From Anaerolineae bacterium (GTDB lineage: Bacteria; Chloroflexota; Anaerolineae; Anaerolineales; Villigracilaceae): a DNA stretch of 34,614 nt. Shown piece after piece: positions 1 to 34,614 of this stretch. Location: assembly GCA_018648605.1 (NCBI GenBank), contig JABGQU010000015.1, forward strand, positions 1 through 34,614, in the 5' to 3' direction. Both the position numbers and the translations under genes were made by a program. Positions within the stretch are counted from its first letter, which is position 1, and each line of letters starts with the position of its first letter. The notes under the pieces are model-generated. The model was not told the DNA's origin. It saw nothing but the letters and a program-made list of their open reading frames with translations, and ran no database searches.

Positions 1-286
1 CTACAGAATCTGCCCAATCAGCGGGATCAAGCCCAATATCCGTGAAGCGATAATCCCCCCAACTACGCGGATAACGTCCATTCTCATCGTAGAATTTTTG
101 AATACGATCCAGAAAATCGCCTATCATTGCTTCTATAGGCGCTTCTTCCTTGCTACCCAAAGAGTTTGCCGTTTGCAAAAAAACATCTGAAATACGCGTG
201 CCTGTTAGACGAAGCGCAGCGATCACAACAAAAACTACCAATGCTAAAATAAGCGCATATTCGACCAAACCCTGTGCTTTTTTCAT
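1..286 (-). CDS. Flp-like type IV pilin, partial (C-terminus off the window)
   Basis: The reading frame opens at an ATG at 286 and runs without a stop to base 1, giving 95 residues and continuing outside the window. It starts MKKAQGLVEYALILALVVF: a short basic leader, a glycine, then a hydrophobic segment with Glu9-Tyr10, the layout of Flp/Tad-type prepilins, which are cleaved after the glycine and assembled by Tad machinery at the membrane. Residues about 60-92 (RIQKFYDENGRYPRSWGDY and a following DIGLDPADW) are longer than a typical 50-70 residue Flp pilin and recall the globular part of pseudopilins. A strong GGAGAG ribosome binding site lies just upstream. The upstream gene ends 9 bases before this start codon, so the two are probably co-transcribed. 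The pilin family call is firm; the C-terminal resemblance is only suggestive. Confidence 0.75.
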   Translation of the reverse strand, partial: MKKAQGLVEYALILALVVFVVIAALRLTGTRISDVFLQTANSLGSKEEAPIEAMIGDFLDRIQKFYDENGRYPRSWGDYRFTDIGLDPADWADSV

Positions 287-295
287 TATCTCTCC

Positions 296-697
296 TCAAT
301 CAATAACCACTTCACCTAGCATGACCGCCTGCTTCGCAATAATCTTTACAGGATAAATCAGGTCTTCAGTACCTCGACGAACAGTCAACTCTCCTTTTCC
401 TGAAGGTAAATACGGGAAGAAGAAACAACCATCTTCATAAGTCTCTCTAGATTGATCAGCATAAAGAACTTCTGCAATAATGGGATCGCCTGCCGAGCTA
501 ACCAAACATCCGTCCAAACCGCCGTATTGCGTATCCGCTCCTGACCCCAACCTGGTTCCGCCAAAGAAGAGTAATGCGGCTCCCAACAGAGCAATTGCAA
601 GAATCAATCCTCGCCGTAATCCACGCGAGGATATTCTTTTCTTCTCCGGCTCCATCTTTCCAAGATCGTCAAAAGAAGGGCTTTCTTGAAGTCCCAT
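296..697 (-). CDS. Small membrane-anchored protein with carboxypeptidase-regulatory-like fold
   Basis: This 133-residue protein has a charged cytoplasmic N-terminus (1-28), one membrane segment (about 29-47) and an outside domain. Residues 62-133 fit the pattern of a carboxypeptidase-regulatory-like/CNA-B beta sandwich: GCLVSSAGDPIIAEV, then TYEDGCFFFPYLPSG, then a repeated beta pattern. Such domains are structural or adhesive and have no enzymatic role. The gene is followed immediately by the pilin gene in the same direction, so a role in surface structures or pilus assembly is possible, but that is inference from context only. A ribosome binding site (AAGGAG) precedes the ATG. No named family is recognised beyond the fold. 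Confidence 0.7.
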   Translation of the reverse strand: MGLQESPSFDDLGKMEPEKKRISSRGLRRGLILAIALLGAALLFFGGTRLGSGADTQYGGLDGCLVSSAGDPIIAEVLYADQSRETYEDGCFFFPYLPSGKGELTVRRGTEDLIYPVKIIAKQAVMLGEVVID

Positions 698-716
698 ATT
701 AGCTCCTTATAAAACA

Positions 717-745
717 AGTATAGTTGATGCTCTTATCGTACAGAA
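717..745 (-). promoter_or_regulatory. Possible promoter for the membrane protein-pilin pair
   Basis: Read on the minus strand, TTCTGT (745-740) and TATACT (722-717) are separated by 17 bases, about 20 bases upstream of the ATG at 697. The -10 is good and the -35 weak. It lies directly after the leuS terminator, so a promoter is needed here. Confidence 0.4.
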
Positions 746-782
746 CAAAAAAAGCCTGTCAATTACAGTTTTGACAGGCTTT
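746..782 (-). terminator. Rho-independent terminator of leuS
   Basis: On the minus strand an 11-bp perfect stem, AAAGCCTGTCA pairing with TGACAGGCTTT across a 10-base loop, is followed by a run of T. It lies about 50 bases after the leuS stop codon. Confidence 0.85.
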
Positions 783-830
783 ATAATAGTTGGGAATTTT
801 ACAGGGGCGCGGTAACCGTGCCTCTGCTTT

Positions 831-3287
831 TTATTTAACAATATTAACCAGCCGCCCCTTTATCACGATCACCTTCCTCGGCTCTTTCCCTTCAAGGAAC
901 TTCTGCACATTCTCGCTCGCCAGCGCAGCGGCTTTGACGGTATCTTCATCTGCGTCAGCCGGAACAGTGATACGGTCGCGGACTTTGCCGTTGACCTGTA
1001 TGCCGATAGAAACTTCATCCACAACAATGGCAGATTCGTCCAATTGGGGCCATTCTTGGGTATGAATGGAATATTCCTTGCCCATTCGTTCCCAGAGTTC
1101 CTCGGCAATATGCGGGGCAACAGGAGCCAGCATCCGCAGATAGATGTCGGTAGTTTCATCCCATTCAGGAGTTCCCACCGCACCTTCTTTACGGGCTTTG
1201 TACATTTCGTTCATCAATTCCATTAGCGAGGAGATGATGGTATTGAAACCCACGTTCTCAAAATCGTAGGTGATCGATTTCAAGGTCTCGTGCAGTTTGC
1301 GGCGCAGACTTTTTTTCGTTTCTGCCGAGCAAGTTGGGGTCACGTTCGTTCCCACTGTTTCGTTAAATATCGTCCAGACTCGGCGCATCCAACGCACAGT
1401 CCCCTCGATGCCTTGCGAGTTCCAGGGTCCGCCCATATCCCAACGGGAGAAAAACATCAAATAGGCGCGCACTACATCTGCACCATATTTATCAACAAGC
1501 GCATCGGGCGCAATTACATTACCCTTAGACTTTGACATTTTATCGTGGTCTTCGCCCAAAACCATGCCCTGATTTCGCAATTGCGTCATCGGCTCATGCC
1601 CTTCGGTCACGCCCATATCACGCAAGGCTTTATGGAAAAATCGCGTATACATCAGGTGCATGGTGGCGTGCTCGATGCCGCCGGTGTAGGTATCTACGGG
1701 CATCCAATAATCGTATTCTTTCGGATCAAAAGGCGCATCGTGAAAATCGGGAGAAAGATAGCGCAGGTGATACCAGGAGGAGCACATGAAGGTATCCATC
1801 GTGTCAGTTTCTCGGATGGCTTCGCCGCCACATGCTGGACATTCAACGTGCTTCCAGGTTGGATGCAGTTTCAGTGGAGATTCGCCTGTGGGTTTCCACT
1901 CGACATCTTCGGGCAGGGTGACCGGTAGTTGATCTTCAGGCACTGGGTTCCAACCGCATTTTTCGCAATTGATCATCGGGATGGGCGAACCCCAATAGCG
2001 TTGACGGGAAATCAGCCAGTCACGCAGTTTGTAGTTGATCGCTTTTTTGCCCGTACCTTTTTCTGCAATAAACTTGGTAGCCGCCGAAACGGACTGGTCG
2101 CCGGGTGTGCCCGTCAGTGGGCCGGAGTTAACCAACGCCCCTTTGGCAGGAACAGATTCTTCCATCGTTGCGCCGTCGAGGGTTTCCATGTCATCCGGTT
2201 GCACAACGACGCGGACTTCCAGGTCAAATTTTCGGGCAAATTCGAAGTCACGTTGGTCGTGGGCGGGGACAGCCATAATCGCGCCCGTGCCGTAGGACAT
2301 GAGTACATAATCCGCGATCCAGATCGGGATGCGTTCATCATTGACGGGGTTAATGGCGTATCCACCTGTGAAAACGCCTGTTTTTTCTTTGGTGGTTGAT
2401 TCCCGTTCAATATCCGATTGGCGCGCAGCCTCGTCTTTGTAAGCTTCGATTTCTTCTTTTTTATCTTCGGTAGAAATCTCATCTACCAACGGATGCTCTG
2501 GCGAGAGCACCATGAAGGTTGCGCCCCAGAGGGTGTCGGGTCTAGTCGTAAAGACTTCCATATCATGGTCGCCGATTTCAGTCTTGAAAACGACCGATGC
2601 GCCTTCGCTGCGTCCGACCCAATTTGTTTGCAAAGTCTGAACATGCTGAGGCCAATCAATGCCATCAAAGTTCAACAGTTCATCAGCATAATTTGTTGTA
2701 CGGAAAAACCACTGATCCAATTCTTTCTTGATAACAGGCGTATCACAACGTTCGCAATGGCGGTCATCACCCCAAACCTGTTCACGTGCCAGAGTCGTAT
2801 TGCAGCTTGGGCACCAATCCACAGGCGACATTTTGCGGTAAGCCAAACCTTTTTTATAGAGTTGAATGAAGAACCATTCTGTCCATTTATAATAAGATTC
2901 ATCGCTGGAGATGGCTTCGCGTTTCCAATCGAACATCGCGCCCATACTGCGCAATTGACCGCGCATCCGTGCAATATTGGCATAGGTCCATGTTTTAGGG
3001 TGGATATTATTCTTGATCGCTGCGCCTTCTGCCGGGAGACCAAAGGAGTCGAAACCGATCGGGAAGAGGACGTTAAATCCCTTCATGCGCTTATAGCGAG
3101 CACGCGCGTCAGATGGGGTCATCGCATACCAATGACCAATATGCAGGTCACCAGAGGGGTAAGGCAGCATGGTTAGTGCGTAATGTTTTTCTTTACTTCC
3201 GTCAATTACTGAGCGGTACAGTTCATCGGCATCCCATTTATTTTGCCATTTCTTTTCAATTTCACCGTGGTTGTAATTTTCTATCAT
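831..3287 (-). CDS. leuS: Leucyl-tRNA synthetase
   Basis: This 818-residue class I synthetase charges tRNA-Leu with leucine in the cytoplasm. Visible motifs are HIGH at 49-52 in LPYPSGDLHIGHW, two cysteine pairs (CPSCN, CERCD) around residues 155-182, the editing domain with TTRPDTLWGA and YGTGAIMAVPAHD, a second Cys pair region (CEKCG, CPACGG), and KMSKS at 583-587. The C-terminal IQVNGKVRDRI region matches the LeuRS C-terminal domain. The length is slightly below the usual 820-880 residues and looks complete. It is transcribed alone, behind a T-box leader and a leucine-rich short ORF, and ends at a clear terminator. The start ATG at 3287 follows a GAGAGG ribosome binding site. Regulation by uncharged tRNA-Leu is indicated by the leader. 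Confidence 0.98.
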   Translation of the reverse strand: MIENYNHGEIEKKWQNKWDADELYRSVIDGSKEKHYALTMLPYPSGDLHIGHWYAMTPSDARARYKRMKGFNVLFPIGFDSFGLPAEGAAIKNNIHPKTWTYANIARMRGQLRSMGAMFDWKREAISSDESYYKWTEWFFIQLYKKGLAYRKMSPVDWCPSCNTTLAREQVWGDDRHCERCDTPVIKKELDQWFFRTTNYADELLNFDGIDWPQHVQTLQTNWVGRSEGASVVFKTEIGDHDMEVFTTRPDTLWGATFMVLSPEHPLVDEISTEDKKEEIEAYKDEAARQSDIERESTTKEKTGVFTGGYAINPVNDERIPIWIADYVLMSYGTGAIMAVPAHDQRDFEFARKFDLEVRVVVQPDDMETLDGATMEESVPAKGALVNSGPLTGTPGDQSVSAATKFIAEKGTGKKAINYKLRDWLISRQRYWGSPIPMINCEKCGWNPVPEDQLPVTLPEDVEWKPTGESPLKLHPTWKHVECPACGGEAIRETDTMDTFMCSSWYHLRYLSPDFHDAPFDPKEYDYWMPVDTYTGGIEHATMHLMYTRFFHKALRDMGVTEGHEPMTQLRNQGMVLGEDHDKMSKSKGNVIAPDALVDKYGADVVRAYLMFFSRWDMGGPWNSQGIEGTVRWMRRVWTIFNETVGTNVTPTCSAETKKSLRRKLHETLKSITYDFENVGFNTIISSLMELMNEMYKARKEGAVGTPEWDETTDIYLRMLAPVAPHIAEELWERMGKEYSIHTQEWPQLDESAIVVDEVSIGIQVNGKVRDRITVPADADEDTVKAAALASENVQKFLEGKEPRKVIVIKGRLVNIVK

Positions 3288-3317
3288 GTGTAGCCTCTCT
3301 TTTTCATAGAGTTTGAG

Positions 3318-3413
3318 TTATTTTTTCCAGGATTTCTGCACGAGGCTAAGGAGGAGCGCGCGAAGGGATAAAGAAAGTCCCGAGTATTTATAAGAAGTGA
3401 TCACTCTATTCAT
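3318..3413 (-). CDS. Leucine-rich leader ORF between T-box terminator and leuS
   Basis: A 31-codon ORF starts with ATG at 3413, preceded by a near-perfect AAGGAGG ribosome binding site 7 bases upstream, and stops at TAA 3318-3320. The middle of the peptide is LSLSLRALLLSL, seven leucines in twelve residues, including adjacent CTC CTC CTT codons (the same CTC codon is the likely T-box specifier). It ends VQKSWKK. It lies after the T-box terminator and 30 bases before leuS, so it is translated only when the T-box reads through. The pattern is that of an attenuation leader peptide, which senses charged tRNA-Leu by ribosome stalling. No clear second terminator is seen after it, so any effect would more likely be on leuS translation. 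The ORF and its ribosome binding site are seen directly; the function is inferred. Confidence 0.5.
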   Translation of the reverse strand: MNRVITSYKYSGLSLSLRALLLSLVQKSWKK

Positions 3414-3433
3414 TTGCTGCCTCCTTGTTTAAT

Positions 3434-3466
3434 TAAAAACACCTTCATCCACTCAGGGACGAAGGT
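3434..3466 (-). terminator. Conditional terminator of the leuS T-box
   Basis: On the minus strand ACCTTCGTCC pairs with GGATGAAGGT (one G-T wobble) across a 6-base loop, followed by GTTTTT. Its left arm overlaps the right arm of the T-box antiterminator. Confidence 0.88.
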
Positions 3467-3740
3467 ATACTCCGCGGTACCACCCCGATTCGGTTGAAAG
3501 TGCCATCTTTCATGGTTAAAGATTTCTTTAAACCTTCAAGGTTCAACCGCATCTCAGTTCGCTATAACGGGCTTACCCGATGCTGATTACTTCCCACAAA
3601 CTTGTGGCGTTCACCAGCACAATCTCCCTATATACTCACTCAGGGTAACGGGCGAGTTCAGTCTCGCTTGGCGTTCCTGCAAACACCTTGATGAGCTTAC
3701 ACCTTGCACCCATCTTTCTGGCAGGATGACCTACTACTCC
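3434..3740 (-). promoter_or_regulatory. T-box riboswitch, leucine specific
   Basis: Read on the minus strand, the leader contains the conserved T-box core GGGGTGGTACCGCGG at 3486-3472. GGG and GCG of the core can pair with CGTCCC just downstream to form the antiterminator with the UGGU bulge that contacts the tRNA acceptor end. The same CGTCC is the left arm of the terminator (3466-3434), so the two folds exclude each other. In the stem I region the sequence TGAACTCGCC (around 3660-3651) places a CTC codon (3656-3654) in the position expected for the specifier, matching leucine and the leuS gene downstream. Exact stem I boundaries were not folded computationally. Confidence 0.92.
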
Positions 3741-3762
3741 CGTTCTGATTTTTGATTATTCT

Positions 3763-3788
3763 AAAAGAGCCAGCACATTGGCTGACTC
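3763..3788 (-). terminator. Terminator after tRNA-Ala(GGC)
   Basis: On the minus strand GAGTCAGC pairs with GCTGGCTC (one wobble) and is followed by TTTT. It separates the tRNA-Ala unit from the leuS leader. A TAGAAT just after it could be the -10 element of the leuS leader, but no convincing -35 is visible. Confidence 0.65.
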
Positions 3789-3793
3789 TTCAG

Positions 3794-3866
3794 TGGACCT
3801 AGTGGGGCTCGAACCCACGACCTTCTCAATGCCATTGAGACGCGCTCCCAGCTGCGCCATAGGCCC
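3794..3866 (-). tRNA. tRNA-Ala (anticodon GGC)
   Basis: This 73-base cloverleaf has acceptor GGGCCTA/TAGGTCC with the G3-U70 pair that identifies tRNA-Ala, D-stem GCGC, anticodon stem TCTCA/TGAGA with loop ATGGCAT (anticodon GGC), and T-arm GTGGG/CCCAC with TTCGAGC. The discriminator is A, and CCA is not encoded. Confidence 0.96.
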
Positions 3867-3924
3867 CCGATTTCCATCGTGGATGAGATTTTACCACAAA
3901 GGGTAATCTCGTCAACCTGATGAG

Positions 3925-3997
3925 TGGACCTGGCGGGATTCGAACCCGCGACCTCGTCAGTGCGATTGACGCGCGCTCCCAACTGCGCTACAGGCCC
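3925..3997 (-). tRNA. tRNA-Ala (anticodon CGC)
   Basis: This 73-base cloverleaf has acceptor GGGCCTG/CAGGTCC with G3-U70, anticodon stem CGTCA/TGACG and loop ATCGCAC (anticodon CGC, reading GCG), and T-arm CGGGT-type with TTCGAAT. CCA is not encoded. It is similar to the neighbouring tRNA-Ala(GGC), 58 bases away. Each is preceded by its own GGTAAAATC, a likely -10 element. Confidence 0.95.
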
Positions 3998-4132
3998 ATC
4001 GATAAAGCCCGATGATTTTACCATCCGCTTGAAAGATGTCAAGGAAAATATGGCCCGCTCAATTTCCCAAATATATCCTCCTTCCCCACAAAACTGTAAG
4101 GAGAATTCACATCTGGGGGGCTTTAGTTCAGG

Positions 4133-4138
4133 TACAAT
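4133..4138 (+). promoter_or_regulatory. Possible -10 element of the receiver-protein gene
   Basis: TACAAT lies only six bases before the ATG at 4145, and no ribosome binding site is visible. If used, transcription would begin at or next to the start codon, giving a leaderless mRNA. The -35 region is not recognisable. Confidence 0.35.
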
Positions 4139-4144
4139 ATTCTC

Positions 4145-4780
4145 ATGAATATTCCCTATGGTCCCATCCTCGTTGTGGAAGATATTCCCAATATTCGCGA
4201 GCTTCTCAGCGTTACCCTACGCTTTAAAGGCTATCCTGTCATCACGGCAGAAAACGGAGAAGAAGCGCTCACGATCATTGGAGAAAATCGCCCGGCATTA
4301 ATCATCACCGATATCCTGATGCCAAAAATGGACGGCTATGCTTTTGTGCAAAACCTGCGCACCGACCCTAATACTCACGATATCCCGATCATCTTTCTTT
4401 CAGCAACCTATACAACCCCTGAAGACAAAATTTTCGGTCTGAGTCTCGGTGCAGCTCGCTTCATCGAAAAACCGATTGACACAGAAGATTTTCTGCTCAC
4501 AGTAGCCGAACTATTAGCCGATGGACCCGCTACTGTGCCGCAACCACTCGAAGAGAAAAAATTCTATCTTGGATACCATGATCGCCTTGAAACCAAACTG
4601 CGCCACAAGAATATTCAAATCACACGCATTGAGCGGCTACTAAAAACACTCCCCCAGGAACAAATCCCCGCCTTTCAGGAACTGCTCACACAAGCCAATC
4701 GTGATCGCAACGAAATTCGAGCCGAGCTAGAGCAAACGCAGGCATTCATCGACAAATTCTCCAAAAGCGCCAATACATGA
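4145..4780 (+). CDS. Stand-alone response-regulator receiver protein with C-terminal coiled coil
   Basis: This 211-residue protein has a receiver domain at about 6-125. Acidic residues E12 and D13, phospho-acceptor D56 in IITDILMPKMDG, S86 of the switch and K109 in IEKPID are all present, so it should be phosphorylated by a histidine kinase. There is no DNA-binding or enzymatic output domain. Residues about 135-205 are charged and helical (heptad-like, with RIERLLKTLP and RAELEQTQAFIDKF), suggesting dimerisation or partner binding. It overlaps the next gene by four bases (ATGA), so the two are translationally coupled, yet a phosphatase of small molecules gives no obvious link to signalling. 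The cognate kinase is not in the window. Confidence 0.85.
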   Translation: MNIPYGPILVVEDIPNIRELLSVTLRFKGYPVITAENGEEALTIIGENRPALIITDILMPKMDGYAFVQNLRTDPNTHDIPIIFLSATYTTPEDKIFGLSLGAARFIEKPIDTEDFLLTVAELLADGPATVPQPLEEKKFYLGYHDRLETKLRHKNIQITRIERLLKTLPQEQIPAFQELLTQANRDRNEIRAELEQTQAFIDKFSKSANT

Positions 4781-5568
4781 TCGAACCTACAATTCAAGAC
4801 CTTGAGACGCTAGCTTGTCAGGCTGGCGAAATTTTGCGTGCAGGGTATAACAAAAAACACGACATCCAATATAAGGGCATCATTGATCTCGTCACAGAGA
4901 TCGATGGGCAATCTGAAGAATTTCTCATTCACTCTATTCTTCAAAAATTTCCCGGCCACCATATTCTTGCTGAAGAAAGTGGCGGTGTGGATGGAGACCA
5001 CGAACACAGTTGGTATATCGATCCATTGGACGGAACGGTTAATTACGCGCACCGTATCCCCATCTTCTCGGTGTCGATCGGCTACGCTCGCGCGGGAACG
5101 ATGGAACTTGCTACCGTTTACGATCCGATGCGTGGGGAGGTGTTTAGCGCCGAACGTGGACGGGGCGCATATCTGAACGGGGAACGGTTGCAAGCTTCGG
5201 GCACAAGCGAACTCGAAAAAAGTCTTCTTGTCACGGGGTTTCCTTACGACATAAGGACTACGCCCGACGATAACCTTACATCCTATGGTCGCTTTGCAAA
5301 ACTCACGCAGGGCGTCCGTCGGCTTGGCTCCGCTGCATTAGATTTATGCTATATTGGTGCAGGTCGCTTTGATGGCTACTGGGAACGCTCTCTCCAACCA
5401 TGGGATTTGGCTGCCGGTGCGCTCATCGCCGAAGAAGCTGGCGCAAAGGTGACTGATATTGATGGAAAACCCGATTATCTCACTTCTACCCCTTCGGTGA
5501 TCGCCGCCCAACCAATTTTGCATGAAAAAATATTGGCTGTCTTAAAAGAAGAGAAGCTCTCGAGATGA
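4777..5568 (+). CDS. suhB: Inositol monophosphatase family protein
   Basis: The 263-residue protein belongs to the Mg2+-dependent inositol-phosphatase fold, which removes phosphate from inositol phosphates or related sugars in the cytoplasm. Metal-binding and catalytic residues are visible: E66-E67 in LAEESGG, D82/D85 in YIDPLDGTVNY, and D210 in QPWDLAAGALIAEEAG. Length and motif order fit the family. The start overlaps the stop of the receiver-protein gene by four bases. The stop codon lies inside the stem of the terminator. The symbol follows the common naming of this family; the true substrate (inositol-1-phosphate, histidinol phosphate or a nucleotide) cannot be told from sequence. Confidence 0.88.
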   Translation: MIEPTIQDLETLACQAGEILRAGYNKKHDIQYKGIIDLVTEIDGQSEEFLIHSILQKFPGHHILAEESGGVDGDHEHSWYIDPLDGTVNYAHRIPIFSVSIGYARAGTMELATVYDPMRGEVFSAERGRGAYLNGERLQASGTSELEKSLLVTGFPYDIRTTPDDNLTSYGRFAKLTQGVRRLGSAALDLCYIGAGRFDGYWERSLQPWDLAAGALIAEEAGAKVTDIDGKPDYLTSTPSVIAAQPILHEKILAVLKEEKLSR

Positions 5569-5585
5569 GAGCTTCTTTTATTTTT
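5553..5585 (+). terminator. Terminator after the inositol-phosphatase gene, probably bidirectional
   Basis: GAAGCTCTC pairs with GAGAGCTTC across five bases and is followed by a T-rich run (TTTTATTTTT). It includes the stop codon of the upstream gene and faces the end of the convergent small membrane protein gene. Confidence 0.85.
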
Positions 5586-5850
5586 CTGTAGTTTTCTTTG
5601 CCCATACTCGCCAACTTATTGAGATGGGTAAAATGATCACTAATGAGATAATGAAGGCGAGTACTAAGATCCCATCTGTGGATCCAACTTCAAGCGAGTC
5701 AACCACTGTTGCTACCGCGCTTGGGGTGGGCGTAGGTACTGAAGATTGCGCAATAGTCACAACGGTTTTAACCGCTGCACTCATCAAAGCCACGCCAACA
5801 CCTATGATGAGGAGCAAAATAGTACGGGGAAGAGAAGTTATTTTTTTCAT
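5578..5850 (-). CDS. Small protein with two membrane segments, unknown function
   Basis: This 90-residue protein begins MKKITSLPRTILLLIIG: a positively charged start and a hydrophobic segment (about 9-34). A Pro/Thr/Ser-rich stretch follows (SSVPTPTPSAVATV), then a second hydrophobic segment (about 60-82) and a basic tail. The topology is probably two transmembrane helices with a short outside loop. An in-frame ATG 24 bases further upstream (5874) is less likely, because a TATACT that looks like a -10 element lies at 5870-5865, between the two. It is convergent with the inositol-phosphatase gene and shares its terminator. No family recognised. The short length makes a coding call moderate. 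Confidence 0.6.
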   Translation of the reverse strand: MKKITSLPRTILLLIIGVGVALMSAAVKTVVTIAQSSVPTPTPSAVATVVDSLEVGSTDGILVLAFIISLVIILPISISWRVWAKKTTEK

Positions 5851-5894
5851 GGAAAATCGCCCAAAGTATAACATGGCAATATGTTGTTAAATTA

Positions 5895-5920
5895 CAAGGA
5901 CACGAAATTTCGTGTCCTTG
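5895..5920. terminator. Perfect 26-bp palindrome, likely terminator of tRNA-Ser
   Basis: CAAGGACACGAAA pairs perfectly with TTTCGTGTCCTTG. The better T-run (TTTTT) is on the plus strand; on the minus strand, downstream of tRNA-Ser, it is followed by TAATTT. It probably ends the tRNA transcript and may work in both directions. Confidence 0.6.
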
Positions 5921-5926
5921 TTTTTC

Positions 5927-6016
5927 TGGCGGAGAGGGCGGGATTCGAACCCGCGAACCCTTGCAGGTTACACGCTTTCCAAGCGTGCGCGCTAAGCCAG
6001 ACTACGCGACCTCTCC
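5927..6016 (-). tRNA. tRNA-Ser (anticodon GGA)
   Basis: The acceptor is GGAGAGG/CCTCTCC, the anticodon stem CACGC/GCGTG with loop TTGGAAA (anticodon GGA), there is a long variable arm (AACCTGCAAGGGTT, typical of tRNA-Ser), and the T-arm is GCGGG/CCCGC with TTCGAAT. The discriminator is G (5930), and CCA is encoded at 5929-5927, unlike the two tRNA-Ala genes. A TATAAT -10 element lies at 6048-6043 on the minus strand. Confidence 0.96.
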
Positions 6017-6146
6017 GTTTTGCTGTTTACAGCGGCGAGATTATACCATAAACGGGCTTGGCATTCTGATATTTTTTTAGCAAATTTTCCTACCCTAAGC
6101 TTTGTAATTTTTAAGTCTTCTGTGAACGTACTCGCCCCGATTCTTC

Positions 6147-6175
6147 TTGACATCCCGATTTTTTGGATGTATATT
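6147..6175 (+). promoter_or_regulatory. Promoter of the yybP-ykoY riboswitch transcript
   Basis: TTGACA (6147-6152) and TATATT (6170-6175) are separated by exactly 17 bases. A start at about 6181-6183 would place the 5' end right at the aptamer. Confidence 0.75.
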
Positions 6176-6181
6176 TCAAGA

Positions 6182-6308
6182 GTACTGGGGAGTAGCCTCC
6201 TGCCCCCCCGCAGGTCGAATTGTCGTCAGGACAGAGCAATGCTGAGATGATCTCAGACGCTCTCGGTGATTCGTGCGCTCTTAGAAAAGCGATTGGCGAG
6301 ACCATCAC
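6182..6308 (+). promoter_or_regulatory. yybP-ykoY family (manganese) riboswitch
   Basis: The RNA carries the family's two hallmark loops: GGGGAGTAGC at 6187-6196, and GGCGAGACC at 6295-6303, corresponding to the usual GCAAGACC. AGCC and GGC next to them can pair. Between them lie GTCGTCA (6223-6229), also typical of the family, and several hairpins such as CTGAGATGATCTCAG. The 3' end of the aptamer (GACCATCAC) is also the left arm of a terminator, so metal binding should prevent termination, as known for this family. Members usually control Mn2+ exporters or TerC/TMEM165-like membrane proteins, but no such gene follows here. The nearest genes are tetR and the ABC efflux operon. The assignment rests on motif recognition without a covariance-model search. 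Confidence 0.8.
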
Positions 6309-6330
6309 ATTTTTGTGGTGGTCTTTTTTT
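6300..6330 (+). terminator. Expression-platform terminator of the yybP-ykoY riboswitch
   Basis: GACCATCAC pairs with GTGGTGGTC (one wobble) across a 6-base loop, followed by seven T. The left arm overlaps the aptamer's conserved GAGACC. Confidence 0.88.
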
Positions 6331-6403
6331 AAACCCTCAGCAAACCTGTCTTGAGAAAGCAAGCGAAGAATGGTTGTCGTGAAAGCAATATTAGCTTTAT
6401 CCC

Positions 6404-6431
6404 TTGACAACGAGGAAGTTACACATATAAT
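6404..6431 (+). promoter_or_regulatory. Promoter of the tetR-efflux operon
   Basis: TTGACA (6404-6409) and TATAAT (6426-6431), both consensus, are 16 bases apart. The predicted start lies inside the first of two tandem palindromes, fitting repression by the TetR protein encoded just downstream. Confidence 0.85.
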
Positions 6432-6432
6432 A

Positions 6433-6462
6433 TGACCTTCTGGTCACATGACCACCTAGTCA
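6433..6462 (+). promoter_or_regulatory. Tandem TetR-type operators
   Basis: Two 14-bp palindromes, TGACCTTCTGGTCA (6433-6446) and TGACCACCTAGTCA (6449-6462), lie between the -10 element and the tetR start with centres 16 bp apart. The first has perfect five-base arms. TGACC-N4-GGTCA is a form often seen for TetR-family operators. They overlap the transcription start, so occupancy should block the operon's own promoter. Confidence 0.75.
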
Positions 6463-6472
6463 TATACGTGAA

Positions 6473-7141
6473 ATGCTTATGCCTAAACAAACTTTTTTCA
6501 ATATACCCACAGAAAAACGTGCGCAGATCATGGATGCAGCTATCAACGAATTTGCTGAATTTGGTCTGGAAAATGCATCTACAAACCGCATTGTGGCAAA
6601 TAGCGGCATCTCAAAAGGCAGTTTTTATCAGTACTTCGAAGACAAGCAGGATGTTTTTGACTATATCATCACCTTACTTAACGAAGAGAAACTTGCTTTT
6701 TTTGCTGATAAACGCCCGCCTGATAATAACTTGGATACCTTCGACTACTACCGCTGGATGATCAAGACAGGGATGGAGTTCAACTCCACCAATCCTCATT
6801 TGGTGCAAGCCGTTAGCCGTGTATTGGTTGGTGAAGGGCTATATTACGGCAAAAAATTTGAAAAGTATCGTGAACAGAGCACCCAGGTTTTGCAGGCGAT
6901 GATCGAAGAAGCTATCAAACGTGGTGAAGTTGATCCGAGTGTGGATGTGGAACTCGCTGTTATGGTGATGGAAACCTGGAATAATGCTATCAGTACCTAC
7001 TTCTTGAAAGAGGGCCTGAAACAGGACGATACTATGGCATGGGTGCGTTTACCTGAAACACAAGAAAAGATCGACAAACTTTTATACATAATGGAATATG
7101 GCTTACGAAAAACTGAGTCAGAATTTGTGACAAATCCTTAA
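6473..7141 (+). CDS. TetR/AcrR-family transcriptional repressor
   Basis: The 222-residue protein has an N-terminal helix-turn-helix (about 12-60) with RIVANSGISKGSFYQYFEDK, the classic TetR signature, and a helical ligand-binding domain behind it. TetR proteins bind DNA as dimers and let go when a small toxic molecule binds. Two palindromic operators sit directly upstream and efflux pump genes downstream, so it most likely autoregulates and controls the pump. The start could be ATG 6473 or ATG 6479; neither has a good ribosome binding site. Its last residues (EYGLRKTESEFVT) recur, altered, in front of the first permease, evidence of rearrangement. The ligand is unknown. An upstream Mn riboswitch may read through into it. 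Confidence 0.92.
   Translation: MLMPKQTFFNIPTEKRAQIMDAAINEFAEFGLENASTNRIVANSGISKGSFYQYFEDKQDVFDYIITLLNEEKLAFFADKRPPDNNLDTFDYYRWMIKTGMEFNSTNPHLVQAVSRVLVGEGLYYGKKFEKYREQSTQVLQAMIEEAIKRGEVDPSVDVELAVMVMETWNNAISTYFLKEGLKQDDTMAWVRLPETQEKIDKLLYIMEYGLRKTESEFVTNP
7084..7132 (+). repeat. 3' end of tetR, copy 1 of a duplicated segment
   Basis: This segment matches 8032-8080 at 39 of 49 positions and encodes EYGLRKTESEFVT here versus KYGLRKTESTFET in the second copy. Confidence 0.75.
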
Positions 7142-7153
7142 GGAAGCAATACG

Positions 7154-8029
7154 ATGAAGTATGATCTCGGAAATAAAACAGTTGTTATTACTGGTGCAAA
7201 CTCCGGTATTGGTAAAGCAGCATCAATGCAATTAGCTCAACTAGGAGCGAACGTTGTGATGATGTGCCGCAATAAGGAACGCGGCGAGCAGGCATTACAG
7301 GACGTTCGCGCAGTTGCTACTACAGGAAGTGTCGAGCTGATTCTTGTGGATATGTCTTCACAGACCTCAGTACGTAAGGCGATAACTGAATTCTTGAGCG
7401 GACATTCTCAATTGGATGCTCTGATTCATAATGCCGCCAATTTCGATCTTGCCCAGAAGAAACCGATAATGACATCAGATGGTATTGAAAGTATCTTTGC
7501 CACGAATCATGTAAATATCTCTTTGATGACGAAGCTCTTGTTGGATACACTCAAGCAGAGTGCCCCAAGTCGCATTATCACTGTGGCAAGCAAAGGATTG
7601 ATGACCTACCCGTTTCTGGATATTGAATTCGACAATATGCAAGGCGAGAAGAAATTTAGTATCAATCACGCATATTATCACTCGAAGCAAGCACAGGTGA
7701 TGTTTACTTTTTACCTTGCTGAACGCTTGAAAGGAACTGGCGTAACAGTGAATTGTGTCCGGGTTGGGAATGTTGCCATCCCTGATTCGCGACTTGATCA
7801 TTTGCCAAAATTCCTGCTGAAGATTTATGCAATGAAGCGTAAATTTGCGCTTACGCCTGAAAAAATGGCAGAAACTTATGTCTGGCTTGTAGCCGACCCA
7901 ACGCTCAACGACGTCACTGGTAAATATTGGGATGCACCGGATGTTCCCGTAAAAGCCAATAAGAATGCCTATAATCGGGAAACTCAACAGCGATTATGGG
8001 AATTCACAGAAAAGTTTATTGAAAAGTAA
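7154..8029 (+). CDS. Short-chain dehydrogenase/reductase (retinol-dehydrogenase-like)
   Basis: This 291-residue Rossmann-fold oxidoreductase has the NAD(P)-binding TGANSGIG motif at 13-20, a HNAAN stretch replacing the usual NNAG, a candidate catalytic Ser in ITVASKG and the YxxxK pair Y174/K178 in AYYHSKQA. Long SDRs of this type (WWOX/retinol dehydrogenase/protochlorophyllide-reductase-like) reduce or oxidise carbonyl groups on lipids, ketones or aromatic compounds. The ATG at 7154 follows AAGGAAGC. It sits between tetR and the permease genes of an efflux operon, and a degraded copy of the tetR end follows it, suggesting later insertion into an older tetR-ABC operon. It may modify the compound that the regulator senses, but the substrate is unknown. 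Confidence 0.9.
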   Translation: MKYDLGNKTVVITGANSGIGKAASMQLAQLGANVVMMCRNKERGEQALQDVRAVATTGSVELILVDMSSQTSVRKAITEFLSGHSQLDALIHNAANFDLAQKKPIMTSDGIESIFATNHVNISLMTKLLLDTLKQSAPSRIITVASKGLMTYPFLDIEFDNMQGEKKFSINHAYYHSKQAQVMFTFYLAERLKGTGVTVNCVRVGNVAIPDSRLDHLPKFLLKIYAMKRKFALTPEKMAETYVWLVADPTLNDVTGKYWDAPDVPVKANKNAYNRETQQRLWEFTEKFIEK

Positions 8030-8031
8030 AG

Positions 8032-8080
8032 ATACGTAATGAAATATGGCTTGCGAAAAACAGAATCAACATTCGAAACG
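8032..8080 (+). repeat. Remnant of a tetR 3' end, copy 2, in front of the first permease gene
   Basis: About 49 bases resemble the tetR 3' end (39 of 49 identical with 7084-7132). The ATG at 8039 opens a frame reading KYGLRKTESTFET that continues in frame into the permease. I read it as a remnant rather than the permease start, because a good ribosome binding site (AAGGAG, 8093-8098) lies after it. Confidence 0.7.
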
Positions 8081-8104
8081 CTCGCCTATACAAAGGAGAA
8101 ATCT

Positions 8105-9334
8105 ATGCTATTACTAAAGTTAGCCTGGCGAAATGTATGGCGAAATCGCCGTAGAACGCTGCTCGTCGTCTTGGCAATGGGAATGATGATGTCGTTTCTG
8201 GTCATGTACGACAGTATGATATTTGGTTTCGAATCTGCCGTTTATGGGAATGCCATTAAGCTAAGTGGCGGCAATATTCAGATCCGTGCCAACGGTTATG
8301 AAGATTCTTACAGCCCTAACCCCATGCTTCCCATGGGCGATGGCTTGGATGCTGTCGCAGCAGCAGATGGTTTGCCCATCGAAGCTGTTTTACGCCATGC
8401 CAACACGGGTGGCTTGGTCTCTAACCGTGAAGGCGTTTTCCCCGTCAGCATTTATGGTATTGAGCCAGAGATAGAAGCGCCCGTAAATCCCATTTTTCAG
8501 GAAGAATTCCTTCTTGACGGCCGTCTTCTCCAGTCGGACGATGAAGATGTGGTTTTCATCGGAAAAGGCCTTGCTGATGCCATGGACGTTGGCGTAGGTG
8601 ACCGCATTAGCATGAGCGGAAAATCATCTCATGAAGAAATGCGCCAACGTACAATGACGATTATCGGTATCTACGATATCAACCTAGCATCGCTCGAACG
8701 TCAGGGGCTTTATATCTCCCTTAGCGAAGCCCAACATCTCTATGACTTGGGAGATAATGTCACAGAAGTGATTATCTACACCGAAGTCACGGGTAAAGAA
8801 GAGACGCTTGTAGAAACACTGAGTACTTCATTAACCGGTTACGAAATCAGCACCTGGAAAACAGCCATCCCGGAATTAAGCTCAACAGTTGAGATGAAAA
8901 ATGCTGTGATGACCGGTTTCAGCGTCATCATTTTGGGCATCGCTTCGATCGGTCTTTTCAACATCCTGCTGATGGCGATCTACGAACGCACCCAGGAGAT
9001 CGGTTTGCTCGGTGCCATTGGGCTTAAGCCTCGACAAATTTCACTGCTCTTCCTCTACGAAGGGATAATCATCGGCCTTATTGGTGCTGTAGTTGGCATC
9101 ATTATGGGCTACACGATTACCTTTGTTCTGGGCATTTATGGGATCGACTATGGCTTTGCCGTCGATATGGTCGACTATATGGCGCTGATGGGCTCGATCA
9201 TCTACCCTGCCTTTGACTTCAACCTGACTCTGCAACGTGCCGGCTTATTAGCCGTGATCTCCGCTTTAGCAGCACTATACCCAGCCATTGAAGCATCGCG
9301 ACGCGAACCTGCAGACGCTTTGCACCACGTTTAG
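8105..9334 (+). CDS. ABC transporter permease 1 (MacB/FtsX family)
   Basis: The 409-residue protein has the MacB/LolC layout: a basic amphipathic start (LAWRNVWRNRRRT), transmembrane helix 1 at about 15-37, a large extracytoplasmic domain (about 38-270), then three helices in the FtsX domain. The coupling-helix signature YERTQEIGLLGAIGLKPRQI contacts the ATPase. The start ATG at 8105 has AAGGAG seven bases upstream; a longer in-frame ORF from 8039 includes a tetR remnant and is rejected. It is followed by a second permease, an ATPase and two lipoprotein adaptors in the same direction. This type of pump usually extrudes lipids, peptides or drugs from the outer leaflet by mechanotransmission. 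The substrate cannot be told. Confidence 0.93.
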   Translation: MLLLKLAWRNVWRNRRRTLLVVLAMGMMMSFLVMYDSMIFGFESAVYGNAIKLSGGNIQIRANGYEDSYSPNPMLPMGDGLDAVAAADGLPIEAVLRHANTGGLVSNREGVFPVSIYGIEPEIEAPVNPIFQEEFLLDGRLLQSDDEDVVFIGKGLADAMDVGVGDRISMSGKSSHEEMRQRTMTIIGIYDINLASLERQGLYISLSEAQHLYDLGDNVTEVIIYTEVTGKEETLVETLSTSLTGYEISTWKTAIPELSSTVEMKNAVMTGFSVIILGIASIGLFNILLMAIYERTQEIGLLGAIGLKPRQISLLFLYEGIIIGLIGAVVGIIMGYTITFVLGIYGIDYGFAVDMVDYMALMGSIIYPAFDFNLTLQRAGLLAVISALAALYPAIEASRREPADALHHV

Positions 9335-9371
9335 GTCGCACCTAATCAGATGCAATCTTAGGAGAATTGAT

Positions 9372-10598
9372 ATGAACTATATTCTAAAAATGTCCTTCCG
9401 AAATTTGGCGCGCAATAAACGACGTTCTTTCTTTTCCGCACTCGCCGTTGCTATCGGGACAGCCCTGCTACTCTTCATGTCCGCAACCATGCGTGGCGAA
9501 ATGCGTGGTTCGCTCGATCTCACCATTAATTTGCGCACGGGTCATTTACAGATTCACACCGAGGATTATAAAGACGAAAATATGAGTCTGAAGCGTGTGG
9601 ATATGATCGAAGCACCGCTCGATATATCAAAACAAATCGAAGACATCGCTCAAGTCAAGGCTGCCAGCCCGCGTTTGAACGCTAGCGGTATCATTGCCTT
9701 TAAAAACGAAACTATTGGCATCCAAATCATTGGCATTGACCCATCCTCCGCTGCTAACATCATCTATCAGGAAGGTCTTGTTGAAGGTGAATACCTGAGA
9801 GCTGATGATCGTGAAGGTGTCCTGATCGGCTTACCCTTGGCAGAGAGCCTAAACATGAAGCCGGGCGATACCATTGACCTCATCATTAACACCTCCGAAG
9901 GCGAGACAGATGAACAGCGCTTCACAGTCCGCGGCATTTACACTACAGATACCCCGGGCTACGACAAAGCCACCATTTTTATGCCCTTGGAGAAAGCCCA
10001 AACGATCACGCGAACAGAAAATTACGCTAGCATGATCTATATCCTTTTGCATGAAATGGATGATACTGCTGCTGTGAAGGAAGCTATTCAGGCACCCGGA
10101 TACATTGTCGAAGATTGGGAAGAAATGAATAAGTTAATCATCCTTGTTGAGAAGTTATCAAATGCAATGATGTTCTTCTTCAACCTGATGGTATTGGGTG
10201 TCACCTCAACCGTCATCATGAACACACTTTTGATGGCAGTTTATGAACGTACTCGCGAAATGGGTATTTTGGGTGCGCTCGGCATGAAAGCCAAGCAGGT
10301 TAAAGCGCTCTTTCTCACAGAAGCTACCCTGCTTGCTATTGGCGGTGTTCTCGTTGGCCTCGCCATTGGCGTACCGCTTGTACTCTATTATGCTCAGGTG
10401 GGCTTCTTTTTCGGTGACATGGGCATTTCAGGAGGTTCATCATTCATGATCGGAAATTCGATCTACCCTTACCCGACCTTTGGTGACGTAATCAGCGTCA
10501 GTATTGCTGCCCTGCTAATCACCATTCTTTCTGGATATTACCCCGCTTCGCAGGCAGCTAAACTAGAACCTGTGGACGCATTACATAGCAATAATTAA
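9372..10598 (+). CDS. ABC transporter permease 2 (MacB/FtsX family)
   Basis: This 408-residue paralogue of the preceding permease has the same plan: the start [19 protein letters not shown], one N-terminal helix, an extracytoplasmic domain at about 40-265, and three C-terminal helices with [20 protein letters not shown]. The ATG at 9372 follows GGAGAATTGAT; an upstream in-frame ATG at 9288 lies inside the previous gene and is not the start. Two different permeases, with a single ATPase encoded directly after, suggest a heterodimeric transporter like LolCE. The extracytoplasmic domains differ much more than the membrane parts. Confidence 0.93.
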
Positions 10599-10608
10599 GG
10601 AGAATCTC

Positions 10609-11289
10609 ATGGAAATCGCAAAACTCACAGATGTTACTCGCGTTTATACCGTCGGCGAAGTGGAAACCCATGCCTTGCGCGGTGTTGACCTGACCATTGG
10701 CAAAGAAGAATTTACTACATTGGTCGGTCCTTCTGGCTCAGGGAAAACAACCTTGTTGCAATTACTTGGTTGTCTTGATATGCCCACTGCTGGCAAAGTC
10801 TTAATAAACGGTCAAGATGCAACTGGTATGAATCGCAACGAACGCGCTGACCTGCGCAAAGGCACAATTGGATTCATCTTCCAATTCTATGCCCTCGTCC
10901 CCACGCTAACCGCCTACGAGAACGTAGAGCTACCTTTGTTGCTAATAGGCAAGAAGAATAATCACAAAGCCCGCGTAATGGAATTACTGGATGCAGTCGG
11001 CATCACTGACCGTGCAGAACACCGCCCCGACCAGATGAGTGGTGGTCAACAGCAGCGCGTCGCTGTCGCCCGTGCACTTGCTTCTGATCCTCTCCTGATT
11101 CTCGCCGATGAGCCGACTGCCAATCTCGACACCGAAAACGGCGAACAAGTCATGGAGATTATGAAGAAGCTCAACCAAGAGACCGGGACCACCTTTGTCT
11201 TCGCGACGCACGATCCGCGCGTGATCAAATATGCGAAACGTGTTGTTACCCTCGAAGATGGCAAGATCATAAAGGACGAAGCCAAATAG
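10609..11289 (+). CDS. ABC transporter ATP-binding protein (MacB/LolD type)
   Basis: The 226-residue nucleotide-binding subunit has Walker A GPSGSGKT at 40-47, a Q-loop in [19 protein letters not shown], the signature [15 protein letters not shown], Walker [14 protein letters not shown] and the switch histidine in FATHDPR. The short length without fused permease and the [13 protein letters not shown] stretch place it with LolD/MacB/FtsE-like ATPases, which power type VII ABC transporters. It lies 10 bases after permease 2, and its ATG is preceded by AAGGAGAATCTC. It would drive the two permeases encoded before it. Confidence 0.96.
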
Positions 11290-11298
11290 GATAATCTT

Positions 11299-12117
11299 AT
11301 GAAATATAATCGTTGGCTCCTGCTCCTTACAGCATTATTCATGCTTACGCTCACTGCCTGTGGAGGTGGTTCATCTTCGGCGGAGCCTATCCCTACGCTT
11401 GTGTTGGCTGATATTCAAAATAGCGAAGATACATCGTCCAATGCTGGCGGCGCAACCGTGAGCGCATCGGCAGCAGCTTTGCCTGCCAACTCTGTCAGTT
11501 TGAGTTTCCCGTTTACGGGCAGCGTTGTTGATATTGCTGTCGCTGATGGAGATACGGTAGCTGCGGGGGATGTGCTTGTTCAACTGGATACTACTATTCT
11601 TCAGGCAAAAGTTGCTGAAGCGGAAGCAAATATAAAGACGGCTGAGACGCAGGTCAATTATTTGCGCAGGATCACGAATACATCCGCTGAAAATATTCAG
11701 GCAGCCGAAGCCGAGGTCGCCCGTCAACAAGCGATTTTGGATGCCGCCCTTGAGAATTTAAACCTGGCAACGCTGACTACACCCATCGGCGGGACAGTCG
11801 CTTCTGTGAGTATTTCACTTGGAGAAACAGTCACCCCGGGTTTGATTGTGGTGGTGATCGGCGATATGAGCGTGATGCAGCTTGACACTTCAGATCTGAG
11901 CGAGCGGGATATTCCGCAAGTGAAGGTTGGTCAAACCGTGAGCGCATATTTTGATGCGCTGGATCAAGAAATGAGCGGAAAGGTAAGCTATATTGCCACG
12001 CAGGCTTCGAGCCTGGGCGGGGATGTAGTTTATACCGTGACGATCACGCTGGATGAAGAAGTGCCAGGGTTACGCTGGGGCATGAGCGCAGAAGTTAAGA
12101 TCAACGTGGAAGGGTAA
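11299..12117 (+). CDS. Lipoprotein adaptor (HlyD/membrane-fusion family) 1
   Basis: The 272-residue protein has a lipoprotein signal peptide with lipobox LTAC (lipidated Cys21), so it should be anchored on the outer face of the cytoplasmic membrane. A biotinyl-lipoyl-like half-domain follows (FPFTGSVVDIAVADGDTV), then a helical hairpin (about 95-150) and the second half (GGTVASVSISLGETVTPG), then a beta-barrel domain with DTSDLSERDIPQVKVGQ and a GLRWGMSAEVKI end. Such adaptors work with MacB-like permeases. The organism is probably monoderm or at least lacks a classical outer membrane, so the adaptor may guide substrate across the wall. It is a paralogue of the next gene. Confidence 0.88.
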   Translation: MKYNRWLLLLTALFMLTLTACGGGSSSAEPIPTLVLADIQNSEDTSSNAGGATVSASAAALPANSVSLSFPFTGSVVDIAVADGDTVAAGDVLVQLDTTILQAKVAEAEANIKTAETQVNYLRRITNTSAENIQAAEAEVARQQAILDAALENLNLATLTTPIGGTVASVSISLGETVTPGLIVVVIGDMSVMQLDTSDLSERDIPQVKVGQTVSAYFDALDQEMSGKVSYIATQASSLGGDVVYTVTITLDEEVPGLRWGMSAEVKINVEG

Positions 12118-12124
12118 GGCTGCC

Positions 12125-12931
12125 ATGAAGAAACGAAGTTGGCAGGGGCTTTTGCCCCTGCTCCTACTGATCGTTGGTTGCACCGGATGCACCGGAACAC
12201 CTGCCACAACGCCAGCACCTGCCTCTGAAGCCGCGCCCGTACAAGCAGAAAGTTCTCCCACAGATACCGGCAGTATTGAAGGTGTGGTCGTTCCTGCACA
12301 GCAATCCACATTGAGTTTTCTTGTGGGCGGGAGCGTTTCAGCGCTCAATATTGCTGAAGGCGATCTTGTTCAAGCTGGCGATGCCCTCATCACGCTCTCC
12401 ACACCAGAATTGGATAGCGTAGTCTCGATGACCGAATCAAGTCTCGATGCCGCTGTAGCAGATCTGCAATATTGGCTACTGCCGCGCAAATATAAACCAC
12501 CTGAGCGCCGCTGGTTGGCAGAAGATCGTGTGGAAGCAGCAAAAGCGACTGTTGAAACTGCGCGTGCCATGCAAGCGCAGCAAACCTTGCTGGCTCCCTA
12601 TGCTGCCACAGTGATCAACACCTACTTTGCTTCAGGTGAGGTCGTGAATCCCTTACAGGTTGTCATATTACTCGCCGATCTTGAAAATCTCAAGATCGAA
12701 ACCAGCGATCTCAGCGAGCGAGATGTGGTCAATGTGAAAATCGGACAGCGCGCTCTCGTCTATATCGAAGCCTTCGATCTTGAAGTAGGGGGCAAAGTAA
12801 CCGCGATTGCCACGCTGGCAGATACTAGCACGAACGATGTGCTGTACACTGCCACGATCGAGTTAAATGAAACTCCAGCAAATTTGCGCTGGGGCATGAG
12901 TGTAACTATAGATTTTGAAACAAACGAATAG
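12125..12931 (+). CDS. Lipoprotein adaptor (HlyD/membrane-fusion family) 2
   Basis: The 268-residue protein has a lipoprotein signal ending in IVGC (Cys19; Cys22 is an alternative). It shares the layout of the preceding adaptor and nearly the same segments ETSDLSERDVVNVKIGQ and NLRWGMSVTI. The helical hairpin (about 100-150) contains an odd WLLPRKYKPPERRWL stretch absent from adaptor 1. It starts 7 bases after adaptor 1 and its 3' end overlaps the next gene by 17 bases. It may form mixed complexes with adaptor 1. The paralogy is clear; mixed assembly is inference. Confidence 0.87.
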   Translation: MKKRSWQGLLPLLLLIVGCTGCTGTPATTPAPASEAAPVQAESSPTDTGSIEGVVVPAQQSTLSFLVGGSVSALNIAEGDLVQAGDALITLSTPELDSVVSMTESSLDAAVADLQYWLLPRKYKPPERRWLAEDRVEAAKATVETARAMQAQQTLLAPYAATVINTYFASGEVVNPLQVVILLADLENLKIETSDLSERDVVNVKIGQRALVYIEAFDLEVGGKVTAIATLADTSTNDVLYTATIELNETPANLRWGMSVTIDFETNE

Positions 12932-13916
12932 CGTCCCTCCACCTCAAGATAGCAAGCGAGATGATCGGTCTCTTTGGAGACAGGTCGTCTCGCTTTTTGC
13001 ATGGAACCGCGATAGCAAAATCCTGTTGAGCATCTTCTTCCTGACCATCGGATTGATCATCTATGTTTGGTGGCCCCTTGCCGAAGAATTGCTTTCTTAT
13101 ATTGATTGGACGGGAAGCTGGTGGCTCTATATGGATTGGCTGCTCCTCGGCATCTTCCTCTTTATGAGCATCGCCATCGTATCGCGCGCGGACCTTCGGC
13201 TTGATTCCGTTACCATACTGGTTGCCGCCCTTGGGGGGTTGGTGATCGAATCCTGGGGAACGCAGACCAATCTTTGGCATTATTACACCGCTGAACGCCC
13301 CCCGCTCTGGATCATTCCTGCCTGGCCCATCGCCACCCTAACCATTAATCGGATTGTGTTGGTTTTGGATGTGCTATTTAAAAACAAAAATGCGCAGTTC
13401 CTGAGCGGAGCGACCGACAGGGAGCGCAGTCAAAGGGCGGTTTCTCCCAGTACCTCGTCCTTCGACTACACCGACCCTGGGTTTCGATACGGGCTTCGCC
13501 CTACTCAACCATCAGCATCGCCTCCGTTCAGGAACTGGGGTTTACTGAAAACTGCATACTGGCTACTATTTACTGGTTTCTTCGCGCTCATGCTCTACTT
13601 CGTCGCGCCGACCTTCGATAAATCCTATACGCTACTATCAATATTACTTGTTGCATTGCTTATCATCACCCCCACCGATTATCGCCTCGCTCTGCTGACC
13701 TTCATTGCCGGAGCTGGGTTGGGATATTTTCTCGAACTCTGGGGAACCACCCGCGAATGCTGGACCTATTACACATTCCAGAAACCGCCCCTTTTTGCCG
13801 TTCTCGCACATGGGATGGCAGCCGTCGCCTTCTGGCGGACGGAATTATTGGTGAAGATGGTTTGGAGCAAAATAAAACCACGTCGTTTCTTCGCTGAAAA
13901 AATAGCCGGGGATTGA
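12915..13916 (+). CDS. Internally duplicated multi-pass membrane protein, unknown function, with in-frame repeat insertion
   Basis: The 333-residue protein starts at a TTG overlapping the adaptor gene by 17 bases; no better start exists before the first helix. It has about eight hydrophobic segments in two halves with the same motif: ESWGT-x5-W-x-YYT-x3-PPL at 112-131 and ELWGT-x5-W-x-YYT-x3-PPL at 274-293, with identical 19-residue spacing. The halves look like a tandem duplication. Residues 161-208, exactly the region between them, are not membrane-like and are encoded by a palindromic repeat inserted in frame (13395-13537). The conserved Glu, Trp, Tyr and Pro residues near the membrane could form a binding or catalytic site. 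No family name recognised. Its place at the end of the efflux operon suggests co-expression. Confidence 0.75.
   Translation: MKQTNSVPPPQDSKRDDRSLWRQVVSLFAWNRDSKILLSIFFLTIGLIIYVWWPLAEELLSYIDWTGSWWLYMDWLLLGIFLFMSIAIVSRADLRLDSVTILVAALGGLVIESWGTQTNLWHYYTAERPPLWIIPAWPIATLTINRIVLVLDVLFKNKNAQFLSGATDRERSQRAVSPSTSSFDYTDPGFRYGLRPTQPSASPPFRNWGLLKTAYWLLFTGFFALMLYFVAPTFDKSYTLLSILLVALLIITPTDYRLALLTFIAGAGLGYFLELWGTTRECWTYYTFQKPPLFAVLAHGMAAVAFWRTELLVKMVWSKIKPRRFFAEKIAGD
13395..13537 (+). repeat. Palindromic intergenic-type repeat inserted in frame in a coding sequence
   Basis: The ends are inverted: CAGTTCCTGAGCGGAG (13395-13410) and CTCCGTTCAGGAACTG (13522-13537), 15 of 16 bases complementary. The inner part includes GGGCTTCGCCC. 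A related element with TGAGCGGAG...CCGCTCAGGAACTG ends lies between genes at 27995-28090, so this is a repeat family of the genome. Here it is read through as 48 codons. Confidence 0.8.
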
Positions 13917-13917
13917 G

Positions 13918-14172
13918 ATGAAGAAAACGGATATCGAACTCTTACGCTTATTGGCAAGACGCCTCGAACGTCTAAACGTCGATTCACTCTGGGCACGCCG
14001 TGCCAGCGGGACGCGTGGGAATATCATCAAAGTAGTAGCTGAAATAGAAGCGGGAAAAGAAGTGGATACAGAGCGCCTGTCTCCACTCATAGAGCGAGCA
14101 TTTAAAGTACTCGAACACGCCGCACAAGAAATCCCGGATGTGGATGAGATCAGGAAGAAATATTGCAGGTGA
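13918..14172 (+). CDS. Small helical protein, unknown function
   Basis: The 84-residue protein follows the duplicated membrane protein with a gap of one base (TGAG-ATG), so it is co-translated. It is charged, has no membrane segment or signal, and appears all-helical: LLRLLARRLERLNVDSLWAR, then NIIKVVAEIEAGKEVDTERL and a helix ending IRKKYCR. Three bases separate it from the VanZ-like gene. Possible roles are cytoplasmic partner or regulator of the flanking membrane proteins, but nothing in the sequence shows this. No family recognised. Confidence 0.65.
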   Translation: MKKTDIELLRLLARRLERLNVDSLWARRASGTRGNIIKVVAEIEAGKEVDTERLSPLIERAFKVLEHAAQEIPDVDEIRKKYCR

Positions 14173-14175
14173 CGT

Positions 14176-14739
14176 ATGCCTCTCATCACATCCAAACGCG
14201 AACGAAATCTATGGCTCTGGGCACTGGCTCTTACTGCTGCAATCTACGTAACACTAGGGCTAGCGGGAAAACTGGCTCAATTCCTCCGTGATCGTAATAT
14301 GTTGGATTCGATCTACGTCTTTGGCTTTTTTCTAGCTGTGATCGCTATTATTGGAAGCGGTTTAAAGTTACGCCTAAAACAAAGGGAGATATGGGTGGCA
14401 CTAGGTGTCGTTGCTGTCTATGGGATGGTATCGGTCAGGCTTTTTCTTTCCCCGGAAGAACGTACCCACCTTTTTGAGTATGGGATCGTCGCTACCCTGG
14501 TCCATCAGGCACTGCTTGAGCGCCTGCGTAATGGACGCCGAATCCCATCCCCGGCACTGCTTGCTATCGCCATCACTGCCTTAATTGGCTGGTTTGACGA
14601 AGGGATTCAATTCCTGTTACCCAATCGTATTTACGATATTCGCGATGTCGGTTTTAATGCGCTTGCAGGGTTGATGGCGGTGCTTGCGAGTGTTATCTTG
14701 AGTACTGCGCGCAATTGGATTACCAAGAAAAAAAGCTGA
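14176..14739 (+). CDS. VanZ-like membrane protein
   Basis: The 187-residue protein has about five hydrophobic segments. The VanZ-family pattern is clear: EERTHLFEYG at 94-103 in the middle, then DEGIQFLLPNR at 141-151 and DIRDVGFNALAG at 154-165, keeping the conserved Glu, His, Gln, Pro, Arg, Asp and Asn. VanZ of enterococci gives low-level teicoplanin resistance by an unresolved mechanism, and related proteins are widespread. The gene ends a co-directional run that began with tetR, so it may belong to the same envelope-stress or efflux unit. A terminator follows. Confidence 0.82.
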   Translation: MPLITSKRERNLWLWALALTAAIYVTLGLAGKLAQFLRDRNMLDSIYVFGFFLAVIAIIGSGLKLRLKQREIWVALGVVAVYGMVSVRLFLSPEERTHLFEYGIVATLVHQALLERLRNGRRIPSPALLAIAITALIGWFDEGIQFLLPNRIYDIRDVGFNALAGLMAVLASVILSTARNWITKKKS

Positions 14740-14761
14740 GACTAGTTCAAAGTTTGATTAA

Positions 14762-14791
14762 AAGGGCAGAACCCGTTGGTTCCGCCTTTTT
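14762..14791. terminator. Bidirectional terminator between the VanZ-like gene and galK
   Basis: GGCAGAACC pairs with GGTTCCGCC (one mismatch) across CGTT. It is followed by TTTTT on the plus strand and by CTTTTAATC on the minus strand, between two convergent genes. Confidence 0.82.
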
Positions 14792-14796
14792 GCTTT

Positions 14797-15936
14797 TTAG
14801 CTTTTTTCGATACTTGTCCCCGCACTTGCCTCGCAGATATACAACTGCGCATCCAACCCGGATTTCAACTTGTATTCGCTTTTCACGGCTTGAGAGAATG
14901 CTTCAAGTTCTTCCCGTTTAACTAACGCCACCGCCGCGCCGCCAAAACCTGCGCCCGTCATCCGTGCTCCGTAACATCCTGGCTGTGATTGGGCAATTCC
15001 CACGATCCAATTCAGGGCATCGTTGGTGACTTCAAAATCGTCGCGCAAGCTATTGTGGCTGGCATTGAAAAGCTTGCCAAAATACGCCAAATCACCTGCA
15101 CGCAAGGCGCTAATCGCATCCAATACACGCTGGTTTTCGCTAATGACATGGCGTGCACGGCGGAAGACTTGCTCTTCTAGTTCTCCCCTTCTTTCATTTA
15201 ACACAGTTAAATTTGCATCTCGCAAAGCTGCCACACCCAGCGTTTTAGAGGCCTGTTCACATTCCGCGCGGCGGGTATTATATGCTGAGTCGACCAAGCC
15301 GCGACGAGTTGATGTATCCATAACGATAATGGCAGCTTCTTTAGGCAGCGGGATATGTTCATATTCTAGAGAGCGTGTATCAAGGAAAAGGGCATGACCA
15401 GCTCGTGCGGCTGCACTGACCATTTGGTCCATAATGCCAGAGTTAACGCCCACCCAATCCACTTCTGCGCGTTGGCCGATTAATGCCATTTGGCGGGCAT
15501 TCCATTCATAATCGGAAGCAAGTGCAAAGGTGCGCGTTGCGGCGATCTCTACTGCGGCAGAGGAGGATAATCCTGCACCAACGGGTACATTGCCGAACAT
15601 GACCCCATCCCATCCTTTTAAAAGGAAGGAAGCCTTTTGCAGTGCGTGAGCAACCCCTTTGAGATATTCACCCCAACCGGCATTTTTTTCAAGACTATCA
15701 AGCGAAAAAATGATCTTTTCGTCGAAATTCTGTGCGTAAATATGAACTTGACGATCTTCACGCGGGCGCAAAGCGATCCAAACAGCATGCTCAATTGCCA
15801 TCGGTAAGACGAAACCATCGTTGTAATCAGTATGTTCGCCGAGCAAATTAACCCGCCCGGGCGCACGCACAATGAAGGTCGGAAAGGTGGAAAACTCGCG
15901 CTGAAAGAGTTGTTGGAGGGTGGAGGGAGGCTGCAT
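14797..15936 (-). CDS. galK: Galactokinase
   Basis: The 379-residue GHMP kinase phosphorylates galactose to galactose-1-phosphate in the Leloir pathway. Motif 1 RAPGRVNLLGEHTDYNDG (about 24-41) is the galactokinase signature with substrate-binding GEHTDY; motif 2 is VGAGLSSSAAVEIA (ATP loop); motif 3 is TGAGFGGAAVALV near the C-terminus. Length is standard. No other gal gene is in the window. It is divergent from mraZ across a 57-base gap to the mraZ promoter; its own promoter and a ribosome binding site are not obvious. Confidence 0.95.
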   Translation of the reverse strand: MQPPSTLQQLFQREFSTFPTFIVRAPGRVNLLGEHTDYNDGFVLPMAIEHAVWIALRPREDRQVHIYAQNFDEKIIFSLDSLEKNAGWGEYLKGVAHALQKASFLLKGWDGVMFGNVPVGAGLSSSAAVEIAATRTFALASDYEWNARQMALIGQRAEVDWVGVNSGIMDQMVSAAARAGHALFLDTRSLEYEHIPLPKEAAIIVMDTSTRRGLVDSAYNTRRAECEQASKTLGVAALRDANLTVLNERRGELEEQVFRRARHVISENQRVLDAISALRAGDLAYFGKLFNASHNSLRDDFEVTNDALNWIVGIAQSQPGCYGARMTGAGFGGAAVALVKREELEAFSQAVKSEYKLKSGLDAQLYICEASAGTSIEKS

Positions 15937-15993
15937 AGTACTTTAGATGGGGCCAAAAAAGAAGGAAGAATCTGCAAAAACAAAAGGTAATCC

Positions 15994-16022
15994 TTGCCTT
16001 TTGGGTGCGAATCATGTAGAAT
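15994..16022 (+). promoter_or_regulatory. Promoter of the dcw operon (mraZ promoter)
   Basis: TTGCCT (15994-15999) and TAGAAT (16017-16022) are separated by 17 bases, immediately before the MraZ boxes and about 90 bases upstream of mraZ. A very similar promoter (TTGCTT-17-TAGAAT) precedes the cyclase gene at 33.8 kb. Confidence 0.8.
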
Positions 16023-16046
16023 GTGGAGGAAAGTGGTACGAAGTGG
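16023..16046 (+). promoter_or_regulatory. MraZ-binding boxes
   Basis: Three direct GTGG repeats start at 16023, 16033 and 16043, exactly 10 bp apart, in GTGGAGGAAA, GTGGTACGAA and GTGGAGGACT. MraZ octamers are known to bind several short G-rich direct repeats spaced by one helical turn in front of their own gene. The boxes lie directly after the -10 element, so binding would repress the dcw operon. Confidence 0.85.
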
Positions 16047-16068
16047 AGGACTCTATTTCTACCAGAAG

Positions 16069-16085
16069 CGCCGGACTTTCCGGCG
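16069..16085 (+). other. Hairpin in the mraZ leader
   Basis: CGCCGGA and TCCGGCG pair perfectly over a three-base loop and are followed by TTT. It is too short of T to be a confident terminator, and could act as an attenuator or stabilise the mRNA. Confidence 0.45.
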
Positions 16086-16113
16086 TTTGCCTGTTAAAAG
16101 GATATTAGCACAA

Positions 16114-16551
16114 ATGTTCTTAGGACAATATCAACACTCGCTCGATACAAAAGGACGCCTCATCGTCCCGGCTCGCTTTCGCGATGACCTCGCAGAAGGC
16201 GGCTTTGTAACGCGCGGGTTTGATCGTTGTCTGATGGTGATGACAATAGACTATTTTGAAGCTGTCTATGAACGTATCAACGCCATGAACCTTGCTGATC
16301 CCGCCACGCGTGAACTTCGCCGTCTCTTCTTTGCTAACGCCTATTCTATCACTCCTGATAAAGTTGGGCGCATTAATCTTCCACCAGACCTGCGTCAATT
16401 TGCCCAGATCAATAACGATACCACCATTGCCGGGCAAGGCGAATATTTTGAGATCTGGACACCTACACTTTGGGAAGACCAAGTGACCACTCTCGAAAAC
16501 GCTGAAGCCAACGTACAAAGATTTACCGCCCTCGACCTCTCGAAAGACTAA
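16114..16551 (+). CDS. mraZ: MraZ, repressor of the dcw cluster
   Basis: The 145-residue protein has two SpoVT/AbrB-like halves. The start FLGQYQHSLDTKGRLIVPARF is typical, and the second half has NAYSITPDKVGRINLPPDLR. MraZ forms rings that bind direct repeats at its own promoter and dampen the division cluster. An ORF reaching further upstream (from 15994) is rejected, because family proteins begin at MFLG and the extra part covers the promoter and MraZ boxes. AAGGAT lies upstream of the ATG. It is the first gene of the operon and is followed by rsmH after one base. Confidence 0.97.
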   Translation: MFLGQYQHSLDTKGRLIVPARFRDDLAEGGFVTRGFDRCLMVMTIDYFEAVYERINAMNLADPATRELRRLFFANAYSITPDKVGRINLPPDLRQFAQINNDTTIAGQGEYFEIWTPTLWEDQVTTLENAEANVQRFTALDLSKD

Positions 16552-16552
16552 G

Positions 16553-17476
16553 ATGGTCTTGGCGGCGCACCAACCCGTACTTTACCATGAGATTCTTCAA
16601 GCCTTACAGCCGAAAGACAAAGGCTGCTACGTCGATTGCACTCTCGGCGCAGGCGGGCATGCCCTCGGCATTTTGAACGCCTGCGCGCCAGAAGGAAAAC
16701 TGCTGGGTCTAGATGTAGACCCACAGGCGCTTGCGCTCGCTCGTGAGACCTTGGCTCCTCATGAGCAGCGCAGCACCCTTCTGCAACGCTCTTACATCAC
16801 TCTTGAAGAAACTCTCAAAGAAATTGATTGGGCTTTGGTCAACGGCATCGTTCTTGACCTGGGCGCCTCCTCGATGCAATTTGACACCGCAGAACGCGGT
16901 TTCTCCTTTCGGGAAGACGCTCCCCTGGATATGCGTTTCGACCCCACGCGGGCAGAAAGCGCAGCCGACATCGTCAACACCTACAGCGAAGCAGAACTGG
17001 CAGAAATAATCTTCCGCTATGGTGAAGAACGTGCCTCTCGGCGAATAGCCAAAGCCATCATTAGGATGCGACCGATCTGTTCCACAGTTCAGCTTGCTTC
17101 CGTTATAGAAAAAGTAATTCCTCGAAAAGGGATGCGCGTACACCCCGCAACCCGCACATTTCAAGCCTTACGAATCGCCGTTAACGACGAGATGGGCGCT
17201 ATAGAAAGCGTTCTTCCACAAGCGGCACGAACCCTCGCCCCCGGCGGGAGGCTGGCGATCATCTCCTTCCACTCGTTGGAAGATCGTCTCGTAAAGCAAT
17301 ATTTTCGTCAGGAAAGCCGAGATTGTCTTTGTCCACCACGTCAGCCCATCTGCACCTGTGGACATAAAGCCACTCTCAAAGAGATCGTCCGAAAACCGAT
17401 CCGCCCTGGCGACGAGGAAATGCAAGAAAACCCGCGAGCACGCAGTGCTCGCCTAAGAGTTGCCGAAAAGCTTTAA
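16553..17476 (+). CDS. rsmH: 16S rRNA (cytosine1402-N4)-methyltransferase
   Basis: The 307-residue SAM-dependent enzyme methylates N4 of C1402 in the decoding centre of 16S rRNA. Visible: HQPVLYHEILQAL at the start, SAM-binding motif DCTLGAGGHALGIL (about 24-37), VLDLGASSMQFD, RTFQALRIAVNDE, and the C-terminal PRARSARLRVAEK found in nearly all members. The length is normal. It sits in its usual place directly after mraZ with a one-base gap. A stem-loop repeat fills the gap to ftsL. Confidence 0.97.
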   Translation: MVLAAHQPVLYHEILQALQPKDKGCYVDCTLGAGGHALGILNACAPEGKLLGLDVDPQALALARETLAPHEQRSTLLQRSYITLEETLKEIDWALVNGIVLDLGASSMQFDTAERGFSFREDAPLDMRFDPTRAESAADIVNTYSEAELAEIIFRYGEERASRRIAKAIIRMRPICSTVQLASVIEKVIPRKGMRVHPATRTFQALRIAVNDEMGAIESVLPQAARTLAPGGRLAIISFHSLEDRLVKQYFRQESRDCLCPPRQPICTCGHKATLKEIVRKPIRPGDEEMQENPRARSARLRVAEKL

Positions 17477-17495
17477 TTTTTCCGATCTAATAAAC

Positions 17496-17563
17496 AGACC
17501 CTAAGGTTTGTTTTCTACAAGATAACGCCGATCATTCAATTATTTGAGAAACCTTTAGGGTCT
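17496..17563 (+). repeat. Stem-loop repeat between rsmH and ftsL
   Basis: AGACCCTAAGGTTT (17496-17509) and AAACCTTTAGGGTCT (17549-17563) are inverted repeats with one unpaired base, across a 39-base loop. No T-run follows directly, so it is more likely a dispersed repeat or RNA-processing/stability element than a terminator. Confidence 0.7.
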
Positions 17564-17576
17564 TCTAAATTAAAAA

Positions 17577-18026
17577 ATGACACACTTCAACCAACACATC
17601 CAGCAAGCCCCTTGGAGAACCCGCCGTCAGATGGTGGGGACTATTCTGGCTGCCATTGTTGGCGTTAGCATGATCGCTGCACTTTATCTCAACATCACAG
17701 CGCGTACCACCCTTGTTGGGCGCGAAATCCAAAACCTGGAATGGGAAACAAGCAATCTCAAAGAAGAAAATGCCAACCTGAAAACTGAGTTGGCACAGTT
17801 GCTTTCTTACGACGAGCTTTTCAAACGCAGCAATGCGCTCCATTTTCACCGAGCGACAGCGGCAGAAACTCATTATCTTGTTGTGCCTGGTTATGAAAGC
17901 AAAGAACCTGTTAATCTTATCCATAACAGCGCAACAAACTCACAGAACAACATTCTTTCTGAAGTTTATACACAATCCCTTTTCGACTGGTTTGGTCAAC
18001 GGATGCAGGGAGGTACCCGACGATGA
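17577..18026 (+). CDS. ftsL: FtsL-like cell-division protein
   Basis: The 149-residue protein has a basic cytoplasmic tail (about 1-18), one membrane helix (about 20-42) and an outside coiled coil with LVGREIQNLEWETSNLKEEN and a second NLKTELAQLLS stretch, the plan of FtsL/DivIC. The tail of about 60 residues after the coiled coil is longer than in E. coli FtsL. FtsL proteins hold FtsQ, FtsB and the FtsW-FtsI synthase together. Sequence identity in this family is always low; position between rsmH and ftsI supports the call. It overlaps ftsI by four bases (ATGA). Confidence 0.8.
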   Translation: MTHFNQHIQQAPWRTRRQMVGTILAAIVGVSMIAALYLNITARTTLVGREIQNLEWETSNLKEENANLKTELAQLLSYDELFKRSNALHFHRATAAETHYLVVPGYESKEPVNLIHNSATNSQNNILSEVYTQSLFDWFGQRMQGGTRR

Positions 18027-19786
18027 GAAGAGAATACGCTTGGCGTTCGACCACTATCGTAAGTATCTTTGCGCTAATCGGAATTGCGATCATCGTGCAG
18101 ATGGTGCGTATCCAAATCAGCCCTGAAGCAGCCGATTTTCGTGACCTTGTACAACGTAATAAAGGCTGGGTTGAAACTGTCTTCCCTGCGCGTGGCGAAA
18201 TTTATGACCGCAACGGAAATTTAATCGCAGGCAACCAAACTGTCTTTGAAATTGGCGTCACGTTGGAACAAGTGGAAAATCCACAGAGCATCGCGGAAAC
18301 ACTCACCACCATTCTTGATGCGGACTACGTTAACATCCTCGACAAAATCAACAATGTCACTGAAGAGCAGATCTATGTCATGTTGGTCGATTATGTCTCA
18401 GTTGAAGATGCGCAAGAGATAGAACGCATCAAACTCGCTCTTGAAGAAGAAAATGCTGAGAAAACAGGAGAGGGTCTAAGAAGCCTCGCCGGGCTGCACT
18501 TCCGCGAACATCTTGCCCGCAGCTATCCTGAAAAAAGCATCGCTTCAAATATCATCGGCTTTGTTAATCAATCAGAACGCGGTTTTTTCGGGATCGAAGA
18601 AAAATATAACGATCTCCTGGCTGGCAATCCCGTCCAGGTTTGGATCCCGGCAGACCCCAATCGTGTTGAGGAAGTCCCCCATGTCCCCGATGGGACAACG
18701 CTAATTCTGACCATCGACCGTGAGCTCCAAGCCGCAACCGAAAATATCCTCGATCGATCTTTATACGATTACGGTGCAGAAGCTGGCACGATCGTCATCA
18801 TGAATCCGCGCAATGGTGAAATTTTGGCAATGGCATCCACCCCACGCTTAAATCTAACTGACCTCTCTGACTATAATTTGATTTTCGATAGTGCCAGTGA
18901 ATTTAACCGCGCCGTGAATATGCCTTATGAACCCGGCTCGGTATTCAAAATCCTGACTATGGCTGCGGCACTTGATCTTGGCGTCGTTACCCCAAATACC
19001 ACATATAACGACACTGGCTTCTACGAAATTGGCGGCGCAACAATCCGCAACTGGGATAATAATGCCTGGGGCCTTCAAGATATGACGGGCTGCTTGCGTC
19101 ACTCACTCAATGTTTGTCTGGCACGTATCGCTGTTCAGATGGGCACAGATGATTTTTATGGGTATATGAATCGTTTCGGGATCGGGCATCCGACCGGGAT
19201 TGACTTAAGTGGAGAAGCCGGTGGCAGGCTCCGGGTGCCGGGCGATTCGGATTGGTACTCCGTCGATCTTGCGACCAATTCTTTTGGGCAAGGTGTCACG
19301 GCAACCCCTATCCAATTAATGATGGCAGCTTCTTCTATTGCTAACGAAGGCACAATGGTTACACCGCATCTGCTTTACGGCATGGTGCGCGATAATAAAC
19401 AATATAATTTCCCACCCCAGGATGCTGGGCGCCCGATCTCGCGTGAAACGGCAATTGTACTGAACGAAATGCTGGCTAACTCTCTTAATGTAGAAGGTTC
19501 TCAGGCAACACTCCCTGATTATCGTCTGGTTGGCAAAACAGGCACTGCTGAAATCCCAACAGAATACGGGAGCTATTCAAACGCACAAACCAATGCATCT
19601 TTCATTGGCTGGGGTCCGGTGGACGACCCGCAATTCATGATCTATGTTTGGCTTGAAAAACCAACCTTATCTATTTGGGCTTCTTATACAGCTGCCCCCG
19701 TTTTCGCAGACGTTGCTGAGATAACCACGCAAATACTAAATATCCCGCCCGATCTGATCCGCCTACAATACGCGGCAGGGCAATAA
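18023..19786 (+). CDS. ftsI: Penicillin-binding protein, septal transpeptidase
   Basis: The 587-residue class B PBP has one N-terminal membrane helix (about 10-30), the pedestal domain beginning VFPARGEIYDRNGNLIAGN, and a transpeptidase domain with the catalytic S306-x-x-K309 in EPGSVFKILT, S361-L-N and K505-T-G in GKTGTAEIP. It cross-links septal peptidoglycan and pairs with FtsW. It has no C-terminal PASTA repeats. The start ATG overlaps the ftsL stop. murE, which often follows ftsI, is missing here; a short repeat and murF come next. Confidence 0.96.
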   Translation: MRREYAWRSTTIVSIFALIGIAIIVQMVRIQISPEAADFRDLVQRNKGWVETVFPARGEIYDRNGNLIAGNQTVFEIGVTLEQVENPQSIAETLTTILDADYVNILDKINNVTEEQIYVMLVDYVSVEDAQEIERIKLALEEENAEKTGEGLRSLAGLHFREHLARSYPEKSIASNIIGFVNQSERGFFGIEEKYNDLLAGNPVQVWIPADPNRVEEVPHVPDGTTLILTIDRELQAATENILDRSLYDYGAEAGTIVIMNPRNGEILAMASTPRLNLTDLSDYNLIFDSASEFNRAVNMPYEPGSVFKILTMAAALDLGVVTPNTTYNDTGFYEIGGATIRNWDNNAWGLQDMTGCLRHSLNVCLARIAVQMGTDDFYGYMNRFGIGHPTGIDLSGEAGGRLRVPGDSDWYSVDLATNSFGQGVTATPIQLMMAASSIANEGTMVTPHLLYGMVRDNKQYNFPPQDAGRPISRETAIVLNEMLANSLNVEGSQATLPDYRLVGKTGTAEIPTEYGSYSNAQTNASFIGWGPVDDPQFMIYVWLEKPTLSIWASYTAAPVFADVAEITTQILNIPPDLIRLQYAAGQ

Positions 19787-19798
19787 TCATCACGTCAA

Positions 19799-19820
19799 CC
19801 CTTTCTCCACTGGGAGAGGG
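19799..19820 (+). repeat. Short imperfect hairpin repeat before murF
   Basis: CCCTTTCTCC and GGGAGAGGG can fold across ACT (imperfect pairing). It is G/C-rich and unlike the coding sequence on both sides, and resembles the other palindromic repeats of this window. It is in the 52-base gap between ftsI and murF. Confidence 0.45.
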
Positions 19821-19838
19821 AGTATCTAAGGAAAAATC

Positions 19839-21248
19839 GTGTTAGCACTCGCAGACATCCTCGAAGCCCTGAAAGGCACTCGCCCCGAAAAGGCGACCCA
19901 AACCATCCCGCATACAGCGATTGATTCGCGCCAGGTGCAGGCAGGTTCGCTTTTCATTGCCATCCCCGGCGAGAATGTAGACGGGCATGACTTCGTTGGT
20001 GCTGCCTTTGAAAAAGGTGCTGCATTTGCCCTTATTCAACACGAAATTGATGGCGATTTCAAAACTCTTAATCTACGCACTGAAATTTCAGATGAAGAGC
20101 TGGATGCCCCGCTTTGCCTGCTCGTAGACGATACCATCGTTGCGCTACAAGAGATCGCCCGTTTCTGGCGGAACAAACTCGACTTGCGCGTGATCGGCAT
20201 TACCGGAAGTGTTGGCAAGTCGACAACAAAGGAACTCGCCGCACAAGCCCTGACAAGCCGCTACCGTACCTTGAAAAACTTCGGCAACCTGAACAACGAA
20301 ATTGGTCTGCCGCTCACCATCCTCGGACTAACTGAAAAACATGAACGTGCCATCCTTGAGATGGGCTTCTACGTCCCCGGTGAGATCAACTTTTTATGCG
20401 AGATCGCCAAACCACAAGTTGGCGTTATCACCAATATTGGCACCGTCCACGCCGAGCGGGCTGGATCACAAGAAGCCATCGCGCAAGGTAAAGCAGAATT
20501 GGTAGAAGCCCTGCCCCCCGCTCCAGAAGGTATCGCCATCCTGAACTACGACGACCTTTGGGTACGTGAAATGGCGAAAAAGACCGACGCACAGGTCTTC
20601 TTTTATGGTCTCACCTCTGATTCTGACCTTTGGGCAGATGAAATCGAAGGCCTCGGCTTAGATGGTATCCGCTTCCGGTTGCATTATAAACACGAAACCT
20701 TGCATATGCACTTGCCATTGATCGGACGTCACTCCGTCCACACTGCGTTGCGCGCAACCGCGATTGCCCTTGTTGAAGGCTTAACCTGGCAAGAGATCAT
20801 CAACGGTCTCCGCGCAGGGCGTGCACAACTTCGTCTCGTAGCAGTACGCAGCAAATGCGGTGCGCTTATTTTAGACGATACCTATAATGCCTCACCCGCA
20901 TCCACACTGGCTGCGCTGAACCTACTTAATGAACTCGAAGGCAGAAAAATCGCCGTTCTCGGCGATATGCTCGAATTGGGCAAATACGAAACACAAGGGC
21001 ACGAAATGGTCGGCTTACGTGCCGCCGAAGTTGCCGATATTTTACTCACCCTCGGCAAACGTGCCCACACAATTGCACGCGCTGCACGCCAGGCTGGTAT
21101 GAGTACAGAAAAAATTCTCGAGTTTGAAGACACAGCCTCGATTATTGAATGGTCGAAAAAGAATTTGACAGAAAAAGACAGCTTGCTACTTAAAGGATCA
21201 CGCGGCTTACATATGGATCAAATCGTTACAGCATTGGAGGCAAAATAA
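19839..21248 (+). CDS. murF: UDP-MurNAc-tripeptide--D-Ala-D-Ala ligase
   Basis: This 469-residue Mur ligase adds D-Ala-D-Ala to the UDP-MurNAc-tripeptide in the cytoplasm. The N-terminal domain has AIDSRQVQAGSLFIAIPG, the ATP loop is GSVGKST at 123-129, followed by NLNNEIGLPLTIL and DDTYNASPAS, both typical for MurF rather than MurE. The start is GTG at 19839, preceded by AAGGAAAAATC. The stop codon's last base is the first base of mraY's ATG, so the two are coupled. The gene follows ftsI directly, without murE. Confidence 0.96.
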   Translation: MLALADILEALKGTRPEKATQTIPHTAIDSRQVQAGSLFIAIPGENVDGHDFVGAAFEKGAAFALIQHEIDGDFKTLNLRTEISDEELDAPLCLLVDDTIVALQEIARFWRNKLDLRVIGITGSVGKSTTKELAAQALTSRYRTLKNFGNLNNEIGLPLTILGLTEKHERAILEMGFYVPGEINFLCEIAKPQVGVITNIGTVHAERAGSQEAIAQGKAELVEALPPAPEGIAILNYDDLWVREMAKKTDAQVFFYGLTSDSDLWADEIEGLGLDGIRFRLHYKHETLHMHLPLIGRHSVHTALRATAIALVEGLTWQEIINGLRAGRAQLRLVAVRSKCGALILDDTYNASPASTLAALNLLNELEGRKIAVLGDMLELGKYETQGHEMVGLRAAEVADILLTLGKRAHTIARAARQAGMSTEKILEFEDTASIIEWSKKNLTEKDSLLLKGSRGLHMDQIVTALEAK

Positions 21249-22255
21249 TGGAGCAAATGTCTCTTGCTCTTAGCCTCGCTGGCTTGAGCTTCATGATGAC
21301 TGTGATCTGGGGCGCACCTCTACTCCGGGTTCTGCGTCACTTCAAGATCGGGAAGATCATCCGCGTTGTAGAACCCGGCTTCCATCAGGTAAAAATGGGC
21401 ACGCCCACCATGGGTGGCGTTCTCTTCCTTTTACCGGTTGCTCTGATCACCATTATGCTCAACGCCGTTTCCATTATCGGGATGCAGCCCACAGGGCGCT
21501 CGATCCTGATGCCGCTCATCACCATGTTCGTCTACGCGACCATCGGCGCACTAGATGATTGGGAAGGCGTTCGTGGTAAACGTCGCGGTGATGGGATGAA
21601 AGCACGCACAAAACTTATCCTCCAGATCATTCTCGCGCTGAGCATTGCTGCGGTTTTGAAATATATGCTCGATGTTCCTGAACTTATCATCCCGGGCGTG
21701 CAAGTTGTGCTGGACCTCGGCTTTTGGTATGTCCCTGTTGCCGCATTTATCATTATTGGCGGCTCAAATGCGATCAACTTCACCGACGGTTTAGATGGTC
21801 TGGCCGGGCTGATCGCAGCAACTGCTTTCATCGCTTACGGCGGAATCGCCATGTTGCAAGGGCAGGTTTTCGTAGGAAGATTTTGCTTTACGCTCGTTGG
21901 CGCACTTTTTGGCTTTTTATGGTTCAACGTTCATCCGGCTTCGCTCTTCATGGGTGATACAGGCTCTCTTGCGCTTGGCGCAACCCTCGCCGTTGTTGCA
22001 TTGATGACCGGCCAATGGGCAATTCTTCCCGTGATCGCCATCATCCCCGTCAGCGAGGCATTGAGCGTCATCATCCAGATCGGTTACTTCAAATTAACCC
22101 GCAGAACTACCGGTGAAGGAAAACGTTTCTTCAAAATGGCACCCATGCATCTCCATTTTGAATTACTCGGCTGGAGCGAAACGCAAGTCGTACAGCGTTT
22201 TTGGCTTATCAGCCTTTTAGCTGCTATGTTCGGCATAGGCTTGGCATTGGTATAA
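21248..22255 (+). CDS. mraY: Phospho-MurNAc-pentapeptide transferase
   Basis: The 335-residue membrane enzyme makes lipid I by moving phospho-MurNAc-pentapeptide onto undecaprenyl phosphate. It has about ten hydrophobic segments, GTPTMGGVLFL near the start, DDWEGVRGKRRGDG, the active-site loop SNAINFTDGLDGLAG, FNVHPASLFMGDTGSLALG and MAPMHLHFELLGWSE with the family's HLHFE motif. A one-base overlap with murF indicates coupling, and murD follows after two bases. Confidence 0.96.
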   Translation: MEQMSLALSLAGLSFMMTVIWGAPLLRVLRHFKIGKIIRVVEPGFHQVKMGTPTMGGVLFLLPVALITIMLNAVSIIGMQPTGRSILMPLITMFVYATIGALDDWEGVRGKRRGDGMKARTKLILQIILALSIAAVLKYMLDVPELIIPGVQVVLDLGFWYVPVAAFIIIGGSNAINFTDGLDGLAGLIAATAFIAYGGIAMLQGQVFVGRFCFTLVGALFGFLWFNVHPASLFMGDTGSLALGATLAVVALMTGQWAILPVIAIIPVSEALSVIIQIGYFKLTRRTTGEGKRFFKMAPMHLHFELLGWSETQVVQRFWLISLLAAMFGIGLALV

Positions 22256-22257
22256 AG

Positions 22258-23643
22258 ATGACAAACTGGAACAGCAAGCAAATTCTCATTCTCGGTGCAG
22301 CTCGTCAGGGCTTGGCTCTGGCGCGCTATCTCACAAAGCACGGTGCAAAAGTGACTTTGAATGATATTCGCATGCCGCATGAGCTAAAGGATGAGCAAGC
22401 TGCCCTTCAGGATATAGATGTGGAATGGATGCTAGGCGCGCATTTTTCGAGTTTGCTCAATGATAAAGATCTGGTATGCCTTTCAGGCGGAATTCCGTTA
22501 ACGCTGCCCCTGGTACGAGAAGCTCAAAAACGTGGCATTCATCTCTCGAACGATACGCAGGTATTTCTTGAAGCCGCACCTTGCCGCACCATCGGCATTA
22601 CCGGTTCGGCGGGCAAAACCACCACGACCACTCTCGTTGGAAGAATGGCGAAAGAAGCCTTCCGCGACAGCGAGAATAAGGTTTGGGTCGGTGGCAATAT
22701 CGGCGACCCCCTGCTCAATTATGTCGACGAGATGAAAGAAGATGATCTTGCCATTCTTGAGATTTCATCTTTCCAGCTTGACCAGATGGCTCTCTCGACA
22801 AATATCGCTGCTGTGCTGAACGTGACCCCTAATCATCTTGACCGTCATGGCACGATGCAGGCTTACGCCGCTGCGAAAGCACGTTTGCTCCAAAACCAAA
22901 AAGCGGATGATATTGCTATCGTCAGCAGAGATGATGAAGGCTCGTTTGCGATGCGCAGCTTCTCGCCGGGCAAACTGCTCACTTTCGGTAGCAAGCCCCT
23001 CGCCGAGGGCGAATCGGGCGTATATCCGCTCGAAGAATATGTCTACTTCCGTGATGGGCGCACAGAACTTCCGCTCATCAAGCAAGAATCAAATCGTTTG
23101 CGTGGTGAACATAATTTTGCCAATGTTTTGGCAGCCTGCACAATTAGCGTTGTGGCTGGCTTGCCCGTTGCTGCGATGGAAGCGGCTTTGCAAGATTTTC
23201 AGGGTGTGGATCATCGCCTTGAGCGCGTACGTGAATTCAATGGCGCAGTTTGGTATAACAACACGATTGATACCGCCCCCGAACGAACGATGGCAGCCGT
23301 ACGCGCTTTTGATGAACCTATCGTACTTCTGCTCGGCGGACGCGACAAAAAACTCCCCTGGGATGCGCTGGCTGAGTTGATCCGCCAACGTGTGGATCAT
23401 GTGGTGCTTTTTGGCGAAGCTGCGCAAAAAATAGCTGTTGCACTGGGCAGCAATCGAAAAGGACAACGTCCGTATACGATTTCTCATTGCATTGGATTGG
23501 AAGATGCGGTAACTGCCGCAGCCAAAGTTGCTGAAGCCGGCGATGTGGTCTTGCTCTCACCGGGTGGCACAAGTTTTGATGAATTCAAGGATTTCGCAGA
23601 ACGCGGAGAAAGTTTTAGAAAATGGGTACACGCGCTTTCGTAA
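22258..23643 (+). CDS. murD: UDP-MurNAc-L-alanine--D-glutamate ligase
   Basis: The 461-residue Mur ligase adds D-Glu to UDP-MurNAc-L-Ala. The start is MTNWNSKQILILGAARQGLA at ATG 22258; an upstream in-frame ATG at 22201 lies inside mraY and is rejected. The ATP loop is GSAGKTT at 116-122; LEISSFQLDQM, VTPNHLDRHG and the C-terminal LLLGGRDKKLPW and LLSPGGTSFDEFKDF region are diagnostic of MurD. Its end overlaps ftsW by 22 bases. Confidence 0.96.
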   Translation: MTNWNSKQILILGAARQGLALARYLTKHGAKVTLNDIRMPHELKDEQAALQDIDVEWMLGAHFSSLLNDKDLVCLSGGIPLTLPLVREAQKRGIHLSNDTQVFLEAAPCRTIGITGSAGKTTTTTLVGRMAKEAFRDSENKVWVGGNIGDPLLNYVDEMKEDDLAILEISSFQLDQMALSTNIAAVLNVTPNHLDRHGTMQAYAAAKARLLQNQKADDIAIVSRDDEGSFAMRSFSPGKLLTFGSKPLAEGESGVYPLEEYVYFRDGRTELPLIKQESNRLRGEHNFANVLAACTISVVAGLPVAAMEAALQDFQGVDHRLERVREFNGAVWYNNTIDTAPERTMAAVRAFDEPIVLLLGGRDKKLPWDALAELIRQRVDHVVLFGEAAQKIAVALGSNRKGQRPYTISHCIGLEDAVTAAAKVAEAGDVVLLSPGGTSFDEFKDFAERGESFRKWVHALS

Positions 23644-24854
23644 ATAAACGCTACCAAGCCAGCACGCGCCCCTCTGCTAAAAGCGGAGATGCGCCGCTGC
23701 TGATTACCGTCATTACGCTTTTGGCGTTTGGCTTATTAATGCTGTATTCTGCGAGCGTGGATTATTCGGTAGAGATTTTGGGCGAAGGTCCTAACTATAT
23801 GCTCAAACGCCAAGTGCTTTGGTTGCTCTTGGGCATTGCTGCGGCATTTATTCTTTCACATCTCGACTATCACTATTGGCGACGTTTAGCCGTTCTTTCT
23901 ATGCTGGGAACAGTTGTAGCACTTATTGGTGTTTTACTCATTAGCGAACTCCGCTTGGGCGCGGTACGTACCGTCTATAACGGCTCGATCCAGCCTTCTG
24001 AGTTGGCAAAATTAACCACCGTGATCTATCTGGCAGTTTGGCTCTACGCCAAACGTGCTCAGTTGCATAATATCGAATTGGGCTTGATCCCGCTCGCGAT
24101 CATCCTCGGGTTGATCGGCGGCTTGATCTACCTGCAGCCAGACCTGAGCGCAACCGCAACCGTTTTCATCCTCGGCGGGACGCTTTTCTTTCTGGCTGGC
24201 GCAGATATGAAACAACTGATTATTCTGATGGTCTTGGCTGCACTCGTCGCTTGGGTCGTGATCCAATTTAGCGAAAAGGGACAGGAACGTGTTGAGTTTT
24301 ATTGGCTTGGTCTGAAAGACCCGATGAATGCTTCTTACCATGTCCGCCGTGCGCTCGAGGCCATTGTGAACGGTGGCTTTTTAGGTCTTGGCATTGGCAA
24401 AAGTCTCACCAAGCTCACCGGGCTGCCCGTCCCCCCCACCGACAGCATTTTCGCCGTCGTGGCAGAAGAATTCGGTATTTTCGGTGCAAGTATTCTTATT
24501 CTCTTATACGCAGTCTTGATATGGCGTAGTCTCGTCATTGCCCGCCGCGCGCCCGATATGCTCGGCACACTACTGGCAACTGGGCTCGCTTTTTGGATCG
24601 GTATCGAAGCCCTCATCAATATGACCGTTATGGTCGGGCTTTTACCGGTTGCAGGGAACGCACTGCCCTTTATCAGCGCGGGCGGCTCCAGCCTCGTTAC
24701 CTCGCTGGCAGCCATGGGCATTATTTACAACGTCTCTCGCCAACGTGGCGAAGAGTCACAAGCAGAAGATGAATGGAGAGCCTTCGGTGCGACTGCTGAT
24801 TTGCGCAGGCGGAACGGGCGGCGGGGTTACACCCGCACTCGCCGTTCTCGCTAA
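23622..24854 (+). CDS. ftsW: FtsW, septal peptidoglycan glycosyltransferase (SEDS)
   Basis: The 410-residue SEDS protein has about ten membrane helices. It polymerises lipid II at the septum together with FtsI. Visible: LLMLYSASVDYS in helix 1, QPSELAKL, the PDLSATATVFIL stretch with the catalytic Asp region, and PFISAGGSSLVTSLAAMG near the end. The start overlaps murD by 22 bases. Its last 22 codons overlap murG and encode the arginine-rich tail RRRNGRRGYTRTRRSR, because that DNA encodes murG's glycine loop in another frame. Confidence 0.95.
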   Translation: MGTRAFVNKRYQASTRPSAKSGDAPLLITVITLLAFGLLMLYSASVDYSVEILGEGPNYMLKRQVLWLLLGIAAAFILSHLDYHYWRRLAVLSMLGTVVALIGVLLISELRLGAVRTVYNGSIQPSELAKLTTVIYLAVWLYAKRAQLHNIELGLIPLAIILGLIGGLIYLQPDLSATATVFILGGTLFFLAGADMKQLIILMVLAALVAWVVIQFSEKGQERVEFYWLGLKDPMNASYHVRRALEAIVNGGFLGLGIGKSLTKLTGLPVPPTDSIFAVVAEEFGIFGASILILLYAVLIWRSLVIARRAPDMLGTLLATGLAFWIGIEALINMTVMVGLLPVAGNALPFISAGGSSLVTSLAAMGIIYNVSRQRGEESQAEDEWRAFGATADLRRRNGRRGYTRTRRSR

Positions 24855-25875
24855 ATTACCACGCGAAAGCGTCGAAACCCTCTGGGTTGGCGGCGAAGGC
24901 GGCATGGAAGCCGCACTCGTCGAACGGCAAGGGATTCCCTTTGCCACCATTCCCGCTGCCGGTGTACATGGCGTTGGTTTGCGAACCTTACCAAAAAACA
25001 TCGTCAAATTGATGCGTGGCGTACTCGCCTCGCGCAAGATTTTGCGCGAGTTCAAACCCAACGTACTCTTCTTCACTGGCGGATATGTAGCAGTGCCGAT
25101 GGCAATCGCAGGGATTAACATCCCCAGTTTGCTCTGTGTGCCAGATATCGAACCCGGACTCGCCCTCAAGGCATTGGCTTGGTTCGCGGATAAGATCACC
25201 GTCACCGCCCCGACATCTTCGGCCTACTTCTCCCGCAAAGAGCGGATCGTGACGACAGGCTACCCCCTGCGCAACGAATTAACGCAATGGGAAAAAGCCT
25301 CCGCTCGCAAAAAGTTCGATTTGAATGCAGATGAACCCGTCTTACTCGTTTTTGGCGGCAGTAAGGGCGCACGCTCGATCAATAATGCGCTTATCGCCAA
25401 TCTCCCCGCCCTGCTTGAGAAGACGCAAGTCGTTCACATCAGTGGAAAATTGGATTGGGAGACAGTGCAAAATGCTCGGAATACTCTTGCACCGCAGCAA
25501 GCCGAAAGGTATCGCGCTTTCGATTATCTCCACGAAGAGATGGGCGCAGCCCTCGCATCTGCTGATCTGGTCATCTCCCGCGCAGGCGCATCATCACTCG
25601 GTGAATTCCCACTTTTTGGGCTGCCCGCGCTACTCGTCCCGTATCCATATGCGTGGCGCTACCAAAAAGTGAACGCCGAATATTTGGAAGACAAAGGCGC
25701 AGCACGGATGATTCGAGATGAAGATTTACAAGGAAATTTACTCTCACTCGTAAGCGATTTACTGGATAACTCGCAAAAGCTGAATGAAATGCACATCGCG
25801 ATGAAAGCCTTATCCCGCCCACAAGCCGCAGAAAATATTGCGCAGGAATTGCTGGCAATTGCCAGAAAGAGATAA
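24787..25875 (+). CDS. murG: UDP-GlcNAc:lipid I N-acetylglucosaminyltransferase
   Basis: The 362-residue GT-B enzyme adds GlcNAc to lipid I, forming lipid II on the inner face of the membrane. It begins VRLLICAGGTGGGVTPALAV, matching MurG N-termini from residue one when the GTG at 24787 is used; GGAGAG lies six bases before it. An in-frame ATG at 24769 is possible, and one at 24649 is too early. The first glycine loop reads GGTGGGV rather than the usual GGTGGHV, so the conserved His is missing. Later motifs are normal: FGGSKGARSIN, the SRAGASSLGEFPLFGLPALLVPYPYA region. It overlaps ftsW by 68 bases. Confidence 0.94.
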   Translation: MRLLICAGGTGGGVTPALAVLAKLPRESVETLWVGGEGGMEAALVERQGIPFATIPAAGVHGVGLRTLPKNIVKLMRGVLASRKILREFKPNVLFFTGGYVAVPMAIAGINIPSLLCVPDIEPGLALKALAWFADKITVTAPTSSAYFSRKERIVTTGYPLRNELTQWEKASARKKFDLNADEPVLLVFGGSKGARSINNALIANLPALLEKTQVVHISGKLDWETVQNARNTLAPQQAERYRAFDYLHEEMGAALASADLVISRAGASSLGEFPLFGLPALLVPYPYAWRYQKVNAEYLEDKGAARMIRDEDLQGNLLSLVSDLLDNSQKLNEMHIAMKALSRPQAAENIAQELLAIARKR

Positions 25876-25880
25876 GAATT

Positions 25881-26405
25881 ATGGTTAATTTAATTTATAT
25901 TTTCTGGATGTATGTAATTTTATTTGCCGTTATCGGTGCTATGCGTGGCTGGGCAAAAGAATTATTGGTTAGCTTCAGTGTTATTTTAGCATTGGCGTTA
26001 AATTATTTGCTTCGCAAATACGTACCCATGATCATCAACCTGCCCGGCACCGACACCTCCTATTTCTGGATCCGCATTTGGATCACGATCGCTTTAGTTT
26101 ATTTCGGATACCAAACAGTTGGCGTAGAACGCCTGGCAGGTAAAGCTCGCAAAGAAAAACTACAAGATGCACTCTTTGGCGCGGTAATGGGCGCGGTTAA
26201 CGGCTATTTGGTCATCGGCACGCTTTGGGCATATCTGAATGAAGCCAACTATCCTTTCCCTGGCGTTTTCTACCCCGCTACAGCAGAGGTTACTGAAGCT
26301 ATTGGGCGCATGATGAGCTGGATGCCGCCTTACGCACTTGGCGAGCCAGGCATCTATTTTGCAGTCATCATTGCCTTTGTTTTCATCATTGTCGTTTATA
26401 TCTAA
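25881..26405 (+). CDS. CvpA-like membrane protein
   Basis: The 174-residue protein has four hydrophobic segments (about 3-20, 28-45, 60-80, 95-120) and ends in a further hydrophobic stretch (VIIAFVFIIVVYI). GAMRGWAKELL in the first part and LQDALFGAVMGAVNGYLVIG in the second fit the CvpA/colicin-V-production family pattern (G-x-x-RG and D-x-L-G-x-x-x-G). CvpA-like proteins affect envelope robustness in several bacteria; the biochemical role is unknown. The gene sits between murG (5 bases) and murC (34 bases), so it is part of the operon and probably connected with the envelope. Confidence 0.7.
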   Translation: MVNLIYIFWMYVILFAVIGAMRGWAKELLVSFSVILALALNYLLRKYVPMIINLPGTDTSYFWIRIWITIALVYFGYQTVGVERLAGKARKEKLQDALFGAVMGAVNGYLVIGTLWAYLNEANYPFPGVFYPATAEVTEAIGRMMSWMPPYALGEPGIYFAVIIAFVFIIVVYI

Positions 26406-26439
26406 ACTACTCAACTAACCAAGAGACGATCAACTAACT

Positions 26440-27786
26440 ATGACACACGTACACTTCATCGGCATCGGGGGCAGCGGACTTTCCGCGATCGCCCGCCTCC
26501 TTCAGGAGAGCGGAACAACGGTCACGGGTTCAGACCGCGAGCACTCGCCTTTTGTCGATGATCTACGTGAAATTGGTATCACCGCATATATCGGGCATGC
26601 CGCTGAACGGATAACGGGCGCAGACCTGGTCGTCCGCTCGTCCGCCATTCCCGATCACAATGTCGAAGTGGTGGCAGCACGAGCTGCAGGCATCCCCGTC
26701 TACAAACGTTCCGATTATCTCGGTAGCTTGATGGAAGACAAGATCGGCATCGCTATCGCTGGCACGCACGGAAAAACATCTACCACTGCAATGATGGCCT
26801 GGACTTTAACAGAACTTGGAGAAGATCCCTCCTTTATTGTGGGCGGTGTCATTGATGGCATGAACGTGAATGCCCGCGCGGGTAAGGGCGAAACCTTTGT
26901 TATCGAAGCGGACGAGTACGACCGCATGTTCCTCGGCCTGAAACCGACCATCGGTATCGTCACCAATCTTGAACACGACCACCCCGATATCTATCCGACA
27001 GCCGAGAGCTTCCGTGAAGCCTTTGTCAATTTCGTCAGCTTACTCCCTGAAAACGGTGTGCTCATCGCTTGTGGTGATGACGCTGGAGCAGCGGATTTGG
27101 TGAAAGATGCAAATGTAAAAACAATACTATACGGTCTTTCGGAGAGCAATGCCCAATCAAATTCTCGTGGCGGATTCGATTTTGAATTCCAGTCGGCCAA
27201 GGTCTCGTTGCAGGTTCCAGGGATGCACAATGTCTTAAATGCGCTAGCTGTAATGAGTGTAATTGCCTACTTGGGATTATCCCTCAAAGATGCAGCAGAT
27301 GCACTGGGACGCTTCGCCGGAACCGGACGCCGCTTCGAGTTGCTCGGCGAGATCAACGGAATTTCGGTCTATGACGATTACGCCCACCACCCCACCGAGA
27401 TCCGCGCGACTTTGGCAGCCGCGCGCGCCCGACACCCCGAATCCCGGATTTGGGTCGTCTGGCAACCCCACACCTACTCGCGGACGCAGCTTCTCTTCGA
27501 AGAGTTCGCTCAAGCCTTTGGCGATGCTGACCAAGTCATTGTGGTCGAAGTCTACAAATCTCGTGAGCCGGAACAAGATTTTTCGTCCGCGCTGGTTGTG
27601 GAAGCCATGCAACACCCCTCAGCAAAATTTATCGCTGGGCTAAAAGAAACAAGTCATTATTTGATTAGTAAGCTTAAATCCAATGATATATTGCTCGTTC
27701 TCTCGGCTGGCGACGCAAACGAAATCAATCAAGACGTATTGAAAGCCTTGAACGTTTTGGCAAATCAGGAAAGGAAGAGAAGATGA
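26440..27786 (+). CDS. murC: UDP-MurNAc--L-alanine ligase
   Basis: The 448-residue Mur ligase adds L-Ala to UDP-MurNAc, the first amino acid step. It has VHFIGIGGSGLSAIARLL (UDP site), SDREHSPF, the ATP loop AGTHGKTSTT at 107-116, VIEADEYDRMF, NLEHDHPDIY and DDYAHHPTEIRATL, all typical of MurC. The stop overlaps the next small ORF by four bases (ATGA). Confidence 0.96.
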   Translation: MTHVHFIGIGGSGLSAIARLLQESGTTVTGSDREHSPFVDDLREIGITAYIGHAAERITGADLVVRSSAIPDHNVEVVAARAAGIPVYKRSDYLGSLMEDKIGIAIAGTHGKTSTTAMMAWTLTELGEDPSFIVGGVIDGMNVNARAGKGETFVIEADEYDRMFLGLKPTIGIVTNLEHDHPDIYPTAESFREAFVNFVSLLPENGVLIACGDDAGAADLVKDANVKTILYGLSESNAQSNSRGGFDFEFQSAKVSLQVPGMHNVLNALAVMSVIAYLGLSLKDAADALGRFAGTGRRFELLGEINGISVYDDYAHHPTEIRATLAAARARHPESRIWVVWQPHTYSRTQLLFEEFAQAFGDADQVIVVEVYKSREPEQDFSSALVVEAMQHPSAKFIAGLKETSHYLISKLKSNDILLVLSAGDANEINQDVLKALNVLANQERKRR

Positions 27787-27986
27787 AAAAGAAAGAGGAA
27801 TTTCGCAAGTTCAATAGTGACGTGATCGCAATGCCACCTCTCACAATGGCGTTATTTGACATCCCCGAGCCTGATCCTGGCAAGAAGGATTTCCGCAAAG
27901 AACCTTTAAGCCCGCACACGAATATTCTCTTCCAAAGATCTGATTTGGTTATGCGATTGATCGATCATCTAAAAGTAAAGGAATAA
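27783..27986 (+). CDS. Small protein of the dcw operon, unknown function
   Basis: This 67-residue ORF overlaps the murC stop by four bases, a sign of coupled translation. The peptide MKKKEEFRKFNSDVIAMPPL then FDIPEPDPGKKDFRKEPLSP and NILFQRSDLVMRLIDHLKVK is charged and proline-containing, with no membrane segment, signal or known motif. Its position between murC and murB suggests a role in, or tolerance by, the wall-synthesis operon. It may be a short adaptor or a decaying gene. No family recognised; coding status rests on the overlap and on amino acid composition. Confidence 0.6.
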   Translation: MKKKEEFRKFNSDVIAMPPLTMALFDIPEPDPGKKDFRKEPLSPHTNILFQRSDLVMRLIDHLKVKE

Positions 27987-27994
27987 ATATTAGT

Positions 27995-28090
27995 CTCTGA
28001 GCGGAGCCGAAGGCATAGACGAAGAGCGGTACTAGAAGAACCGTCCTTCGTCTACAGGCTCAAAAAGCAGTCGCCTTCCGCTCAGGAACT
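27995..28090 (+). repeat. Palindromic repeat between orf67 and murB
   Basis: The outer arms TGAGCGGA...AAGGC and GCCTTCCGCTCA pair apart from a few inserted bases (GCCG), and inner arms TAGACGAAG (28016-28024) and CTTCGTCTA (28046-28054 region) are perfectly complementary, around a GGT...ACC core. It shares the GAGCGGAG and CTCAGGAACTG ends with the element inserted in the membrane-protein gene at 13395-13537. Confidence 0.8.
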
Positions 28091-28101
28091 GTAGAGAAAC
28101 A

Positions 28102-29010
28102 ATGACAACACTATCCATTTCCACCCTCCGTGACGCCTTTGGCGATAAGTTGCAAGAGAATATTTCTCTGGCGGCCTATACCTCTGCGCGGATCGGTGGA
28201 GATGCGAATGCGTTGGTTATCGCTAATTCTGCTGATGAGTTGGCAGAGATCGTCTCTCAGCTTTGGGATATGGACGCCTCTTATTTATTGCTTGGCGGCG
28301 GCTCAAATCTGCTCGTCAGTGATGAAGGTTTTCGCGGCGTGGTCGTGCTGAACAAAGCCAAGGCAATTCGCTTTATCGAAAACGAAAGCCCTTCTGTGAT
28401 CGCAGAATCGGGCGTAATGATGAGTAGACTTGCCAATCAAGCCGCAACGCGTGGCTTGGCCGGGCTGGAGTGGGCAGCGACTGTCCCCGGAACGGTGGGC
28501 GGCGCAGTATATGGCAATGCGGGTGCTTTCGATGGCGATATGGCAGGCAATTTAATCTACGTTGAGCTACTAACAGAAGCCGGGCGCGAATACTGGGATG
28601 TTTCGGATTTGGCGTACGCTTATCGTAGCAGCAAATTGAAAAGGGATGCGGTTAAATTCGCGATCCTTTCGGCAGAGATGGCGTTGAAAAAGGGCGAGCA
28701 AGCCCAAATCCAGGAGCGGATGCGGTCTTTCATCCAAAAGAGAAAAGATACGCAGCCCCCTGGCGCAAGTATGGGCTCGATGTTCAAAAATCCTGAAGGC
28801 GATTACGCCGGACGGTTGATAGAAGCAGCCGGGTTAAAAGGCACGAGGATCGGCAATGTGGAGATCAGTACCGTTCACGCAAATTTTTTCGTCAATCATG
28901 GTGAAACGAAAGCATCGGATGTAAGAGCGTTGATCGAGTTGGCGCAAAAGACGGTAAAAGAAAAGTTTGATGTGTCTTTAGAACTAGAAATAGAAATTGT
29001 TGGTGAATAA
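28102..29010 (+). CDS. murB: UDP-N-acetylenolpyruvoylglucosamine reductase
   Basis: The 302-residue FAD enzyme reduces enolpyruvyl-UDP-GlcNAc to UDP-MurNAc with NADPH. Visible: AYTSARIGGDANALV, the FAD loop LLGGGSNLLVSDEGF, GLEWAATVPGTVGGAVYGNAGA, and GSMFKNPEGDYAGRLIE with the catalytic Ser before MFKNP. The length and the missing insertions fit the shorter (type II) MurB of Gram-positive-like bacteria. ddl starts one base after its stop. A palindromic repeat lies before it, so its ribosome binding site (GTAGAGAAAC) is weak. Confidence 0.96.
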   Translation: MTTLSISTLRDAFGDKLQENISLAAYTSARIGGDANALVIANSADELAEIVSQLWDMDASYLLLGGGSNLLVSDEGFRGVVVLNKAKAIRFIENESPSVIAESGVMMSRLANQAATRGLAGLEWAATVPGTVGGAVYGNAGAFDGDMAGNLIYVELLTEAGREYWDVSDLAYAYRSSKLKRDAVKFAILSAEMALKKGEQAQIQERMRSFIQKRKDTQPPGASMGSMFKNPEGDYAGRLIEAAGLKGTRIGNVEISTVHANFFVNHGETKASDVRALIELAQKTVKEKFDVSLELEIEIVGE

Positions 29011-29011
29011 C

Positions 29012-30106
29012 ATGGATAAAAAACTCAAAATTGCAATCATCTTCGGTGGACGCTCTGGTGAGCACGAGGTTTCGTTGATGTCAGCGAAATCGGTCTTGAG
29101 CGCACTCGACCCTGAAAAGTATGACGTGGTGCAAATCGGCATCACGCATGATGGCGCTTGGGTAAGCGGTGAAAATGCTTTAGCAGTCCTTTCTGGCAAA
29201 GCGAATGACGAATTAATCCCTGTGATCTTACCCGGAGACCCATCTTTGCCTGGTATATACAGCAAAGAAGGTTTGAAACTGAGCGAATTTGATGTGGTTT
29301 TCCCCGTGATGCACGGCACTTACAGCGAAGATGGCACGATGCAAGGGCTGCTCGAAATGGCAGACGTGGCTTATGTAGGCGCAGGCGTGACCGGCGCGGC
29401 TGTAGGTATGGATAAGGGCATCTTCAAAGATGTGATGATCGCCAATAATATCCCCGTTGTAGAGTCCGTAATGGCATTGCGCTCAGAAATTGAAAATGAT
29501 ATACGTGCCGTCATCTCAAAAATCGAAGGCCTTGGCTATCCTGTTTTTGTCAAACCTGCCAATATGGGTTCATCGGTTGGCGTAAGCAAATGTGATAATC
29601 CATCCAGCCTGAGCGAAGGGCTTATGGAAGCTGCTCAATTCGACCGTCGAGTCTTGATCGAGCGCGGCATCAACGCCCGCGAGATCGAGATCAGTGTTTT
29701 GGGTAATGACCACCCGCAAGCCTCTGTCCCCGGCGAAGTTGAACCAAGCCGTGAGTTTTATTCTTACGAATCAAAATACGTGGATGGCACATCCGGGTTG
29801 ATGATCCCCGCACCCATCCCCGCAGAAACTGCTGAGACCATGTGTGAGATCGCCATCCAAACCTATAAAGCGATTGACTGCGCCGGCATGGCGCGCGTCG
29901 ACTTTTTGCTCGACAAAGACAATGGCAAATTTTACCTAAACGAAGTCAACACCATTCCTGGCTTCACGGCCATCAGCATGTACCCCAAACTTTGGGATGC
30001 CAGCGGTCTGCCCTACCCACAACTTATCGACCGCCTGATCGAGCTTGCGCTCGAGCGCAAAGCCGACCGTGACCGCACAGAACGACGATTTCGGAGTAAC
30101 GCGTGA
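29012..30106 (+). CDS. ddl: D-alanine--D-alanine ligase
   Basis: The 364-residue ATP-grasp enzyme makes D-Ala-D-Ala for MurF. Motifs: IIFGGRSGEHEVSLMSAKSV (about 8-27), HGTYSEDGTMQGLLE, FVKPANMGSSVGVSK, then ARVDFLLD and FYLNEVNTIPGFTAISMYPK with Mg and D-Ala-binding residues. The length is normal. ATG 29012 is one base after murB; a TTG at 28997 in the same frame is less likely. The stop overlaps the GTG start of ftsQ. Confidence 0.96.
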   Translation: MDKKLKIAIIFGGRSGEHEVSLMSAKSVLSALDPEKYDVVQIGITHDGAWVSGENALAVLSGKANDELIPVILPGDPSLPGIYSKEGLKLSEFDVVFPVMHGTYSEDGTMQGLLEMADVAYVGAGVTGAAVGMDKGIFKDVMIANNIPVVESVMALRSEIENDIRAVISKIEGLGYPVFVKPANMGSSVGVSKCDNPSSLSEGLMEAAQFDRRVLIERGINAREIEISVLGNDHPQASVPGEVEPSREFYSYESKYVDGTSGLMIPAPIPAETAETMCEIAIQTYKAIDCAGMARVDFLLDKDNGKFYLNEVNTIPGFTAISMYPKLWDASGLPYPQLIDRLIELALERKADRDRTERRFRSNA

Positions 30107-31068
30107 GCGAAAAACAAAACCCCACTCGAGCAGAACTGGTTCGCCAGCGACGCGCTGCAGAACGAGCAGAAAAGGTCAGCGAAATGCCCGTTTTAAAACC
30201 CGTGCAGCCGCTTCGCCCCTCGAAAAAAACCAGTTTCGTCGGCGGTGCAAAGCGCAAACCAAAAACGCGCATCTATGCCGCTGAAACCCTCACACTCAAC
30301 CCACCGAACGAGGCGTTGCGGTCCATCTCCATGCCTGCCATCCGTATCGAGTGGCGCGCTGCCTCTGCATTTTTAACGATCCTGCTCGGCGTAGCACTCT
30401 ATCTCATGTGGACAGCACCCTACTTTATGGTCACCTCGCCGCAGATCAACGGCAATCAATATCTCGCCAGCGAAGAGATCAGCAACGCCCTCGACCTGAG
30501 CGGCACACCGATCTTCTCTCTCGTTCCGCAAACGCTGGAGCGCCGTTTATTGCTCAGCCATCCAAGCCTGAAAACTGTCGAGATAACGGTCGGCCTGCCC
30601 AACATCGTGAGCGTATACGTCAGCGAGCGCGTACCGGTGCTCATCTGGCAGCAGGATAGCGGCATGGCCTGGATCGATGCAGAAGGGATCGCCTTCCGCG
30701 CAAATGCGCAAGTGGATGGACTGATCACCGTCAGCGCACTTGGACCTCCACCTGCTCCCGTTATGGATGCAGCTACCCGCAACGAATTGGCGCCACCTGC
30801 CTATATTGACCCGGCCGTAGTCGCATCGTTGCGCGCACTGGTCGCTTTTGTGCCAGCAGGTACACCGATCATTTACGATCCCGAGTCGGCTCTTGGCTGG
30901 ACAGACCCACGTGGCTGGACAGTGCAATTGGGTGATATCACTGAGGATTTTGGGTTAAAATTACGTCTTTATGAAACCATGACAAATTGGTTTGTACAGA
31001 ATAATATCCGACCAGTTTTGGTAAATATCGAGTATCCGCACACGCCCTATTACAGGACGGAGCATTAA
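30103..31068 (+). CDS. ftsQ: FtsQ-like division protein
   Basis: The 321-residue protein has a basic, proline-rich cytoplasmic tail (about 1-85), a membrane helix (about 86-105, AFLTILLGVALYLMWTA), then a POTRA-like domain (VTSPQINGNQYLASEEISNA, ending in VYVSERVPVLIW) and the FtsQ C-terminal part with WIDAEGIAFRA. FtsQ/DivIB connects the early Z ring with FtsL and the synthase. It starts at GTG overlapping the ddl stop by four bases. The order ddl-ftsQ-ftsA-ftsZ is classic. Confidence 0.9.
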   Translation: MSEKQNPTRAELVRQRRAAERAEKVSEMPVLKPVQPLRPSKKTSFVGGAKRKPKTRIYAAETLTLNPPNEALRSISMPAIRIEWRAASAFLTILLGVALYLMWTAPYFMVTSPQINGNQYLASEEISNALDLSGTPIFSLVPQTLERRLLLSHPSLKTVEITVGLPNIVSVYVSERVPVLIWQQDSGMAWIDAEGIAFRANAQVDGLITVSALGPPPAPVMDAATRNELAPPAYIDPAVVASLRALVAFVPAGTPIIYDPESALGWTDPRGWTVQLGDITEDFGLKLRLYETMTNWFVQNNIRPVLVNIEYPHTPYYRTEH

Positions 31069-31069
31069 G

Positions 31070-32308
31070 ATGGAAGAGATCGTCGTTGGCATTGATGTAG
31101 GCACAACAAAAATCTGCACGCTGGTTGGACGCGTGGAAGATGGTAACGCGCTGCGTATTTTAGGCGTGGGCATCGAGCCTTCTGGCGGCATCCGTAAGGG
31201 CGTGATCGTTGATCTCGATGCGGCATCACAGGCCATCGTCCGCTCGGTGGAACGCGCTGAACAAAGTTCAGGGCTAGAGATCACTTCTGCGCTGGTCAGC
31301 ATGGCTGGTGCGCATGTCTCTTCGATCAATAGCCGCGGCGTGGTCTCGATCAGCGGCGAAGTTGTGGACGAATATGATCTGGCGCGCGCGCTCGACTCTG
31401 CTCGTGCAGTGGCTATCCCCCACAACCGCGAAGTGATCCACGTTGTGCAGCGCGGCTACAGCATTGATGGCCAAGATGGCGTCCGCTCCCCCATCGGGAT
31501 GCACGGCTACCGTCTCGAAGTGGAAACGCATATCATCACCGCTGCTACGGCAACAGTTGAAAATCTACGTCAATGCGTAGGTGCAGCAGGTGTAGAAGTA
31601 CAGCAATTTGTACTCAATCCGCTTGCTTCAGCAGAAGTAGTACTCACCGATAGCGAACGCCAAATGGGCGCAGTGGTCTGCGATATTGGCGGCGGCACAA
31701 CCGATATGGCGATCTATGTGGACGGCAAAGTCTGGCATACGATGGTCTTGGCCGTTGGCGGTAACCATGTCACCGCAGATATTGCGCATGGCTTACGATT
31801 GCCTGTCGCTCAAGCTGAAGAGATCAAGCTCCAACAGGGCTACGCCATCCGCGCCGAAGTTGGCGCAGAAGATTATTTTGCAGTACGTCCTTTCGGCGAA
31901 GATAAAGCCGTCCAGATCAATCGCCAGGAATTGGCACATATTATCGAAGCACGGGTGGAAGAGATCTTCGAGATCTCGCTACAAGAGATCAAACGCTCTG
32001 GCTACGATGGGCTACTTCCGGCAGGGATGGTACTCACAGGCGGCTCAAGCGCATTGCCCGCCATCCGCGATCTCGCCAGCGACGTGCTGGGGATGCCTGT
32101 CCGCATTGCGCAGCCCGAAGACCTGATCGGGATGACCGATCAACTCTATTCACCGGCATATTCGACCAGCGTAGGTCTGCTGCGTTGGGCGTTGAAAATG
32201 CAAAAAAACGAGCTTGCCTTAGGGCAAGGTCGCAGAAGCCGTTCAAAAGGAAAGCCAATGATCGACCTGAACGGCGCAAAAGATTGGTTGAAAAGGCTTT
32301 TGCCTTAA
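31070..32308 (+). CDS. ftsA: FtsA, actin-like membrane anchor of FtsZ
   Basis: The 412-residue actin-fold protein has IVVGIDVGTTKICTLVG (phosphate 1), the SHS2 domain region (SGGIRKGVIVDLDAASQAI), VCDIGGGTTDMAIYVDGK (phosphate 2) and LTGGSSALPAIRDLA (adenosine). The C-terminus ends MIDLNGAKDWLKRLLP, a helix with tryptophan, lysines and leucines fitting the amphipathic membrane-targeting helix. It follows ftsQ after one base. FtsZ binds it via its C-terminal peptide, which is present in the FtsZ of this window. Confidence 0.96.
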   Translation: MEEIVVGIDVGTTKICTLVGRVEDGNALRILGVGIEPSGGIRKGVIVDLDAASQAIVRSVERAEQSSGLEITSALVSMAGAHVSSINSRGVVSISGEVVDEYDLARALDSARAVAIPHNREVIHVVQRGYSIDGQDGVRSPIGMHGYRLEVETHIITAATATVENLRQCVGAAGVEVQQFVLNPLASAEVVLTDSERQMGAVVCDIGGGTTDMAIYVDGKVWHTMVLAVGGNHVTADIAHGLRLPVAQAEEIKLQQGYAIRAEVGAEDYFAVRPFGEDKAVQINRQELAHIIEARVEEIFEISLQEIKRSGYDGLLPAGMVLTGGSSALPAIRDLASDVLGMPVRIAQPEDLIGMTDQLYSPAYSTSVGLLRWALKMQKNELALGQGRRSRSKGKPMIDLNGAKDWLKRLLP

Positions 32309-32319
32309 TTTCCCAAAGC

Positions 32320-32360
32320 CCCTACTTAGCATCCCCTGTTTACAGGGGGAGTTAGAGGGG
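32320..32360 (+). repeat. Short G/C hairpin repeat before ftsZ
   Basis: CCCCTG TTTA CAGGGG (32333-32348) is a perfect hairpin inside a longer imperfect one (CCCCTACTTA with TTAGAGGGGG). No T-run follows. The 114-base ftsA-ftsZ gap holds it plus a ribosome binding site. It could adjust the level of ftsZ relative to ftsA, or be a dispersed repeat. Confidence 0.6.
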
Positions 32361-32422
32361 GCGGGAAAAGAAACGTAATTTATCTGGCAGATAAAGTACG
32401 ACCGTAAGAAAAGGAGAAAATG

Positions 32423-33580
32423 ATGGACTCGAAAAAAGCAACAAATTCAGAAGCTTTCGCACGGATCAAAGTGATCGGCGTTGGCGGCGGCGGTTCAAAT
32501 GCCGTTGATCGTATGATGGCTGAAGGCATTCAGGGTGTTGAATTTATCACCGTGAATACCGATGCCCAAGCCCTAATGCTCTCGAAAGCCCCCACCCGTG
32601 TACGCCTTGGCGATAAGCTAACGCGTGGACTTGGCGCAGGCGGTGACCCTGAGGTCGGGCGCAAATCTGCTGAAGAATCAGCCGATGACCTGTATGCGGC
32701 GCTTAAAGGCAGCGATATGGTCTTTATCACCGCTGGTATGGGCGGCGGCACTGGTACTGGCGCAGCCCCCGCTATTGCGCAGATCGCCAAAGAATCCGGC
32801 GCTTTGACCATTGGCGTGGTCACCCGCCCTTTCACCTTTGAAGGTTCGCGCCGTATGCAATCGGCTGAGGAAGGTATCAGCAAATTGAAAGAACATGCCG
32901 ATACATTGATCGCCATTCCCAATGATCGTTTGCTGCAACTTGCAGATAAACGTGCCAGCTTGCAAAATGCTTTCCGCATGGCGGACGAGGTTTTGCATCA
33001 GGGTATTCAGGGTATTTCGGAATTGATCACCATTCCGGGTCTCATCAACCTAGATTTCGCGGACGTGCGGACGATCATGTCTGAGGGTGGCGCCGCGCTT
33101 ATGGCGGTGGGAACAGGTTCAGGCGACGAGCGTGCCCGCAAAGCTGCCGAGCAGGCGATTACCAGCCAATTATTGGACATCACCATCGACGGCGCACGCG
33201 GCGTCCTATTCAACGTGACTGGCGGCTCTGAATTGACGCTCTTCGAGGTCAATCAGGCAGCAGCCATTATCCGTGAAACAGCACACCCCGACGTGAACAT
33301 GATCTTCGGCGCAGTTATTGACCCAACTATGGGCGACGATATCCGCATCACGGTCATCGCAACAGGTTTTGAGCGCAGCGGCGTACCGCGCCGCATCCTG
33401 CGCCCTACCCGACGCGTGGAAGAGAAAAAAGATTTGGCGCATTTTGTGAACGAGACGCGTGAAAGCGTCAGCGTTGGTGCACCTGTAGAACGCAGTGCTC
33501 CAGCACAGGAAAAAGCGCAACCGAAGAAATATAGCGAGAACGATCTCGATATCCCTACCTTTCTCCGCAACCGACGATAA
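32423..33580 (+). CDS. ftsZ: FtsZ, tubulin-like division GTPase
   Basis: The 385-residue GTPase forms the Z ring. Motifs: [16 protein letters not shown] at the start, the tubulin signature [14 protein letters not shown], the T7 synergy loop [11 protein letters not shown], and the conserved C-terminal peptide [12 protein letters not shown] for FtsA binding. Two start codons are adjacent: ATG 32420 and ATG 32423. AAGGAG ends six bases before the second and three before the first, so the second is preferred. It is the last gene of the dcw operon here. No clear terminator is seen behind it. Confidence 0.98.
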
Positions 33581-33740
33581 GACGTCGGATTGGAAGAAGG
33601 CTTTGAAAGAATGGTTTTTACGTCTCTTTCATATTTCTGGATCGTGAATGTACGCTATGAAGATTTCTCCTAATTTTATTGGGATTTACAAGGGAGCGGG
33701 TTTCTGTTCTCTTGATAAAAATTTGAAGTAGGAAAACGAG
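33581..33740. other. Intergenic region after ftsZ without recognised genes
   Basis: About 160 bases with no ORF of note, no clear terminator and no promoter that I can defend. AT-rich patches (GATAAAAATTTGAAG) are present. Confidence 0.5.
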
Positions 33741-33795
33741 TCCTGTAGGTCCATCAGGAAGCGACCTCCTCGTCTGCCAGCGAGGACGTCGTTTC
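33741..33795 (+). repeat. Two tandem palindromes after ftsZ
   Basis: TCCTG...CAGGA (33741-33759) is followed by a longer stem, GAAGCGACCTCCTCG (33758-33772) with CGAGGACGTCGTTTC (33781-33795), paired apart from a C-C mismatch and G-T wobble. The two units look related (TCCT...AGGA). The second stem could act as an ftsZ terminator, although the following TTGCTTTAAG is a poor T-run. Confidence 0.65.
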
Positions 33796-33824
33796 TTGCT
33801 TTAAGCGAGCACAGTCAATAGAAT
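33796..33824 (+). promoter_or_regulatory. Promoter of the cyclase gene
   Basis: TTGCTT (33796-33801) and TAGAAT (33819-33824), 17 bases apart, about 65 bases upstream of the ATG at 33892. A small hairpin AGGCTTTAGCCT (33845-33856) lies in the leader. Confidence 0.6.
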
Positions 33825-33891
33825 TTAGAATGTCTCCGCGAGGAAGGCTTTAGCCTGACGTGGCGGTCGCAACTTTCAAAAGGAACCCCTC

Positions 33892-34578
33892 ATGCCAGAA
33901 ATTATCGATTTGAGCCAGGAAATCTACAGCGGGATGCCCGTCTTCTCGCGCCTGCCGGAAGTAAAGATCACGATGCACATCTCGCACGAAGAATGGGAAG
34001 GCATCACAGATAGCGACAACCCCTCCCCCTCCGTCAACAAACTTGAACTTGGCGAACATACCGGCACACATGTCGATGCCTTCAACCACATGGCGCCCCA
34101 ATACCGCGAACAATCCATCGACACCATGCCCTTGAGCATGTTCTACACAGAAGGGATTTGTCTCGACCTTTCTCACAAAGGCTTAAGCGAATTGATTGAG
34201 ATCGAAGATTTACAAAAAGCATTGGATAAGGATAAGCTGGAAATCCACAAAGGCGATACTGTTCTGATCTACACCGACCACTACCGCCGCACCTTCGGAA
34301 CGGACGCCTGGGCGCAGGGTCCCGGTATCAATGCGGATGCCGCCCGTTGGCTGGGCGACCACCAAATCGCCGCCTTTGGCGTGGAGACGATGAATCCCGG
34401 CGTGCGCAAAGTCTCCAACAAAGAAGTTCACCATATCTGCGGCGAATTGGGATTCACTCATTACGAGAATATGATCAATCTATATAAACTCATCGAACAT
34501 GGACGTTTTCGCTTTATCGCTTTACCGCTCAAAATTCGTGGCGGGACGGGTTCGCCCGTGCAGGGCGATTGCATCTAA
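33892..34578 (+). CDS. Cyclase-family (kynurenine-formamidase-like) metal hydrolase
   Basis: The 228-residue protein has the HxGTHxDxxxH metal motif of the cyclase family: H56, H60, D62 and H66 in EHTGTHVDAFNHM. IIDLSQEIYSGMPVF at the start, KGDTVLIYTDHY, GVETMNPG and the FRFIALPLKIRGGTGSPV end also fit. Family members hydrolyse amides or open or close rings (N-formylkynurenine, isatin, polyketides). The substrate is not clear. AAAGGAACC lies just before the ATG. It has its own promoter after ftsZ and is likely followed by another gene just outside the window. No kynurenine pathway gene is in the window. Confidence 0.9.
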   Translation: MPEIIDLSQEIYSGMPVFSRLPEVKITMHISHEEWEGITDSDNPSPSVNKLELGEHTGTHVDAFNHMAPQYREQSIDTMPLSMFYTEGICLDLSHKGLSELIEIEDLQKALDKDKLEIHKGDTVLIYTDHYRRTFGTDAWAQGPGINADAARWLGDHQIAAFGVETMNPGVRKVSNKEVHHICGELGFTHYENMINLYKLIEHGRFRFIALPLKIRGGTGSPVQGDCI

Positions 34579-34614
34579 ATTGAGGTAAAAATAGCTATCT
34601 TGCAAACAGGAGAA
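34579..34614 (+). other. Gap ending in a ribosome binding site of a gene beyond the window
   Basis: The last bases read CAAACAGGAGAA, a good ribosome binding site. The next gene probably starts within a few bases after the window and is co-transcribed with the cyclase gene. Confidence 0.5.

Follow-up and report, generated by a model that had tools for sequence, protein, structure and literature searches.

A dispersed palindromic element lying in frame in the linker of a duplicated membrane protein, and different repeats in the same linker among Anaerolineae relatives

The window analysed here is the whole stretch of 34,614 nucleotides from contig JABGQU010000015.1 of an Anaerolineae bacterium. 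It contains a membrane-protein gene composed of two homologous halves, and a palindromic element lies in the linker between them. The features are as follows.

12915..13916, + strand: membrane-protein gene with two homologous halves, a single 333-aa ORF, TTG start assumed
12990..13361, + strand: first half (residues 26-149, approximately); conservation seen across the 23 rows of alignment A1
13362..13559, + strand: linker, residues 150-215, 66 aa (18-60 aa in the other complete linkers)
13395..13537, + strand: palindromic dispersed element, in frame, residues 161-208, with inverted ends, copies and a fold
13395..13410, + strand: left arm, terminal inverted repeat, CAGTTCCTGAGCGGAG
13522..13537, - strand: right arm, terminal inverted repeat, CTCCGTTCAGGAACTG, matching the left arm at 15/16 positions
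13551..13880, + strand: second half, about residues 213-322, conserved in alignment A1
27991..28091, + strand: second element copy in the window, intergenic, 78 bits, E 3e-21

The 333-aa protein matched no Pfam family at E<=0.1, and a fold search against the PDB returned five hits, none at E<=0.001. The host gene had matches in 35 of 60 genomes and, across the class, in 12 of 199, the window's own genome being included in both counts, and at 22 loci of named records titled Anaerolineae, Anaerolineales, Anaerolinea sp., Chloroflexi or Candidatus Desulfolinea nitratireducens. The two halves each align separately with most orthologues. The AF2 model (mean pLDDT 74.9) shows two helical halves, and pLDDT falls below 50 at linker residues 179-202. 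The dN/dS of the first half was 0.04-0.10 against five relatives (dS 1.0-3.0), and that of the second half was 0.06-0.08 in three of five pairs, dS being saturated in the other two; with dS at about 1 or above, these values are rough. The low ratios, computed from the sequences, suggest that both halves of the host protein are under purifying selection.

The initial annotation had named as an alternative that the ORF might be two genes split by the insertion. Both halves lie in one ORF in 50 of the 52 rows compared, which indicates a single gene; of the two exceptions, L051 stops where its contig ends, and in L063 the frame is broken, though in the second half and not in the linker. In L063 (3067-3810), a stop lies within the second half of the orthologue and homology resumes past it. 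In four distant homologues (L148, L149, L150 and L151, from G210 and G175), a single ORF of 286-296 aa has the two profile halves the other way round, as one would expect of a duplicated domain. Fusion of two neighbouring genes, with the linker as an old intergenic spacer holding the usual spacer repeats, would agree with the tandem duplication of the host protein and with the resemblance of many linkers to intergenic DNA. However, no two-gene state was seen among those rows, and even the distant homologues, which belong to another family, have their swapped halves in a single ORF. Such an origin is already disfavoured, and we regard it as very improbable.

The element itself was largely as first described. 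Its 16-bp inverted ends are near-perfect, and the same-ended relative placed between genes near 28.0 kb is present, flanked by ORFs 26440-27786 and 28102-29010. The fold of the 143-base element has a z of -5.06 against dinucleotide shuffles, and 0 of 200 shuffles folded as well. The absence of a stop or frameshift was borne out, since the ORF is open throughout the element, and so was the addition of about 48 residues between the duplicated halves, as the residues encoded by the element fall inside the linker. The length of 143 is not divisible by three, so that inserting exactly these bases into an in-frame linker would have shifted the reading frame; we infer that some further small length change must have accompanied the 143-bp insertion. 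At 13480-13511 the window's copy contains an extra stretch, GGTTTCGATACGGGCTTCGCCCTACTCAACCA, a close version of which occurs in L002; a reverse-complement-like form of this type of stretch is found in L003 and a diverged form in L026. This extra stretch gives the element the appearance of a two-repeat mosaic.

The genome-wide search for copies proposed in the initial annotation found the element dispersed in the window's own genome (G000), a draft of 3.26 Mb in 211 contigs, where 58 distinct copies were read in 55 loci, three of them shorter than 70 bp. With BLAST, the element hit G000 64 times at E<=10, a figure that includes the self match and counts both strands. With a covariance model derived from 28 aligned copies, which have common terminal inverted ends, at least 146 matches were obtained at E<=0.01, again over both strands, from the 150 candidates scored among 930. 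When 20 genomes were searched with the model at this threshold, all nine genomes of the genus, G000 included, had matches (two in G002, and at least 10 to at least 146 in the remaining ones), as did three of the 11 genomes outside the genus. Among 44 exact-ended copies, with ends CAGT/ACTG, 43 are 93-150 bp long and one is 78 bp. The flanks of the 44 copies are 70% A+T, and their target-site duplications show no excess over expectation: nine were observed and 6.1 expected at length 1, none and 2.5 at length 2, and one and 0.6 at length 3, with none observed at lengths 4-9. Otherwise, the family is mostly intergenic. GTAG/CGTC REPs have an associated Y1 transposase (RAYT) flanked by the repeat, and a comparable link was looked for here. 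Y1_Tnp gave 32 matches, distributed over all nine genus genomes; among the 12 fetched as loci, one contained an element, separated from the transposase-like gene by about 500 bp and an intervening ORF. That locus, L158 on contig C84 of G000, has the Y1-transposase-like gene and the element copy at 127-540 and 1035-1147.

Three of the 58 copies in G000 lie in real genes: the host gene, a glycosyltransferase gene (L025, 674-2137; contig C116) and a MoeA gene (L024, 419-1666; contig C157). In the glycosyltransferase, the element is in frame between the N- and C-terminal Pfam domains. In MoeA, a 58-bp partial copy is in frame in the region of the C-terminal domain, where the insert contributes 10 residues without counterpart in 1uz5, and a gap of 1xi8 follows a few residues later. 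The three intragenic copies use two frames, reading QFLSG in the window and VPERSEAQS in L024 and L025. The other G000 ORFs through element copies matched no Pfam family (L007, L012, L018, two in L125, L006, L008, L010, L026, L027, L028, L118 and the second frame of L025), a check that covered all but a 67-aa antisense ORF of L024 and in which the lack of a family is not proof that there is no gene. Two further candidates, L016 and L021, were rejected as captures, being N-terminal start artefacts of real genes. In other genomes, 58 non-self repeat copies were examined in two sets, with 0 of 18 and 1 of 40 in Pfam-supported ORFs. The single case is a PD40 beta-propeller gene of G031 (L183, 572-1897; contig C15), in which the repeat from the G031 linker occurs twice in frame (18465-18561 and 19169-19199 of C15). 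Matches to Pfam families were absent for the ORFs of L095, L103 (two), L111 and L110, and for eight of 10 ORFs in a further set, in which the match of L198 was below the curated cut-off.

The linker was then compared across all 33 genomes with a complete host gene, among the 35 matching of 60; G040, in which the contig ends in the gene, and G033, with one weak partial match, were left out. Before the test, 28 genomes other than G000 were split by eye into 12 with repeat-like linkers and 16 without, and four further linkers (G039, G050, G051 and G057) were also searched. Because the repeat-like set had been picked by eye beforehand, all 33 genomes are reported. Linkers were searched against their own genomes at E<=0.01 as joint queries. 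The 12 repeat-like linkers gave at least 379 own-genome matches, 12 of them self (cross-matches among linkers counted; at most 35 candidates scored per genome), the 16 others gave 18 matches, of which 16 were self, and the four further linkers gave 17, of which four were self. Among the matches listed, DNA of a genome's own linker recurs elsewhere in that genome in 15 of 33 genomes. These include 11 of the 12 in the repeat-like set (G031, G008, G015, G042, G045, G006, G009, G014, G023, G055 and G025), two of the 16 (G010 and G032, one match each), one of the four (G051, 12 matches) and G000 with the window's element. No own-genome copy was among the matches listed for G013, a repeat-like linker; overall, 18 of 33 linkers had no repeat copy among the matches listed, including 14 of the 16 and three of the four. 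As a control, coding DNA of equal length upstream in the same 12 genes was searched, and none of the 12 segments had a copy elsewhere in its own genome; the 16 control matches comprised 12 at the gene itself and four made by another genome's segment, one of these lying in the second half of the G031 gene.

By eye, 11 of the copy-positive linkers are palindromic (G000, G006, G008, G009, G014, G015, G023, G031, G042, G045 and G055). The non-palindromic positives are short direct or pyrimidine-rich stretches in G025, G051 and G010 and a 24-base piece in G032. Some matches are short and weak, as for G006, which has three at E 3e-4 to 6e-4. We estimate that an occupancy of 15 of 33 genomes is far above what would be expected by chance from the few intragenic copies per genome, shared ancestry lowering the number of independent events.

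A CCACGAAG-like superfamily is common to several linkers, with pairs among L040, L041, L053, L073 and L078, so that not every genome represents an independent event. This common palindrome is what would be seen if one ancient palindrome had entered the linker once, been inherited and decayed differently in each lineage, so that the families only seem different. In contrast, the linkers L031 (G000), L032 (G006), L039 (G031), L046 (G015), L057 (G055) and L060 (G045) are mutually unpaired at E<=0.01, although every one of them recurs in its own genome, and the linkers of G000, G006 and G008, all of one genus, likewise do not pair with each other (blastn, E<=0.01). We therefore consider a single ancient entry improbable. 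Different repeat families, several of them unrelated, occupy the same linker in relatives, and the linker looks like a recurrent landing place.

The initial annotation had also called for a comparison with orthologous linkers. In an all-against-all blastn of linkers, the orthologues differ at this place, none pairing with the window's linker at E<=0.01; the refuting case named there, a linker sequence shared with distant orthologues, was thus not borne out. Complete linkers range from 18 to 66 residues, that of the window being the 66-residue one, and many resemble repeats that have been translated. A net positive charge was found in 44 of 45 distinct linkers. Positively charged stretches of membrane proteins tend to lie on the cytoplasmic side (the positive-inside rule), and by this rule the charge suggests that the linker of the host protein is cytoplasmic. 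No close relative with an otherwise identical, element-free linker was found. A nested history, in which the window's element would have entered an older relic resembling the one in G006, was dropped because the left flank of the element aligned with the linkers of relatives no better than shuffles did.

Hairpins with z<=-2 were found in 14 of 45 distinct linkers, as against 0 of 45 upstream and one of 45 downstream segments, and in Wilcoxon tests among these related rows the linker hairpins differed from upstream at p 1e-5 and from downstream at 2e-4. The hairpin and copy tests were at odds in some cases: L042 (-2.6) and L049 (-2.5) have hairpins without copies, whereas G014 (-0.7), G045 (-1.5) and G025 (-0.2) have copies despite a weak hairpin. 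The main rival to tolerance is targeted insertion, in which the linker DNA attracts repeats, for example with a resident palindrome serving as the target for the next repeat or for its mobilising enzyme. The presence of several repeat families at one place and the A+T-rich flanks of the 44 element copies are consistent with targeting, and the available part of one paper reports repeated palindromes as targets of insertion sequences in other bacteria (PMC1525189). On the other hand, targeting accords less well with the 18 linkers in which no repeat copy was among the matches listed, and the nested reading of the left flank did no better than shuffles. We consider targeting unlikely, though the least unlikely of the rivals.

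Our observations also bear on whether the captured element could be an artefact, that is, an assembly chimera or a chance open frame in a pseudogene. The genome is a draft in 211 contigs, and roughly one in three of all frames through the element is open in any case (86 of 264; 26% in shuffles). However, the second half of the gene, which follows the insert, is conserved and has low dN/dS values where these could be measured, and comparable cases are seen in other genomes; an artefact of either kind is hardly credible.

Taken together, we think it likely that a genus-wide repeat landed in a tolerant linker, that the frame stayed open, and that different families were captured likewise, time after time, over the history of the lineage. 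A copy of a dispersed palindromic repeat would have landed in the linker of a duplicated membrane protein, a segment under little constraint and probably on the cytoplasmic side, and a small further length change would have kept the frame open, so that translation of the insert may add about 48 residues to the protein. The linker would tolerate many kinds of open-frame filler, and the insert would be neutral. Insertions presumably occur in many places, and those in genes would survive only where the frame is open and the protein indifferent; recurrence at this site would thus reflect selection rather than targeted insertion. A linker that tolerates filler, between halves under purifying selection, would be expected to show different repeat families repeatedly. 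The most plausible view is that the linker is a permissive tether, positively charged and cytoplasmic, in which repeats are captured when in frame, while frame-breaking ones are purged.

A stronger version of this idea is that the linker is a standing sink for selfish palindromes, which unrelated families invade serially across related genera, overwriting each other; we put this forward tentatively and think it rather doubtful. A palindrome already in place may draw in its successor, and the gene would then be a natural trap in which repeat activity is recorded. If the sink reading is true, a conserved membrane protein has a section whose sequence is set by whichever repeat happens to be active in the lineage.

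The element resembles several known systems in part. It has terminal inverted repeats like those of MITEs (15 of 16 positions here); unlike MITEs, its 44 copies show no excess of target-site duplications, although for some elements listed as MITEs the target-site duplication is given as unknown. Like GTAG/CGTC REPs, it is a palindromic repeat inside coding regions; however, REPs are described in the accessible text as 20-40 bp long with GTAG or CGTC at one end, whereas the window's element has CAGT-type ends and is 93-150 bp in 43 of 44 copies. Intragenic REPs have been described in several species, and flexible linkers or loops were suggested to make them neutral, according to the available portion of PMC3733652. 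The enterobacterial ERIC and RU are small mobile repeats that can be fused in frame and become part of proteins, putative membrane proteins among them (PMC2759123, available in part). Those cases, as far as that source extends, concern many small ORFs and gene ends, whereas the window's site is the interior of a conserved gene.

A further counterpart is the group of protein-coding palindromic elements of Rickettsia (RPE), to which the initial annotation had likened the element. In the available parts of PMC10969869, PMC3733652 and PMC2229807, RPE are dispersed palindromes of about 100-150 bp that lie in frame in unrelated genes as well as between genes and are described as encoding a conserved peptide. 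The likeness stands for a long dispersed palindrome (about 100-150 bp) with in-frame copies in unrelated real genes, and the copies in two other genes of G000 support it as a way of working. It does not extend to a single conserved peptide frame: RPE are described there as encoding one conserved peptide, whereas the window's element uses two frames among three intragenic copies. The element also belongs to another bacterial group, and the comparison is one of way of working, not of sequence. The filling of one linker by different families is absent from the RPE descriptions in the available parts of those three papers.

In-frame palindromes are thus already known, and flexible linkers had been suggested as their sites (PMC3733652, as far as available). 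In our literature search, which covered subscription journals thinly, we found neither a linker reported to be colonised by several repeat families nor protein-coding palindromes reported from Anaerolineae. As far as the literature was searched, the bacterial group and the colonisation of one linker by several families are new. These findings also serve as a warning that linkers of orthologous proteins are not necessarily homologous. In-frame palindromes in proteins have so far been scattered cases from few groups; many related genomes with different repeat families in one linker provide a natural comparative series, which could be used to date repeat activity and to test the neutrality of inserts, and which bears on whether selection or DNA targeting determines where selfish DNA becomes protein.
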